Part shown: positions 1-49,744 of the stretch, piece by piece | Layout: each line of letters begins with the position of its first letter | Position numbering within the stretch: the first letter of the stretch is position 1 | Origin: an uncultured Lachnospiraceae bacterium | Lineage (GTDB): Bacteria > Bacillota > Clostridia > Lachnospirales > Lachnospiraceae | DNA: 49,744 bases | Direction of reading: 5' to 3' | Assembly (NCBI GenBank): GCA_947626435.1 | Contig: CANQSB010000023.1 | Coordinates: 1-49,744 of the forward strand | The notes under the pieces: model-generated | The model's database searches: none | What the model saw: only the letters and a program-made list of their open reading frames with translations | What the model was told of the DNA's origin: nothing | Program-made: the position numbers and the translations under genes

Positions 1-398
1 TACGATAACCAAGGGTGATGGTAAAACGTGCCTGTGATATGCACGTATTCGCTTGCCTGAAAAATCAGCAGTGTCAGGTAATAATATATTATAAGGAAGC
101 CTGCCGCTGACAGGCTAAGGACTATCACGCAAAACAACGTGCTGGAAAGGCTTCCGATGATTGTGTGATATGCGGCAGCTAGGGTAAAGGCTGTAAAGAG
201 CAGACTCAAAATTGCGGCAAGGGCAGTGTCTCTTTGTTCAATGTGTCCCTCGAATTTATCCTGGTGAATTTTGTAAAAAATATATGACAGCGCTATAAAA
301 AGCAGGATAGAGACTGGGCTTGCTGTGGATATGGAGCATATGCGCACTATGGCAAAAAGTGTGAGATAACTTTTGGCAAATACTTTTAACAGGGTCAT
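1..398 (-). CDS. Multi-pass membrane protein, N-terminal fragment
   Basis: The reading frame starts at the ATG at 398, behind a GGAGG ribosome binding site, and runs off the left edge after about 132 codons. The visible part is hydrophobic, with about three or four likely membrane segments (near residues 6-22, 28-42, 60-80 and 85-112) and a short charged loop around residues 44-57. It ends in an HPWL motif before another expected hydrophobic stretch. N-termini of this style occur in large clostridial membrane proteins of the DUF6020 or glycosyltransferase-39-like type, but the assignment is a guess because the diagnostic part lies outside the window. It is transcribed divergently from hisC and has its own promoter. 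Confidence 0.7.
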   Translation of the reverse strand, partial: MTLLKVFAKSYLTLFAIVRICSISTASPVSILLFIALSYIFYKIHQDKFEGHIEQRDTALAAILSLLFTAFTLAAAYHTIIGSLSSTLFCVIVLSLSAAGFLIIYYYLTLLIFQASEYVHITGTFYHHPWLS

Positions 399-441
399 AA
401 ATACCTCCGTATCGGGGAAAATTTACAAGTTGCATAAATTA

Positions 442-470
442 ATAATAGAATGAAATTTCATTATAGTCAA
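442..470 (-). promoter_or_regulatory. Sigma-A promoter for the leftward membrane gene
   Basis: Read on the minus strand, TTGACT (470-465) and TATTAT (447-442) are separated by exactly 17 bases. The spacer contains a perfect 14-bp palindrome, AATGAAATTTCATT, at 449-462. This is a plausible operator between two divergent transcription units. Confidence 0.6.
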
Positions 471-476
471 CAAACA

Positions 477-505
477 TTGCATTAATTGTTAATTTCTGGT
501 ATACT
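477..505 (+). promoter_or_regulatory. Sigma-A promoter for hisC
   Basis: TTGCAT (477-482) and TATACT (500-505) are spaced by 17 bases. A TG one base upstream of the -10 makes it an extended -10 promoter. It lies 40 bases before the hisC start. Confidence 0.65.
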
Positions 506-544
506 AAATTTCGATTTATGTAAAAACAGGAGGGGAAACACGCT

Positions 545-1603
545 ATGAACTGGGAAAACAATGTGCGCAGGGTAGTGCCGTATGTCGCGGGCGAACAGCC
601 ACAAAATCCAAAGGTTATCAAGCTCAACACGAATGAATGCCCATATCCGCCCTCGCCCAAGGTCACTGAGGCGCTGAGAGGATATGATACGGACAACCTT
701 AGAAAATACCCTGATATGAATATCACGCCGCTTGTCAACTCTCTGGCAGAGTTTCATGGTATTTCGCCCGAGCGGATTTTTGTAGGCATAGGTTCGGACG
801 ATGTGCTTTCGATGGCGTTTATGACCTTTTTTAATTCGAACAAGCCTATACTTTTTCCTGATGTCACATATTCATTTTATGACGTATGGGCGGATTTATA
901 CAAAATTCCATATGAATGTCAACCGCTTGATGAGGGTTTTAACATAGTAAAGACTGATTATTTCAAGGAAAATGGCGGCATAGTAATAGCAAATCCCAAC
1001 GCGCCGACGGCAATTCTTGCAAAAGTGTCTGATTTGGAGGAGATTATACAGGCAAATCCCAATTCTGTCGTGATAATAGATGAGGCGTATATAGATTTTG
1101 CGATTGAGGTTAAGGACAGCTGCCTGCCGCTTATCGATAAGTACGACAATCTGCTTGTGACGAGGACTTTTTCAAAATCGCGCTCGATGGCGGGGATGCG
1201 TATAGGCTACGCGTGCGGCTGCGAAAAGCTTATAAAGTATTTGAATGACGTAAAGTTTTCGTTTAATTCTTACACGCTGAGCACGCCTGCGATTTTGGCA
1301 GGAGCTGCGTCGGTAAAGGACAACTATTATTTTGTCAGCACATGCAATAAGGTAAAGGCGACAAGAACCAGGATATTTCAGGAGCTGCAGCGCCTTGGTT
1401 TTGAGGAGACGGTTTCGAGCACGAACTTTTTATTCGCGGCGCACGAAAGGGTTCCCGCCCGGCAGATTTTTGACGCGTTGAAAGAAAACGGCATTTATGT
1501 AAGGCACTGGAATAAGCCGAGGATTGACAATTTCCTGCGCATCACGGTCGGCACTGACGAGGAGATGGATACGCTTGTCGCGTTTCTGAAAAGCTATTTG
1601 TAA
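545..1603 (+). CDS. hisC: Histidinol-phosphate aminotransferase
   Basis: This is a PLP-dependent class I/II aminotransferase that converts imidazole-acetol phosphate and glutamate to histidinol phosphate in histidine synthesis. The 352 residues match the usual length. The N-terminal KLNTNECPYPPSP segment, the IANPNAPTA motif (about residues 149-157), the DEAYIDF motif and the PLP-binding lysine (K211, in TFSKSRSMAG) are all visible. A strong AGGAGGGG site lies about 9 bases before the ATG. No other his gene is nearby, so it sits outside a his operon. HisC-like enzymes can have relaxed specificity for aromatic substrates, so the exact substrate is inferred from family resemblance. Confidence 0.9.
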   Translation: MNWENNVRRVVPYVAGEQPQNPKVIKLNTNECPYPPSPKVTEALRGYDTDNLRKYPDMNITPLVNSLAEFHGISPERIFVGIGSDDVLSMAFMTFFNSNKPILFPDVTYSFYDVWADLYKIPYECQPLDEGFNIVKTDYFKENGGIVIANPNAPTAILAKVSDLEEIIQANPNSVVIIDEAYIDFAIEVKDSCLPLIDKYDNLLVTRTFSKSRSMAGMRIGYACGCEKLIKYLNDVKFSFNSYTLSTPAILAGAASVKDNYYFVSTCNKVKATRTRIFQELQRLGFEETVSSTNFLFAAHERVPARQIFDALKENGIYVRHWNKPRIDNFLRITVGTDEEMDTLVAFLKSYL

Positions 1604-1646
1604 TTTATAATGATTTTGTGATAATTTTATGGTAATGGAGGTAAAA

Positions 1647-2504
1647 ATGAAGGAATTTATTTTAAACATTTTAAGAGGAATTGTGGTGGGGCTTGCAAAT
1701 GTAATCCCCGGAGTGAGCGGCGGCACTATGATGGTGTCAATGGGCATATATGACAAGCTGATACTGGTGCTTACGCATTTTATCAAGCGCATAAAGGAGG
1801 CAGTGGCGCTGCTTGTCCCTATAGGGATAGGCATGCTGCTTGCGATAGCGATTTTTTCAAAGCTGTTTTCGGAGATATTTTTCCCGAAATATCCGCTGCA
1901 GACAAACCTTTTGTTTATCGGCTTGATTTTGGGCGGGCTGCCAGCCATTTACAGCAAGGTTAAGGGCAATACTGTGAAAACTCCGCATATTATAGCGTTT
2001 GCGGCATTTTTTGCGCTTGTCGTAGGTCTGGCGCTTGTGGGCGAGGGCAGCGGCGCGGCGGCTGATACGTCGTTTAGCTTTTTTAATGAGATAAAGATTT
2101 TTGTTGTAGGCGTTATCGCGGCGGCGACTATGGTTATTCCCGGCGTGAGCGGCTCGATGATTATGATGATTTTAGGGTATTATACGACTATTATTGACAC
2201 TATCAATGCTTTTATTGACGCGCTGAGGGCGTTTGACATAGGCGCTATGCTTGACACTTTTACGCTGCTTGTACCGTTTGGTATTGGCGTGGTTGTAGGT
2301 ATTGTGGCTGTGGCTAAGCTGATTGAGTTTATATTGAAGAAATACACGCTTATTGCGTACTGGGCGATTATCGGGCTTATTGTGGCGTCGCCATTTGCGA
2401 TACTTATTATGATGGAGATAGGCTCTGTGGGCATCGCTCAGGTATTGGTGGGCGCTGTGCTGCTTGTCGTAGGATTTCTGGTGTCATTTAAGCTTGGCGA
2501 GTAA
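1647..2504 (+). CDS. DUF368 family polytopic membrane protein
   Basis: This is a hydrophobic protein of about 285 residues with roughly eight membrane segments and no catalytic motif. It shows the DUF368 signature: an N-terminal GLANVIPGVSGGTM motif, repeated in degenerate form as VIPGVSGSMIM near the middle, which indicates an internally duplicated fold. The ATG at 1647 is preferred over the upstream in-frame ATG at 1629 because GGAGG at 1637-1641 is spaced five bases from it. Some DUF368 proteins have been linked to undecaprenyl-phosphate (C55-P) recycling across the membrane; whether this one does the same is inference. It follows hisC after about 40 bases. Confidence 0.85.
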   Translation: MKEFILNILRGIVVGLANVIPGVSGGTMMVSMGIYDKLILVLTHFIKRIKEAVALLVPIGIGMLLAIAIFSKLFSEIFFPKYPLQTNLLFIGLILGGLPAIYSKVKGNTVKTPHIIAFAAFFALVVGLALVGEGSGAAADTSFSFFNEIKIFVVGVIAAATMVIPGVSGSMIMMILGYYTTIIDTINAFIDALRAFDIGAMLDTFTLLVPFGIGVVVGIVAVAKLIEFILKKYTLIAYWAIIGLIVASPFAILIMMEIGSVGIAQVLVGAVLLVVGFLVSFKLGE

Positions 2505-2585
2505 ATTGAGGATTTCTAAAGCTTTAAGGCGGAATAAGACAAGCTGCCAAAAGGCTGGGGTTTGCATCAAGAATGGGGAATTAGT

Positions 2586-3344
2586 ATGGAGGCGTATTCG
2601 GATTTTGCGTCGGTGTATGATGAGCTGATGGACGATGTGCCATATGAGCAGTGGCTTGAAAATATCGTGGGCGAGCTTGCGTGTTACGGTATAAATGACG
2701 GGCTTGTGCTGGAGCTTGGCTGCGGTACGGGGGAAATGACGCAGCGGCTTGCGAGGTGCGGTTTTGATATGATAGGAGTTGACTGCGCTGACGAGATGCT
2801 GAATATCGCTGTCCAAAAGCGGGAGGCGTCGGGGCTTGACATTCTTTATCTTAATCAGGATATGAGGGAGTTTGAGCTTTACGGCACTGTGCGCGCTGTA
2901 GTGAGCGTTTGCGACAGCATAAATTATCTGCTTGAAGATGAGGATATAACTGAATGTTTTCGGCTTGTGAACAATTATCTTGATATTGGCGGCATTTTTA
3001 TGTTTGATTTTAATACGCGGTACAAGTATGAAAGTGTTATTGGGGAGAGTGTGATTGCGGAAAATCGTGAGGACTGCAGCTTTATATGGGAGAATTATTT
3101 TGACTGTGAGACGGCTGTGAATGAGTATGACCTTACTATATTTAAAAGGGAGGAGAATGGGCTTTTTTCAAGGCATTGTGAGGTCCATTGTCAGAGGGGG
3201 TATACTTTGGAGGAGATGAAAAAATTTATTGCTGATGCGGGGCTTGAGTTTGTGAGGGCGTATGATGCGGATACGCTTTTGGAGGTTACTGAGGAAAGCG
3301 AACGGATATATTGCGTGGCGCGGGAACATGGGAAAGGAAAATGA
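2586..3344 (+). CDS. Class I SAM-dependent methyltransferase
   Basis: This is a cytosolic protein of about 252 residues. The SAM-binding motif I, LELGCGTGEMT, lies near residues 49-59, followed by motif II GVDCADEML. The middle contains a SVCDSINYLL segment typical of small-molecule or protein methyltransferases in the methyltransferase-25/11 group. The substrate cannot be read from the sequence. The ATG at 2586 was chosen because the upstream extension has no ribosome binding site and does not resemble the family's N-terminus. It ends four bases before hslO and probably shares a transcript with hslO and nadE. Confidence 0.8.
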   Translation: MEAYSDFASVYDELMDDVPYEQWLENIVGELACYGINDGLVLELGCGTGEMTQRLARCGFDMIGVDCADEMLNIAVQKREASGLDILYLNQDMREFELYGTVRAVVSVCDSINYLLEDEDITECFRLVNNYLDIGGIFMFDFNTRYKYESVIGESVIAENREDCSFIWENYFDCETAVNEYDLTIFKREENGLFSRHCEVHCQRGYTLEEMKKFIADAGLEFVRAYDADTLLEVTEESERIYCVAREHGKGK

Positions 3345-3348
3345 TTTT

Positions 3349-4221
3349 ATGGCTGATTATATTGTTAGGGCGACGGCGGCGGGAGCGCAGATAAGGGCTT
3401 TTGCGGCTACTACGAGGGCTTTGGTGGAAAGGGCGCGGCAGATACACAATTCTAGCCCTGTGGTGTCGGCGGGATTGGGGCGGCTTTTGACTGCGGGCGC
3501 TATGATGGGGAGTATGCTGAAAGGCGACGGGGATATTTTGACTTTGCAGATAAACTGTGATGGGCCAGTGAAAGGACTTACGGTTACGGCGGATTCCCAT
3601 GCGCGGGTCAAGGGGAGCGCTGTGGAGCCGCAGGTGATGCTGCCGCCGAATGCGCTTGGCAAGCTTGACGTGGGCGGAGCGGTAGGAAACGGCGTTTTGA
3701 GCGTGATAAAGGATATGGGACTAAAAGAGCCGTATGTCGGACAGACTCAGATACAGACGGGTGAGATTGCGGAAGATTTGACGTATTATTTTGCCACTTC
3801 CGAGCAGGTGCCGTCGGCAGTGGGGCTTGGCGTGCTTATGGAGAAGAACAACACGGTCAGGCAGGCGGGGGGATTTATCATACAGCTTATGCCGTTTGCG
3901 GAGGACGAGGTCATAAACAAGCTGGAGGAAAAGCTAAAGACGATGGACAGCGTGACGAATATTCTTGACGCGGGAAATACGCCCGAGCAGCTTTTGGAGC
4001 TTTTGCTGGGTGACTTGGGGCTTGAAATTACGGACACTTTGCCTGCGCAGTATTATTGCAATTGCAGCAGGGAGCGCGTGGAGCGGGCGCTTATAAGCAT
4101 TGGAAAAAAGGATTTGCAGGAGATGATTGACGACGCGAATCCGATAGAGGTAAGGTGTCAGTTTTGCGACAATGTTTATAATTTTGACACAGAGGATTTA
4201 AGGGAGCTTATAAAGAGGTGA
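3349..4221 (+). CDS. hslO: Hsp33 redox-regulated chaperonin
   Basis: Hsp33 is a holdase chaperone activated by oxidation of a zinc-bound cysteine cluster. The protein has 290 residues, as usual for the family. The four zinc ligands are present near the C-terminus as C237-N-C239 and C270-Q-F-C273. The N-terminal MADYIVRATAAGAQIRAFAA is typical. The ATG at 3349 has GGAAAGG about 10 bases upstream; an earlier in-frame start at 3262 would overlap the methyltransferase and is not supported. In a strict anaerobe this gene fits a role in surviving oxygen or bleach-type stress. Confidence 0.93.
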   Translation: MADYIVRATAAGAQIRAFAATTRALVERARQIHNSSPVVSAGLGRLLTAGAMMGSMLKGDGDILTLQINCDGPVKGLTVTADSHARVKGSAVEPQVMLPPNALGKLDVGGAVGNGVLSVIKDMGLKEPYVGQTQIQTGEIAEDLTYYFATSEQVPSAVGLGVLMEKNNTVRQAGGFIIQLMPFAEDEVINKLEEKLKTMDSVTNILDAGNTPEQLLELLLGDLGLEITDTLPAQYYCNCSRERVERALISIGKKDLQEMIDDANPIEVRCQFCDNVYNFDTEDLRELIKR

Positions 4222-4228
4222 TTTGCCA

Positions 4229-6190
4229 ATGAAGGACGGATTTGTAAAGGTAGCGGCGGCTACGCCTAAGATAAAGGTGGCGGATACGGTATACAATGCC
4301 GAAGCGATAGTGGACGTTATTCTGGAAGCCGGGGCGGGCGGGGCAAAAATCATAGTCCTGCCCGAATTATGCATTACGGGCTATACCTGTCATGACCTGT
4401 TTTTGCAGGAAAAGCTTCTGGATGGGGCGATAACGGCGCTTTTGGAAATTGCGAAGAAGACGGCGGGCGTGGATGCGCTCATTTTTGTGGGGCTTCCTTT
4501 TGAAAAGGATGGAAAGCTCTACAATGTGGCGGCAGCGTTAAAGGATGGCAAGGCGCTCGGTTTTGTCCCCAAGAGCTGCATACCGTCGTATGGGGAATTT
4601 TACGAGACCAGGCATTTTGCGGCGGGAAATAGCTCGCCTGAAATGGTGGGCGTGGACGGCTATGAAGTCCCGTTTGGCACTGATATTTTGTTTGAGTGCG
4701 GCAGCGTGAAAGGGATGAAGGTTGCCTGCGAGCTGTGCGAGGACGTATGGAGCGCATATACGCCATCTACGCGGCATGCGCTTGCAGGGGCAAACGTCAT
4801 TGTCAATCTTTCGGCGAGCAATGACCTCATCGGCAAGGACGCTTACCGCGAGGAGCTTGTGAAGGCTACGAGCGCAAGGCTTTTGTCAGGCTATATCTAT
4901 GCGAGCGCGGGTGACGGCGAATCCACGCAGGACATGGTTTTCGGCGGTCATGACATAATTGCGGAAAACGGTTCTGTGCTTGCGCAGAGCAAGCTTTTTT
5001 CGGCAGGGATAGTTTATGCGGATTTGGATATAGCGAAGCTTAGAATGGAAAGGCGGCGCATGAATACCTTTGTGTCCGGAAGCTCGGAGGGATATGCTCG
5101 GATTTTGTTTTCATATAGCGATACTAGAGATACGAAGCTTTCGAGGGTATTTTCGCGCACGCCGTTTGTGCCAAGCAGCGAGGCGGAGAGAAACAAACGC
5201 TGCGAGCAGATTTTGTCTATTCAGGCAAACGGATTAAAAAAGCGTCTTGAGCATACGGGCGCGAAGTCGGCAGTTATCGGCATTTCGGGCGGTCTTGACT
5301 CGACGCTTGCGCTTATTGTGACGATGAGGGCGTTTGATATGCTGGGGCTTGACAGGAGCGGCATCAAGGCGGTGACGATGCCATGCTTTGGCACGACGGA
5401 CAGGACGTATGAGAACGCGTGTCGACTTGCGAGGGCATCGCGCGCCGAACTTATAGAGGTGGACATAAAGGCGTCAGTGTTGCAGCATTTCAGGGATATA
5501 AGTCAGGATTTGGATAATCATGACGTGACTTATGAAAATGGGCAGGCAAGGGAGCGTACCCAGGTGCTTATGGATTTGGCGAACAAGACGGGCGGGCTTG
5601 TGATTGGTACGGGCGACATGTCGGAGCTTGCGCTTGGCTGGGCTACTTACAACGGCGACCACATGAGCATGTATGGCGTGAACGCGGGTGTGCCAAAGAC
5701 GCTCGTGCGCCATCTCGTGAAATACTGTGCCGACACATGGAAGGAAAATTACGGTTCGGATGACTGTGAAGCTTTGCCGTCCTGCGGCAGTCAGTTTTGC
5801 GATACGCTTCTGGACGTGCTCGACACGCCTGTAAGCCCTGAGCTTCTGCCGCCTGAAAACGGCGTCATTTCGCAAAAGACGGAGGACTTGGTAGGACCGT
5901 ATGAGCTGCACGACTTCTTCTTATATTATATGCTGCGCTGCGCTTATCCGCCTGCAAAAATCTTCCGTATTGCGCTGGAGGTATTTGAAGGTGATTATGA
6001 CAGGAGTGTCATTTTAAAGTGGCTGAAAACATTTTACAGGCGGTTTTTTGCGCAGCACTTCAAACGCTCGTGCCTGCCCGACAGCCCCAAGGTGGGCAGC
6101 GTCGCGTTGTCGCCCAGAGGGGATTTGCGTATGCCGTCGGACGCGGCGGCGCGCGTTTGGCTTGATGAGATTGAGCTACTGCACATTTAA
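4229..6190 (+). CDS. nadE: Glutamine-dependent NAD(+) synthetase
   Basis: This enzyme catalyses the last step of NAD synthesis, amidating deamido-NAD with ammonia released from glutamine. The 653-residue two-domain form is complete. An N-terminal nitrilase-type glutaminase carries the Glu (LPELCITGYTCHDLF), Lys (FVPKSCIPSYGEFYE) and Cys (VACELCEDVW) triad. A C-terminal synthetase has the ATP pyrophosphatase P-loop ISGGLDSTLAL and the GTGDMSELALGWATYNGDH segment. The ATG at 4229 follows AGAGGTG by eight bases; the TTG at 4223 is a weaker alternative. The 3' end overlaps the converging gene by 15 bp. Confidence 0.93.
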   Translation: MKDGFVKVAAATPKIKVADTVYNAEAIVDVILEAGAGGAKIIVLPELCITGYTCHDLFLQEKLLDGAITALLEIAKKTAGVDALIFVGLPFEKDGKLYNVAAALKDGKALGFVPKSCIPSYGEFYETRHFAAGNSSPEMVGVDGYEVPFGTDILFECGSVKGMKVACELCEDVWSAYTPSTRHALAGANVIVNLSASNDLIGKDAYREELVKATSARLLSGYIYASAGDGESTQDMVFGGHDIIAENGSVLAQSKLFSAGIVYADLDIAKLRMERRRMNTFVSGSSEGYARILFSYSDTRDTKLSRVFSRTPFVPSSEAERNKRCEQILSIQANGLKKRLEHTGAKSAVIGISGGLDSTLALIVTMRAFDMLGLDRSGIKAVTMPCFGTTDRTYENACRLARASRAELIEVDIKASVLQHFRDISQDLDNHDVTYENGQARERTQVLMDLANKTGGLVIGTGDMSELALGWATYNGDHMSMYGVNAGVPKTLVRHLVKYCADTWKENYGSDDCEALPSCGSQFCDTLLDVLDTPVSPELLPPENGVISQKTEDLVGPYELHDFFLYYMLRCAYPPAKIFRIALEVFEGDYDRSVILKWLKTFYRRFFAQHFKRSCLPDSPKVGSVALSPRGDLRMPSDAAARVWLDEIELLHI

Positions 6191-6772
6191 GCTTTCTGAA
6201 AGCTGTGCGGGCGAGTCGGCGTTTTCCGACGCGCGGGCTTTTTCGAGCAAATCGGATATGGTGTTCAACAAAAGCATAGATGTGTAACGGCTTTCCTCTG
6301 CATATGTCACATTGTCGAGGCTCTGCTGCTCGATTATCTCGGACGACAATTCGGAAAGCGTAGGCTGCATAAGCGGATACATTGTCGCTACGGCATCGTC
6401 TATATTTGTGAATGTTATGGAATTGATGTGGTTCTTATCAACGGTGAGCTGCAGTTCTACGGCAGAGCTTCCAAGCTGCAAAACGCCGGTGTATATGCCG
6501 GGCACATAGAGCTGCGCCGTGTCGTATGCATCCTGTGGCTGCTGTGTTTCCTGCAGTAAGCTCTGCTTATTGGATTCGGTTGCGGGAGCCTGCAAATCCT
6601 GGGTCGGCTGCGTGTTCTGCGGCGTCTGCGTAGGGCTTGCCTTGGAACCATTTCCGGACGGCGCAAATATAGATACCGCCACCAGTATAATAAGTATACT
6701 CACTATTAAAAGGACGACAGAATAAACTATTTCCTTTGAACGAAGGACAACAATTTTTGTGCTAGAGCTCAT
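6176..6772 (-). CDS. Membrane-anchored protein with degenerate FMN-binding-like domain
   Basis: The protein has about 198 residues. An N-terminal membrane anchor (about residues 17-38) is followed by a Ser/Thr/Gln/Pro-rich linker (about 40-90) and an extracellular domain. The domain begins YVPGIYTGVLQLG and ends SRYTSMLLLNTISDLLEKA, which resembles the start and the DGATYTS region of FMN-binding domains (RnfG/NqrC style). The conserved GAT of the flavin site is replaced by EESR, so covalent FMN binding is doubtful. The ATG at 6772 is preferred because GGAG is eight bases away; the ATG at 6778 is too close. The gene converges on nadE and overlaps its 3' end. The function is unknown. Confidence 0.65.
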   Translation of the reverse strand: MSSSTKIVVLRSKEIVYSVVLLIVSILIILVAVSIFAPSGNGSKASPTQTPQNTQPTQDLQAPATESNKQSLLQETQQPQDAYDTAQLYVPGIYTGVLQLGSSAVELQLTVDKNHINSITFTNIDDAVATMYPLMQPTLSELSSEIIEQQSLDNVTYAEESRYTSMLLLNTISDLLEKARASENADSPAQLSESLNVQ

Positions 6773-6842
6773 TATCATAACTCCGTTTAGCTTTCTTTTT
6801 ATCAAGATATGAGAAGGGCGGCGCGAATATGATTAATCAAGG

Positions 6843-6871
6843 TTGACAAAATCAAAATTTCCTATTAAATT
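6843..6871 (+). promoter_or_regulatory. Sigma-A promoter for glnA
   Basis: A consensus TTGACA (6843-6848) is followed after 17 bases by TAAATT (6866-6871). The predicted transcript begins near 6878, giving a leader of about 100 nt before the glnA ATG. Confidence 0.55.
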
Positions 6872-6892
6872 ATAGGGTAGAAAAATCAAAAA

Positions 6893-6940
6893 CAGCGGCA
6901 TTGCATTGGTTGACAGAGGGCTGCGGTTAATGGTAACCAC
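6893..6940 (+). promoter_or_regulatory. Candidate ANTAR-responsive leader of glnA
   Basis: Hairpin GGTT-AATGGT-AACC (6925-6938) has a six-base loop with A at position 1 and G at position 4, the pattern known for ANTAR target hairpins. About 20 bases upstream a second six-base segment, ATTGCA (6900-6905), has the same A1/G4 pattern, but its flanking stem is weak (CAGC against GGTTG with mismatches). An ANTAR regulator is encoded just downstream of glnA. No clear terminator follows the hairpins, so the mechanism is uncertain. Confidence 0.35.
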
Positions 6941-6978
6941 ATAAATATAAAGCTTGTTATGAAAGGAATGGTACGGCT

Positions 6979-8313
6979 ATGTCAAAATATACGAAACAGG
7001 ACATCATCAGAATCATAGAGGAGGAGGACGTCGAGTTTATCCGTATGCAGTTTACGGATATAGAGGGCAATTTTAAAAATGTGGCTATCACATCGAGCCA
7101 GTTGGAAAAAGCCCTCAACAACGACTGTATGTTTGACTGCTCACTGGTAGAGGGCATGCTTCCCGCTGAAAATGCCGATATGTACCTATACCCCGATATT
7201 GATACTTTTACCATATTTCCATGGCGCCCGCAGCAAGGCAAGGTCGCGCGGTTTATCTGCGATATCTACAATGCCGACCGTACACCGTATGAGGGCGATT
7301 GCCGCTACATACTGAAAAAGGCAATCAAAGAGGCTGAAGCGTTGGGGCTTACATTTGAAATAGGACCGGAATGTGAATTCTTCCTGTTCAACGCCGACGA
7401 GGACGGCAGACCTACCACAAACACGAACGAGCAGGCAGGCTATTTCGATGTAGCTCCGCTTGACAACGGAGAGAACGCAAGGCGCGATATAGTGCTTATG
7501 CTTGAGGAGATGGGATTTGAAGTGGAGGCGTCCCACCATGAAAAAGCGCCCTCGCAGCATGAGATTGACTTCAAATATGACGAGGCGCTGAAGACGGCGG
7601 ACAATATCATGACGTTTAAACTCGCAATAAAGACGATAGCCAAGCACCATGGGCTGCACGCTACCTTTATGCCCAAGCCCCGCAAGGAGTTCTGCGGTTC
7701 GGGCATGCACATCAACATTTCAATCAAAAAGGACGGCAGGAATATTTTTGACAATCCCGAGGATGCGCATGGATTAAGCAGGGAGGCGTATTATTTCATA
7801 GGCGGACTTATGCGTCACATAAAGGGCATCTGTGCCGTAACGAATCCGCTTGTAAATTCATATAAGCGTTTGAAACCCGGCTTTGAGGCGCCCGTATTTA
7901 TCACATGGAGCACGAAGGGCGTAAATACGCTTATCAGGATTCCCGCTTCAAGGGGAGAGCATACGAGGATAGAACTGAGAAGCCCTGACCCCGCTGCCAA
8001 TCCGTATTTGGTGATAGCGGCGTGCCTGAAGGCGGGGCTTGACGGTATCAAAAATAAAATCGAGCCGCTCGGCGACGAGATGACGGAAAACATAAACGCC
8101 ATTTCCAAGGAGGAGGCTGTGCAGCGCGGCGTGGAAAAGCTGCCCACAGACTTAAACGAGGCGTGCGCCGAGATGAAAAGGGACCCGCTTCTCAAAGAAC
8201 TGCTTGGCGACAAGGTTTTCAAGCAGTTTTATGACTCAAAGCGCGCGGCGTGGAAGGAGTACGATTCACAGGTCACAAGCTGGGAGATAGATTCATATCT
8301 TTACAAATTTTAG
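6979..8313 (+). CDS. glnA: Glutamine synthetase, type I
   Basis: This enzyme makes glutamine from glutamate, ammonia and ATP and is the centre of nitrogen assimilation. The 444-residue length and lack of the adenylylation region fit the GSI-alpha form of Firmicutes. Visible signatures are an EFIRMQFTDIEG-like N-terminus, FEIGPECEFFLF (metal ligands), SQHEIDF, the ATP-binding GSGMHINISI motif and a SFKLxPGxEAP-type segment read here as YKRLKPGFEAPVF. The ribosome binding site is GAAAGGAA, 10 bases upstream. The gene has its own promoter and leader and is followed by an ANTAR regulator, a pairing known in clostridia where the regulator responds to nitrogen state. Confidence 0.95.
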   Translation: MSKYTKQDIIRIIEEEDVEFIRMQFTDIEGNFKNVAITSSQLEKALNNDCMFDCSLVEGMLPAENADMYLYPDIDTFTIFPWRPQQGKVARFICDIYNADRTPYEGDCRYILKKAIKEAEALGLTFEIGPECEFFLFNADEDGRPTTNTNEQAGYFDVAPLDNGENARRDIVLMLEEMGFEVEASHHEKAPSQHEIDFKYDEALKTADNIMTFKLAIKTIAKHHGLHATFMPKPRKEFCGSGMHINISIKKDGRNIFDNPEDAHGLSREAYYFIGGLMRHIKGICAVTNPLVNSYKRLKPGFEAPVFITWSTKGVNTLIRIPASRGEHTRIELRSPDPAANPYLVIAACLKAGLDGIKNKIEPLGDEMTENINAISKEEAVQRGVEKLPTDLNEACAEMKRDPLLKELLGDKVFKQFYDSKRAAWKEYDSQVTSWEIDSYLYKF

Positions 8314-8343
8314 ATATATTTTCATTGCAAATATAAAAAAGCA

Positions 8344-8367
8344 GCATTTAAGCCGCGGGCTTGATGC
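8344..8367. promoter_or_regulatory. Stem-loop between glnA and the ANTAR gene
   Basis: GCAT-TT-AAGCC (8344-8354) pairs with GGCTT-G-ATGC (8358-8367) around a GCG loop. On the minus strand the hairpin is followed by a run of T (AAAAAA on the plus strand at about 8336-8341), so it looks more like a leftward terminator than a rightward one. No leftward gene ends here. It may instead attenuate or stabilise the glnA transcript. Confidence 0.4.
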
Positions 8368-8396
8368 CACAAAAAACTTTGTGTGGGGGTATATCG

Positions 8397-8942
8397 GTGA
8401 CTAATATAATAGTAGCCTTTGCCAAAATAGATGAAGCAAAAAGCATCAAAAATATTTTGGTAAAGAACGGGATAAGCGTGACTGCCGTATGTACCTCGGG
8501 CGCACAGGCTCTAAGCTGTGCTGATGAGCTGAATGACGGGATAATAGTGAGCGGCTATCGGCTTGCGGATATGGTGTGCATGGAGCTGCATGGCAATCTC
8601 CCTGCGGGTTTCGAGCTCGTGGTGATGGCGTCACAGAAAATTCTTTCCGAGGTGTCGGGCGAGGGCATAATAGGGCTCGCAATGCCGTTAAAGGTGCATG
8701 ACCTTGTAAGCACTGTAGGCATGATAAGCCAAAGCATGGTAAAGCGCAGGAAAAAGCTGCGCGAAAAGCCGCGCGTGCGAAACGAGGAGGAAGCGGCTGT
8801 CATATCCAAAGCAAAGGCGCTTCTAATGGAGAGAAACAATATGACGGAAGGCGAGGCGCACCGCTATCTGCAAAAGCACAGCATGGACAATGCGACAAGC
8901 CTTGTGGAAACGGCACAGATGGTGCTTGCGGTAATGGTATGA
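8397..8942 (+). CDS. ANTAR-domain transcription antiterminator
   Basis: The protein has about 181 residues. The N-terminal half is receiver-like (TNIIVAFAKIDEAKSIKNIL at the start) but lacks a convincing phosphoacceptor Asp context. After a basic linker (about residues 110-125) comes an ANTAR domain at about 125-180: KAKALLMERNNMTEGEAHRY, then a helix ending SLVETAQMVLAV. ANTAR proteins bind paired hexaloop hairpins in nascent RNA to control termination. GTG at 8397 is the likely start, with GGGGGT seven bases upstream; the ATG at 8361 lies within the upstream hairpin and has no ribosome binding site. Its place behind glnA suggests nitrogen control. It ends 16 bases before manC. Confidence 0.8.
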   Translation: MTNIIVAFAKIDEAKSIKNILVKNGISVTAVCTSGAQALSCADELNDGIIVSGYRLADMVCMELHGNLPAGFELVVMASQKILSEVSGEGIIGLAMPLKVHDLVSTVGMISQSMVKRRKKLREKPRVRNEEEAAVISKAKALLMERNNMTEGEAHRYLQKHSMDNATSLVETAQMVLAVMV

Positions 8943-8958
8943 TTATGGAGGAATTGGA

Positions 8959-10281
8959 ATGAATATAGTATTGCTATCGGGCGGTTCAGGCAAGCGTCTT
9001 TGGCCGCTTTCAAACGATGTGAGGTCGAAGCAGTTTTTAAAGCTTTTGTCTGACGGGAAAGGGCAGCATGAATCCATGGTGCAGCGGGTGTACCGCCAGA
9101 TTGTGAAAGCGGGGATAGACGCGAACATTGTCGTGGCGACTTCCGCGTCACAGGTGGAGGCGATAAAAGGACAGCTGCAGAATGACGTGGATATAGTGGT
9201 AGAGCCTGAGCGCAGGAATACCTTTCCCGCGATAGTGCTTGCCGCATCATATCTGCAGTCCGAAAAAAAGACGAATCCGGAGGAAACTGTGGTAGTCCTG
9301 CCCGTAGACCCGTATGTGGACGTCGAATATTTTGAAACTTTCAAGCGCATGGACGAAGAAGTGCAAAAAGGGACTGCCGATATCGTGCTTATGGGAATTT
9401 CTCCTTCTTATCCTTCTGAAAAGTATGGCTATATAAGGACTGACGGCGCAAATGTCGTGACAGGGTTTAAGGAAAAGCCTGATGAGCAGACGGCAAAGCG
9501 GCTGATTGATGAGGGCGCGTACTGGAATGCGGGTGTTTTTGCGTTTAAGCTCAAATATCTTATGAAAATAGCGGACAATTATCTTGAAAGCAGAGATTTT
9601 AAATATGTCGTGGAAAATTATGCAAAGTTGAAAAAGGACAGCTTTGACTATGAGGTAGTGGAGAAAGCGAAAGCGCTTGGCGTAGTGCGGTACAGCGGCA
9701 GTTGGAAGGACATAGGCACTTGGAACACTCTCACAGAGGAGATGGAAGAAAACAGTGTAGGCGATGCCATTATGGGAGAGGATTGCGTGAATACCCACGT
9801 TATAAACGAGCTTTCCATTCCTGTGGTCGCGCTTGGTACGAGCAATCTTGTCATAGCGGCAAGCCCTGACGGCATTTTGGTGTCTGACAAGCATAAAAGC
9901 TCATATATTAAGCCATATGTTGAGAATATTGCCGACCGTCCCATGTATGAGGAGAGGCGCTGGGGCGAGTATAAGGTTTATGACTACAGTCAGTACAAGG
10001 ACGGGACGAAGTCAATTACAAAGCATATAACGATAAAGGCAGGAATGGCGCAGGATTATCAGCTTCATCACTACAAGGATGAAGTCGTGACTGTCGTAAA
10101 CGGCAGAGGGGAGCTTGTCATTGATGGGTGCATTACGAGCCTTTCGTGCGGAGATACGGTTTCGATAAGGCGTGGAAAGAAGCATGCCATAAAGGCGATT
10201 GAGGATTTGCAGATGATTTCGGTGCAGATTGGCGAGGATGTTACGGAGGATGACGTGGAGATATTTGACTGGAGCTTTTGA
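8959..10281 (+). CDS. manC: Mannose-1-phosphate guanylyltransferase with C-terminal isomerase-type cupin
   Basis: This is a sugar nucleotidyltransferase that makes GDP-mannose for polysaccharide synthesis. The N-terminal pyrophosphorylase signature is LLSGGSGKRLWPLSNDVRSK (canonical GGSGTRLWPLS, with K for T). Later motifs include VEPERRNTFPAI, VVVLPVDPYV, FKEKPD, YWNAGVFAFK and YSGSWKDIGTW. Residues from about 330 form a mannose-6-phosphate isomerase type II cupin with YQLHHYKDEVVTVVNGRGEL. At 440 residues it is slightly shorter than many bifunctional forms. A separate manA at 32199 could supply the precursor. It is in line with dapF and the O-acetylation genes, suggesting a cell-envelope operon. 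Confidence 0.88.
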   Translation: MNIVLLSGGSGKRLWPLSNDVRSKQFLKLLSDGKGQHESMVQRVYRQIVKAGIDANIVVATSASQVEAIKGQLQNDVDIVVEPERRNTFPAIVLAASYLQSEKKTNPEETVVVLPVDPYVDVEYFETFKRMDEEVQKGTADIVLMGISPSYPSEKYGYIRTDGANVVTGFKEKPDEQTAKRLIDEGAYWNAGVFAFKLKYLMKIADNYLESRDFKYVVENYAKLKKDSFDYEVVEKAKALGVVRYSGSWKDIGTWNTLTEEMEENSVGDAIMGEDCVNTHVINELSIPVVALGTSNLVIAASPDGILVSDKHKSSYIKPYVENIADRPMYEERRWGEYKVYDYSQYKDGTKSITKHITIKAGMAQDYQLHHYKDEVVTVVNGRGELVIDGCITSLSCGDTVSIRRGKKHAIKAIEDLQMISVQIGEDVTEDDVEIFDWSF

Positions 10282-10308
10282 TATTTTTTCAGGGAGGAGG
10301 AGCGCGTG

Positions 10309-11172
10309 ATGAGGTTTACAAAAATGGAAGGCTGCGGGAATGATTATATCTATATTAATGGATTTGAAGAACACGTTGACGATGATAAAAAGCCTGAGCT
10401 CGTGAGACGCATGAGCGACAGGCATTTTGGTGTTGGTGGCGACGGCGTTATTTTCATAAATAAAGGCAGAGAAGCTGAGTTTGAGATGGAGATGTACAAT
10501 GCCGACGGCAGCCGCGCGCAGATGTGTGGCAACGGCATACGCTGTGTGGCAAAGTATGTATATGACAAGGGGCTTACGGATAAGACAAGCATTACTATAG
10601 AGAGCTTTGGCAAGGTGAAGTATCTTGATTTGACGCTTGGAGAGGACGGCAGGGTGTCGACTGTGCGTGTAAATATGGGGGCGCCGATACTTGTGTCAAA
10701 TGACATTCCTGTCATTTCTGAGAATGAAAATGTGATTGATGAAGAGATAGAGGTTGACGGAAGGATATACAAAATGACATGCGTGTCAATGGGTAATCCT
10801 CATGCGGTTGTATTTATAGATGACGTTGACGAGATAAGGAATTTTGATATAGAAAAGATAGGACCTAAGTTTGAAAATCACAAGCGTTTTCCGGAGCGTG
10901 TGAATACGGAGTTTGTAAAGGTGATTGACAGAAGCCATGTGCAGATGCGTGTATGGGAGCGCGGTACAGGTGAGACGCTTGCCTGCGGTACGGGAAGCTG
11001 TGCTACGGCGGTGGCGTGTATGCTAAACGGCTATACTGACAACAAGGTAAATATTGAACTGCTTGGCGGAGAGCTTGTATGCGAGTGGGACAGGGAAAAC
11101 AATCTTGTGTATATGACTGGTCCTGCCGTAAGCGTATTTGAGGGGGACTACCAATATGCTGTTTCCGAGTGA
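10309..11172 (+). CDS. dapF: Diaminopimelate epimerase
   Basis: The enzyme interconverts LL- and meso-diaminopimelate for lysine and peptidoglycan synthesis. The two catalytic cysteines are present, in RAQMCGNGIRCVAKY and TLACGTGSCATAVAC, as is the N-terminal KMEGCGNDYIYI motif. About 287 residues is the usual size. The ATG at 10309 sits eight bases after AGGGAGGAGG; the adjacent GTG at 10306 is an alternative. The last 17 bp overlap the start of the next gene, so translation of the two is probably coupled. Confidence 0.94.
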   Translation: MRFTKMEGCGNDYIYINGFEEHVDDDKKPELVRRMSDRHFGVGGDGVIFINKGREAEFEMEMYNADGSRAQMCGNGIRCVAKYVYDKGLTDKTSITIESFGKVKYLDLTLGEDGRVSTVRVNMGAPILVSNDIPVISENENVIDEEIEVDGRIYKMTCVSMGNPHAVVFIDDVDEIRNFDIEKIGPKFENHKRFPERVNTEFVKVIDRSHVQMRVWERGTGETLACGTGSCATAVACMLNGYTDNKVNIELLGGELVCEWDRENNLVYMTGPAVSVFEGDYQYAVSE

Positions 11173-12565
11173 GGTTTTTTTGTTTGTCTTTCTGCCGACT
11201 GTGCTGGTAGTATATTATGCGTTTCTTAGGAAGACGACTAGGGCTAAAAATATATTTCTGCTATTGGCAAGCCTATTTTTTTATGCGTGGGGCGAGCCTG
11301 TGTATGTGTTTCTGATGATAGGTACGATTTTGTCAAACTGGCTTTTGGGCATATTGGTGGACAGGTTCCGCGGCAATAAGGTGGCGGTTACTATTATTTT
11401 AATTTTGCTGGTGGCAGTAAATATAGGTACGCTTGGATGGTTTAAGTACAGCGAATTTACTGTGCTGCAGATAAACCGATTTGCGCACACGAATATACCT
11501 GTTCCTGTGGTGGCGCTGCCGATTGGCATTTCGTTTTTTACTTTTCAGGCGATGTCTTATGTTATCGACGTATACAGGAAGCGCGGCAAGGTGCAGTACA
11601 ATCCTCTGAATGTGGGGCTTTATGTGTCGCTCTTTCCGCAGCTTATTGCGGGACCTATCGTGCGTTATGAGACTGTTGCGGAGCAGATAGAGCACAGGGA
11701 GGAAAATTTCAGTGACTTTTCGGCGGGCGTAGTGCGCTTCTGCATCGGACTTGGCAAAAAGGTGCTTGTGGCTAACAATATGGCAGTAATAGCGGACAAT
11801 GCGTTTGGGCTCATCATAAACGGGGGGTTTCAGGCTTCCGCGGGCATGGCGTGGCTTGGAGCTATTGCGTATACTTTTCAGATTTTCTTTGATTTTTCCG
11901 GTTATTCTGATATGGCGATTGGACTGGGGCAGATGTTCGGCTTTCATTTTGAGGAGAACTTCAATTATCCGTATATGTCAAAAACTGTGTCGGAGTTTTG
12001 GCGCAGGTGGCATATTTCCATGCAGACGTGGTTTAGGGATTATGTGTATATTCCGCTCGGCGGCAACAGGGTTTCAAAGCTGAGGCTGGTGTTTAACCTT
12101 TTTGTGGTATGGCTGCTTACGGGTATGTGGCATGGGGCGAACTGGACGTTTATTGCCTGGGGGCTTATGTACTTTGTGATTTTGACGTTTGAGAGGTTTA
12201 GCGGGCTTGGTCAGAAGAATTACCGGTGGGGGCATGTTTATACTATGCTGCTGGTGGTTATTGGCTGGGTGATTTTTCGGTCTACCGGAATGGGGAATGC
12301 GTTTATTTATATTAAGGCGATGTTTGGTATTGGGGCTAAAGGACTTGTGGACAAGGCTGTGTGGGCGTATATTGCGCAGAATTGGATTTACTTTGTGTTT
12401 GCGGTGATTGGGAGCGCGCCGATTTTGCCTAAGCTTGACGAGAAGCTGAAAGGGAATTGGGTTTGGCAGGCTGTGTATGCTGTGGGGGTAATTGTTTGCT
12501 TGGTAGTGAGTGTGTCGTTTATTAGCAATAATGCTTATAATCCGTTTATTTATTTCAATTTTTGA
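11156..12565 (+). CDS. MBOAT family O-acyltransferase (AlgI/DltB-like)
   Basis: This is an integral membrane acyltransferase of about 469 residues and roughly ten membrane segments. It shows AlgI-type signatures: PIGISFFTFQAMSYVIDVYR, LFPQLIAGPIVRY, FFDFSGYSDMAIGLG, EFWRRWHISMQTWFRDYVYI, and the active-site His in LLTGMWHGANWTFIAWG. Such proteins move acetyl groups across the membrane to extracellular acceptors. The ATG at 11156 lies inside the end of dapF, with a GAGGGGG site upstream. The next gene is an AlgJ/AlgX-like partner, the usual arrangement for polysaccharide O-acetylation. The acceptor polymer is unknown. Confidence 0.9.
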   Translation: MLFPSEVFLFVFLPTVLVVYYAFLRKTTRAKNIFLLLASLFFYAWGEPVYVFLMIGTILSNWLLGILVDRFRGNKVAVTIILILLVAVNIGTLGWFKYSEFTVLQINRFAHTNIPVPVVALPIGISFFTFQAMSYVIDVYRKRGKVQYNPLNVGLYVSLFPQLIAGPIVRYETVAEQIEHREENFSDFSAGVVRFCIGLGKKVLVANNMAVIADNAFGLIINGGFQASAGMAWLGAIAYTFQIFFDFSGYSDMAIGLGQMFGFHFEENFNYPYMSKTVSEFWRRWHISMQTWFRDYVYIPLGGNRVSKLRLVFNLFVVWLLTGMWHGANWTFIAWGLMYFVILTFERFSGLGQKNYRWGHVYTMLLVVIGWVIFRSTGMGNAFIYIKAMFGIGAKGLVDKAVWAYIAQNWIYFVFAVIGSAPILPKLDEKLKGNWVWQAVYAVGVIVCLVVSVSFISNNAYNPFIYFNF

Positions 12566-12595
12566 GGCTTGTGTTTGGGTGTTGGGGAGGAGTGG

Positions 12596-13777
12596 ATGCG
12601 TATGGAAAAGAGAAATAGGCTGATAGCGGTGTTTTTTCTGGCTTTTATATTGGTTGTGCCGGTGGTGACGGTTGTGCGTGATTTGGTGGCGCCTGCGGAG
12701 AGCGGATTGAGCGAGGCGGAGCAGAAGGTGCTTGAAAATAATGGTTCTTTGCAGAAGGAAGACGGCGAGGAGAGCACAGGTGAAGATGAAACGGCGGGGA
12801 CGGATGAGACCGGAGCGGAGCAGGATGAGGGTGCGCCGGTGGAGGAGGCTGTGGGTTTTGCAAGGCTTCAGAACATATTAAACGGTTTTACGGAGCGGCT
12901 TTTTGGGCGCACGCGGCTGATTGCGTTTAATACGGGGCTTACGTCGTTTTTGACGGGCGGTACTTATATTGAGTCTACACAGGTGCTTCTTGGCAAGAAT
13001 GATATGTTTTTTTATAAGACGGAGCTTGACGGGCATCCGCTTTGGGATTATATGGGGATAAATCATTTTACGGATGAGGAGCTTGCGGCGATTACCGGGA
13101 ATATTGTGGCGACGCGGGATTATCTTGCTTCGCGCGGGATTGAGTTTTATGCTATGTGCGCGCCGAACAAGGAGATTATTTATCCGGAAAATATGCCCGA
13201 CACGATAGCGCGTGTGGATGAAGTCTCGAGGGGGGAGCAGCTTGCGGAGTATATTGCGGAGAATACGGATTTGATATTCGTATATCCGAAGGATGCCTTG
13301 CTTGAAGCCAAGAAAGACACGCAGATTTATTACAAGACGGATACGCATTGCAATCAAAAAGGCTCGTTCGTGATGATGCAGGAGCTTTTCAAGGCGGCAT
13401 ACGGTACCCATGCTGAGCTTTCTTCTGTGGATTTCAGGTGCGACAGCACTGATTATCTCGGAGATTTAGCGACGCTTGCGGGCTTAGGTGATGAGGACAA
13501 GTACAAGATTGATAATGTATACGTATTTGAGAGGGATACGGCTGACCCGGCGCAGTATCATGACCAGACGCTTTTGTTTGTCGGTGATTCTTTTGGCGGA
13601 TTCTTGTCTGCTGTGTGCAAGGGTTATTATAAATACGATGAAGTATACTGGGAATATCCCGACAGCTTCAATGTAGAACTATATGACAAGTACAAGCCGG
13701 ATGTTGTGATATGGGAGAGGGCGGAGCGCTATTGCGAGAAATTTGGCGCTTCAAATTTAAGAGAATGGGATTATTAA
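12596..13777 (+). CDS. DHHW/AlgJ-like membrane-anchored O-acetylation partner
   Basis: The protein has about 393 residues, with one N-terminal membrane anchor (about residues 7-27), a strongly acidic, Gly/Thr-rich linker (about 45-85) and an extracellular SGNH-type domain. Catalytic motifs of the AlgJ/AlgX fold are visible: the Asp-His pair in KTDTHCNQKGSF (DTHCN where DTHWN is common) and the nucleophile in LLFVGDSFGG. It starts 30 bases after the MBOAT gene with GGGGAGGAG upstream. Such partners take the acetyl group delivered by the MBOAT protein and transfer it to an exopolysaccharide or wall polymer. ATG at 12602 is an alternative start. Confidence 0.82.
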   Translation: MRMEKRNRLIAVFFLAFILVVPVVTVVRDLVAPAESGLSEAEQKVLENNGSLQKEDGEESTGEDETAGTDETGAEQDEGAPVEEAVGFARLQNILNGFTERLFGRTRLIAFNTGLTSFLTGGTYIESTQVLLGKNDMFFYKTELDGHPLWDYMGINHFTDEELAAITGNIVATRDYLASRGIEFYAMCAPNKEIIYPENMPDTIARVDEVSRGEQLAEYIAENTDLIFVYPKDALLEAKKDTQIYYKTDTHCNQKGSFVMMQELFKAAYGTHAELSSVDFRCDSTDYLGDLATLAGLGDEDKYKIDNVYVFERDTADPAQYHDQTLLFVGDSFGGFLSAVCKGYYKYDEVYWEYPDSFNVELYDKYKPDVVIWERAERYCEKFGASNLREWDY

Positions 13778-13789
13778 AAAAGTTATTAG

Positions 13790-13844
13790 GCTATGCCATA
13801 GAGCGTATTCTGTCAGAAACGCGCTCAGGCATAGCTGTTTTTTT
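13790..13844 (+). terminator. Rho-independent terminator of the manC-dapF-acetylation operon
   Basis: The left arm starting GCTATGCC (13790-) and extending to GAGCG pairs with CGCTC and GGCATAGC (ending 13834), followed by a run of seven T. It is a long, strong hairpin just after the stop at 13777 and marks the boundary with the AT-rich island. Confidence 0.85.
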
Positions 13845-13881
13845 GAAAAAAGAAAAATTAGAAAGCCAAATTTATATGGTA

Positions 13882-13910
13882 TTGACAATATAAAAAATAT
13901 ATGCTACTAT
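13882..13910 (+). promoter_or_regulatory. Consensus promoter of the AT-rich island
   Basis: TTGACA (13882-13887), a 17-base spacer and TACTAT (13905-13910). This is the closest match to consensus in the window, so the two downstream genes are probably well expressed unless repressed. Confidence 0.75.
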
Positions 13911-13915
13911 ACATA

Positions 13916-13942
13916 TGTCACTTAAATAAAAAATAAATGACA
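13916..13942. promoter_or_regulatory. Inverted repeat at the transcription start, possible operator
   Basis: TGTCACTT (13916-13923) and AAATGACA (13935-13942) match as an inverted repeat at 7 of 8 positions, with an 11-base AT-only spacer. It lies directly downstream of the -10 and before the AGGAGG at 13946-13951. The second gene of this unit encodes an HTH protein that could bind it; this is inference. Confidence 0.4.
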
Positions 13943-13956
13943 ATAAGGAGGCAATT

Positions 13957-14514
13957 ATGAATAATGATATTGCAAATGTAAAAGAAGGTATTGCAAAGTT
14001 TAAAGGTGGAATCACTAAAGTAGAAAAGTATACAAATCAAGATAATGTATTGATTCCAGGCATTGAAAAACAGAAATATTATTATTGTTCTGGTAGATAT
14101 GCTGGCAGTAATGGATTATATATAAAGTTTTGTGATGATTATAGTAGGCGATTAGATATTACATATTCGTTGTATGATGCAGATGAAAAGTTAATAGAAT
14201 TAGATAATAAGAGATTTAGAATGCCTAATCATATTACCATAGATGTATATGAGGGTGTAATAGCATTATTAGGCGAGGAGCATATGCCGCCAAACATATA
14301 TGATGAATTTCTATCATTAGAAGGAAAGAAAATAGATTTATTTATCGGGTTTGATAAGGCTACATTACAGGTAAATAATGAATGTGCAACTGTAGATGCA
14401 TATATACCAATACCTGAAATAGATGCGTTTTCATCATCATATATGGAGGATAGGGGTGATTATGGTTTTGGTTGGTTTTGTAGGCAGAATTTAAATTTGG
14501 GTTATATAATATGA
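13957..14514 (+). CDS. Hypothetical protein of AT-rich island
   Basis: I do not recognise this 185-residue protein. It has no signal peptide or membrane segment. It is rich in Tyr, Asp and Ile, and begins with a mixed-charge segment followed by what look like beta strands, including KYYYCSGRYAGSNGLYIKF and LDITYSLYDADEKLIEL. The start is secure: AGGAGG lies five bases before the ATG. Base and codon use is clearly more AT-rich than in flanking genes, which suggests horizontal acquisition. Its TGA overlaps the ATG of the HTH gene (ATGA), so the two are translationally coupled and likely work together. A toxin-antitoxin or phage-related pair is possible but not shown. Confidence 0.7.
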   Translation: MNNDIANVKEGIAKFKGGITKVEKYTNQDNVLIPGIEKQKYYYCSGRYAGSNGLYIKFCDDYSRRLDITYSLYDADEKLIELDNKRFRMPNHITIDVYEGVIALLGEEHMPPNIYDEFLSLEGKKIDLFIGFDKATLQVNNECATVDAYIPIPEIDAFSSSYMEDRGDYGFGWFCRQNLNLGYII

Positions 14515-14936
14515 GTGAGGAATTTTTGGAATGTATGAATCCGCCTATTGAGTTGGATTGCAATGAAGAAATAAGAAAACAGATAATTAATATCGGAATA
14601 AATTTGCGTGCTCTTAGAAAGAAGAATTCTTTGTCAGGGAGTAAGGTGTGCCAAATATTAAAGGATGAATATGGATTGGATATTCAGGAAAATACACTGG
14701 TAGCTTATGAAAGTGAAAAACGTGTGCCAAACGTAAAAATATTTCTTGCGCTTTGTGAGATTTACGAATGTGTGGACGTGATGGAATATTTTTGTGGAAA
14801 AACTAATGAAAAGACAAGCATTTCTTTGGAAAATTACAATACAAAAGGTATAGCTGATATTTTGGTGCAGTATTATGGGGAGAATGGCATTAAGGAGATA
14901 ATTGGTTATTTGCTGGAGCATATGAAATTAAAGTAA
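14511..14936 (+). CDS. Helix-turn-helix (XRE-like) regulator
   Basis: This is a 141-residue protein. Residues about 25-85 resemble a Cro/C1-type HTH: IGINLRALRKKNSLSGSKVC, a longer than usual turn, ENTLVAYESEKRVPNVKIFLALCEIY. The N-terminal about 22 residues and the C-terminal about 50 (ending in a GIADILVQYYGENGIKEII helix) are of unknown role and may mediate dimerisation or partner binding. It starts in a 4-bp overlap with the upstream gene and shares its AT-rich composition. It could autoregulate through the inverted repeat at 13916-13942. I am confident about the HTH class but not about the target. Confidence 0.75.
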   Translation: MSEEFLECMNPPIELDCNEEIRKQIINIGINLRALRKKNSLSGSKVCQILKDEYGLDIQENTLVAYESEKRVPNVKIFLALCEIYECVDVMEYFCGKTNEKTSISLENYNTKGIADILVQYYGENGIKEIIGYLLEHMKLK

Positions 14937-14982
14937 CATATGGGTTTGGGCTTATCAAGTATTATGGAGGGATTTGTTGATT

Positions 14983-15537
14983 ATGGAAAATGAGATAAAA
15001 AGAGGCGCACAAAATCAGTACGGAGTTTGCATAAAGCTGTTGGATACGCTTATTGTCATTCCGAAGGACAGGCTGATGGACAAACTTTTAGGCAATAGCA
15101 TTGAGCTGCCCGATTTCATTAAAAAAAATGACGCCATTGTACGTCAGGCTGTGAAGGATATTACAGACTGTGTATGTGACATTGACACCGACGAGGTCAT
15201 TGGAAATATGGTCAATATTACCGAGATACCAGAAATGAAGGAGCAATACCATATAGCTTATATAGGCATTGGTTATGGCGCGGGAAAGGACAAGTATCTG
15301 GATGCGGCTAAGATGGCTATAGATTCGCCGATGTTTGGAAATGTATTTAATGAAGCCGCTGTTGTTACTTGCAGCGTATCAGGCGATATAGAGGCAACGG
15401 GCGCAAATGCATGTGCTGAATACATATCTCAGGCTGCGGGCAAGGAGACTGAGGAGGAGAAAAATTTTTATATTGGAATTAATTACGATGAAAATATGGC
15501 AGATGCATGTATCGTTACTGTTATAGTGTTTATGTAA
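14983..15537 (+). CDS. Orphan FtsZ C-terminal-domain protein lacking the GTPase domain
   Basis: This protein of about 184 residues aligns by eye with the second half of FtsZ. It has LLDTLIVIPKDRL (FtsZ: VDTLIVIPNDRL), IVRQAVKDITD (FtsZ: VLRQGVQGISD), AYIGIGYGAGKDKYLDAAK (FtsZ: MGIGxAxGExRAxxAAx), MAIDSPMF (FtsZ: AISSPLL) and a final INYDENMADACIVTVIVF (FtsZ: INExLxDEIxVTVIA). The nucleotide-binding half with GGGTGTG is absent, and no remnant lies upstream. The catalytic T7 loop is shortened (CDIDTDEV where FtsZ has NLDFADV). It cannot bind GTP alone; it might cap or modulate FtsZ, or be a relic. The start may be the ATG at 14983 or the TTG at 14977, which is better spaced from GGAGGG. Confidence 0.75.
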   Translation: MENEIKRGAQNQYGVCIKLLDTLIVIPKDRLMDKLLGNSIELPDFIKKNDAIVRQAVKDITDCVCDIDTDEVIGNMVNITEIPEMKEQYHIAYIGIGYGAGKDKYLDAAKMAIDSPMFGNVFNEAAVVTCSVSGDIEATGANACAEYISQAAGKETEEEKNFYIGINYDENMADACIVTVIVFM

Positions 15538-15583
15538 ATCTTGATGGCGCTGTGCGCTGAAAGATTGCAGGTAACATAAACCA

Positions 15584-15627
15584 TCCCGAGAGCATATAAT
15601 ATAAATTAAGAAATTTATGCGTCGGGA
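15584..15627. promoter_or_regulatory. Inverted repeat with internal -10 upstream of the subtilase
   Basis: TCCCGA-GA-GCATA (15584-15596) pairs with TATGC-G-TCGGGA (15616-15627). A consensus TATAAT sits inside, at 15595-15600, with no good -35 at the proper distance. The arrangement suggests a promoter that needs, or is blocked by, a dimeric regulator. Alternatively it is an RNA hairpin close to the ribosome binding site of a longer transcript. Confidence 0.4.
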
Positions 15628-15635
15628 AAAGGCAT

Positions 15636-17141
15636 ATGGATTTTATTGACAATGACTTTGCAAAGGAAGCCTCATGCATACCACAGGTAACGCGCCAATC
15701 CCCGTTTCTTACGGGTGAGGGCGTAATTGTGGCAGTGCTAGACAGCGGCATTGATTATTTTCTGCCGGAGTTTATTGATACCTACGGCAGAACGCGGCTG
15801 ATAGGGATATGGGATCAGACTGCTGTACCCAATCCGCAGAAAGGGCTCATGCCTCCTGCAGGCTTCAAGGAGGGCGTGCTTTACACAAGAGAGATGATAG
15901 ACGAGGCGCTTTCGCTCGGACGCACAGACGGACCGAGCAAAGCGCCTGTTTTGGATTTGTCGGGACATGGTACAGGTGTGGCAGGAGTGGCGGCAGGGAC
16001 GAAGCTGGGCGTCGCACCCAAAACTGACATACTTGTCATAAAATTAGGCAATCCTGTCCCCGCGTCCTTTCCGCGCACTACCCAGCTTATGCGCGGCATA
16101 AGCTATGCCGTCAGGCTTGGAGAAGAACTGAACCGCCCCATCGTTATAAATATAAGCTTCGGCAATACATACGGCGACCATCGGGGCAATTCGCTGCTGG
16201 AACGATTCATAGACAATGCTTCGGAGATAGGGAAAAATGTTATCGTGATAGGCAGCGGAAACGAGGGAGCTTCGCGCGGTCACATATCGGGAACGGTGTC
16301 GTCATTGCCCAAGGCGGAGCTTGCGGTAGCGGGATATGAAACAAGCCTCAGCGTACAGTTGTGGAAATGTTATCAGGATATATATGATATAACGATAGTG
16401 TCACCATCAGGAGAGCGCGTAACTTTGGATATCTCAAATGTCAAAAGGGCGCAGACATTAAGGCGTACGCTGGAGCAGACTGAACTTCTGTGCTATATCG
16501 GAGAACCTGTTCCCTATAGCGTCAATCAGGAAATTTACATAGATATGCTGCCCGCGGGAAGCGGAAGCTATATAAACGAGGGCGTGTGGCGGTTTGAGTT
16601 TACGCCTGTCAGTGTAGTTACGGGCGAATACAGCCTTTATCTGCCAAGCTATGCGGCAAGAAACGCGGGGACGGGATTTTTTCTACCGACTCCCGAGGTG
16701 ACGCTTACCATTCCATCCGCTTCGCGGCGCGCCATAAGCGTAGGCGCATATGACGCGGCGCTTCAAAGATATGCAGACTTTTCGGGGCGCGGATATGTGT
16801 ACCGATATGCTGCGGGGCGCGTTGACGCGTCAGGTCATTTGCCTGCCGTCGCGGAAGTAAAGCCGGATATTTCGGCTCCCGGCGTAGATATTGCGGTGCC
16901 GATGCCAAATGGCGGTTATGAGCGTTTGTCCGGCACGTCTTTTTCCGCTCCGATTGTCGCGGGCAGCGCGGCGTTGATGATGGAGTGGGGCATAGTGAGA
17001 GGAAATGATCCGTTTTTGTTTGGACAAAAGCTAAAGGCATATCTCATAAGGGGCGCAAGACCAATAAGGGGAGCCGCAGACGTACCTGACGGCAAAACCG
17101 GCTGGGGCGCGCTATGCCTGCAGAAAAGCCTTCCGCTATAG
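15636..17141 (+). CDS. Subtilisin-like serine peptidase (S8, clostridial Csp-like)
   Basis: A 501-residue subtilase with the catalytic triad Asp36 (VAVLDSGIDYF), His111 (DLSGHGTGVAG) and Ser435 (LSGTSFSAPIVAG), and the oxyanion region VIGSGNEG. The long insert of about 150 residues between His and Ser fits the clostridial Csp-like group, which carries a beta-rich insert. No signal peptide or classical prodomain precedes the catalytic domain; the protein starts almost directly at it. In spore formers, Csp proteases process germination enzymes, but similar proteins occur in non-sporulating relatives, so the role here is open. It is apparently catalytically competent. Confidence 0.88.
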   Translation: MDFIDNDFAKEASCIPQVTRQSPFLTGEGVIVAVLDSGIDYFLPEFIDTYGRTRLIGIWDQTAVPNPQKGLMPPAGFKEGVLYTREMIDEALSLGRTDGPSKAPVLDLSGHGTGVAGVAAGTKLGVAPKTDILVIKLGNPVPASFPRTTQLMRGISYAVRLGEELNRPIVINISFGNTYGDHRGNSLLERFIDNASEIGKNVIVIGSGNEGASRGHISGTVSSLPKAELAVAGYETSLSVQLWKCYQDIYDITIVSPSGERVTLDISNVKRAQTLRRTLEQTELLCYIGEPVPYSVNQEIYIDMLPAGSGSYINEGVWRFEFTPVSVVTGEYSLYLPSYAARNAGTGFFLPTPEVTLTIPSASRRAISVGAYDAALQRYADFSGRGYVYRYAAGRVDASGHLPAVAEVKPDISAPGVDIAVPMPNGGYERLSGTSFSAPIVAGSAALMMEWGIVRGNDPFLFGQKLKAYLIRGARPIRGAADVPDGKTGWGALCLQKSLPL

Positions 17142-17256
17142 GTTCAACCGCGCCGTTTGCAAGGCTGAATCTGGCTGTCGGGTAAATTTTACTAAATCTG
17201 ACAATTAAGCTATGGACTTTGGTGTCGGTATAGAGTAAAATGTAAAGGTAAAGGAG

Positions 17257-18372
17257 GTGGGCGCTCTGATTACCAGAAGATACGTGAGGACGCGTTCCCT
17301 GCAAAAAGAAATGGTGATAGACCAATCCATTGTGGACAGGGCAGGCAGGATTTTGATTGCGAGAAATACCGTAATGGATGAGTTTCATATAGAGTCTCTC
17401 AAAAAGATGGGCGTTCCGGGCGTGTACATACGCGAGGGTGAGGAGGATGACGTCCCCGCGGACGGTGCGCAGGCGCCTGTAGTATCTGCCGCCGTCCAAA
17501 AGGAGATTGACAAGCATACGGTAAACGACCGCGCGAAGGTCAAGCTTTCCGAGAGCGTGAAGGCGCGTGTCGCTGAGGGCATACAATACATTTACAACGA
17601 TACCGCGTCAGAAGGACTTACAAACACGACGAGGAACATCACGGACGATTTGATGAAGGCGATTTCCGATAATGATGCGATAGCGGTCGATATAAGCACG
17701 CTCAAGATAAGTGATGAGTACACTTTTAAGCATAGTGTCGACGTGGCGACCATGGCTATGATAGTTGCAAAAAAATACGGTTTAAACGAAAGAGAGGTAT
17801 ACGAAATTGGCATATCAGGGCTTTTGCATGACGTGGGCAAGTCAAAGATACCAAACGAGATACTCAACAAAGCGGGCAAGCTGACTGATGATGAGTTTGC
17901 CATGATGAAGCAGCACTCATTGTTTGGCTACAGCATTTTGAAGGATAAGGCTGACCTGTCTAATCCGATTAAGCTTGGCGTACTTCAGCACCACGAAAAG
18001 ATGAACGGCAGAGGGTATCCGATGAGCGTGGAAGCTTCCAAGATAAACCTGTTCGCGCGCATTATTTCCGTTGCTGATATTTATGATGCGCTTGTCACCG
18101 AGCGTCCGTACAAAAAGCCATTTTCGCCGAGGGACGCGGTGGAGATGATTATGTCAATGACTGAGGAGCTTGATATAAATGTGATGAGAAGCTTTTTAGA
18201 AAGCGTGATACTGTATCCTGTAGGTACGGACGTGGAGCTCAGCACAGGAGAGCGGGCAAGGGTAGTCGAAAACAATCCGCAGTATGTGCTGCGCCCCAAG
18301 GTAATTGGCTTATCGTCGGGTAAAAGCTACGATCTTTCGGCGATTGAAAATGCAAGCATAGTTATTTTATAG
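17257..18372 (+). CDS. HD-GYP domain protein, probable cyclic-di-GMP phosphodiesterase
   Basis: A 371-residue protein. An N-terminal domain (about residues 1-75, with the RILIARNTVMDEFHIESLKK pattern) is followed by an HD-GYP domain with the HD motif LLHDVGKSKIP and the GYP motif HHEKMNGRGYP. Downstream is RIISVADIYDALVTERPYK, and there is a C-terminal beta-rich tail. HD-GYP proteins hydrolyse cyclic-di-GMP. There is no signal peptide or membrane segment. The start is awkward: GTG at 17257 overlaps the strong AAGGAGG and may rely on AAAGG further upstream, whereas CTG at 17266 would have ideal spacing. No nearby GGDEF protein was seen. Confidence 0.88.
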   Translation: MGALITRRYVRTRSLQKEMVIDQSIVDRAGRILIARNTVMDEFHIESLKKMGVPGVYIREGEEDDVPADGAQAPVVSAAVQKEIDKHTVNDRAKVKLSESVKARVAEGIQYIYNDTASEGLTNTTRNITDDLMKAISDNDAIAVDISTLKISDEYTFKHSVDVATMAMIVAKKYGLNEREVYEIGISGLLHDVGKSKIPNEILNKAGKLTDDEFAMMKQHSLFGYSILKDKADLSNPIKLGVLQHHEKMNGRGYPMSVEASKINLFARIISVADIYDALVTERPYKKPFSPRDAVEMIMSMTEELDINVMRSFLESVILYPVGTDVELSTGERARVVENNPQYVLRPKVIGLSSGKSYDLSAIENASIVIL

Positions 18373-18409
18373 ATTAAAATATACATAAGGTAAGAGGGAA
18401 TGGATATTT

Positions 18410-19594
18410 ATGAAACTGAAATACAGACTGATTGCTGCTTTGCTGCTTACGGCATTGTGTTTTGCGGGCTTGGGCAGGGACGTATATGCGTCGGAGGACA
18501 TTATACATGGAATGTACCAACGCGCGACTGACTTTCCTCAGGGGGATTTGACGAGGCTTGCGTCTGTCCTGCGAAAGGCTGATGCGGGTGAGGAGATTAC
18601 GCTGGGGTTTATCGGCGGATCGATCACAGAGGGCTACAATGCGTCATCAAAGGAAAATACATATGTGTCGCTGGTGCATAAGTGGTGGTGCGACACTTTT
18701 CCGAATACAGTGATAAATCTGGTAAATGCCGGTGTTGGTGGCACTTCCTCATATCTTGGCGTCCACCGCGTTCAGGAGGATATACTGGCGTACAAGCCTG
18801 ATTTGGTTTTTGTCGAGTTTGCCGTAAATGATACGTTTTCGGAGTTTGGCATGAGCAGTTATGAAAACCTTATACGCAGGATTTTGAGTGCGGAAAACAA
18901 TCCTGCGGTCATACTTTTGTTTTCCGTCAATCAAAACGGCGACAGCGTACAGGCGGTTGAAGCCGCGATAGGTGAGTATTACAAGCTTCCGATGATTAGC
19001 TATGGCGACGCCGTCATGCCCGATGTGGAATCACGCAGCATTGAGTGGGAAGGCATATCTTCGGATGTCGTACATCCCAATGACATAGGACATTCGATAT
19101 ATGCCGCGCTTATCTCGGCTTATATCGAGGAGGTATATGCGAGGCTTGACACTATAGAGGAGGTTTCGGAGTGGACGCTTCCTGAGCCGATTACTTTTCA
19201 GGCGTATGGCGACGCGCATATCGAAAACAGCTACACTATTCAGCCGGTAGAATCGCATGGCTTCGAGGAGAGAAACATCAACAGGTATTTTACGGGCAAT
19301 TGGAGCGCGTATCAAAATGACGCTTCCATTACCTTTGTGGTGGATGCTATGACGATTGGCATGATATATCAGCGGACGGAGAAAGGCAATTTTGGCAAGT
19401 ATGACGTGTATGTTGACGGGAAATATGTCATGACGCTTGACGGTAACTATGACGTGAGGACAGAAACTGAAACGGATGTGGTAGCGCTGTATTTTGATGA
19501 TGAGCTTCAAAAAGGGGGGCACATTGTAAAAATAGAGAAAAATCCGCAATCTATAAATAGTTGCTTTATAATTGTAGGGCTGCTTGTGAGTTGA
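18410..19594 (+). CDS. Secreted SGNH/GDSL hydrolase with C-terminal beta domain
   Basis: A 394-residue protein with a clear signal peptide (KLKYR, hydrophobic core, likely cleavage after VYA near residue 26). The SGNH blocks are visible: nucleophile in GFIGGSITEGY, glycine block VNAGVGGTSS, Asn block FVEFAVNDTF, and Asp-His block DVVHPNDIGHS. After about residue 240 a beta-sandwich-like region follows, possibly carbohydrate binding. Such enzymes deacetylate polysaccharides, and a surface O-acetylation pair lies 5 kb upstream. A paralogue without a signal peptide lies at 31031. The hairpin of its terminator overlaps the stop codon. Confidence 0.88.
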   Translation: MKLKYRLIAALLLTALCFAGLGRDVYASEDIIHGMYQRATDFPQGDLTRLASVLRKADAGEEITLGFIGGSITEGYNASSKENTYVSLVHKWWCDTFPNTVINLVNAGVGGTSSYLGVHRVQEDILAYKPDLVFVEFAVNDTFSEFGMSSYENLIRRILSAENNPAVILLFSVNQNGDSVQAVEAAIGEYYKLPMISYGDAVMPDVESRSIEWEGISSDVVHPNDIGHSIYAALISAYIEEVYARLDTIEEVSEWTLPEPITFQAYGDAHIENSYTIQPVESHGFEERNINRYFTGNWSAYQNDASITFVVDAMTIGMIYQRTEKGNFGKYDVYVDGKYVMTLDGNYDVRTETETDVVALYFDDELQKGGHIVKIEKNPQSINSCFIIVGLLVS

Positions 19595-19614
19595 AACGGC
19601 AGCCCTATTTTTTT
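19576..19614 (+). terminator. Rho-independent terminator after the SGNH hydrolase
   Basis: AGGGCTGC (19576-19583) pairs with GCAGCCCT (19599-19606) and is followed by ATTTTTTTT. The left arm lies within the last codons of the upstream gene. Confidence 0.85.
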
Positions 19615-22312
19615 ATGCTTTATCCATTAATCTGCGCCAGCCTGCTATGACCTCCTCGCATATATCGGGATCCATCTCCGCGACGGCCTCGCAAAGCCTG
19701 TTGTAAAGCTTGGTTTCCTCCTCGTCATAGCTGTAGCCTTCAAGCTCCTTTACACATGCCTCCATCTCGTCAAGGTTGAGATTGTCTATGGCATGGGCGA
19801 TTTTTTTGAAGACTGCTTCAAGCTTTTCGCGGGTTATCTTGTTGCTGCTCTCTGCGGAGGTCTTTGCGCTGCTGAAATACGGCTGGAGTATGTCGTAATA
19901 ATGCGCGTACATTTCAAGCGCGTCGTCTGTTTTCAGATTGATTGTATCGATGTCAAGCGAATTGCCTGCCACCTCAAGCTGTGCGGCAAGCTCTGAAAGT
20001 TTGGTGGCGCCTATTTGGCGTGAGGCGCTTTTCAGGGCGTGTACCTCGACTGTGTAATTGCGCCAGTCGCCGTTTTTTTTGTGGGTCTGTATGAGCCGGT
20101 ATTTTTTTGGAATGGCATGGAAATAGTCCTTTAAAATGGTCCAATAAAGAGCCTCGCTGCCTGCAAGCTTCAATGCCGCTTCCGTATCCAAATCCTTGAT
20201 TTTGAGGGTATTTGGCTGCTGACGCGCGGACTTGTGGTGCGATGCCTTTACGCTTTTTATTTTATCTTTGGGGAGAAAATGCTTTATCTTTGTCACGAGC
20301 ACACGCACCTCGATGGGCTTCGGCACGAAATCATTCATGCCTGCCTTTAGGAACATCTCCTTTACCCCGGATATGACATTTGCCGTAAGCGCGATGATGG
20401 GCACGCCGTCATATTCATGGTGTGAATTTCTGATTATACGCGTCGTTTCCACGCCGTCCATCTCGGGCATCATGTGGTCCATAAGTATTAGGTCGTATTT
20501 TTTGGAGCTAATCATTTTCAACGCCTCATTGCCGCCGGAAGCGGTATCAATGCGCATTTTAAGCGGTTCGAGAAGTCCCTCCGCTACGGTGAGGTTAATC
20601 TGGTTATCGTCAACTATAAGGACATTTGCCGTTTCCGCGGTGAAATCATAGTATTCGTCTGTAGATTGATGCTCCTCGAGCAGCATTGCCTCGTGATTGT
20701 AAATGGAAGCAATCGCTATGGATGAAAGCGGTTTGCTCGCTACGATGACATTTGGAATGTCATAGTAGGCAAGCTGGTCGTAATCGGTGATGACGACGGC
20801 GGTGACCTGCGGATTGGTGCGCACGAAAAGCTGCAGCTCCATATCAAAGCCCTTATGGTCTATAAAAAGGTACGCGCCCTTTTTTACGCTCGCGTTTTGC
20901 GAGAGGAATTTGGCGACATTGAGGTTCCTCAAATCCATGTACTTGATGCCGAGCCGCGACATGTCGAGGCGGAGCTGTTTGTGGGCGTATTCGTTTTTTA
21001 GGCAGCCGTATGTCGGAAGTATATTGTCGTCATTGAGTTTGATTGAAGGCGAGCCGTCCACTATTTTTTGCGGCAGCGCAAAGGAGAAGGACGAGCCCTC
21101 GCCGTATACGCTTTCTACCTTTATGTCACTGTTCATGAGCGTAAGGAGCTGTTTGCAGATGGCAAGCCCGAGTCCCGTACCTTCTATGGCGCGGTTGCGC
21201 TTGCTGTCTACCTGCTGGAAGGACTGGAAGATTTTCACCATGTCCTCTTTCTTGATGCCGATGCCTGTGTCCTTTACCAGAAACAGCAGTTCCCCGGTAT
21301 TTTTACCTGTGGGGCGGAAGTCGAATTTGAGGTATACCTGTCCCTTGCTCGTGAATTTGGCGGCGTTGTTTGCAAGGTTGATTATGACCTGCTTTATCCT
21401 TATGCTGTCGCCAAAAAGCTGTTTCGGGATGGATGGATTTACATCAAGCACAAACTCCACATTGTCCCGGTCTATACGCGTGTTTATTATGCTGGAAATA
21501 TCGCGGATTAGCGAGATGGGCTCGTAATTTACCTCCAATATGTCCATTTTGCCGGATTCAATCTTTGAAAAGTCAAGGATATCATTTATGATGGTGAGGA
21601 GCGTCTTGCCCGAATTTTTAATCTGCGTTATGTAGTTGCGCGCCGACGGCGACAAATCCTCGCGCAGAGCCATTTCCGCCATGCCGATTACGGCGTTCAT
21701 CGGCGTCCTGAGCTCGTGGCTCATATTTGCAAGAAAGTCGGACTTCATGTTTGCCGCTTTCTCTATCTCGATATTTGCCTCTTTCATTATGTACTTGTGA
21801 TAGGCAATGCTTGAGAGCGTGTCTGTGAGCGTGTAAAGAAAATATGAGGCATTGTCAAGCGTGCTTTTGGGCACTATGCGTATCGCCATGGCGGACTGCA
21901 GATAGTTTATCAAATCAAGGTCGAGGTCTGACGCCACTTGCATAAGTCTTGGAATATCGGGCGGCGTGGTGAGCACCTGTCCACCGACAAAGCAGCCTAT
22001 CATTTTGTCGCCCGCCATAATGGGCGCCGCAAAATCAAGCAGTCCCGCGTGGCAGTAGTAAAAGACTGACGACCCTACTTTCAAGGCGAGCTCGGCGCCA
22101 TGTTTGTCGCATTCCTGGCAGCGGAGTCCGCCTATGGGGGAGGGGCGTGTGTATTTGCTGCAAAAATCGCTGAAATTGGTGCCCTTTGTGACGGGGGCGC
22201 CGTTTGCGTCTGTGATTATCGCCGCCATGCCTGTCATCTTGGCAAAGGCGTCCTGTATGCGCTGCAGCATTTCGACTTCAAAAAGGTCTGTGAGGGTGAT
22301 TTCATTATTCAT
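19613..22312 (-). CDS. PocR-domain hybrid histidine kinase with receiver and HPt domains
   Basis: An 899-residue cytosolic sensor kinase. Domains in order: PocR ligand-binding domain (about residues 1-170, with Cys-rich LRCQECDKHG and YYCHAG); HisKA with the phospho-His in NMSHELRTPMNAVIGM (about 190-260); HATPase with NLANNAAKFTSKG, DTGIGI and GTGLGL (about 290-415); a degenerate receiver (about 430-560); an intact receiver with VDDNQ and LILMDHMMPEMDG (about 570-690); and an HPt domain with EVHALKSASRQIGA (about 725-800). It has no membrane segment and no DNA-binding output. The paired response regulator is five bases upstream in the same transcript. PocR domains sense small metabolites; the ligand is unknown. 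Confidence 0.9.
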   Translation of the reverse strand: MNNEITLTDLFEVEMLQRIQDAFAKMTGMAAIITDANGAPVTKGTNFSDFCSKYTRPSPIGGLRCQECDKHGAELALKVGSSVFYYCHAGLLDFAAPIMAGDKMIGCFVGGQVLTTPPDIPRLMQVASDLDLDLINYLQSAMAIRIVPKSTLDNASYFLYTLTDTLSSIAYHKYIMKEANIEIEKAANMKSDFLANMSHELRTPMNAVIGMAEMALREDLSPSARNYITQIKNSGKTLLTIINDILDFSKIESGKMDILEVNYEPISLIRDISSIINTRIDRDNVEFVLDVNPSIPKQLFGDSIRIKQVIINLANNAAKFTSKGQVYLKFDFRPTGKNTGELLFLVKDTGIGIKKEDMVKIFQSFQQVDSKRNRAIEGTGLGLAICKQLLTLMNSDIKVESVYGEGSSFSFALPQKIVDGSPSIKLNDDNILPTYGCLKNEYAHKQLRLDMSRLGIKYMDLRNLNVAKFLSQNASVKKGAYLFIDHKGFDMELQLFVRTNPQVTAVVITDYDQLAYYDIPNVIVASKPLSSIAIASIYNHEAMLLEEHQSTDEYYDFTAETANVLIVDDNQINLTVAEGLLEPLKMRIDTASGGNEALKMISSKKYDLILMDHMMPEMDGVETTRIIRNSHHEYDGVPIIALTANVISGVKEMFLKAGMNDFVPKPIEVRVLVTKIKHFLPKDKIKSVKASHHKSARQQPNTLKIKDLDTEAALKLAGSEALYWTILKDYFHAIPKKYRLIQTHKKNGDWRNYTVEVHALKSASRQIGATKLSELAAQLEVAGNSLDIDTINLKTDDALEMYAHYYDILQPYFSSAKTSAESSNKITREKLEAVFKKIAHAIDNLNLDEMEACVKELEGYSYDEEETKLYNRLCEAVAEMDPDICEEVIAGWRRLMDKA

Positions 22313-22317
22313 GCTTT

Positions 22318-23211
22318 TTATCCTATAATCTCTGTGATTTTCTTTGTGAGTGCTTCCTTGTCAATCGGTTTTAACAGGTAGCCCTGCGGTTTGAGCGCCA
22401 ATGCTTTTTGAATTTTTTCCACATCATTTATGCAGGTGAGGAATATGACGGGGATGTTGGCAAGCTCGGGAAACTCCTTTATTTTGGCGAGAAGTTCGGG
22501 ACCGTTTATGCCGGGCATTTCATAGTCGAGCAGGATAAGGCTTACGCGTTTGCTCTGAAGATAGCGCATTGCGACTTTACCGTTTATCGCGGTGGCTATT
22601 TCGTACTTGTCATCCAGGAAGCTTTTGACGGTTCTGTGTATGATGGTTGAGTCGTCTATGACGAGTATGCGGCGCATGCCAAGCTCAGGTTCGAGCGTGA
22701 GTCCTTTGGGCTTTTCGGGAACGGCGGGACCTAAGCCGAGGTCTGCCATTTCGGCGTTTATCTGTGCGAGCATATCAAAGGTGCTGTCGCCTGCGAGGAT
22801 TGCGTCTGTGGACGCGCCTATGGGGTTGCTGTCAAATGAGAGGTCGTTTGTGATAAAATCTGTGATGCTGTTTTGGATGGAAATGGTGGAAACGGGGATG
22901 CGCAGGACGAGTTTGCTTTTGCCTGCGGATGTACGCTCTATGTCGGAGTAGTCGCCTATGCTTGCCGCGACTATGTAGGGGGTTTCGTCTTTTGAGAGGT
23001 CGTCGCGGAATTTTGAGACGGCTGTGATTTCGGCGCGGGTTTCGTCTTTGGGGCAGTATACTACTGCGCCGGGTTGGAAGTAGGTTAGGTGGTTTGTGAG
23101 GTCGGCGTAGTTGGATGATGAGCAGAGGCATTCGAAGGCTTCGCTCATTTGGGAGAAGAATGATGTTATTAGTTCTTTGTTGTTGCCTGTTAGTAAGAGC
23201 TTGTATTTCAT
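22318..23211 (-). CDS. Response regulator with pseudo-receiver and receiver domain
   Basis: This 297-residue protein has no DNA-binding domain. The C-terminal half (about residues 178-297) is an intact receiver: ILVIDDS, the phosphoacceptor in LILLDYEMPGING, VIFLTC and the Lys in GYLLKPIDKEAL. The N-terminal half (about 1-120) has a receiver-like fold pattern (MKYKLLLTGNNKELITSFF) but no acidic pocket, so it is probably a pseudo-receiver. It is the first gene of the leftward pair with the hybrid kinase. Output must come through protein contacts, so the pair may act as a phosphorelay module feeding another regulator. Confidence 0.82.
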   Translation of the reverse strand: MKYKLLLTGNNKELITSFFSQMSEAFECLCSSSNYADLTNHLTYFQPGAVVYCPKDETRAEITAVSKFRDDLSKDETPYIVAASIGDYSDIERTSAGKSKLVLRIPVSTISIQNSITDFITNDLSFDSNPIGASTDAILAGDSTFDMLAQINAEMADLGLGPAVPEKPKGLTLEPELGMRRILVIDDSTIIHRTVKSFLDDKYEIATAINGKVAMRYLQSKRVSLILLDYEMPGINGPELLAKIKEFPELANIPVIFLTCINDVEKIQKALALKPQGYLLKPIDKEALTKKITEIIG

Positions 23212-23284
23212 ATAAAAAATCCTCCATTCTTGGTTTGGCGTATGTTTTTTGAGTGAGAAATTTGAAAGACATAAATATGAATTT

Positions 23285-23293
23285 ATTATAGCA
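23285..23293 (-). promoter_or_regulatory. Extended -10 promoter for the two-component pair
   Basis: On the minus strand the sequence reads TGCTATAAT, an ideal extended -10 element about 75 bases upstream of the response regulator start. No strong -35 is visible, as is common for this promoter type. Confidence 0.5.
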
Positions 23294-23442
23294 TATTTTG
23301 TTTGGGTAATAAATAGTTATTTTTGGGGGGATTTAGCAGTTTATTTCGGGTCAAAAATTTTTAGTAGTCATTGGGGGGAAATGGTGATAAAATGTTTAGG
23401 GGAGTTGGAACGGGAATTTGGATGATTGATGAAGGTAAGGTA

Positions 23443-24519
23443 ATGGGTATGTGTGGGATAGAGGATATAATTGAGGGGTTGAAACGGGAGGGAGAGCTTA
23501 GTTTTGAGGCGTTTAAGGCGCTTATGACTGTTGACGATGAGGAGGAGAAGCGACGGCTTAGGGTGGCGGCCAGGGAGTGTGCTGATGGGGTTTATGGCAG
23601 GGATGTTTATATTCGCGGGCTTATTGAGTTTACTAATTATTGTGGGAATGATTGCTTTTATTGTGGTATAAGGAGGAGTAATCGGAAGGTTGAGAGGTAT
23701 AGGCTTACGAGGGAGCAGATAATGAGCTGCTGTGAGCAGGGGTATGGGCTTGGATTTAGGACTTTTGTGCTGCAGGGCGGGGAGGATGCTTATTTTACTG
23801 ATGAGCGTGTGTGCGGTATTGTTGCGGAGATAAAGAGGGTTTATCCTGACTGTGCTGTGACGCTTTCTATTGGGGAGAAGAGTCGTGAGAGCTATCGGGC
23901 ATTTTTTGAGGCAGGGGCGGACAGGTATCTTTTGAGGCATGAAACGGCGAATGAGGAGCATTATGGGAGGCTTCATCCGTCGGAGCTTAGTTGTGCGGAC
24001 AGGAAGAGGTGTCTTTGGAATTTAAAGGAGATTGGTTATCAGGTCGGTTGTGGCTTTATGGTCGGGTCGCCTTTTCAGACGCTTGAAAATATTTATGAGG
24101 ATTTGATTTTTATAAAGGAGCTGGAGCCGCATATGGTGGGGATAGGTCCGTTTATACCGCAGAAGGACACGCCGTTTGGGAATATGGCGGCGGGGACGCT
24201 TGATATGACGCTTCGGCTGCTTAGCATTATAAGGCTTATGAATCCGAAGGTGCTTTTGCCTGCGACTACGGCGCTTGGCACGATAGACCCTAAAGGGCGC
24301 GAGCTTGGTATATTGAGTGGTGCGAATGTGGTAATGCCTAATCTTTCACCTGTGAATGTGAGGGACAAGTATGCGCTCTATGACGACAAAATTTGTACGG
24401 GCGACGAGGCGGCGGAATGTAAAAGCTGCCTTTCAAGGCGTATGGAGGGAATAGGCTATAGAGTTGTGACCGACAGGGGCGATTACATAGATTATGCAGA
24501 AAATGTTAAGGGACATTAA
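23443..24519 (+). CDS. hydE: [FeFe]-hydrogenase maturase HydE (radical SAM)
   Basis: HydE is a radical SAM enzyme that helps build the dithiomethylamine bridge of the hydrogenase H-cluster. The SAM cluster motif is CGNDCFYCGI, followed by the characteristic FRTFVLQGGED, LRHETANEEHYGRLHP and a GFMVGSPFQT segment. From the ATG at 23443 (AAGG upstream) the length is 358 residues, as usual; in-frame ATGs at 23392, 23422 and 23449 are alternatives. Extra cysteines near the end (CKSCLS) resemble the second-cluster region of some HydE. It is first in the hydE-hydG-hydF order. The hydrogenase itself is not in this window. Confidence 0.9.
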   Translation: MGMCGIEDIIEGLKREGELSFEAFKALMTVDDEEEKRRLRVAARECADGVYGRDVYIRGLIEFTNYCGNDCFYCGIRRSNRKVERYRLTREQIMSCCEQGYGLGFRTFVLQGGEDAYFTDERVCGIVAEIKRVYPDCAVTLSIGEKSRESYRAFFEAGADRYLLRHETANEEHYGRLHPSELSCADRKRCLWNLKEIGYQVGCGFMVGSPFQTLENIYEDLIFIKELEPHMVGIGPFIPQKDTPFGNMAAGTLDMTLRLLSIIRLMNPKVLLPATTALGTIDPKGRELGILSGANVVMPNLSPVNVRDKYALYDDKICTGDEAAECKSCLSRRMEGIGYRVVTDRGDYIDYAENVKGH

Positions 24520-24540
24520 GGCGGGAAAAATGTCCTTTTT
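24511..24540 (+). terminator. Possible terminator or attenuator after hydE
   Basis: GGACATT (24511-24517) pairs with AATGTCC (24529-24535) and is followed by TTTTT. It overlaps the hydE stop codon. It may reduce read-through into hydG. Confidence 0.65.
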
Positions 24541-24653
24541 AGGCGTTTCTAAGGTTCTTTCAAATTAAAATACTCAAAGTGCAGAAAGAAGTGTTTTTAA
24601 AGGTTGGGGAAATATATTTAAAAGCCGTTTAATGGCGGAACGGAGGAAGAATA

Positions 24654-26075
24654 ATGTACGATGCAAAATCTTTGAAGGCGGAGGAGTTTATTTCTGACGA
24701 GGAGATAAAGGAAACTCTTGCATATGCGGACGCAAACCGCGAAAATTTTGAGCTGATTGACAGCATCATTGAGAAGGCGAAGGAAAAAAAGGGGCTTAGC
24801 CACAGGGAGGCGTCTGTGCTGCTTGCCTGTGAGGATGAGGAAAAGATAAGGCAGATTTATGAACTTGCCGAGCAGATAAAAAAGGATTACTACGGTAACA
24901 GGATTGTGCTTTTTGCGCCGCTTTATCTGTCAAATTACTGCGTGAACGGCTGCGTGTACTGTCCATACCACATGAAAAACAAGCACATTGCGCGCAAAAA
25001 GCTTACGCAGGAGGATATTGTGAGGGAGGTCACTGCGCTGCAGGACATGGGGCATAAGCGTCTTGCGATTGAGGCGGGCGAGGACCCGGTGAATAATCCT
25101 ATAGAATATATTCTGGAGAGTATAAAGACCATTTACAGCATAGAGCATAAAAATGGCGCAATCAGGCGCGTAAATGTCAATATCGCGGCTACTACTGTGG
25201 AAAACTACAGAAAGCTTAAGGATGCGGGTATCGGCACTTACATACTTTTTCAGGAAACTTATCACAAGGAGAGCTATGAAAAGCTTCACCCTACGGGACC
25301 AAAGCATGATTATGCGTATCATACGGAGGCAATGGACAGGGCGATGGAGGGCGGCATAGACGATGTGGGACTTGGAGTGCTTTTCGGATTGGAAATGTAC
25401 CGCTATGAGTTTGCGGGGCTTTTGATGCATGCGGAGCACTTGGAGGCTGTGCATGGGGTAGGCCCGCACACGATAAGCGTGCCTAGGGTTAAGCATGCTG
25501 ACGGCATAGACCCTGCCGCTTTTGATAACGGCATAAGCGATGATATATTTGCGAAAATCTGTGCGCTTATACGAATCAGCGTGCCTTATACGGGGATGAT
25601 TATTTCCACGAGGGAAAGTCAGGCGGTAAGGGAGCGCGTGCTGCCGCTTGGAGTGTCGCAGATAAGCGGCGCGTCAAGGACAAGCGTGGGCGGCTATGCC
25701 GAGCCTGAAACGCCTGACGAGGTCACGAGCGCGCAGTTTGATGTGAGCGACAACCGCACGCTTGACGAGGTAGTGAACTGGCTGATGAAGCTTGGATATA
25801 TCCCCAGCTTCTGCACCGCCTGCTACCGCGAAGGCAGGACAGGCGACCGTTTTATGACGCTGTGCAAAAATATGCAGATTTTAAACTGCTGTCATCCTAA
25901 CGCGCTTATGACGCTGAAAGAGTATCTGGAGGACTACGCAGGCGAGGAGACAAGGAGAATAGGCATGGCGCTGATTGACAGGGAGCTTGAAAATATTCCC
26001 AATCCGAAGGTAAGGCAGAAGGCGTATGAGTGCATACATGATATAGAAGGCGGACAGAGGGATTTTAGGTTTTAA
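24654..26075 (+). CDS. hydG: [FeFe]-hydrogenase maturase HydG (tyrosine lyase, radical SAM)
   Basis: HydG cleaves tyrosine to make the CO and cyanide ligands of the H-cluster. The 473-residue length is typical. The radical SAM motif CVNGCVYCPYH is in place, followed by AIEAGEDPVNNP, LFQETYHKESYEKLHP and GVGPHTISVPR. The auxiliary cluster site is present at the C-terminus as CTACYREGRTGDRFM and CHPNALMTLKEYLEDYA. GGAGGA precedes the ATG. It stops directly before foreign-looking DNA that separates it from hydF. Confidence 0.95.
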   Translation: MYDAKSLKAEEFISDEEIKETLAYADANRENFELIDSIIEKAKEKKGLSHREASVLLACEDEEKIRQIYELAEQIKKDYYGNRIVLFAPLYLSNYCVNGCVYCPYHMKNKHIARKKLTQEDIVREVTALQDMGHKRLAIEAGEDPVNNPIEYILESIKTIYSIEHKNGAIRRVNVNIAATTVENYRKLKDAGIGTYILFQETYHKESYEKLHPTGPKHDYAYHTEAMDRAMEGGIDDVGLGVLFGLEMYRYEFAGLLMHAEHLEAVHGVGPHTISVPRVKHADGIDPAAFDNGISDDIFAKICALIRISVPYTGMIISTRESQAVRERVLPLGVSQISGASRTSVGGYAEPETPDEVTSAQFDVSDNRTLDEVVNWLMKLGYIPSFCTACYREGRTGDRFMTLCKNMQILNCCHPNALMTLKEYLEDYAGEETRRIGMALIDRELENIPNPKVRQKAYECIHDIEGGQRDFRF

Positions 26076-26083
26076 GAAAGTAA

Positions 26084-26484
26084 ACCTTTGATGAATATAA
26101 GGAATGGTTAAAAAATTCACTCAGAAATTCTGAGCAAACCGGGTTAGTGAATGGATGGAAGGTTCCGGAAACAACTTTTTGGCTTTTTGAAAACAATAAC
26201 CCTGTGGGCTTTGGTAAGGTACGCCATTTTTTAACAGAAGCCTTGCTGGAAAACGGCGGAAATGTAGGGTATGCAATCTGACCTTCGGCAAGGAATCGAG
26301 GTCTGGGAAAGAAGTTCTTAGCATTATTGATTGATGCAAGTAAAGAAATAGGTCTGTCTAAAGTACTGCTTACCATCCGGAATCATAATATACCGTCTAT
26401 TTATGTTGCGTTGGCAAATGGCGGGGTGATTGAGAAGATTACGGAAATAAACACTATATTTGGATTTATTTGTAGATTTCGGTT
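26084..26484 (+). pseudogene. GNAT N-acetyltransferase remnant
   Basis: One continuous frame encodes a GNAT-like sequence beginning TFDEYKEWLKNSLRNSEQTG and continuing WLFENNNPVGFGKVRHFL, then NVGYAI, a TGA stop at 26279-26281, then PSARNRGLGKKFLALLIDAS and KVLLTIRNHNIPSIYVALANGG. The stop replaces the Arg expected in the acetyl-CoA motif (YxIRPSxRxxGxG), as a CGA to TGA change would. The N-terminal part is also missing, cut off within ten bases of the hydG stop. It is doubly inactivated. Confidence 0.8.
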
Positions 26485-26500
26485 TTCGGAGGTGCTTGAC

Positions 26501-26584
26501 ATGGCAAATTTGATTATAATATGCGGCCTGCAGGCGGTGGGGAAAATGACCGTTGCGGAAAGCCTGAGGGATAAGTTGAAGTAG
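26501..26584 (+). pseudogene. P-loop kinase-like N-terminal fragment
   Basis: A 27-codon ORF, starting MANLIIICGLQAVGKMTVAE, with GGAGG about eight bases upstream (within TTTTCGGAGGTGC). It has a Walker A-like GLQAVGKMT at the N-terminus and then stops after DKLK. Full-length nucleoside-kinase-like ATPases continue for over 100 residues, so this is a truncated remnant. It is in the same frame as the preceding GNAT remnant with no stop between them. Confidence 0.5.
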
Positions 26585-26628
26585 TGTGGAAATGACTGAG
26601 AATATTATTTAAGAGATGGAGATATGAT

Positions 26629-28170
26629 ATGATTCCAATAAAAATTGAAACCTTATTGGAAGGGCGTAAGGTAGAGCAAAACCGAATAGAGTATAAAGCG
26701 GGTTTTAATCCATCAGAAATAGTGCATACAGTATGCGCTTACGCAAATGATATTGCCGGTGTGGACGGCGGCTATCTGGTTTTGGGCGTGCAGACAGAAA
26801 ATGGACTTCCTGTATTGCCGCCTGTTGGTTTGCCGGAGGAGTTGCTTGATGATATTCAACTGAAGATTTTTCAATATTGCAACAAGATAGAGCCTCGTTA
26901 TATTCCTAAAATTGATATAGTGGAATATAAGGGAGTTCATTTGGTGTACCTGAAATGTGCTGCCGGTGACGCCGGACCGTATCAGGCTCCGATGGATGTT
27001 TATTCTAAGAAGGAAGCGGGAAAAGAGCAGGATCGTACCATGAAATATTGGATTCGTCCGGCGTCACTTACAACAGAGGCAAAACAAAGTGAACTGGCGG
27101 AGTTATTTGAAAAATTTGCTGCGATACCGTTTGTAGACCGTATCAATAACAAGGCTTCTATGGAACATATACGCAGAGGATATTTGGAAGATTTTATCCG
27201 GGAAAGCAATAGTTCGCTGATAGAAGAATTGAACACGCGCTCTTTAGAAGACTTGCTGATATCGGAAGAAGTAGCGGAAGAAAAGGATGAGGGAATTGTT
27301 ATCAAAAACATTGGCTTGCTGATGTTTGGGGAAAGACCGGACAAACTGATTCCGGGGAGTAAGATTGAATTGGTGCGTTTTCACGATAAGGAGGCAGAAG
27401 CGTCAGACTTTACTGAAAAAACTTTTTATGGTCCGATTTGGAAACAAGTCAGGGATGCGTTAGATTATATCAAAACAACAGTCATTGAAGAAAAAGTGGT
27501 AAAAGTGGATGGAAAAGCGGAAGCGGAACGCTTTTTCAATTATCCCTATAATGCATTGGAAGAAGCAGTGGTAAACGCTGTCTTGCATAAAAATTATAGA
27601 GAAGATGTGCCGGTAGAAATCCGTATTTACTTGGATCAGATACAGATTATAAATTTTCCGGGACCGGATCGATATATTGATATGGAAAAATTCGCAGCCG
27701 GAAAAATTAGGGCAAGAAGATATAGAAACCCTAAAATCGGAGAATTCTTTAAAGAAATTGATTTGTCTGAGAAAAAATCTACAGGAATAACAAAGATTCT
27801 GCGGGAGCTGCAAAGAAACGGTTCTCCATTGCCGGAGTTTGAGACGGATGCTGACAGAACCTATATGATCACGACGATAAGGCAACATGAAGGTTTTGGT
27901 ATTGAAAATCAAAACTTCACTCAAAAAAATGAGCGAAGTTTGAGCGAAGTTTTGAGCGAAGTTTTAATAAAAAAGGATTTGGAAAAAGTAAGTCCAATTA
28001 TTCAATTTATTGATAAACATGGGAAAATTACACCGAATGAAGCAGTGCAAATTACTAAGAAGTCTGCGGCAACTGTGAGAAGGTATTTCAAAATGTTGAT
28101 TGATACTGGTTATATAGTAGCAGAAGGAAATACCAATAATATAGTTTATTGTAGATCTGGAATTGTTTAA
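26629..28170 (+). CDS. Schlafen AlbA_2-type ATP-binding transcriptional regulator
   Basis: A 513-residue protein. The N-terminal AlbA_2/Schlafen domain (about residues 8-130) shows EYKAGFNPSEIVHTVCAYAN and GGYLVLGVQ. A divergent HATPase-like domain (about 260-400) has the NALEEAVVNAVLHKNYRED and KKSTGITKIL patterns. The C-terminal about 70 residues form a winged-helix-like region (ITPNEAVQITKKSAATVRRY). Between them a triplicated 11/12-bp DNA repeat encodes SLSEVLSEVL. Such proteins are common in accessory regions and are annotated as ATP-dependent helicase-like or regulators, but their biochemical role is unclear. It splits hydG from hydF and is more AT-rich than they are, suggesting insertion. 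Confidence 0.82.
   Translation: MIPIKIETLLEGRKVEQNRIEYKAGFNPSEIVHTVCAYANDIAGVDGGYLVLGVQTENGLPVLPPVGLPEELLDDIQLKIFQYCNKIEPRYIPKIDIVEYKGVHLVYLKCAAGDAGPYQAPMDVYSKKEAGKEQDRTMKYWIRPASLTTEAKQSELAELFEKFAAIPFVDRINNKASMEHIRRGYLEDFIRESNSSLIEELNTRSLEDLLISEEVAEEKDEGIVIKNIGLLMFGERPDKLIPGSKIELVRFHDKEAEASDFTEKTFYGPIWKQVRDALDYIKTTVIEEKVVKVDGKAEAERFFNYPYNALEEAVVNAVLHKNYREDVPVEIRIYLDQIQIINFPGPDRYIDMEKFAAGKIRARRYRNPKIGEFFKEIDLSEKKSTGITKILRELQRNGSPLPEFETDADRTYMITTIRQHEGFGIENQNFTQKNERSLSEVLSEVLIKKDLEKVSPIIQFIDKHGKITPNEAVQITKKSAATVRRYFKMLIDTGYIVAEGNTNNIVYCRSGIV
27931..27965 (+). repeat. Tandem triplication GAGCGAAGTTT(T)
   Basis: Three direct copies, at 27931-27941 (11 bp), 27942-27953 (12 bp) and 27954-27965 (12 bp), lie in the linker before the C-terminal winged helix. 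Because unit lengths differ by one base, copy-number change could shift the frame. Confidence 0.8.
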
Positions 28171-28222
28171 AATCTTGAAAATTAATGCAAATATTTATAA
28201 TATTTAAAAGAGGGAAAAAGCA

Positions 28223-29419
28223 ATGTCAACATTAAACGAAACACCGAGCGCGAACCGTCTGCATATAGGGATATTCGGGCGGGCAAACAGCGGAAAGTCT
28301 TCCTTTATAAATGCTTTCACAAGGCAGCAGGTGTCGATTGTGGCTGATGTGGCGGGGACTACTACGGATCCCGTCTACAAACCTATGGAGATAAATCCGC
28401 TTGGCGCGTGCGTGATTATAGATACTGCAGGATTTGACGACAGCAGCAGTTTAGGACAAAGTCGCGTGGAAAAGACAAGGCTTGCGGCAGAGAAAACTGA
28501 CATTGCTGTCATAATTTTTGACGGCGGGGATATGGGCGAAGAGCTTGAATGGGTTAGATTTTTCAAGGAAAAAAAGACGCCTGTGCTGCCGCTTGTGAGC
28601 AAAGCGGACGAGCGGGAAAATACAAGCGAGCTTTTGAAAAAGATACATGAGGAAACGGGACTGCCTGCCTTTGCGGTAAGTGCAGCCACAGGAGAAGGGA
28701 TAGGACATGTAAAGGAGGAGCTTGCAAGGCTTGTGCCGGAAGATTTTGACGCCAGACAGATTACGGGACGGCTTGTGGGCGGTGGAGATGTCGTGCTGCT
28801 CGTAATGCCACAGGACATTCAGGCGCCCAAGGGCAGGCTGATACTTCCGCAGGTGCAGACTATACGCGAGCTGCTTGACAAAAAGTGCATTGTCATAAGC
28901 GTCACGACGGACAAGCTTGACGAAGGGTTTGCGGCACTTAAAAATCCGCCGAAGCTTGTAATAACCGATTCGCAGGTTTTCGGCTATGTATATGAACATA
29001 AGCCGAGCGAGAGCATGCTCACGTCGTTTTCGGTGCTTATGGCGGCTTACAAGGGTGATTTGCCGTATTACATAGAGGGCGCAAAGGCTATCGACAGGCT
29101 TAATGAAAAGTCAAGGGTGCTTATCGCGGAGTGCTGCACTCATGCGCCGCTGGCGGAGGACATAGGGCGCGTTAAGCTGCCGAGAATGTTAAGGAAGCGT
29201 TTTGGCGAAGGGCTTACGGTTGACATAAAAAGCGGTACGGATTTTCCGGAAGACCTTTCGCAGTATGATTTGATTATCCAGTGTGGGGCGTGCATGTTCA
29301 ACAGAAGGTATGTGCTTTCACGCATAGACAGGGCAAAGTCGCAGGGTGTACCGATGACTAACTACGGCGTCACCATAGCACATTTGACGGGAATACTTAA
29401 TAAGATATCTCTGCCGTAA
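28223..29419 (+). CDS. hydF: [FeFe]-hydrogenase maturase HydF (GTPase scaffold)
   Basis: HydF is the GTPase and iron-sulfur scaffold on which the diiron subcluster is assembled. The 398 residues contain G1 GRANSGKSSF, G2 AGTTTDPVYK, G3 DTAGFDD, G4 SKAD, a dimerisation domain and a C-terminal cluster-binding domain with CCTHAPLAEDIGRVKLPRML and IQCGACMFNRR. The ribosome binding site AGAGGGAAAAAG precedes the ATG. It completes the maturase set but is displaced 2.1 kb from hydG by unrelated sequence, so it may need its own promoter or read-through from the inserted gene. Confidence 0.95.
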   Translation: MSTLNETPSANRLHIGIFGRANSGKSSFINAFTRQQVSIVADVAGTTTDPVYKPMEINPLGACVIIDTAGFDDSSSLGQSRVEKTRLAAEKTDIAVIIFDGGDMGEELEWVRFFKEKKTPVLPLVSKADERENTSELLKKIHEETGLPAFAVSAATGEGIGHVKEELARLVPEDFDARQITGRLVGGGDVVLLVMPQDIQAPKGRLILPQVQTIRELLDKKCIVISVTTDKLDEGFAALKNPPKLVITDSQVFGYVYEHKPSESMLTSFSVLMAAYKGDLPYYIEGAKAIDRLNEKSRVLIAECCTHAPLAEDIGRVKLPRMLRKRFGEGLTVDIKSGTDFPEDLSQYDLIIQCGACMFNRRYVLSRIDRAKSQGVPMTNYGVTIAHLTGILNKISLP

Positions 29420-29518
29420 CGGAAAAAGATGCGGCATAAAAATATAAAACTCCAAAGGCGGACAAAGATAAAACCACCGCCGACAGAAACTAAAAATACC
29501 TAAATTTAGTCAAAACGG

Positions 29519-29547
29519 TTGCATATTTTAAGTAAATTTGCTATCAT
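29519..29547 (+). promoter_or_regulatory. Promoter of the LacI-type regulator
   Basis: TTGCAT (29519-29524) and TATCAT (29542-29547) with a 17-base spacer. A 10-bp palindrome, CTAAATTTAG, lies 10 bases upstream at 29500-29509 and could be an operator. Confidence 0.55.
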
Positions 29548-29649
29548 ATCAGATATAAATTAAATGTTATTCGTATTTTAAGGATGATTTATGCAGCTGT
29601 TGAAACAGGAAGATATTTGAGTTTTCGCGTAAGCGGTATGGAGGATATT

Positions 29650-30669
29650 ATGGTAAAGCAGGTAAAGCTTGCAGATATAGCGCAAAGACTGGGGGTAAGC
29701 GTCGTGACTGTGTCGAAGGCGCTTTCGGGTCAGAAAGGCGTAAGCGAGGAGCTTCGGGCGAAAATAAAGACGCTTGCGGATGAGATGGGCTATGTGCCTA
29801 TTCATATGCAGCAGGGGGAGCGGGCAAAGACATACACAATCGGCGTTATAACATTTGAAAATTATTTCAAGCAGTTTGAGTCGTTTTATTGGAAAATGTA
29901 TCAGGAGCTTGCCACGCGCGCGGTCAAAGAAAATTGCTTTACAATGCTTGAGGTGATTTCGGCTCAGGATGAAAACTCGGGCGTACCGTCAAGGCTTATC
30001 GACGAAAATCGGGCTGACGGCATAATTATAATCGGTAAGCCGCGCAATGAATATTTAAAGATTCTCTGCCAAAACAGAAAAAAGCCGATGGTTTTTTTGG
30101 ATTTTTATGACAATGAGCAGATGATTGATTCAGTGATATCCGCGGGATTTTACGGTGCATATCAGTTGACGGATTATCTTATCAGAAAGGGTCACTCGCG
30201 AATAGCGTTTGTCGGTACGGTTTTATATACGGGAAGCATCACTGACAGATATTTTGGGTATCGCAGGGCGCTTCTTGAAAACGGCATTGAATATCGCGAT
30301 GATTGGATTATTCAGGATAGGGATTACGAGGATGGCATTATAGGTCTTGGATACGAGTTTAAGCTTCCGGAGGATATGCCCACAGCGTTTGTATGCAATA
30401 ATGATGTTACAGCATATGCGCTTATAAAGCAGCTTGAGCAAATGGGGTATAAAGTGCCGGATGATGTATCTGTCGTGGGCTATGACGATTATCTTCACCC
30501 GTCATACGGCGAATCGACGATTACCACATACCTTGTCGACACAAATGAGATGGCGAGGACGGCGTTATCCTGCATACTGAAATTAATAGAGAACCTCGCG
30601 GTAAACACCAACATTCATGTGGTGAATGGCAGAATTATTGAACGAAGTACGGTTAAAGACATTAGGTAA
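29650..30669 (+). CDS. LacI family transcriptional regulator
   Basis: A 339-residue regulator. The N-terminal HTH is VKLADIAQRLGVSVVTVSKA followed by the hinge helix region, then a periplasmic-binding-like ligand domain with IIIIGKPRNEYL, SRIAFVGT, AFVCNNDVTAYAL and VSVVGYDDYLHPSYGESTITT. ATG at 29650 is preferred over the upstream in-frame starts because GGAGG at 29640-29644 is five bases away and the HTH starts at once. It is upstream of an SGNH hydrolase and manA in the same direction, which suggests local control of sugar use. Confidence 0.9.
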   Translation: MVKQVKLADIAQRLGVSVVTVSKALSGQKGVSEELRAKIKTLADEMGYVPIHMQQGERAKTYTIGVITFENYFKQFESFYWKMYQELATRAVKENCFTMLEVISAQDENSGVPSRLIDENRADGIIIIGKPRNEYLKILCQNRKKPMVFLDFYDNEQMIDSVISAGFYGAYQLTDYLIRKGHSRIAFVGTVLYTGSITDRYFGYRRALLENGIEYRDDWIIQDRDYEDGIIGLGYEFKLPEDMPTAFVCNNDVTAYALIKQLEQMGYKVPDDVSVVGYDDYLHPSYGESTITTYLVDTNEMARTALSCILKLIENLAVNTNIHVVNGRIIERSTVKDIR

Positions 30670-31030
30670 ATAGGTAAAAATTAATCTGCAAGGAAAGTAT
30701 TAGTATTTAAAGAATAAAATTAAGTAAAATTAGATAAAATCAAGCCAAAAGTATAATAAAAACATACAAAAAACAAGCTAAAAACTGTGCAAAACAGCAA
30801 AATATAGAAAAATTAGTAAGCGCCATTGACTTATCAACTTAATTGAATTAAATTAAAAGAAAGCTAATATTGAATAATTATTAGGCAAAAAAATAAAAAC
30901 AATATGCATTTTTATATGTTGACGGCTACGCCGGTTTATTGTCTTGCTTTAAGTTCTATGCGCTGAATAGAGTTTTGCAAATATCCGGCAGCATATAAGG
31001 CAGCATATAAAAAATAATGGGGGTGTAAGA
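30670..31030 (+). promoter_or_regulatory. AT-rich intergenic region with promoter for the SGNH-manA pair
   Basis: This 361-bp gap is very AT-rich and holds no convincing gene. A promoter TTGACT (30826-30831), 17 bases, TAAATT (30849-30854) is overlapped by a 13-bp palindrome, TTAATT-G-AATTAA (30839-30851). The palindrome could be an operator, though it lacks the central CG of classic LacI sites. A tandem duplication of GGCAGCATATAA at 30987-31010 lies just before the start of the next gene. Confidence 0.45.
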
Positions 31031-32194
31031 ATGCACGCTTTGGATTATGGCATTGATTTTGAAAAAGGAATATTAAACGAGGGAAATTTGCACCGCATAA
31101 AGCGGGTTATGAAAAAGGCAAAGGACGGGCAGGACATTACGGTTGGTTTTTTGGGAGGCTCGATAACGCAGGGCTGTCTTTCGTCAACGCCCGAAAAATG
31201 TTACGCTTATCTTGTATATGAATGGTGGCGCGGCAGATTTCCTGACACGAGTGTCAGATATGTCAACGCCGGAATCGGCGGTACGACATCTCAGTTTGGC
31301 GTGGCAAGGGCGCAGGAGGATTTGCTCGACTGCAATATTGACTTTACCATAGTTGAGTTCAGCGTGAATGATGACGACGACGCCCATTTTCTTGAAACCT
31401 ACGAGGGACTTATCCGGAAAATATATTCAGACAAAATGAAGCCCGCAATGCTGATAGTGAACAGTGTGCGCTATGACAATGGCATAAACGCCCAAGCGCA
31501 GCATGCCAAGGTGGGAAAGGCGTACGGTATTCCCTGCGTAAGCATGAAGCCCACATTATATGAAAAAGTGCTTGACAAGACTTTTTCAAGCAGGGACATA
31601 ACGGAAGATGACCTGCACCCGAATGATTTAGGGCATCAGCTTATGGCTGACATAATAACGGGATTTCTTGACAAAATATATAATTCGCTTGAAACGGCAA
31701 ACGAAACGGAAAGCGCTTCGCAGGACATTGATATAGAAAATATGACACTGCTGTCACAAAACGCCTATCAAAATTCCATGCGTTACCGAAACTGCAATTG
31801 CGAAGGCATAATGACGAATAACGAAGGCTTTACGGCAGATAATACGCCGCAAAATGACATCAGGGAGATATTCAGGAATGGATGGACGGCTGACAAGAAG
31901 GGCGCAAGGATAAGCTTCGAGGTGTGTGGAAGCTGTATCGGTGTGCAATACAGAAAGAGCGTAAACAAGCCCGCTCCTGTTGCGAAAGCGGTAATCGACG
32001 GTGATGATAAGAACGCGGTTATCCTTGACGGAAACTTTGATGAGGACTGGGGCGACAGCCTTTGGCTTGACACGCTGGCGGAGCATATCCCGTACGGGAA
32101 GCACACTGTGGACATAGAGCTCGTGGAAACGCATAGTGATGATAAAGTGCCGTTTTACCTGGTATCTATAATAGCGTCGGGAAAGGAAGGATAA
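31031..32194 (+). CDS. SGNH/GDSL hydrolase, cytosolic paralogue
   Basis: A 387-residue protein related along its length to the secreted hydrolase at 18410 but without a signal peptide. Catalytic blocks: GFLGGSITQGC, VNAGIGGTTSQFG, VEFSVNDDDD and DDLHPNDLGHQ. The C-terminal half is beta-rich (ISFEVCGSCIGVQYRKS onward), like the paralogue. Being cytosolic and next to manA and a LacI regulator, it may deacetylate imported oligosaccharides, for example from acetylated mannan or xylan; this is inference. The ribosome binding site is GGGGGTGTAAG. It ends five bases before manA. Confidence 0.87.
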   Translation: MHALDYGIDFEKGILNEGNLHRIKRVMKKAKDGQDITVGFLGGSITQGCLSSTPEKCYAYLVYEWWRGRFPDTSVRYVNAGIGGTTSQFGVARAQEDLLDCNIDFTIVEFSVNDDDDAHFLETYEGLIRKIYSDKMKPAMLIVNSVRYDNGINAQAQHAKVGKAYGIPCVSMKPTLYEKVLDKTFSSRDITEDDLHPNDLGHQLMADIITGFLDKIYNSLETANETESASQDIDIENMTLLSQNAYQNSMRYRNCNCEGIMTNNEGFTADNTPQNDIREIFRNGWTADKKGARISFEVCGSCIGVQYRKSVNKPAPVAKAVIDGDDKNAVILDGNFDEDWGDSLWLDTLAEHIPYGKHTVDIELVETHSDDKVPFYLVSIIASGKEG

Positions 32195-32198
32195 GGCT

Positions 32199-33155
32199 AT
32201 GGGTGAGATATTATTTTTGAACCCCGTATTTAAGTCGATGATATGGGGCGGAAACAAGCTTGGCACGAAATGGGGGTATGCTATCCCATCGCAGACCACA
32301 GGCGAGTGTTGGGCGGTATCGGCGCATCCAAACGGAGACTGTACAGTAAGGGACGGACGCTTTGCGGGAAAGACTTTAAGCGGGCTGTGGGCGGATGAGC
32401 CCGGTTTGTTTGGAAATGCGGGCGGCGCTGGCGGCAGATTTCCGCTTTTGGTAAAGATAATAGATGCCAAAAGCGACCTCAGCATACAGGTACACCCCGA
32501 TGATGCTTACGCGGCAGAGCATGAGAACGGCTCATTTGGCAAAACCGAGTGCTGGTACATACTTGACGCGCCGGAAGGCGCGGAGCTCGTAATAGGCCAC
32601 AATGCAAAAGATAAGGCGGAACTTGAGGACATGATTAGAAATGGGAAGTGGGATGCCTTTATACGCAAGGTGCCCGTCAAAAAAGGCGACTTCATACAGA
32701 TTGAGCCCGGAACGGTGCATGCGATAAAGGGCGGCATTGAGATACTCGAAACGCAGCAAAATTCAGACATAACCTATAGGGTATATGATTATGGGCGCTT
32801 AAGCGACGGGAAGCCAAGACAGCTTCATATAGAGCAGAGCCTTGATGTGATAACGGTGCCCGCAAAGAGCGTGGAGGAAAGCATAATAGGCGCACAGGAG
32901 CTTGAAAGGCGTTTTGTGAAAAATATGCTCAACCCTATTATTTCGTGCAAATATTACAGGGTATGGCATATGGAGGTCGACGGACAGGCGCAGCTTGAGC
33001 AAAATGAGCCGTTTTTGATCGTAAGCGTCATAGAGGGCAGCGGACAAATAAACGGCTGTCCCATTAAAATGGGAGACCATTTCATACTTCCTAATGGCTT
33101 TGGAAAGGCAGAGCTTACGGGGAATTTGAGGATGATTGCGTCGAGTACGAATTAA
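32199..33155 (+). CDS. manA: Mannose-6-phosphate isomerase, class I
   Basis: A zinc-dependent isomerase that interconverts mannose-6-phosphate and fructose-6-phosphate. The 318-residue size fits the short Firmicute form. Signatures include PVFKSMIWGGNKLG, the metal-site LLVKIIDAKSDLSIQVHPDD, KTECWYILDA, and PGTVHAIKGGIEILETQQNS with YRVYDYGR. It follows the SGNH hydrolase by five bases, so both are probably controlled by the upstream LacI-type regulator. Its product route links to manC at 8959. Confidence 0.93.
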   Translation: MGEILFLNPVFKSMIWGGNKLGTKWGYAIPSQTTGECWAVSAHPNGDCTVRDGRFAGKTLSGLWADEPGLFGNAGGAGGRFPLLVKIIDAKSDLSIQVHPDDAYAAEHENGSFGKTECWYILDAPEGAELVIGHNAKDKAELEDMIRNGKWDAFIRKVPVKKGDFIQIEPGTVHAIKGGIEILETQQNSDITYRVYDYGRLSDGKPRQLHIEQSLDVITVPAKSVEESIIGAQELERRFVKNMLNPIISCKYYRVWHMEVDGQAQLEQNEPFLIVSVIEGSGQINGCPIKMGDHFILPNGFGKAELTGNLRMIASSTN

Positions 33156-33245
33156 AAGCGGTTATGGGTGAGGACTATGTCTGATGTAAAGAGCGGCACC
33201 ATACATAACATCTCTCATAACACAACTGTGCATCTAAAAAATATC

Positions 33246-33280
33246 AAAACTGACACTTTAAACAGTGTCAGTTTTCTTAT
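33246..33280 (+). terminator. Strong terminator after manA
   Basis: AAAACTGACACT (33246-33257) pairs perfectly with AGTGTCAGTTTT (33264-33275) around TTAAAC, followed by CTTAT. The A-rich left flank would let it work in both directions. Confidence 0.85.
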
Positions 33281-33349
33281 ATTATAAAACACGATAAGAA
33301 AATGCGCATTATCTTTCAACTGGTAGCCTGATGTTTGTATTACAAACCG

Positions 33350-33420
33350 AGACGAAGCCGCCCGAGCGGAAATCGGACTAAAGTAAACCCGCAAGAAGGC
33401 AACGCTGTGCGGCTTCGTTT
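33350..33420 (+). promoter_or_regulatory. Structured 5' leader of pdxS-pdxT
   Basis: A 12-bp stem, AGACGAAGCCGC (33350-33361) with GCGGCTTCGTTT (33409-33420), one G-T wobble, encloses 47 bases. Those bases include a small CCGA/TCGG hairpin partner region and purine-rich single strands. It ends eight bases before the pdxS GGAGG (33428-33432). It does not match any riboswitch consensus I can recall. It could be a cis-regulatory RNA for vitamin B6 synthesis. Confidence 0.45.
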
Positions 33421-33439
33421 AAAAATGGAGGACTAACAC

Positions 33440-34327
33440 ATGGAAAATGAAAGATATAACCTAAATAAAGAGCTCGCCCAAATGTTAAAGGGCGGCGTAA
33501 TCATGGATGTGACCACGCCCGAGCAGGCTGTCATTGCGCAGGAGGCGGGCGCGTGCGCCGTAATGGCGCTTGAACGCATACCTGCGGACATAAGGGCGGC
33601 GGGCGGAGTAGCCAGAATGAGCGACCCAAAGATGATTAAGGAAATACAAAATGCGGTATCTATTCCTGTCATGGCAAAATGCCGCATAGGACATTTTGCG
33701 GAGGCACAGATTTTAGAGGCGATAGAGATAGACTATATCGACGAAAGCGAAGTCCTTTCGCCCGCAGATGATGTATACCACATTGACAAAACCAAATTTA
33801 AAGTGCCGTTCGTATGCGGGGCAAAAGACTTAGGCGAAGCGCTGCGCCGTATCAGCGAGGGAGCGTCAATGATAAGGACAAAGGGAGAGCCGGGCACAGG
33901 TGATATAGTGCAGGCAGTGCGCCATATGCGCAAGATGAACAAAGAAATCGCACGCCTTACATCAATGCGTGAGGATGAGCTTTTCAACGCGGCAAAAGAG
34001 CTTGGCGCTCCATACGAGCTTGTGCGCTATGTCCATGAAAATGGCAGGCTGCCCGTAGTAAACTTTGCGGCAGGCGGTGTTGCGACGCCGGCGGACGCGG
34101 CGCTTATGATGCAGCTTGGCGCGGAGGGCGTATTCGTCGGCTCGGGCATTTTCGAATCAGGCAATCCCCAAAAAAGAGCCGCTTCAATAGTCAAGGCAGT
34201 CACTAATTACAATGATTCCAAGCTTCTGGCAGAGCTTTCGGAGGACTTAGGTGAGGCAATGGTAGGCATAAACGAGCAGGAAATAGAACTGCTTATGTCC
34301 ATTCGCGGCGAGAGCGGCGAACGCTGA
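33440..34327 (+). CDS. pdxS: Pyridoxal 5'-phosphate synthase subunit PdxS
   Basis: The synthase subunit condenses ribose-5-phosphate, glyceraldehyde-3-phosphate and ammonia into PLP. The 295 residues are full length. Visible signatures: [32 protein letters not shown], the Schiff-base Lys in [10 protein letters not shown], the second Lys in RTKGEPGTG, and [37 protein letters not shown] lies seven bases before the ATG. It pairs with pdxT, which supplies ammonia. Confidence 0.96.
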
Positions 34328-34402
34328 AAATCAGCAGGGCACAGCAATTCGCAGTCTGCTTCCAGATTTTGCGATAAATACATCACAGGAATGGAGAAGC
34401 TC

Positions 34403-34975
34403 ATGAAAATAGCAGTTTTAGCCGTACAGGGTGCGTTTGCCGAGCACGAAAAAATGCTTTCCGATTTAGGCGCGGATAGCATTGAGATACGAAAGAAAAG
34501 CGATTTAGAGCAGGACTTTGACGGGCTTATCCTGCCGGGCGGAGAGAGTACAGTGATGGGTAAGCTGATAAGAGAGCTTGACATATTTGAAGGTCTGCGC
34601 GGAAGAATAGAAAACGGAATGCCGACGCTCGGCACCTGCGCGGGTCTTATACTCATGGCGGAAAAGATTGCGGGCGGCGAAAGCCCGCATCTTGCCACGC
34701 TCCCGGTCACAGTGAAGAGAAACGCCTACGGCAGGCAGCTTGGCAGCTTTACGACAAAAGCGGATGTGTCAGGCATTGGCAGGCTACAGCTTACCTTTAT
34801 AAGAGCGCCTTATGTGGAAAGCGTTGGGAAGGGCGTTGATGTAATTGCCACAGCAGGCGGGAAGATTGTCGGAGTCAAATACAAAAACCAGATAGGCGTG
34901 GCTTTTCATCCTGAGGTCACAAAAAACACCGCGCTGCACGAGTACTTCCTAAAAATGTGCTTGAGCATTTGCTGA
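34403..34975 (+). CDS. pdxT: Pyridoxal 5'-phosphate synthase glutaminase subunit PdxT
   Basis: A class I glutamine amidotransferase that feeds ammonia to PdxS. Its 190 residues hold KIAVLAVQGAFAEH, LPGGESTVMGKL, the nucleophile in GTCAGLILMA and the His-Glu pair in AFHPEVTKN. ATG at 34403 is chosen over 34391 because GGAGAAG lies just upstream and the protein then starts MKIAVLAVQG as in relatives. It sits 75 bases after pdxS, in the same operon. Confidence 0.95.
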   Translation: MKIAVLAVQGAFAEHEKMLSDLGADSIEIRKKSDLEQDFDGLILPGGESTVMGKLIRELDIFEGLRGRIENGMPTLGTCAGLILMAEKIAGGESPHLATLPVTVKRNAYGRQLGSFTTKADVSGIGRLQLTFIRAPYVESVGKGVDVIATAGGKIVGVKYKNQIGVAFHPEVTKNTALHEYFLKMCLSIC

Positions 34976-34995
34976 AAAATTATGAAAATTTTATG

Positions 34996-35024
34996 TTGCA
35001 GGTACAATGCGACTTTGGTAAAAT
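34996..35024 (+). promoter_or_regulatory. Promoter of the PPi-phosphofructokinase gene
   Basis: TTGCAG (34996-35001) and TAAAAT (35019-35024) with a 17-base spacer, about 50 bases before the start codon. Confidence 0.55.
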
Positions 35025-35072
35025 AGATACAGCAACATTTTCGTTATTTATAAATATTAGGAGGTATTTACA

Positions 35073-36320
35073 ATGTCCACAAAGCGCAATATCATCGTAG
35101 GTCAGTCAGGAGGTCCCACAGCGGTCATCAATTCAAGCCTGGCAGGCGTATACAAGACGGCACAGGAAAGAGGCTTCAACAAGGTATATGGAATGTTACA
35201 TGGAATCCAAGGTTTTCTCGACGAGCAGTATGTAGACCTGTCTACGCAAATCCACACTTATATGGATATAGAGCTCTTAAAGAGGACGCCGTCCGCATTT
35301 TTGGGTTCATGCCGCTACAAGCTCCCTGAGATTCATGAAAATCCCGAAACCTATGAAAAGATTTTCAGCATCCTCGACAAGCTTGAAATAGAGGTATTTA
35401 TCTATATCGGCGGCAATGATTCGATGGACACCATCAAGAAGCTTTCGGATTACGCGATTGTTCATGGACACAGCCAGAAGTTCCTCGGCGTGCCGAAGAC
35501 TATAGACAACGACCTTGCGCTCACAGACCATACGCCGGGCTTCGGAAGCGCGGCAAAGTTTATAGCGGCTTCCACCAAGGAGATTATCCGCGACGCGCTG
35601 GGACTCAGCTACAAAAAAGAAAACATCACGATTATAGAGGCTATGGGACGCAACGCCGGATGGCTTACGGGCGCTACGGTGCTTGCAAGGACGGAGGAGT
35701 GTGTCGGTCCTGATTTGATTTATCTGCCTGAAATTACCTTTGACATGGATAAGTTTACGGATACGGTTCAGGACCTTCTGCAGAAAAAGAAAAATATTGT
35801 CATTGCCGTTTCCGAGGGCATCAAGCTTGAGGATGGCAGATATGTATGCGAGCTTTCGGGCGGCGCCGATTATGTTGACGCGTTTGGCCACAAGCAGCTT
35901 CAGGGAACGGCGGCATACCTTGCGAATTATCTCGGAGCCAAGATTGGCTGCAAGACAAGGGCTGTTGAATTTTCTACCCTGCAGAGAAGCGCTTCGCACA
36001 TTGCGTCACGCACCGACATAGACGAGGCGTTTATGGTAGGCGGCGCGGCTGTCAAAGCGGCGGACGAGGGAGATACAGGCAAGATGGTAGTTATCGACAG
36101 GGTATCGGATGACCCGTACATGGCGGCAGCAGGCATATATGATGTACACCGCATAGCAAACAATGAGAAGCTCGTGCCGAGAGACTGGGTAAATAAGGAA
36201 GGCAATTATGTGACGGAGAAATTTATCGACTATGTAAAGCCACTTATCCAAGGCTCATACCATCCGTTCATGGTAAACGGTCTGCCACAGCACCTTGTTT
36301 TGAATATGAATAACAAATAA
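35073..36320 (+). CDS. pfp: Phosphofructokinase, probably pyrophosphate-dependent
   Basis: This is the glycolytic step from fructose-6-phosphate to fructose-1,6-bisphosphate. The 415 residues are longer than bacterial ATP-PfkA. The phosphoryl-donor pocket reads G113-G-N-D116-S, with Asp where ATP enzymes have Gly (GGDGS). The following motif is PKTIDND with Lys142 where ATP enzymes have Gly. Both changes are the known marks of PPi-dependent enzymes. Later motifs are EAMGRNAGW and the PEITFDMDKF segment. The use of PPi saves ATP in fermentative anaerobes. It is monocistronic, with its own promoter and terminator. Confidence 0.9.
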   Translation: MSTKRNIIVGQSGGPTAVINSSLAGVYKTAQERGFNKVYGMLHGIQGFLDEQYVDLSTQIHTYMDIELLKRTPSAFLGSCRYKLPEIHENPETYEKIFSILDKLEIEVFIYIGGNDSMDTIKKLSDYAIVHGHSQKFLGVPKTIDNDLALTDHTPGFGSAAKFIAASTKEIIRDALGLSYKKENITIIEAMGRNAGWLTGATVLARTEECVGPDLIYLPEITFDMDKFTDTVQDLLQKKKNIVIAVSEGIKLEDGRYVCELSGGADYVDAFGHKQLQGTAAYLANYLGAKIGCKTRAVEFSTLQRSASHIASRTDIDEAFMVGGAAVKAADEGDTGKMVVIDRVSDDPYMAAAGIYDVHRIANNEKLVPRDWVNKEGNYVTEKFIDYVKPLIQGSYHPFMVNGLPQHLVLNMNNK

Positions 36321-36348
36321 ATTGCTGTAAAACAGCGTTGACATGTTC

Positions 36349-36378
36349 AAGCTGCCGCGTCAGTGGCAGCTTGATTTT
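36349..36378 (+). terminator. Terminator after the phosphofructokinase gene
   Basis: AAGCTGCC (36349-36356) pairs with GGCAGCTT (36365-36372) and is followed by GATTTTT. Confidence 0.8.
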
Positions 36379-36434
36379 TGCAAAAATATTTTTATTGGAT
36401 GCTTGGCTGATTAATCAAAAACAGGAGGACGCAC

Positions 36435-37292
36435 ATGGGTGACGCGATAAAGAATACAGAAAAAACCTGCGAGGAAATTGAACAGGATTTAAGAAAGCGT
36501 TTCAGGAAAAGTCTGTGGTGCCGCTTTACAAAAGCCATAACGCAGTACGATTTGGTAAAGGAAGGCGACAAAATAGCGGTATGCATTTCGGGCGGCAAGG
36601 ATTCTATGCTTATGGCGAAGCTTTTTCAGGAATTGAAACGCCACGACAAATTTCCGTTTGAGCTTGTCTTTCTGGTAATGGACCCCGGCTACAGTCCCGC
36701 GAACAGGCAGCTCATAGAAAGCAATGCCGAGCGCCTTGGCATCCCGATAACCATTTTTGAGACCGACATATTTAAAGGCGTGTTCACTGTGGAAAAATCG
36801 CCCTGCTATCTGTGCGCCAGAATGAGGCGGGGGCATCTTTACAGCAAGGCGCAGGAACTTGGCTGCAACAAGATTGCGCTCGGGCACCACTATGATGATG
36901 TCATTGAGACAATCCTCATGGGTATGCTTTACGGCGGACAGATCCAAACCATGATGCCTAAGCTCCATGGCACGAATTTTGAGGGAATGGAGCTTATCCG
37001 TCCTATGTACCTCATCCGGGAGAGCACGATTAAGGCATGGCGCGAGTATAATAATCTTCAATTTCTGCAGTGCGCCTGCAAATTTACCGAAAACTGCATT
37101 ACGGGCGAGGATATGAGCAGCACCTCGAAGCGGCAGGAGATAAAGCTTCTTATAAAGGAGCTTAAAAAAATAAATCCGTTTGTGGAGGGAAATATTTTTA
37201 AAAGCGTGGAAAATGTAAATTTGAGCACGATTATAGCGTACAAAAAGGATGGGGTAAAGCACCATTTCCTTGATGATTATGACGACATTTAA
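36435..37292 (+). CDS. TtcA-like tRNA 2-thiocytidine family ATP pyrophosphatase
   Basis: A PP-loop ATPase of 285 residues. The ATP-binding SGGKDSMLMAKL is near residues 54-65, followed by a cysteine pair in CYLCARMRRG, LGHHYDDVIETILMGMLYGG, and a third cysteine in LQCACKF. These match TtcA, which thiolates cytidine 32 of tRNA using an iron-sulfur cluster. Related subgroups act on other tRNA positions, so the target base is not certain. AGGAGG lies upstream of the ATG. It is followed 27 bases later by the alpha-galactosidase gene. Confidence 0.85.
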   Translation: MGDAIKNTEKTCEEIEQDLRKRFRKSLWCRFTKAITQYDLVKEGDKIAVCISGGKDSMLMAKLFQELKRHDKFPFELVFLVMDPGYSPANRQLIESNAERLGIPITIFETDIFKGVFTVEKSPCYLCARMRRGHLYSKAQELGCNKIALGHHYDDVIETILMGMLYGGQIQTMMPKLHGTNFEGMELIRPMYLIRESTIKAWREYNNLQFLQCACKFTENCITGEDMSSTSKRQEIKLLIKELKKINPFVEGNIFKSVENVNLSTIIAYKKDGVKHHFLDDYDDI

Positions 37293-37319
37293 ATCCGCGA
37301 TGGTGGTAAGGAGGGTAAA

Positions 37320-39521
37320 ATGATAACATATAACGAAAAGCAAAGAACATTTAAGCTTGACACGCCGAACACGAGCTATGTAATAGGCATTGTGGATGAG
37401 GAGGGCTTTATCGGTCATGCTTATTATGGCAGGAGGTTGGAGGATGCGGATGTTTCGTATTTAATGCGTACGGACGAGCCGCCCTTTGTGCCGAGCCGCA
37501 ACAACAGGGAGCGCTGCTCTTTCTATGACTGTTTCCCATTTGAATATCCGACGGGCGGCGTGGGTGACTACAGGGAAAGCTGCATCAGCATAAGGACGAA
37601 GGGCGGACATACGGGCGCAATGCTGTCATATGTGTCGCATGAGATTTTTGACGGCAAGCCAAAGCTTGAGGGACTTCCCGCAACCTTTGGAGATGAAGGC
37701 GAGTGTACTACGCTCAGGCTTGTATGCGAGGATGCAATCGTCGGAATGAGAGTGGAGCTTCTTTATACCGCGTTTAATGACACTGATGTCATAACGAGAA
37801 GCGTGCGAGTGACTAATACGGGTAAAGAGCATTTTTATCTTACGAAGGTATATTCTGCCTGTCTTGATATGGACAATCAGGATTTTGACATGGTGACGCT
37901 GCATGGAAGCTGGGCAAGGGAGCGCTGCATACAGAGGAAGACGCTGGGCTTTGGTATACAGAATGTCAGCTCGTTCAGGGGAGAATCAAGCCATCAGGAC
38001 CACCCTTTTCTGGCGTTAGTCAGTAAAAATGCCAATCAGGAAAGCGGCGAGATTTACGCCATGAATTTTGTATATTCGGGAAATTTCCGCGCTCAGGCGG
38101 AGGTATCGCAGTTTGACTATGTGCGCATGTCCATGGGCATACATCCCGAGAACTTCTGCTGGAAGCTTGAAAGCGGCGAGAGCTTTCAGTCGCCCGAGGT
38201 AGTGATGGTATATACGGACAAGGGCTTTGACGCTATGACAAGCAGCTTCCACAGGCTTTACAGAAAGCACCTTATACGCGGGGAATACAAGGACAGGAAG
38301 CGTCCGATACTGATTAACAACTGGGAGGCTACATATTTTAATTTTGATACGGATAAGCTTTTGCCAATAGCGCGTGAGGCGTCGAAGCTTGGCATAGAGA
38401 TGCTCGTCATGGACGACGGCTGGTTTGGAAAGCGCAGCAGCGACGATTGTTCGCTCGGCGACTGGAAGGTGAATGAGGATAAAATCAAGGGCGGACTGAA
38501 ACACTTGGTTGACGAGGTCAATAAGCTTGGGATGAAATTCGGCATATGGTTTGAGCCTGAAATGATATCGCCCGATTCAGACCTTTACAGGGCGCATCCG
38601 GACTGGGCGATAGCGATACCAAACAGGACGGCGACTCAGTCAAGGCAGCAGTATGTGCTTGATTTGTCAAGAAATGAGGTAGCCGATTATGTGTACGAGG
38701 CAGTCGCGTCGGTGCTTAGAAGCGCGAATATCGAGTATGTAAAGTGGGATATGAACAGGCAGCTAAGCGATATAGGAAGCTTCGGACTTCCGGCCGACAG
38801 GCAGGGCGAACTTTATCATAGATATGTGCTCGCGGTATATGGACTACAGGAAAGGCTTACGAGTGAATTTCCTCATCTGCTGCTTGAAAATTGCTCCGGC
38901 GGCGGCGCACGCTTCGATGCGGGAATGCTGTACTACAGTCCGCAAATCTGGTGCTCTGATGATACCGATGCGATAGAAAGGCTGAAAATTCAAGAGGGAA
39001 CGGCTCTTATATATCCGCTTTCAACCATGGGGGCGCATATATCAGATTGCCCCAATCATGCGATAGGAAGGAATACCCCGTTTGAAACGAGGGGAATTGT
39101 CGCGCTTGCGGGGACATTCGGCTATGAGCTTGATGTGACGAAAATACCGCAGGAGGACAGGGAGATGATACCACAGCAGGTGGCGATGTACCATAAATTT
39201 AATGACCTTGTCCGAGAGGGAGATTACTACCGCATAGCTTCATACAGCCAAAACAAGAGCTTTGACTGCTGGCAGATAGTAAGCGGAGATAAGGCTAAGT
39301 CGCTTGTGACCTTTGTGCAGGTACTGAATCGTCCAAACTTCAAATCAAGGCGTATTCTTTTGAAAGGGCTTGACCCTGACAAACGCTATACCGTAAGCTT
39401 TGAAAACAACAAAGACATTGAAGAAAAGGTTTATAGCGGGGACACCTTGATGAAAGCGGGAATTTTGATGCCTAATCCATGGGGTGATTTTAAAGCATGG
39501 CTGATTTACCTGGAGGCTTGA
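37320..39521 (+). CDS. Alpha-galactosidase, GH36
   Basis: A 733-residue cytosolic glycoside hydrolase that removes terminal alpha-1,6-galactose from raffinose-family sugars and galactomannan. It has an N-terminal beta-sandwich (residues to about 310), a catalytic barrel with MDDGWFGKRSSDD, GIWFEPEMISPDSDLY and the nucleophile Asp477 in VKWDMNRQLS, and the general acid in SDDTD (546-550). A small C-terminal beta domain follows. There is no signal peptide, so substrates must be imported. GGAGGG lies seven bases before the ATG. No sugar transporter is adjacent. Confidence 0.94.
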   Translation: MITYNEKQRTFKLDTPNTSYVIGIVDEEGFIGHAYYGRRLEDADVSYLMRTDEPPFVPSRNNRERCSFYDCFPFEYPTGGVGDYRESCISIRTKGGHTGAMLSYVSHEIFDGKPKLEGLPATFGDEGECTTLRLVCEDAIVGMRVELLYTAFNDTDVITRSVRVTNTGKEHFYLTKVYSACLDMDNQDFDMVTLHGSWARERCIQRKTLGFGIQNVSSFRGESSHQDHPFLALVSKNANQESGEIYAMNFVYSGNFRAQAEVSQFDYVRMSMGIHPENFCWKLESGESFQSPEVVMVYTDKGFDAMTSSFHRLYRKHLIRGEYKDRKRPILINNWEATYFNFDTDKLLPIAREASKLGIEMLVMDDGWFGKRSSDDCSLGDWKVNEDKIKGGLKHLVDEVNKLGMKFGIWFEPEMISPDSDLYRAHPDWAIAIPNRTATQSRQQYVLDLSRNEVADYVYEAVASVLRSANIEYVKWDMNRQLSDIGSFGLPADRQGELYHRYVLAVYGLQERLTSEFPHLLLENCSGGGARFDAGMLYYSPQIWCSDDTDAIERLKIQEGTALIYPLSTMGAHISDCPNHAIGRNTPFETRGIVALAGTFGYELDVTKIPQEDREMIPQQVAMYHKFNDLVREGDYYRIASYSQNKSFDCWQIVSGDKAKSLVTFVQVLNRPNFKSRRILLKGLDPDKRYTVSFENNKDIEEKVYSGDTLMKAGILMPNPWGDFKAWLIYLEA

Positions 39522-39526
39522 TAAGG

Positions 39527-40045
39527 CTATTCGTCTATCGGGGTCCAGGCTTTTCCAAAATCTACATCCTTAAACAGCTGGGTAAGTCCCGTAAGCTGTT
39601 TGAGGCGCAGAAGTTCGTCCCTGTCCATGCCAAGGTGCTTTGCAATCCATGCGTCTGAGCGTCCGAGGTCGTTTAGCTCCTTGACGATATTGCTCATGAG
39701 GTCCACATCATGCGAGCCTCTTGCGCGGTTGTGGCGTATGGTGCTTGCCATACGCTGGTCGAGGGGCTTGTTAATGACGGACACAGGCAGCATGCCGTTT
39801 TCACGCTTGTATATGTCGGGATAATCGAGCATTATGCGGTATCTGTGAAAACCGTCGATTATTATGTAGCTGTCGTCGGAGTCGTCGTGGTAGCATACTA
39901 TCGGCATTGTGTAGCCGTCTTCCTTTATGCTGTCATAGAGGAGCTTCAGCTCCGGCGGGGCTACTGAGTTGGGATTGTAGTCGTTTGGCTTTATTTTGTC
40001 TATTGGGACGGAAATTATATTGTATACGGGACTTTTTTCGTTCAT
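39527..40045 (-). CDS. IbrB-like ParB-domain protein
   Basis: A 172-residue protein with an N-terminal ParB-like nuclease/CTPase fold. VPIDKIKPNDYNPNSVAPPE leads in, followed by the core IIDGFHRYR motif and RHNRARGSHDVDLMS, then a short HTH-like stretch (LGRSDAWIAKHLGMDRDELL). It lacks ParA and the long C-terminal dimerisation domain of chromosome-partitioning ParB. It follows the PAPS-reductase-like gene by 13 bases. This pairing is the layout of Escherichia coli IbrA and IbrB, described as activators of prophage-borne eib genes. The molecular role of such pairs is still unclear. Confidence 0.82.
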   Translation of the reverse strand: MNEKSPVYNIISVPIDKIKPNDYNPNSVAPPELKLLYDSIKEDGYTMPIVCYHDDSDDSYIIIDGFHRYRIMLDYPDIYKRENGMLPVSVINKPLDQRMASTIRHNRARGSHDVDLMSNIVKELNDLGRSDAWIAKHLGMDRDELLRLKQLTGLTQLFKDVDFGKAWTPIDE

Positions 40046-40058
40046 GCTGCTATGTGCC

Positions 40059-41405
40059 TCATTTCTTATTGGTTTTTTCTGATTTGCTGAGCTCTTCTAT
40101 GCCGCGGTATTTTTGCTTTAGGGCGTCTATCGCCTGCTGCTGTTGTCTTGTCAGTCCGAAGCCCATAAAGCGGCAGATGTGGTCGTTCTTCAAAATGCAG
40201 TAGCACATCCGCTTCCAGCTTGGTATATCCTTTGTGCTTTTGATGTCGTCCGTATTGTCAGGGATATCGCCTATAAATATTATGCGTGAGTATTTCATGA
40301 GGGTGTAGTTGGAAACGCCGTTGCGTTTTATTTTGTAGCCATGCTCTATCAGTTCGTTTATGGCTGTTTCGTCAAGACCGCCGCCTACCTTGTGCCAAAA
40401 TTCTATGGAGGTTTCAAATTTTTTTATGTAGTTATTTCGCAGACGCGCGGGCAGGGTGCTTAGGAGAAATTGGGTGTAGGATTCCCATGTGTGTCCATCC
40501 GGGAGCTTCAGGTTTCTGTAGCCCATTGCCTTGGTGCGTCCGTATATTGCGCCAAAGTTTGCGCCTCTTACCCGCCCGACAAGCTTCGCCCATATCTCCG
40601 GGTCAATCACGCGGTAGAGGTGCAGGCTTTCCTTGGCGTGGTCGTTAAACGGCGAGGCTACGCGCATCTGGTCCGGTGTCAGCCCTGCCATATAGTACAT
40701 GTCGTAGAGGCGGTTATAATCGTAGCCAAAGAGGTAATTGGCATGCCACACATCGCTTATTGTCCAGTCGTATATCGGGGAAGCGCACCATACATCCTTA
40801 AATTGTTTGGTAATCCAGCATTTGTCGTCATAGCCGTATTTTTTATTTAATATGCCGCTGTACCGCTGCAGGGACTCGTCGGCGCGTATACCCAAAAGGC
40901 AGACTGTCTTTTTGTAGTCATGCAGGGAGCGGTACCAGCGCCCGAACTGCTTTGCAAGGTCTTCCTGGTGCATTTTGTAGCGGTAGGTGGCGATTGGGTT
41001 ATTGTCGATATTTATTACATAAGGGTGCTTTGGCATAGGGCGTACCCATGCGTCTTTTTTGGTGTCGTCCCAAGGATACCAAAACATTTCATAGCTGCTC
41101 AGCGCTGTGCGCGTCGCCATGGGCAGGCATACCCAGTAGGGATATACATCGTCTTCTATGCGTTGGAAGGTGCGTTCTATGTATTCTGTGGTCATTGTGT
41201 ATTGGGCCTCGAAATCCTGATGGAATACGCCGATTTTTTTCTCGGGGTAATATTTCTTTTGAAAATCCAAGGTGAGGTTGAGGAGGAGTCCGCTGTCCTT
41301 GCCGCCGGAGAATGAGAGATAGATGTTGTCAAATTCCTCGAATATAAAGCGGAGGCGTTCCTGTAGGGCGTCGTATACATTTTGGGTTGAGTATTCGCGT
41401 TTCAT
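40059..41405 (-). CDS. IbrA-like PAPS-reductase family protein (DUF3440)
   Basis: A 448-residue protein. The N-terminal PP-loop ATP pyrophosphatase domain shows YLSFSGGKDSGLLLNLTLDF (about residues 29-48). The middle has ICLLGIRADESLQRYSG-like motifs (VCLLGIRADESLQRY) and the WTISDVWHANYLFGYDYNRLYD segment typical of adenylyl-sulfate or phosphoadenylyl-sulfate reductase-type enzymes. The C-terminal region (about 300-448) is DUF3440-like. The classic reductase catalytic cysteine motif is not evident. AGGTGA lies about 12 bases before the ATG. It is the first gene of a two-gene minus-strand unit with the ParB-like gene. Confidence 0.85.
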   Translation of the reverse strand: MKREYSTQNVYDALQERLRFIFEEFDNIYLSFSGGKDSGLLLNLTLDFQKKYYPEKKIGVFHQDFEAQYTMTTEYIERTFQRIEDDVYPYWVCLPMATRTALSSYEMFWYPWDDTKKDAWVRPMPKHPYVINIDNNPIATYRYKMHQEDLAKQFGRWYRSLHDYKKTVCLLGIRADESLQRYSGILNKKYGYDDKCWITKQFKDVWCASPIYDWTISDVWHANYLFGYDYNRLYDMYYMAGLTPDQMRVASPFNDHAKESLHLYRVIDPEIWAKLVGRVRGANFGAIYGRTKAMGYRNLKLPDGHTWESYTQFLLSTLPARLRNNYIKKFETSIEFWHKVGGGLDETAINELIEHGYKIKRNGVSNYTLMKYSRIIFIGDIPDNTDDIKSTKDIPSWKRMCYCILKNDHICRFMGFGLTRQQQQAIDALKQKYRGIEELSKSEKTNKK

Positions 41406-41543
41406 TTTTTCTTTTTTTCACCTGCCTGATGTGGAAAGATTGTATGTGGGACGGTACATTATATATTTTTATCATAGATTTGGGCAAAATTCAAGGAATA
41501 TTGAAGGGACTGGGGGAGGTTTTTTGATTGTAGGGGCGGGGGT

Positions 41544-41774
41544 GGGGCGGCTTAGATATGTCTGCCGGGCATACCGAGGCATGGAAATGAGGATTTTCTA
41601 ATACAATGCGTTTAGGTGTTCTAAGACGGTCGGGGTACGGCGCAAGTCGCCTTCCATGGCTCCATGCGCCTCAATTTGCGTCCGTGCAAATTGCCCCCTT
41701 GGTGCATCAGCATTGTATAAGAAAATCCTCATTTCCAGCCTAGGTATTCCCGGCAGACATATCTAAGCCGCCCC
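41544..41774 (+). repeat. Long palindromic element, copy 1 (about 231 bp)
   Basis: The left arm (41544-41609) and right arm (41710-41774) are complementary over about 65 bases with a few mismatches and one bulge. Both begin and end in the GGGGCGGC / GCCGCCCC outer ends. The 100-base core (41610-41709) contains further hairpins: CAATTTGC / GCAAATTG (41672-41679 and 41686-41693) around a six-base loop, GGCG / CGCC, CATG / CATG, and a GGGG / CCCC helix (41632-41635 and 41695-41698). No transposase-like ORF lies inside. It could be a structured RNA gene or a non-autonomous mobile element. Confidence 0.85.
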
Positions 41775-41862
41775 TTTTACAAACTTTTAGAATGCTGGTG
41801 CGAGTGAGGAAATGGTCTTGTTCCCTTACAAGCAAAAAAAAGGAAAGCATTCCGATAACCAG

Positions 41863-42085
41863 AAAACGCCGAGGGAAGTTTGCGGCATGCCCAGGCGAGA
41901 ATGGGAGATTTCCTTATGCAATGCTGAAGCACCTAGAGGCCAATTTGCATGGACGCAAATTGAGGCGCATGGAGCCATGGAAGGCGACTTGCGCCGCGCC
42001 TCGACCGTCTGAGAACACCTAAACGCATTGCATTAGGAAATCCCCATTCTCGCCTCAGTATGCCGCAAACTTCCCTCGGCGTTTT
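41863..42085 (-). repeat. Long palindromic element, copy 2 (about 223 bp, inverted)
   Basis: This is the reverse-complement copy of the element at 41544. The arms are 41863-41924 and 42025-42085; the outer 26 bases (starting AAAACGCCGAGGG) are perfectly complementary. The core (41925-42024) is 91% identical to the copy 1 core by hand count (9 differences in 100) when read on the minus strand. The arms differ more from copy 1 than the cores do, but stay complementary to each other. The outer arm ends share little sequence with copy 1. Confidence 0.85.
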
Positions 42086-42140
42086 CGTCCCCCCGCCAAT
42101 CCCCTTTCATATCCCAATTTCCCCCTTGCCAAATCCTGAA

Positions 42141-42146
42141 TATAAT
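42141..42146 (+). promoter_or_regulatory. -10 element upstream of the purF-like gene
   Basis: A consensus TATAAT lies 58 bases before the start codon. No good -35 is present at the matching distance (the region is C-rich), so activity may depend on an activator. Confidence 0.4.
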
Positions 42147-42203
42147 GCTACTGTTAATTTATGCAACAAAACAAAACACAAAAACCAAAAACGGAGGAAA
42201 CCA

Positions 42204-43616
42204 ATGGGGGGATTTTTTGGAGTAGCATCAAAACATGACTGCGTATTTGACTTATTTTTCGGGACGGATTATCACTCGCATCTGGGCACAAGACGCGGCG
42301 GCATGGCAGTATACGGGGAAAACGGCTTTGACCGCTCAATCCACAATATCGAAAACTCGCCTTTTCGCACCAAATTCGACAAGGACATGCAGGAAATGAA
42401 AGGCTGGTACGGCATAGGCTGTATATCAGATTTTGAACCGCAGCCCTTGATTGTACGCTCACATCATGGTACATACGCATTGACGACAATCAGCAAAATC
42501 AACAACATGGACGAGCTCGCGAAGCTCCTGTTTGACAGTGGATATTCGCACTTTTTGGAAATGAGTGGTGGTGACATCAATGCTACGGAAATGATAGCCG
42601 CACTCATAAACCAAAAGGAAAATCTGATAGACGGCATACATTACGCGCTTGAAATGGTAGACGGCTCAGTTTCAATCCTGCTGATGAATAAGGCAGGCAT
42701 CTACGCCGCAAGGGATAAATACGGCAGGACGCCGATAGTAATAGGAAAAAAAGAGGACGCTTTCTGCGTTTCGTTTGAAAATTTCGCATACAAAAATCTG
42801 GGCTATGCCGACTATAAGGAATTGGGCGCGGGAGAAATCGCCGTCATAACGGAAGACAAATGCGTTACTTTGGTGAATCCAAATAAAGAAATGAAAATCT
42901 GCACATTCCTGTGGGTGTATTACGGCTATCCGTCAAGTTCTTATGAGGGCGTGGGAGTGGAAAACATGCGCTATAGATGCGGGCAGAAAATGGCACAGCG
43001 CGACAATGTAAAGTCCGACATAGTCGCGGGCGTACCGGACTCAGGTACGGCACACGCGATAGGTTATGCGAACGAATCAGGCATACCGTTTTCAAGACCG
43101 TTTATCAAATACACGCCGACATGGCCGCGCTCATTTATGCCTACAGTACAGAGCCAGCGCAATCTAATTGCCAAGATGAAGCTGCTCGCGGTGGAGGAGC
43201 TTATCAGGGACAAAAGCCTGCTGCTGATTGACGATTCAATAGTGAGAGGCACGCAGCTTAGGGAAACCACAGAGTTTTTGTACCAGAGCGGAGCTAAGGA
43301 GGTACATATACGCCCCGCGTGTCCTCCGCTGCTTTATGGCTGCAAATACCTCAACTTTTCACGCTCGTCGTCGGAGATGGACCTTATCACAAGACGCGTG
43401 ATAGACAGGCTCGAAAACGGAAATGTGACGGACGAGGCGCTCGCGGAGTACGCCAATCCCGAGTCGGAAAAGTACGGGCGGATGGTAGAGGAAATCCGCA
43501 AAGAGCTCAACTTTACCACGCTCAGATTCAACAGGCTTGACGATATGCTTGACGCTGTGGGTATCGAAAAAGACAGGCTCTGTACCTACTGCTGGACAGG
43601 CGACGAGGGAAAATAG
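42204..43616 (+). CDS. PurF-like amidophosphoribosyltransferase paralogue without the N-terminal cysteine
   Basis: The 470-residue protein has the PurF two-domain layout: an N-terminal Ntn-hydrolase glutaminase-like domain and a C-terminal phosphoribosyltransferase domain with the PRPP loop LLLIDDSIVRGTQLRET and a terminal CTYCWTGDEGK tail. In true PurF the mature chain begins with the nucleophile Cys of MCGIFG; here it reads MGGFFGVASKHDC, so the Cys is Gly. It cannot hydrolyse glutamine by the usual mechanism. It may use free ammonia, act as a regulator or have another role. GGAGG at 42192-42196 supports the ATG at 42204; the longer frame upstream crosses the repeat region and has no ribosome binding site. 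Confidence 0.85.
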   Translation: MGGFFGVASKHDCVFDLFFGTDYHSHLGTRRGGMAVYGENGFDRSIHNIENSPFRTKFDKDMQEMKGWYGIGCISDFEPQPLIVRSHHGTYALTTISKINNMDELAKLLFDSGYSHFLEMSGGDINATEMIAALINQKENLIDGIHYALEMVDGSVSILLMNKAGIYAARDKYGRTPIVIGKKEDAFCVSFENFAYKNLGYADYKELGAGEIAVITEDKCVTLVNPNKEMKICTFLWVYYGYPSSSYEGVGVENMRYRCGQKMAQRDNVKSDIVAGVPDSGTAHAIGYANESGIPFSRPFIKYTPTWPRSFMPTVQSQRNLIAKMKLLAVEELIRDKSLLLIDDSIVRGTQLRETTEFLYQSGAKEVHIRPACPPLLYGCKYLNFSRSSSEMDLITRRVIDRLENGNVTDEALAEYANPESEKYGRMVEEIRKELNFTTLRFNRLDDMLDAVGIEKDRLCTYCWTGDEGK

Positions 43617-43711
43617 AAGCTTGTGGGCTGTTTTTTCTGAATCTGAAAAATATTTATGACCGTTTCGCGATTACATAAATATATTAGATAATAATGCGAA
43701 AAAACGGTGAT

Positions 43712-44986
43712 ATGATGAAAAATATTTATATAGGGGATTCGGGGGCGCTTGTCGAATATGTCCAGCTCGCGTTAAGCAGGGCGGGCTTCCCGACGGCGGT
43801 GGACGGACGCTTTGGGAGCGCGACCTGCCATATGCTTAGAGAATTTCTGGGCAGAGAGGATGCGGGGTGCTATGTTGACGAGGAGGTTTGGGAGCGCCTG
43901 ATGCCGTACTTGAAGGGATATGACGCTTACATAGTAAAGGACGGCGATTCCATTGACAGCATCGCCCAAATGTCCGGCACATCGGCAGCGGCGGTGCTCA
44001 TGGCAAATCCGCTGCTGGAAACCGCAGGACTGCGGGCGGGCGAGCGGATTTATGTGCCTTTTTCATTTGCGCTCGTGTCGGAAGAAGTGAGCTATACATC
44101 GTATTTAAGCGAGTGCATTATTGAGGGACTTTCGGTGCGTTATCCGTTTATTGTCACAGGCTGCATAGGCAAGAGCGTGATTGGCAGGCAGATAGCCTAT
44201 ATGCAGCTTGGCAAAGGAGAAAAACAGCTCTGCTACGCGGCGGCGTTTCACGCGAATGAGTGGATAACAGCGCCAGTGCTGCTTAAATTTGCGGAAGAGT
44301 ACGCCGCAGCCTATGCTTCCGGAGGGGAGTTGTACGGCGAGAATGCGCGTTCGCTGTATGAGCGATACAGTCTGTTCCTCGTGCCAATGGTAAATCCCGA
44401 CGGCGTTGACCTCGTAAACCGGGTGTTGGATGACGCGGCATATGAGATAAAGGCAGCAAGGATAGCGTCAGACTATTCGGAAATACCGTTTCCCGACGGC
44501 TGGAAAGCAAATATTGAGGGCGTTGACTTAAATCTGCAGTTTCCCGCGGGCTGGGAGCAGGCGCGGGAAATCAAATACGCGCAGGGCTATGTGTCGCCCG
44601 CTCCGCGTGATTTTGTAGGTCTTGCCCCAATAACCGCGCCCGAAAGCAGGGCAATGTATAGCTTTACAAAGTCGCATGACTTTCTGCTGATACTCGCATA
44701 TCACACTCAGGGAGAGGTCATTTATTGGAAATATCTTGATTATGAGCCTGAAAATTCGTTGAGGATTGCGCAGTATTTTGCGCAGGTGAGCGGCTATGCG
44801 CTGGAGCTTACTCCCACCGCGTCAGGCTATGCGGGATACAAGGACTGGTTTATTCAGGAGTACGACCGCCCGGGCTGCACGATAGAGGCGGGGATTGGCA
44901 CGAATCCGCTTGATATGAGCCAGTTTCCGCAAATATACGAGGACAATAGGCTTATACTTGTCGGCGGCATGACGCAGCTTGCGTAA
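43712..44986 (+). CDS. M14-family peptidoglycan peptidase with PG-binding and LysM-like domains
   Basis: A protein of about 424 residues with three parts. First is a peptidoglycan-binding-1 domain (about residues 5-65: GDSGALVEYVQLALSRAGF, VDGRFGSAT). Second is a LysM-like domain (about 75-115: YIVKDGDSIDSIAQMSGTSA). Third is a zinc carboxypeptidase domain with FHANEW (His and Glu ligands), VPMVNPDGVDL, YHTQGEV and the catalytic Glu in CTIEAGIG. This matches gamma-D-glutamyl-meso-diaminopimelate endopeptidases that cut cell-wall peptides. No signal peptide is seen. ATGs at 43694, 43712 and 43715 are possible; GGTGA favours 43712 or 43715. Confidence 0.88.
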   Translation: MMKNIYIGDSGALVEYVQLALSRAGFPTAVDGRFGSATCHMLREFLGREDAGCYVDEEVWERLMPYLKGYDAYIVKDGDSIDSIAQMSGTSAAAVLMANPLLETAGLRAGERIYVPFSFALVSEEVSYTSYLSECIIEGLSVRYPFIVTGCIGKSVIGRQIAYMQLGKGEKQLCYAAAFHANEWITAPVLLKFAEEYAAAYASGGELYGENARSLYERYSLFLVPMVNPDGVDLVNRVLDDAAYEIKAARIASDYSEIPFPDGWKANIEGVDLNLQFPAGWEQAREIKYAQGYVSPAPRDFVGLAPITAPESRAMYSFTKSHDFLLILAYHTQGEVIYWKYLDYEPENSLRIAQYFAQVSGYALELTPTASGYAGYKDWFIQEYDRPGCTIEAGIGTNPLDMSQFPQIYEDNRLILVGGMTQLA

Positions 44987-45352
44987 TTTCATGCTGCGGA
45001 TTTTTTACTTTCAGGGCTTTTGACCGATTTTAGGGTATTTTTTAAAGAAAAAAAAGATTCAGGCTGATAAGCTGTCAGCCTGAAGGAAAGAATTTTGCCG
45101 TAGTTCTTGAAAAGTGATAAAATGTCCTGCCCTGCTGATAGACGGCAGATGCAGTATTGGGTGAAGTGCAGCGATGTATTTAGAATATAAGACCGCGCGT
45201 CTTTATATAAAAGTATAGCAGTTAAAAAAATAATGTATATAGGAAAATAGTACCAACCCGCTATATTTTAACCTGCTTTGATATTGAAACGGCGTTAAAT
45301 AAGTAGTATCATTAGTTTAAAGGTCTGAAAATGCAGGCAGATAGGAGAGCAT
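44987..45352. other. Intergenic region before argC
   Basis: 366 bp without a supported protein gene. It contains the leftward terminator-like hairpin and candidate small RNA listed separately, and the upstream sequence of argC. A weak -35/-10 for argC may lie around 45280-45330 (TTGATA and TAGTAT-like boxes), but the spacing is poor. Confidence 0.5.
45045..45205 (-). ncRNA. Candidate small RNA on the minus strand
   Basis: A 10-bp hairpin, TTCAGGCTGA (45058-45067) with TCAGCCTGAA (45075-45084), is followed on the minus strand by an eight-T tract, so it is a leftward terminator although no leftward gene is present. Upstream on the same strand, TATACT (45217-45212) could be a -10, without a clear -35. 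Between them are hairpins such as AAGAC/GTCTT and CTGC-CTGC/GCAG-GCAG. The boundaries are estimates. Confidence 0.35.
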
Positions 45353-46297
45353 ATGAAAAAAATATTTATAGACGGCAGCGAGGGCACTACGGGGCTTCGC
45401 ATCTTTGAACGCTTTGAGGGACGCGATGACATTGAAATCATGAAAATCCCCACAGAGCTGCGCAAAGACCCGGACGAGGTAAAAAAATACATAAACGCGT
45501 CAGACATCACTTTCTTATGTCTGCCTGACGCTGCGGCAAGAGAAGCAGTTGCTATGGTAGAAAATGACAATGTCATAATACTTGACACTTCCACCGCCCA
45601 CCGCACTCAGGAGGGCTGGGCATACGGCTATCCCGAGCTGTCAAAGGGTCATAGGGAGGCAATCAGGCACAGCAGGCGGATAGCGGTGCCGGGCTGCTAT
45701 GCCACAGGCTTTATCACTATCGCGTATCCACTGGTCAACGGCGGTATTCTTCCGAAGGATTATCCTGTGTCCGCATTTGCCATGTCGGGCTACAGCGGCG
45801 CGGGCAAAAAGACGATAGCGGTCTATGAGGGCGAGAACCGCCCGCCTGAGCTTGACGCACCGAGAGAGTACGCGCTTTCGCAGGAGCACAAGCATTTAAA
45901 GGAAATGCAGTTGATTACGGGTTTGAGCAGAGCTCCACTGTTTTCGCCGATAATATGCGATTATTACAGTGGTATGCTGCTTACCGTTCCTCTTTATACG
46001 GATATGCTGAACGGCGCACAGACGCCTGAAAAAATTCATGCCTTTTTTGACGAATATTATTCAGGAGAAAAATTTATCAAAGTAATGCCGTTTGGCAAGG
46101 AAGCGGAGTACGGCGGATTTCTTGCCGCCAATGCATGTTCGGGGTGGGACGGCATAGAAATATATGTGACGGGCAACGCGGACAGGGCGCTTGTCACGAC
46201 GCGCTTTGACAATCTCGGCAAGGGCGCGTCGGGTGCGGCAGTCCAATGCCTCAACATATTGCTTGGCTGCGAGGAGGATAAGGGATTAGTCTTATGA
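45353..46297 (+). CDS. argC: N-acetyl-gamma-glutamyl-phosphate reductase (short type)
   Basis: The NADP-dependent third step of arginine synthesis. The 314-residue length and sequence fit the short ArgC type rather than the 345-residue form. The N-terminal IFIDGSEGTTGLRI is the dinucleotide-binding start, FLCLPDAAAREAV and STAHRT follow, and the catalytic Cys lies in IAVPGCYATGF, with SGYSGAGK downstream. GGAGAG lies six bases before the ATG. It is the only arg gene here, and its TGA overlaps the next start by 4 bp (ATGA). Confidence 0.94.
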   Translation: MKKIFIDGSEGTTGLRIFERFEGRDDIEIMKIPTELRKDPDEVKKYINASDITFLCLPDAAAREAVAMVENDNVIILDTSTAHRTQEGWAYGYPELSKGHREAIRHSRRIAVPGCYATGFITIAYPLVNGGILPKDYPVSAFAMSGYSGAGKKTIAVYEGENRPPELDAPREYALSQEHKHLKEMQLITGLSRAPLFSPIICDYYSGMLLTVPLYTDMLNGAQTPEKIHAFFDEYYSGEKFIKVMPFGKEAEYGGFLAANACSGWDGIEIYVTGNADRALVTTRFDNLGKGASGAAVQCLNILLGCEEDKGLVL

Positions 46298-47751
46298 CAA
46301 GTATACGGCTGCCAAAGGCTTTTGAGGAGAGAATGCAGGATATGCTGGGTGATGCATATCCTGCTTTCGTGCATAGTTATGAGCAGGAAAAGAAGAGCGC
46401 CTTGAGGGTGAATACGCTTAAAGGTACGGTCGGCAAATTCCTGAAAAATTCGGGTTTTGACGGTTTAAAGCCTGTCGCGTGGGAGCAAAGAGGCTTTTAT
46501 TATGATGACGGCGTGCTCCGCGCGGGGAAGCATCCGCTGCATGAGGCAGGAGCGTATTATATTCAGGAGCCAAGCGCGATGGCGCCCGCGGCGTATCTTG
46601 AAGCGAAGCCCCATGAAAAAATCCTTGACCTGTGTGCCGCTCCTGGGGGAAAAAGTACGCAGATAGCGTCATATATGGAAAACGAGGGGCTTTTAGTCTG
46701 CAATGAAATCAATTTCTCGCGCGCGAAAATTTTATCGGAAAATATAGAGCGCATGGGGATAAAAAATGCCATCGTCACAAATGAAACCCCGCAGCGGCTG
46801 TCGGAGCTGTTTATCGGCTATTTTGACCGCATCCTTGTAGACGCGCCATGCTCGGGCGAGGGAATGTTCCGCAAGAATGAAGAAGCAGTGAAAGAGTGGA
46901 GCCCTGAAAATGTGAGGCTCTGCGCCGAAAGGCAGGAAGAAATACTTGCCTGCGCTGACGGTATGCTTCGTGCGGGCGGTAGGCTTGTATATTCAACCTG
47001 TACTTTTGCCCCGGAGGAGAATGAGAGGGTAATTGCGGGATTTTTGGAAGCGCATCCCGACTATATGCTTTTGGATGTATATAAATATGAAGGCATGTCT
47101 TCCGGAAATCCGGAATGGGTAGGCTGGGGCATGACGGACAAGGAAGCGTCGGCTGATTTGTCGGCTTCACTAGGTTGCAGTTTGGGTGCGCTTAAACGCA
47201 CAATCAGGCTTTTCCCGCATTTATTGGAGGGCGAGGGTCATTATGTCGCGGCGCTTCAAAAGGGCGGTGAAGTGCCGGACGCATACAGGGGCATTTTGGC
47301 AAACGGCATTCAAAAGGGGATAAAGCCAAAGGAGATAAAGGAGCTTTTGGAGTTTGCAGAGGATGCCTTAAATGTCGGCTTGTTTGATGAAAAGGAGGAA
47401 TGTATCCTGCGTTTTGGCGAACAGCTTTATCTAATGCCGCGCGGTATGCCGTCGGTGGACAGGCTGAAGGCGCTGCGCGCGGGGCTTCATTTGGGCACTC
47501 TAAAAAAGAACCGTTTCGAGCCGTCACACGCGCTTGCTCTTGCGCTAAAGCCTGATGAGGTGAAAAGAACCTATGCGCTTTCGGACGACGAGGCGGCGGC
47601 GTTTATAAACGGGCAGGTAATAAACGCGGCTGCGGGCACAACCATGGAGAAAGGCTGGTGCCTGATGCTTTACAATGGCTATAGTTTGGGATGGGGTAAA
47701 TTTGCCGGACAGCTTATTAAAAATCACTATCCGAAAGGCTTGAGAAAATAA
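46294..47751 (+). CDS. RsmF/NSUN-type rRNA cytosine-C5 methyltransferase
   Basis: A 485-residue RNA m5C methyltransferase. After an N-terminal RNA-binding region it has the SAM motif ILDLCAAPGGKSTQIAS, the catalytic Cys regions VDAPCSGEGMFRK and VYSTCTFAPEENE, and a C-terminal PUA-like part (from about residue 400). The layout resembles RsmF (YebU), which methylates 16S rRNA C1407 in E. coli, but the exact position modified here is not known. It overlaps argC at its start and the MATE gene at its end (TAATG), forming a coupled operon. Confidence 0.9.
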   Translation: MTSIRLPKAFEERMQDMLGDAYPAFVHSYEQEKKSALRVNTLKGTVGKFLKNSGFDGLKPVAWEQRGFYYDDGVLRAGKHPLHEAGAYYIQEPSAMAPAAYLEAKPHEKILDLCAAPGGKSTQIASYMENEGLLVCNEINFSRAKILSENIERMGIKNAIVTNETPQRLSELFIGYFDRILVDAPCSGEGMFRKNEEAVKEWSPENVRLCAERQEEILACADGMLRAGGRLVYSTCTFAPEENERVIAGFLEAHPDYMLLDVYKYEGMSSGNPEWVGWGMTDKEASADLSASLGCSLGALKRTIRLFPHLLEGEGHYVAALQKGGEVPDAYRGILANGIQKGIKPKEIKELLEFAEDALNVGLFDEKEECILRFGEQLYLMPRGMPSVDRLKALRAGLHLGTLKKNRFEPSHALALALKPDEVKRTYALSDDEAAAFINGQVINAAAGTTMEKGWCLMLYNGYSLGWGKFAGQLIKNHYPKGLRK

Positions 47752-49109
47752 TGGAAACGAAAAGAAATTCAAGGACGGCGCTCAACCTTACCCAAGGGCG
47801 TCCTGTGAAGCTGATACTCCTGTTTGCGATTCCTGTATTTCTGGGGAATCTTTTTCAGATTTTATACAGTCTTGTGGATACGAAAATCGTGGGGAGCATA
47901 TTGGGCGAGGAGGCGCTGGCGGCAGTAGGCTCTGTGTCTATACTGTATACTCTGCTTACGGGATTTTTTAACGGTCTGAGTTTGGGGTTCAGCGTGATAA
48001 CCTCGCGTTTTTATGGGAGTGGCGACGAGAAAGGGCTTAAGAAGAATGTAGCGGGTGCGATTGTGCTTGGCTTTTCTACGGCAGCAGTCATTGTACTTTT
48101 TGTATCAATGTTTTTGAACCGTATTTTGACACTTTTGCATGCGGGCGGCGGACAGGCGGATATGTCGCGGCAGTATATAAGCATACTGATTTGGGGAATG
48201 TTTGTCACGATTGCTTATAATCTCTGCGCTAATACGCTAAGGGCAATTGGCGATTCGGTGACGCCGCTGGTATTTTTGATAATTGCGTCCTTTACGAATG
48301 TGGCGCTTGACTACATATTTATACTAAATTTTGGGCTTGGCGTAAGGGGGGCGGCAATTGCGACAGTCGTGTCACAATTTTTGTCGGCGGCGCTCTGCTT
48401 AGTGCATATTTACAGGAATTTTCCGATACTCCATGTTTCAAGGGCGGATTTTAAGCTGTCGAGAGAGCAGGTATTTTCGATGTATCAGAGCGGGCTTTCC
48501 ATGGGGTTGATGTCAAGCCTTGTGAACTTTGGTACGCTTGTGCTGCAGAGCGGTATCAACCAGCTTGGCACTTCGATAATAGTAGCCCATACGGCGGCGC
48601 GCAAGGTGTTTGAAATATGGAATTTGCCGGTGAGCGTAATCGGCTCGTCAATGGCGACCTACTGCGGGCAGAATTACGGCGCAAAGAAATATGACAGGAT
48701 ACGCAGCGGGATAAAGTCGGCGCTTATATTGGGTATATGCTGGGCGGGCGTTATTTTTATGCTGGCGCATACGATTTCAAGGTATCTGATTGGATTTATT
48801 GCGAGTACGGACAGTGAGGAGATATTGCATTGGGGTACGACTTATCTTGAATACGATATGTCTTTCCTCATAGTGTGTGTGTTTATCGTGGTGCTTAGAA
48901 ATTCGATGCAGGGCTTCGGCGATTATAAGACGCCTATAGTTTCAAGCTTTATAGAGCTTGTCGGCAAGCTGGTGTTTACTTTTGTGTTTGTACGGATTTT
49001 TGGGTATTGGGGGATTATATGGACGGAGCCTGTCATATGGTGCCTGATGGTGATTCCGCTTATAGTTATGACAATTAAAAATCCAATTATGAAAAGGAAA
49101 GAGGCGTAA
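47751..49109 (+). CDS. MATE family efflux transporter
   Basis: A 452-residue membrane transporter with about twelve helices in two homologous halves. Signatures include an N-terminal PVKLILLFAIPVFLGNLFQILYS-like lead-in (read as AIPVFLGNLFQILYSLVDTK), IVGSILGEEALAAVGS, ITSRFYGSGDEKGL and the second-half start LMSSLVNFGTLVLQSG. MATE proteins export drugs or metabolites with sodium or proton exchange; the substrate is unknown. The ATG overlaps the stop of the preceding gene. A second MATE gene follows five bases later. Confidence 0.92.
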   Translation: METKRNSRTALNLTQGRPVKLILLFAIPVFLGNLFQILYSLVDTKIVGSILGEEALAAVGSVSILYTLLTGFFNGLSLGFSVITSRFYGSGDEKGLKKNVAGAIVLGFSTAAVIVLFVSMFLNRILTLLHAGGGQADMSRQYISILIWGMFVTIAYNLCANTLRAIGDSVTPLVFLIIASFTNVALDYIFILNFGLGVRGAAIATVVSQFLSAALCLVHIYRNFPILHVSRADFKLSREQVFSMYQSGLSMGLMSSLVNFGTLVLQSGINQLGTSIIVAHTAARKVFEIWNLPVSVIGSSMATYCGQNYGAKKYDRIRSGIKSALILGICWAGVIFMLAHTISRYLIGFIASTDSEEILHWGTTYLEYDMSFLIVCVFIVVLRNSMQGFGDYKTPIVSSFIELVGKLVFTFVFVRIFGYWGIIWTEPVIWCLMVIPLIVMTIKNPIMKRKEA

Positions 49110-49114
49110 CGGAT

Positions 49115-49744
49115 ATGCAGAAGGAAAATAAAAAATATGAGATTGACATGTGCAGCGGTTCTGTGTTCAAGAAAATGCTGATATTTGCGGTGCCGTTGAT
49201 GTTTTCAAGCATTTTGCAGCTTTTGTTCAATGCTGCGGATATTGTGGTGGTGGGGCGCTTTGCGGGTGACAACGCGCTGGCGGCGGTTGGTTCAAACGGT
49301 TCGCTGATTAACCTTATCACCAATCTTTTCATAGGGCTTTCAATCGGTTCAAATGTGCTGACGGCGCAGTATTATGGAGCAAAGAGGGATGAGGATTTAA
49401 AGGAAACGGTGCATACTTCGATGCTGCTTAGTATTTACAGCGGCATTATACTGACGATTGTGGGCATTGCCTCGGCGCGCGTGCTGCTGGAGCTTATGCA
49501 GGCGCCAGAGGAGGTGCTTAATCTGGCGGTGCTGTATCTTCGCATATATTTCCTTGGGATGACTTCGACCATGGTTTACAACTTTGGCAGTGCGATTTTG
49601 AGGGCGGTCGGGGATACGAAGCGTCCGCTTTACTTCCTGCTCAGCGCGGGTATTATAAATGTCGTCCTGAATTTGTTTTTTGTAATCGTGTGCCATTGGG
49701 GAGTGGCGGGAGTGGCTGTCGCTACGGCTGTTTCCCAGACTGTT
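49115..49744 (+). CDS. Second MATE family transporter, N-terminal part (cut by window end)
   Basis: The frame starts at the ATG at 49115, with AAGAGG upstream, and is open to the end of the window (210 codons). The visible part shows FAVPLMFSSILQLLFNAADI, VVVGRFAGDNALAAVGS, IGLSIGSNVLTAQYYGAKRD and AILRAVGDTKRPLYF, the first half of a MATE transporter. It is related to but distinct from the preceding MATE protein. Tandem MATE genes could form a heterodimer or be divergent duplicates. The remainder is unseen. Confidence 0.92.
   Translation, partial: MQKENKKYEIDMCSGSVFKKMLIFAVPLMFSSILQLLFNAADIVVVGRFAGDNALAAVGSNGSLINLITNLFIGLSIGSNVLTAQYYGAKRDEDLKETVHTSMLLSIYSGIILTIVGIASARVLLELMQAPEEVLNLAVLYLRIYFLGMTSTMVYNFGSAILRAVGDTKRPLYFLLSAGIINVVLNLFFVIVCHWGVAGVAVATAVSQTV

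Follow-up and report, generated by a model that had tools for sequence, protein, structure and literature searches.

REPs are found close to the 3' ends of ORFs and frequently form dimers of opposite orientation with spacers of 20–100 bp (PMC3733652). Those of the CGTC type are mostly head-to-head dimers with CCA tails and have no known dedicated transposase (PMC3733652). The TwoAYGGAY family (RF01731, clan CL00106) was described in 2010; the taxa listed are human gut, gammaproteobacteria and Clostridiales, and the table entry 'y, n, n' stands for probably RNA, probably not cis-regulatory and probably not a riboswitch (PMC2864571). Rfam assigns it the type Cis-reg, and the Rfam 15 paper names it among the families with an R-scape-improved structure (PMC11701678). 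The literature retrieved under the family name states no function in its accessible text. Template switching between the arms of a palindrome is reported to generate as well as restore stems in a single step (PMC8794818).

The window, the whole stretch of 49,744 nucleotides of an uncultured Lachnospiraceae bacterium that was analysed, contains two large palindromes, copies A and B. They form a divergent doublet of TwoAYGGAY, which probably acts as a large REP-like (REPIN/BIME-like) palindromic DNA repeat. Slashes in motifs mark stem edges; the features are as follows.

40059..41405, minus strand: ibrA-like gene (PAPS_reduct and DUF3440 domains); copy A points at its start side
41544..41774 (231 nt), minus strand: copy A, whole hairpin (Rfam 87.5 bits, inverted repeats, edges by fold)
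41577-41742, minus strand: copy A, RF01731 match (Rfam, 87.5 bits)
41710-41774 (5'-side arm), 41544-41609 (3'-side arm) and 41610-41709 (core), minus strand: parts of copy A
Edges of copy A: degenerate feet, without CCA and without GTCC (read from sequence)
41775..41861 (87 bp): spacer of the divergent doublet, between hairpin edges
41852..41861, plus strand: copy B, 5' foot, CCGATAACCA, a leader variant with one mismatch to the motif CCAAYAMCCA found in other copies
41862..42086 (225 nt), plus strand: copy B, whole hairpin (Rfam 83.7 bits, inverted repeats, edges by fold)
41892-42056, plus strand: copy B, RF01731 match (Rfam, 83.7 bits)
41862-41924 and 42025-42086 (arms) and 41925-42024 (core), plus strand: parts of copy B
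42087..42090, plus strand: copy B, 3' foot GTCC, directly abutting the stem (TTTTC/GTCC)
42204..43616, plus strand: purF-like gene (GATase_7; phosphoribosyltransferase just under cut-off); copy B points at its start side

Both Rfam matches cover model positions 1–168 (cmscan, Rfam 15), and the curated cut-off of RF01731 is 43 bits. The sequence-only reading had taken the element for a novel one. This claim fails because both copies belong to a known Rfam family, and a new family is thereby ruled out. MIR1858 and TeloSII_ncR33 scored far under their own cut-offs. Both copies have two AYGGAY-type hairpin loops inside a long closing stem; aligned to the consensus, the loops read ACGGAC and ATGGAA in copy A and ATGGAC and ATGGAA in copy B, AYGGAA being a variant. 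No partner family of clan CL00106 was detected at the gathering threshold in 20 loci. The element itself is already known. New are a stem extension of about 30 nt per side, a single doublet orientation, a bias towards convergent genes at the 3' edge and arms that change in concert.

An inverted-repeat search confirmed the two inverted palindromes that had been read from the letters, with 231 nt for A and 225 nt for B (about 230 nt). The core at 41610-41709 and the inverted second core are identical at 91 of 100 positions, the same value as in the earlier hand count. Between the copies runs an inverted repeat of 165 nt with 86% complementarity. The same search found arms of 37 and 28 nt within copy A (95–96% complementary) and of 44 and 21 nt within copy B (90–93%). 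Compared with shuffled sequence, the inner parts of A and B fold with z-scores of -8.3 and -4.7, and none of 200 shuffles equalled either. The gene-free region was also sized correctly: about 800 bp separate the start of the ibrA-like gene (41405, minus strand) from that of the purF-like gene (about 42204, plus strand). ORFs in this gap are short ones and a mechanical ORF, 42060-43616, which is the purF-like frame running upstream into copy B. An empty site at the window locus was sought in 13 purF-like loci (L046-L058) and not found; 11 of them matched, each at the gene start only, so the upstream DNA is not collinear. At 39527-41405, a ParB-domain gene adjoins the PAPS-reductase/DUF3440 gene, forming an ibrB/ibrA-like pair. 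Weak matches to DndC and BrxP concern the PAPS-reductase/DUF3440 gene only and not the ParB-domain gene.

The stem extends beyond the Rfam model. In 17 of the 19 copies of the own genome (G000), it exceeds the model by 27–34 nt on each side (edges by fold), and the whole hairpin measures 222–236 nt; in the other two, the fold continues into the flanks, 42–47 nt beyond the model. Arm sequences beyond the model differ between copies. Many own copies have sharp edges of the form CCAAYACCCA/GAA-stem ... stem-TTC/GTCC, and others have a variant leader. At up to three mismatches, the genome contains 18 occurrences of the 3' motif, against two of a reversed control. By eye, the feet look similar to the core's internal loop (AACACCYAG ... 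CGTCCGCMTTAGAACACCTA), as though the hairpin consisted of two nested modules of one design. Beside a TwoAYGGAY doublet, at L295:6565-6830 (G000:C5) and L330:1690-1800 (CANQPM), arm end and leader together recur as several imperfect tandem repeats; about 2 kb more lie between the members of this C5 doublet in CANQPM.

TwoAYGGAY is a dispersed, patchy, multi-copy palindromic repeat. Further copies, which the sequence-only reading had set as a test of its element, were found: the own genome contains 19, all full-length and over the curated cut-off. Seven of the 24 genomes searched in the genus, own included, have the family, with 1, 6, 6, 13, 13, 19 and 43 copies (G000 19, G008 6, G009 6, G011 43, one of the 43 being under the cut-off). 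Many of the G011 matches are located at contig ends (e.g., C17, C125, C151, C157 and C170), which is expected if near-identical copies break the assembly. No TwoAYGGAY was present in any of 16 genomes searched in other families of this order. Of 391 genomes sampled from the class, 36 (own included) had a match, 27 of them over the cut-off, often with several copies per genome, a number that is a lower bound since at most seven candidates were scored in each. A pattern scan of a named collection detected the uncultured Lachnospiraceae genomes CANQHZ, CANQPM and CANREB, all from 'Lapin' samples, presumably rabbit. CANQHZ has the same contigs as G017, and CANQPM represents a third close species. 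Collections of plasmids and phages yielded no TwoAYGGAY match.

Doublets have one orientation. Among 101 places in the genus, 11 pairs are closer than 1 kb, among them that of the window and its G017 counterpart, and all 11 are arranged minus-then-plus with their 5' sides facing. Genes around the copies were taken from ORFs called by a simple script, for 99 copies; of the 101 places, the table leaves out G009:C88 and G011:C169, the latter below the cut-off. On their 3' side, 63 copies have a convergent gene as nearest neighbour and 31 a same-strand gene, and five have none (63 versus 31 of 94, p 0.001). Copy B was entered as 'same, 3 nt', an artefact of the ORF caller, and is still counted as 'same'; the purF-like start is about 148 nt from its Rfam end. 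Twelve own copies lie no more than 82 nt from the end of a convergent gene. Of 23 copies from other genera of the class, 15 face a convergent and eight a same-strand gene, which alone is not significant.

The window pair is an exception, with each copy directed at the start of a divergent gene. Such a position, upstream and on the same strand, is that of a cis-regulatory element; it applies to both window copies and not to the copies as a whole. A leader RNA for each divergent gene would fit the window, but this idea does not suit the copies overall, with their 63 convergent and 31 same-strand genes. More generally, TwoAYGGAY could be a genuine structured RNA, trans-acting or cis-regulatory, with a covariation that reflects selection on RNA pairing. 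We consider this rather unlikely. The Rfam family with its conserved AYGGAY loops and internal loop speaks for it and against a DNA repeat, as does the leader-like direction of both window copies; against it stand the small share of copies with a same-strand gene on the 3' side, the diversity of the neighbouring genes and the entry 'cis-reg: n' in the 2010 table (PMC2864571).

Wobble pairs and strand bias were compared with those of 30 T-box leaders from the same genomes. GU pairs constitute 4–5% of the folded pairs in TwoAYGGAY and 17% in the T-box leaders, an amount of wobble that is low for an RNA. The own strand of the T-box leaders folds better in 30 of 30 cases. With flanks, the annotated strand of TwoAYGGAY folds better in 59 of 95 copies; the strand test covered 95 of the 99 copies, and those short of flank are also absent from the arm-pair count. 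The bias is inconstant. The annotated strand is better in 2 of 19 copies in G000 and 2 of 12 in G017, together only 4 of 31, but in 37 of 39 in G011, 4 of 5 in G009, 10 of 13 in G019 and 4 of 6 in G008, as well as in 20 of 23 copies from other genera of the class. The values of G011 and of the other genera are RNA-like and argue against a DNA repeat. Arm pairs, counted crudely, comprised 55 GU and 61 AC outside the model and 71 GU and 32 AC inside it; the latter excess is likewise a point for an RNA. The stems beside the AYGGAY loops (64 unique stems) had 421 Watson-Crick, 6 GU and 5 AC pairs, after a preselection for at least five Watson-Crick pairs of seven that lowers both kinds of mismatch. 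GU, AC and strand data thus leave the outer arms without an RNA-strand signature, whereas the part inside the model has one in several lineages. An RNA role as a 3'-UTR stabiliser, a terminator or a protein-binding RNA is possible. On balance, we lean towards a DNA-level repeat.

Judged from alignments, the arms of orthologous copies evidently change in concert. An alignment of 30 hairpins from G000 and G017 has double changes at each of the 21 outer pairs and a one-sided switch to a different standard pair in only three cells. A comparison across G000, G017 and CANQPM covered eleven orthologous elements. The 5' arm at the MATE site has the same form in G017 and CANQPM; G000 departs from it by six clustered changes, and this 6-base change makes its 5' arm complementary to its own 3' arm. 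In C2a of CANQPM, polarised by the neighbouring copy C2b, one arm seems to be rewritten from the other in the same way, with five substitutions and one inserted base. Six changes, made on both arms, separate copy B from its orthologue in G017. The galT site and others hardly differ between orthologues.

Among changed Watson-Crick pairs, 13 comparisons of orthologues gave 38 double changes, 10 GU, 16 AC and 21 other, and the T-box control (six pairs) gave 2 double changes, 20 GU, 9 AC and 9 other. Double versus single changes differ between the two sets with a Fisher p of 3e-6 under one rule for both, where the ibrA doublet contributes 26 of the 38 doubles, both directions are counted and cells are not independent. 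A simpler count gave no contrast (50 single and 16 double changes versus 12 and 4 in the T-box), with a control picked by two-sequence consensus folding, which favours standard pairs. The contrast therefore depends on the counting rule, and the double-to-single ratio of the simpler count, resembling that of the T-box, is a further point for a structured RNA.

Copies with private yet complementary arms would be explained by template switching between the arms. The hairpin would fold in single-stranded DNA during replication. The polymerase would switch its template from arm to arm and rewrite one arm as the complement of the other. Each copy would acquire a private arm sequence with complementarity retained, and the palindrome would sometimes be deleted; it often lies at synteny breaks. 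The suggestion of a structured RNA family, made from the letters, agrees with the label of Rfam, but the covariation behind it can also be accounted for at the level of DNA. Tentatively, TwoAYGGAY may not primarily be an RNA but a large REP-like mobile DNA hairpin, with a covariation, the chief reason for its classification as an RNA, produced by DNA template switching between the arms; we regard this as quite possible.

Four sites that lack the hairpin in G017 were aligned to G000. By eye, two keep part of one arm and thus look like deletions. The third is an intergenic replacement without clear remnant. At the fourth, L294:6341-8410 (G000:C2), 2.07 kb with two direct TwoAYGGAY copies correspond to 84 bp in G017. 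Between these copies lies a 330-aa gene, acyltransferase-like as judged from its CANQPM orthologue, and both copies are also present in CANQPM. Gene-plus-hairpin blocks had suggested an attC-like cassette; this idea was dropped, and integron core sites were sought by eye. In at least five comparisons, collinearity stops within about 60 nt of the 5' foot: at tyrS, MBOAT and galT between G000 and G017, and at C24 and the C5 doublet between G000 and CANQPM.

The DNA repeat could have moved as a MITE, i.e., a non-autonomous element with terminal inverted repeats that is mobilised in trans by a DDE transposase. For six of 84 tested copies, all from G009 and G019, both ends are within six mismatches of ATTAGGGTGTCAAAAGGT, compared with none of 213 random windows. 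A 9-bp direct repeat is flush with the element at G009:C34, and one of 6–7 bp was found at G019:C75. Copies without enough flank were left out of both the terminal-end and the direct-repeat test. These terminal-repeat-like ends with the flush direct repeat hint at true transposition and are its best sign. In the subfamily of the window, no end sequence common to the copies emerged from the alignment of 30 hairpins, and the outer arms vary from copy to copy in G000 and G017. Direct repeats of at least 8 bp at 7 of 29 G000/G017 copies compare with about 3.5 expected by chance and are not flush; target-site duplications, which the sequence-only reading had proposed to look for, were not found in the window's subfamily. 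Two of the four G017 sites look like deletions, another point against a MITE. The MITE-like origin considered earlier thus suits the six copies of G009 and G019 and not the subfamily of the window; for the family, we deem it unlikely.

Two other elements of these genomes provide some support for this explanation. A 158-bp element with GTGTCAAAAG-type ends at L168:380-538 (G000:C6) is a clean insertion relative to the orthologous G017 site, and ends like these bracket some TwoAYGGAY copies of G009 and G019. A second palindrome of about 165 bp with the ends TAGGYAWTTGCGAAA ... TTTCGCAATTACCTA is located at L164:252-394 (G000:C3) and at many places in G000 and G017, with several tens of copies per genome (80 and 81 matches, both strands matching per copy). 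It has a flank motif similar to the internal loop of TwoAYGGAY. Direct repeats of 9–14 bp at the edges of 13 of 46 copies (null 2.6%) make it look like a recently mobile MITE; 48 rows were aligned, one of them a partial chance row, and 46 entered the direct-repeat test. A palindrome of about 134 bp at L244:203-335 (G000:C50) is missing at the orthologous site of G017.

A type II RM pair, a 709-aa D12 methyltransferase and a 666-aa AlwI-type endonuclease, is encoded at L282:7978-13001 (G000:C3:99977-105000). It is flanked by 299-bp direct repeats with 96% identity, each containing a TwoAYGGAY copy. G017 and CANQPM have one TwoAYGGAY copy and no RM genes at this site, which points to an insertion with a long target duplication.

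The hairpin could also be a substrate of a single-strand (HUH, Y1) transposase, as GTAG REPs are for RAYTs. The asymmetry of the feet, with CCA at the 5' and GTCC at the 3' side, the doublets and the position behind genes are reminiscent of REPs, and Y1_Tnp (PF01797) is present in the carriers G017, G019 and G023. It is absent from the own genome G000 and from G008 (66% complete), G009 and G011, which have 19, 6, 6 and 43 copies; the enzyme may have been lost or have diverged strongly. Of eight searched genomes without copies, five contain it. A transposase missing from the own genome and three other carriers does not support the single-strand transposase substrate suggested from the letters, and we consider it very unlikely. 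A mobiliser of TwoAYGGAY was not found; this, like the lack of target duplications in the window's subfamily, counts against the REP-like DNA repeat.

If TwoAYGGAY is a mobile DNA hairpin with arms rewritten by template switching, other orphan 'RNA' families that rest mainly on covariation could be alike. Their hallmarks would be double changes that lack wobble steps and an absent strand bias. TwoAYGGAY should then lose the type 'cis-regulatory', and orphan families of a similar kind should be examined anew. By itself, compensatory change does not have to imply selection on an RNA. Gene orientation, doublets, polarised arm rewriting and the wobble share relative to the T-box make the reading as a DNA repeat concrete and testable.

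With RF01731, the elements share full-length matches over the cut-off (19 of 19 own copies) and two AYGGAY-type loops; paired arms extend the unit here beyond the model by about 30 nt per side. Doublets, the position behind genes and concerted arms are absent from the accessible text of the source papers (PMC2864571, PMC11701678). Some relatives, in G009 and G019, share with MITEs a core between terminal-repeat-like ends and a direct repeat, whereas the window's subfamily has neither shared ends nor an excess of flush direct repeats. Template-switch (quasipalindrome) mutation has in common with the changes seen here the multi-base rewriting of one arm into the complement of the other; the literature concerns RNA genes (PMC8794818), and here the mutation would affect a dispersed repeat that has so far been known as no more than a candidate RNA.

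REP, REPIN and BIME elements, especially the CGTC-tagged ones, are likewise dispersed, intergenic and near the 3' ends of ORFs (PMC3733652). Like CGTC REPs, TwoAYGGAY has opposite-orientation dimers with the GTCC foot outside and CCA on the inner foot; REPs measure 20–40 bp, in contrast to about 230 nt here, and Clostridia and Firmicutes are not named in the accessible text of the CGTC-REP paper (PMC3733652). All 11 pairs below 1 kb match the head-to-head dimers of REPs with the tags outside. Unlike REPs, TwoAYGGAY has a branched core with two hairpins. The tags CCA/GAA ... TTC/GTCC of many own copies, degenerate in copy A, are seemingly reversed in side, and the CGTC-like foot presumably lies on the opposite side of the hairpin from that of dRS3. 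In the open-licence literature searched, no treatment of TwoAYGGAY as REP-like was found. We claim no REP membership for TwoAYGGAY; from these likenesses, we infer that it works like a REP.
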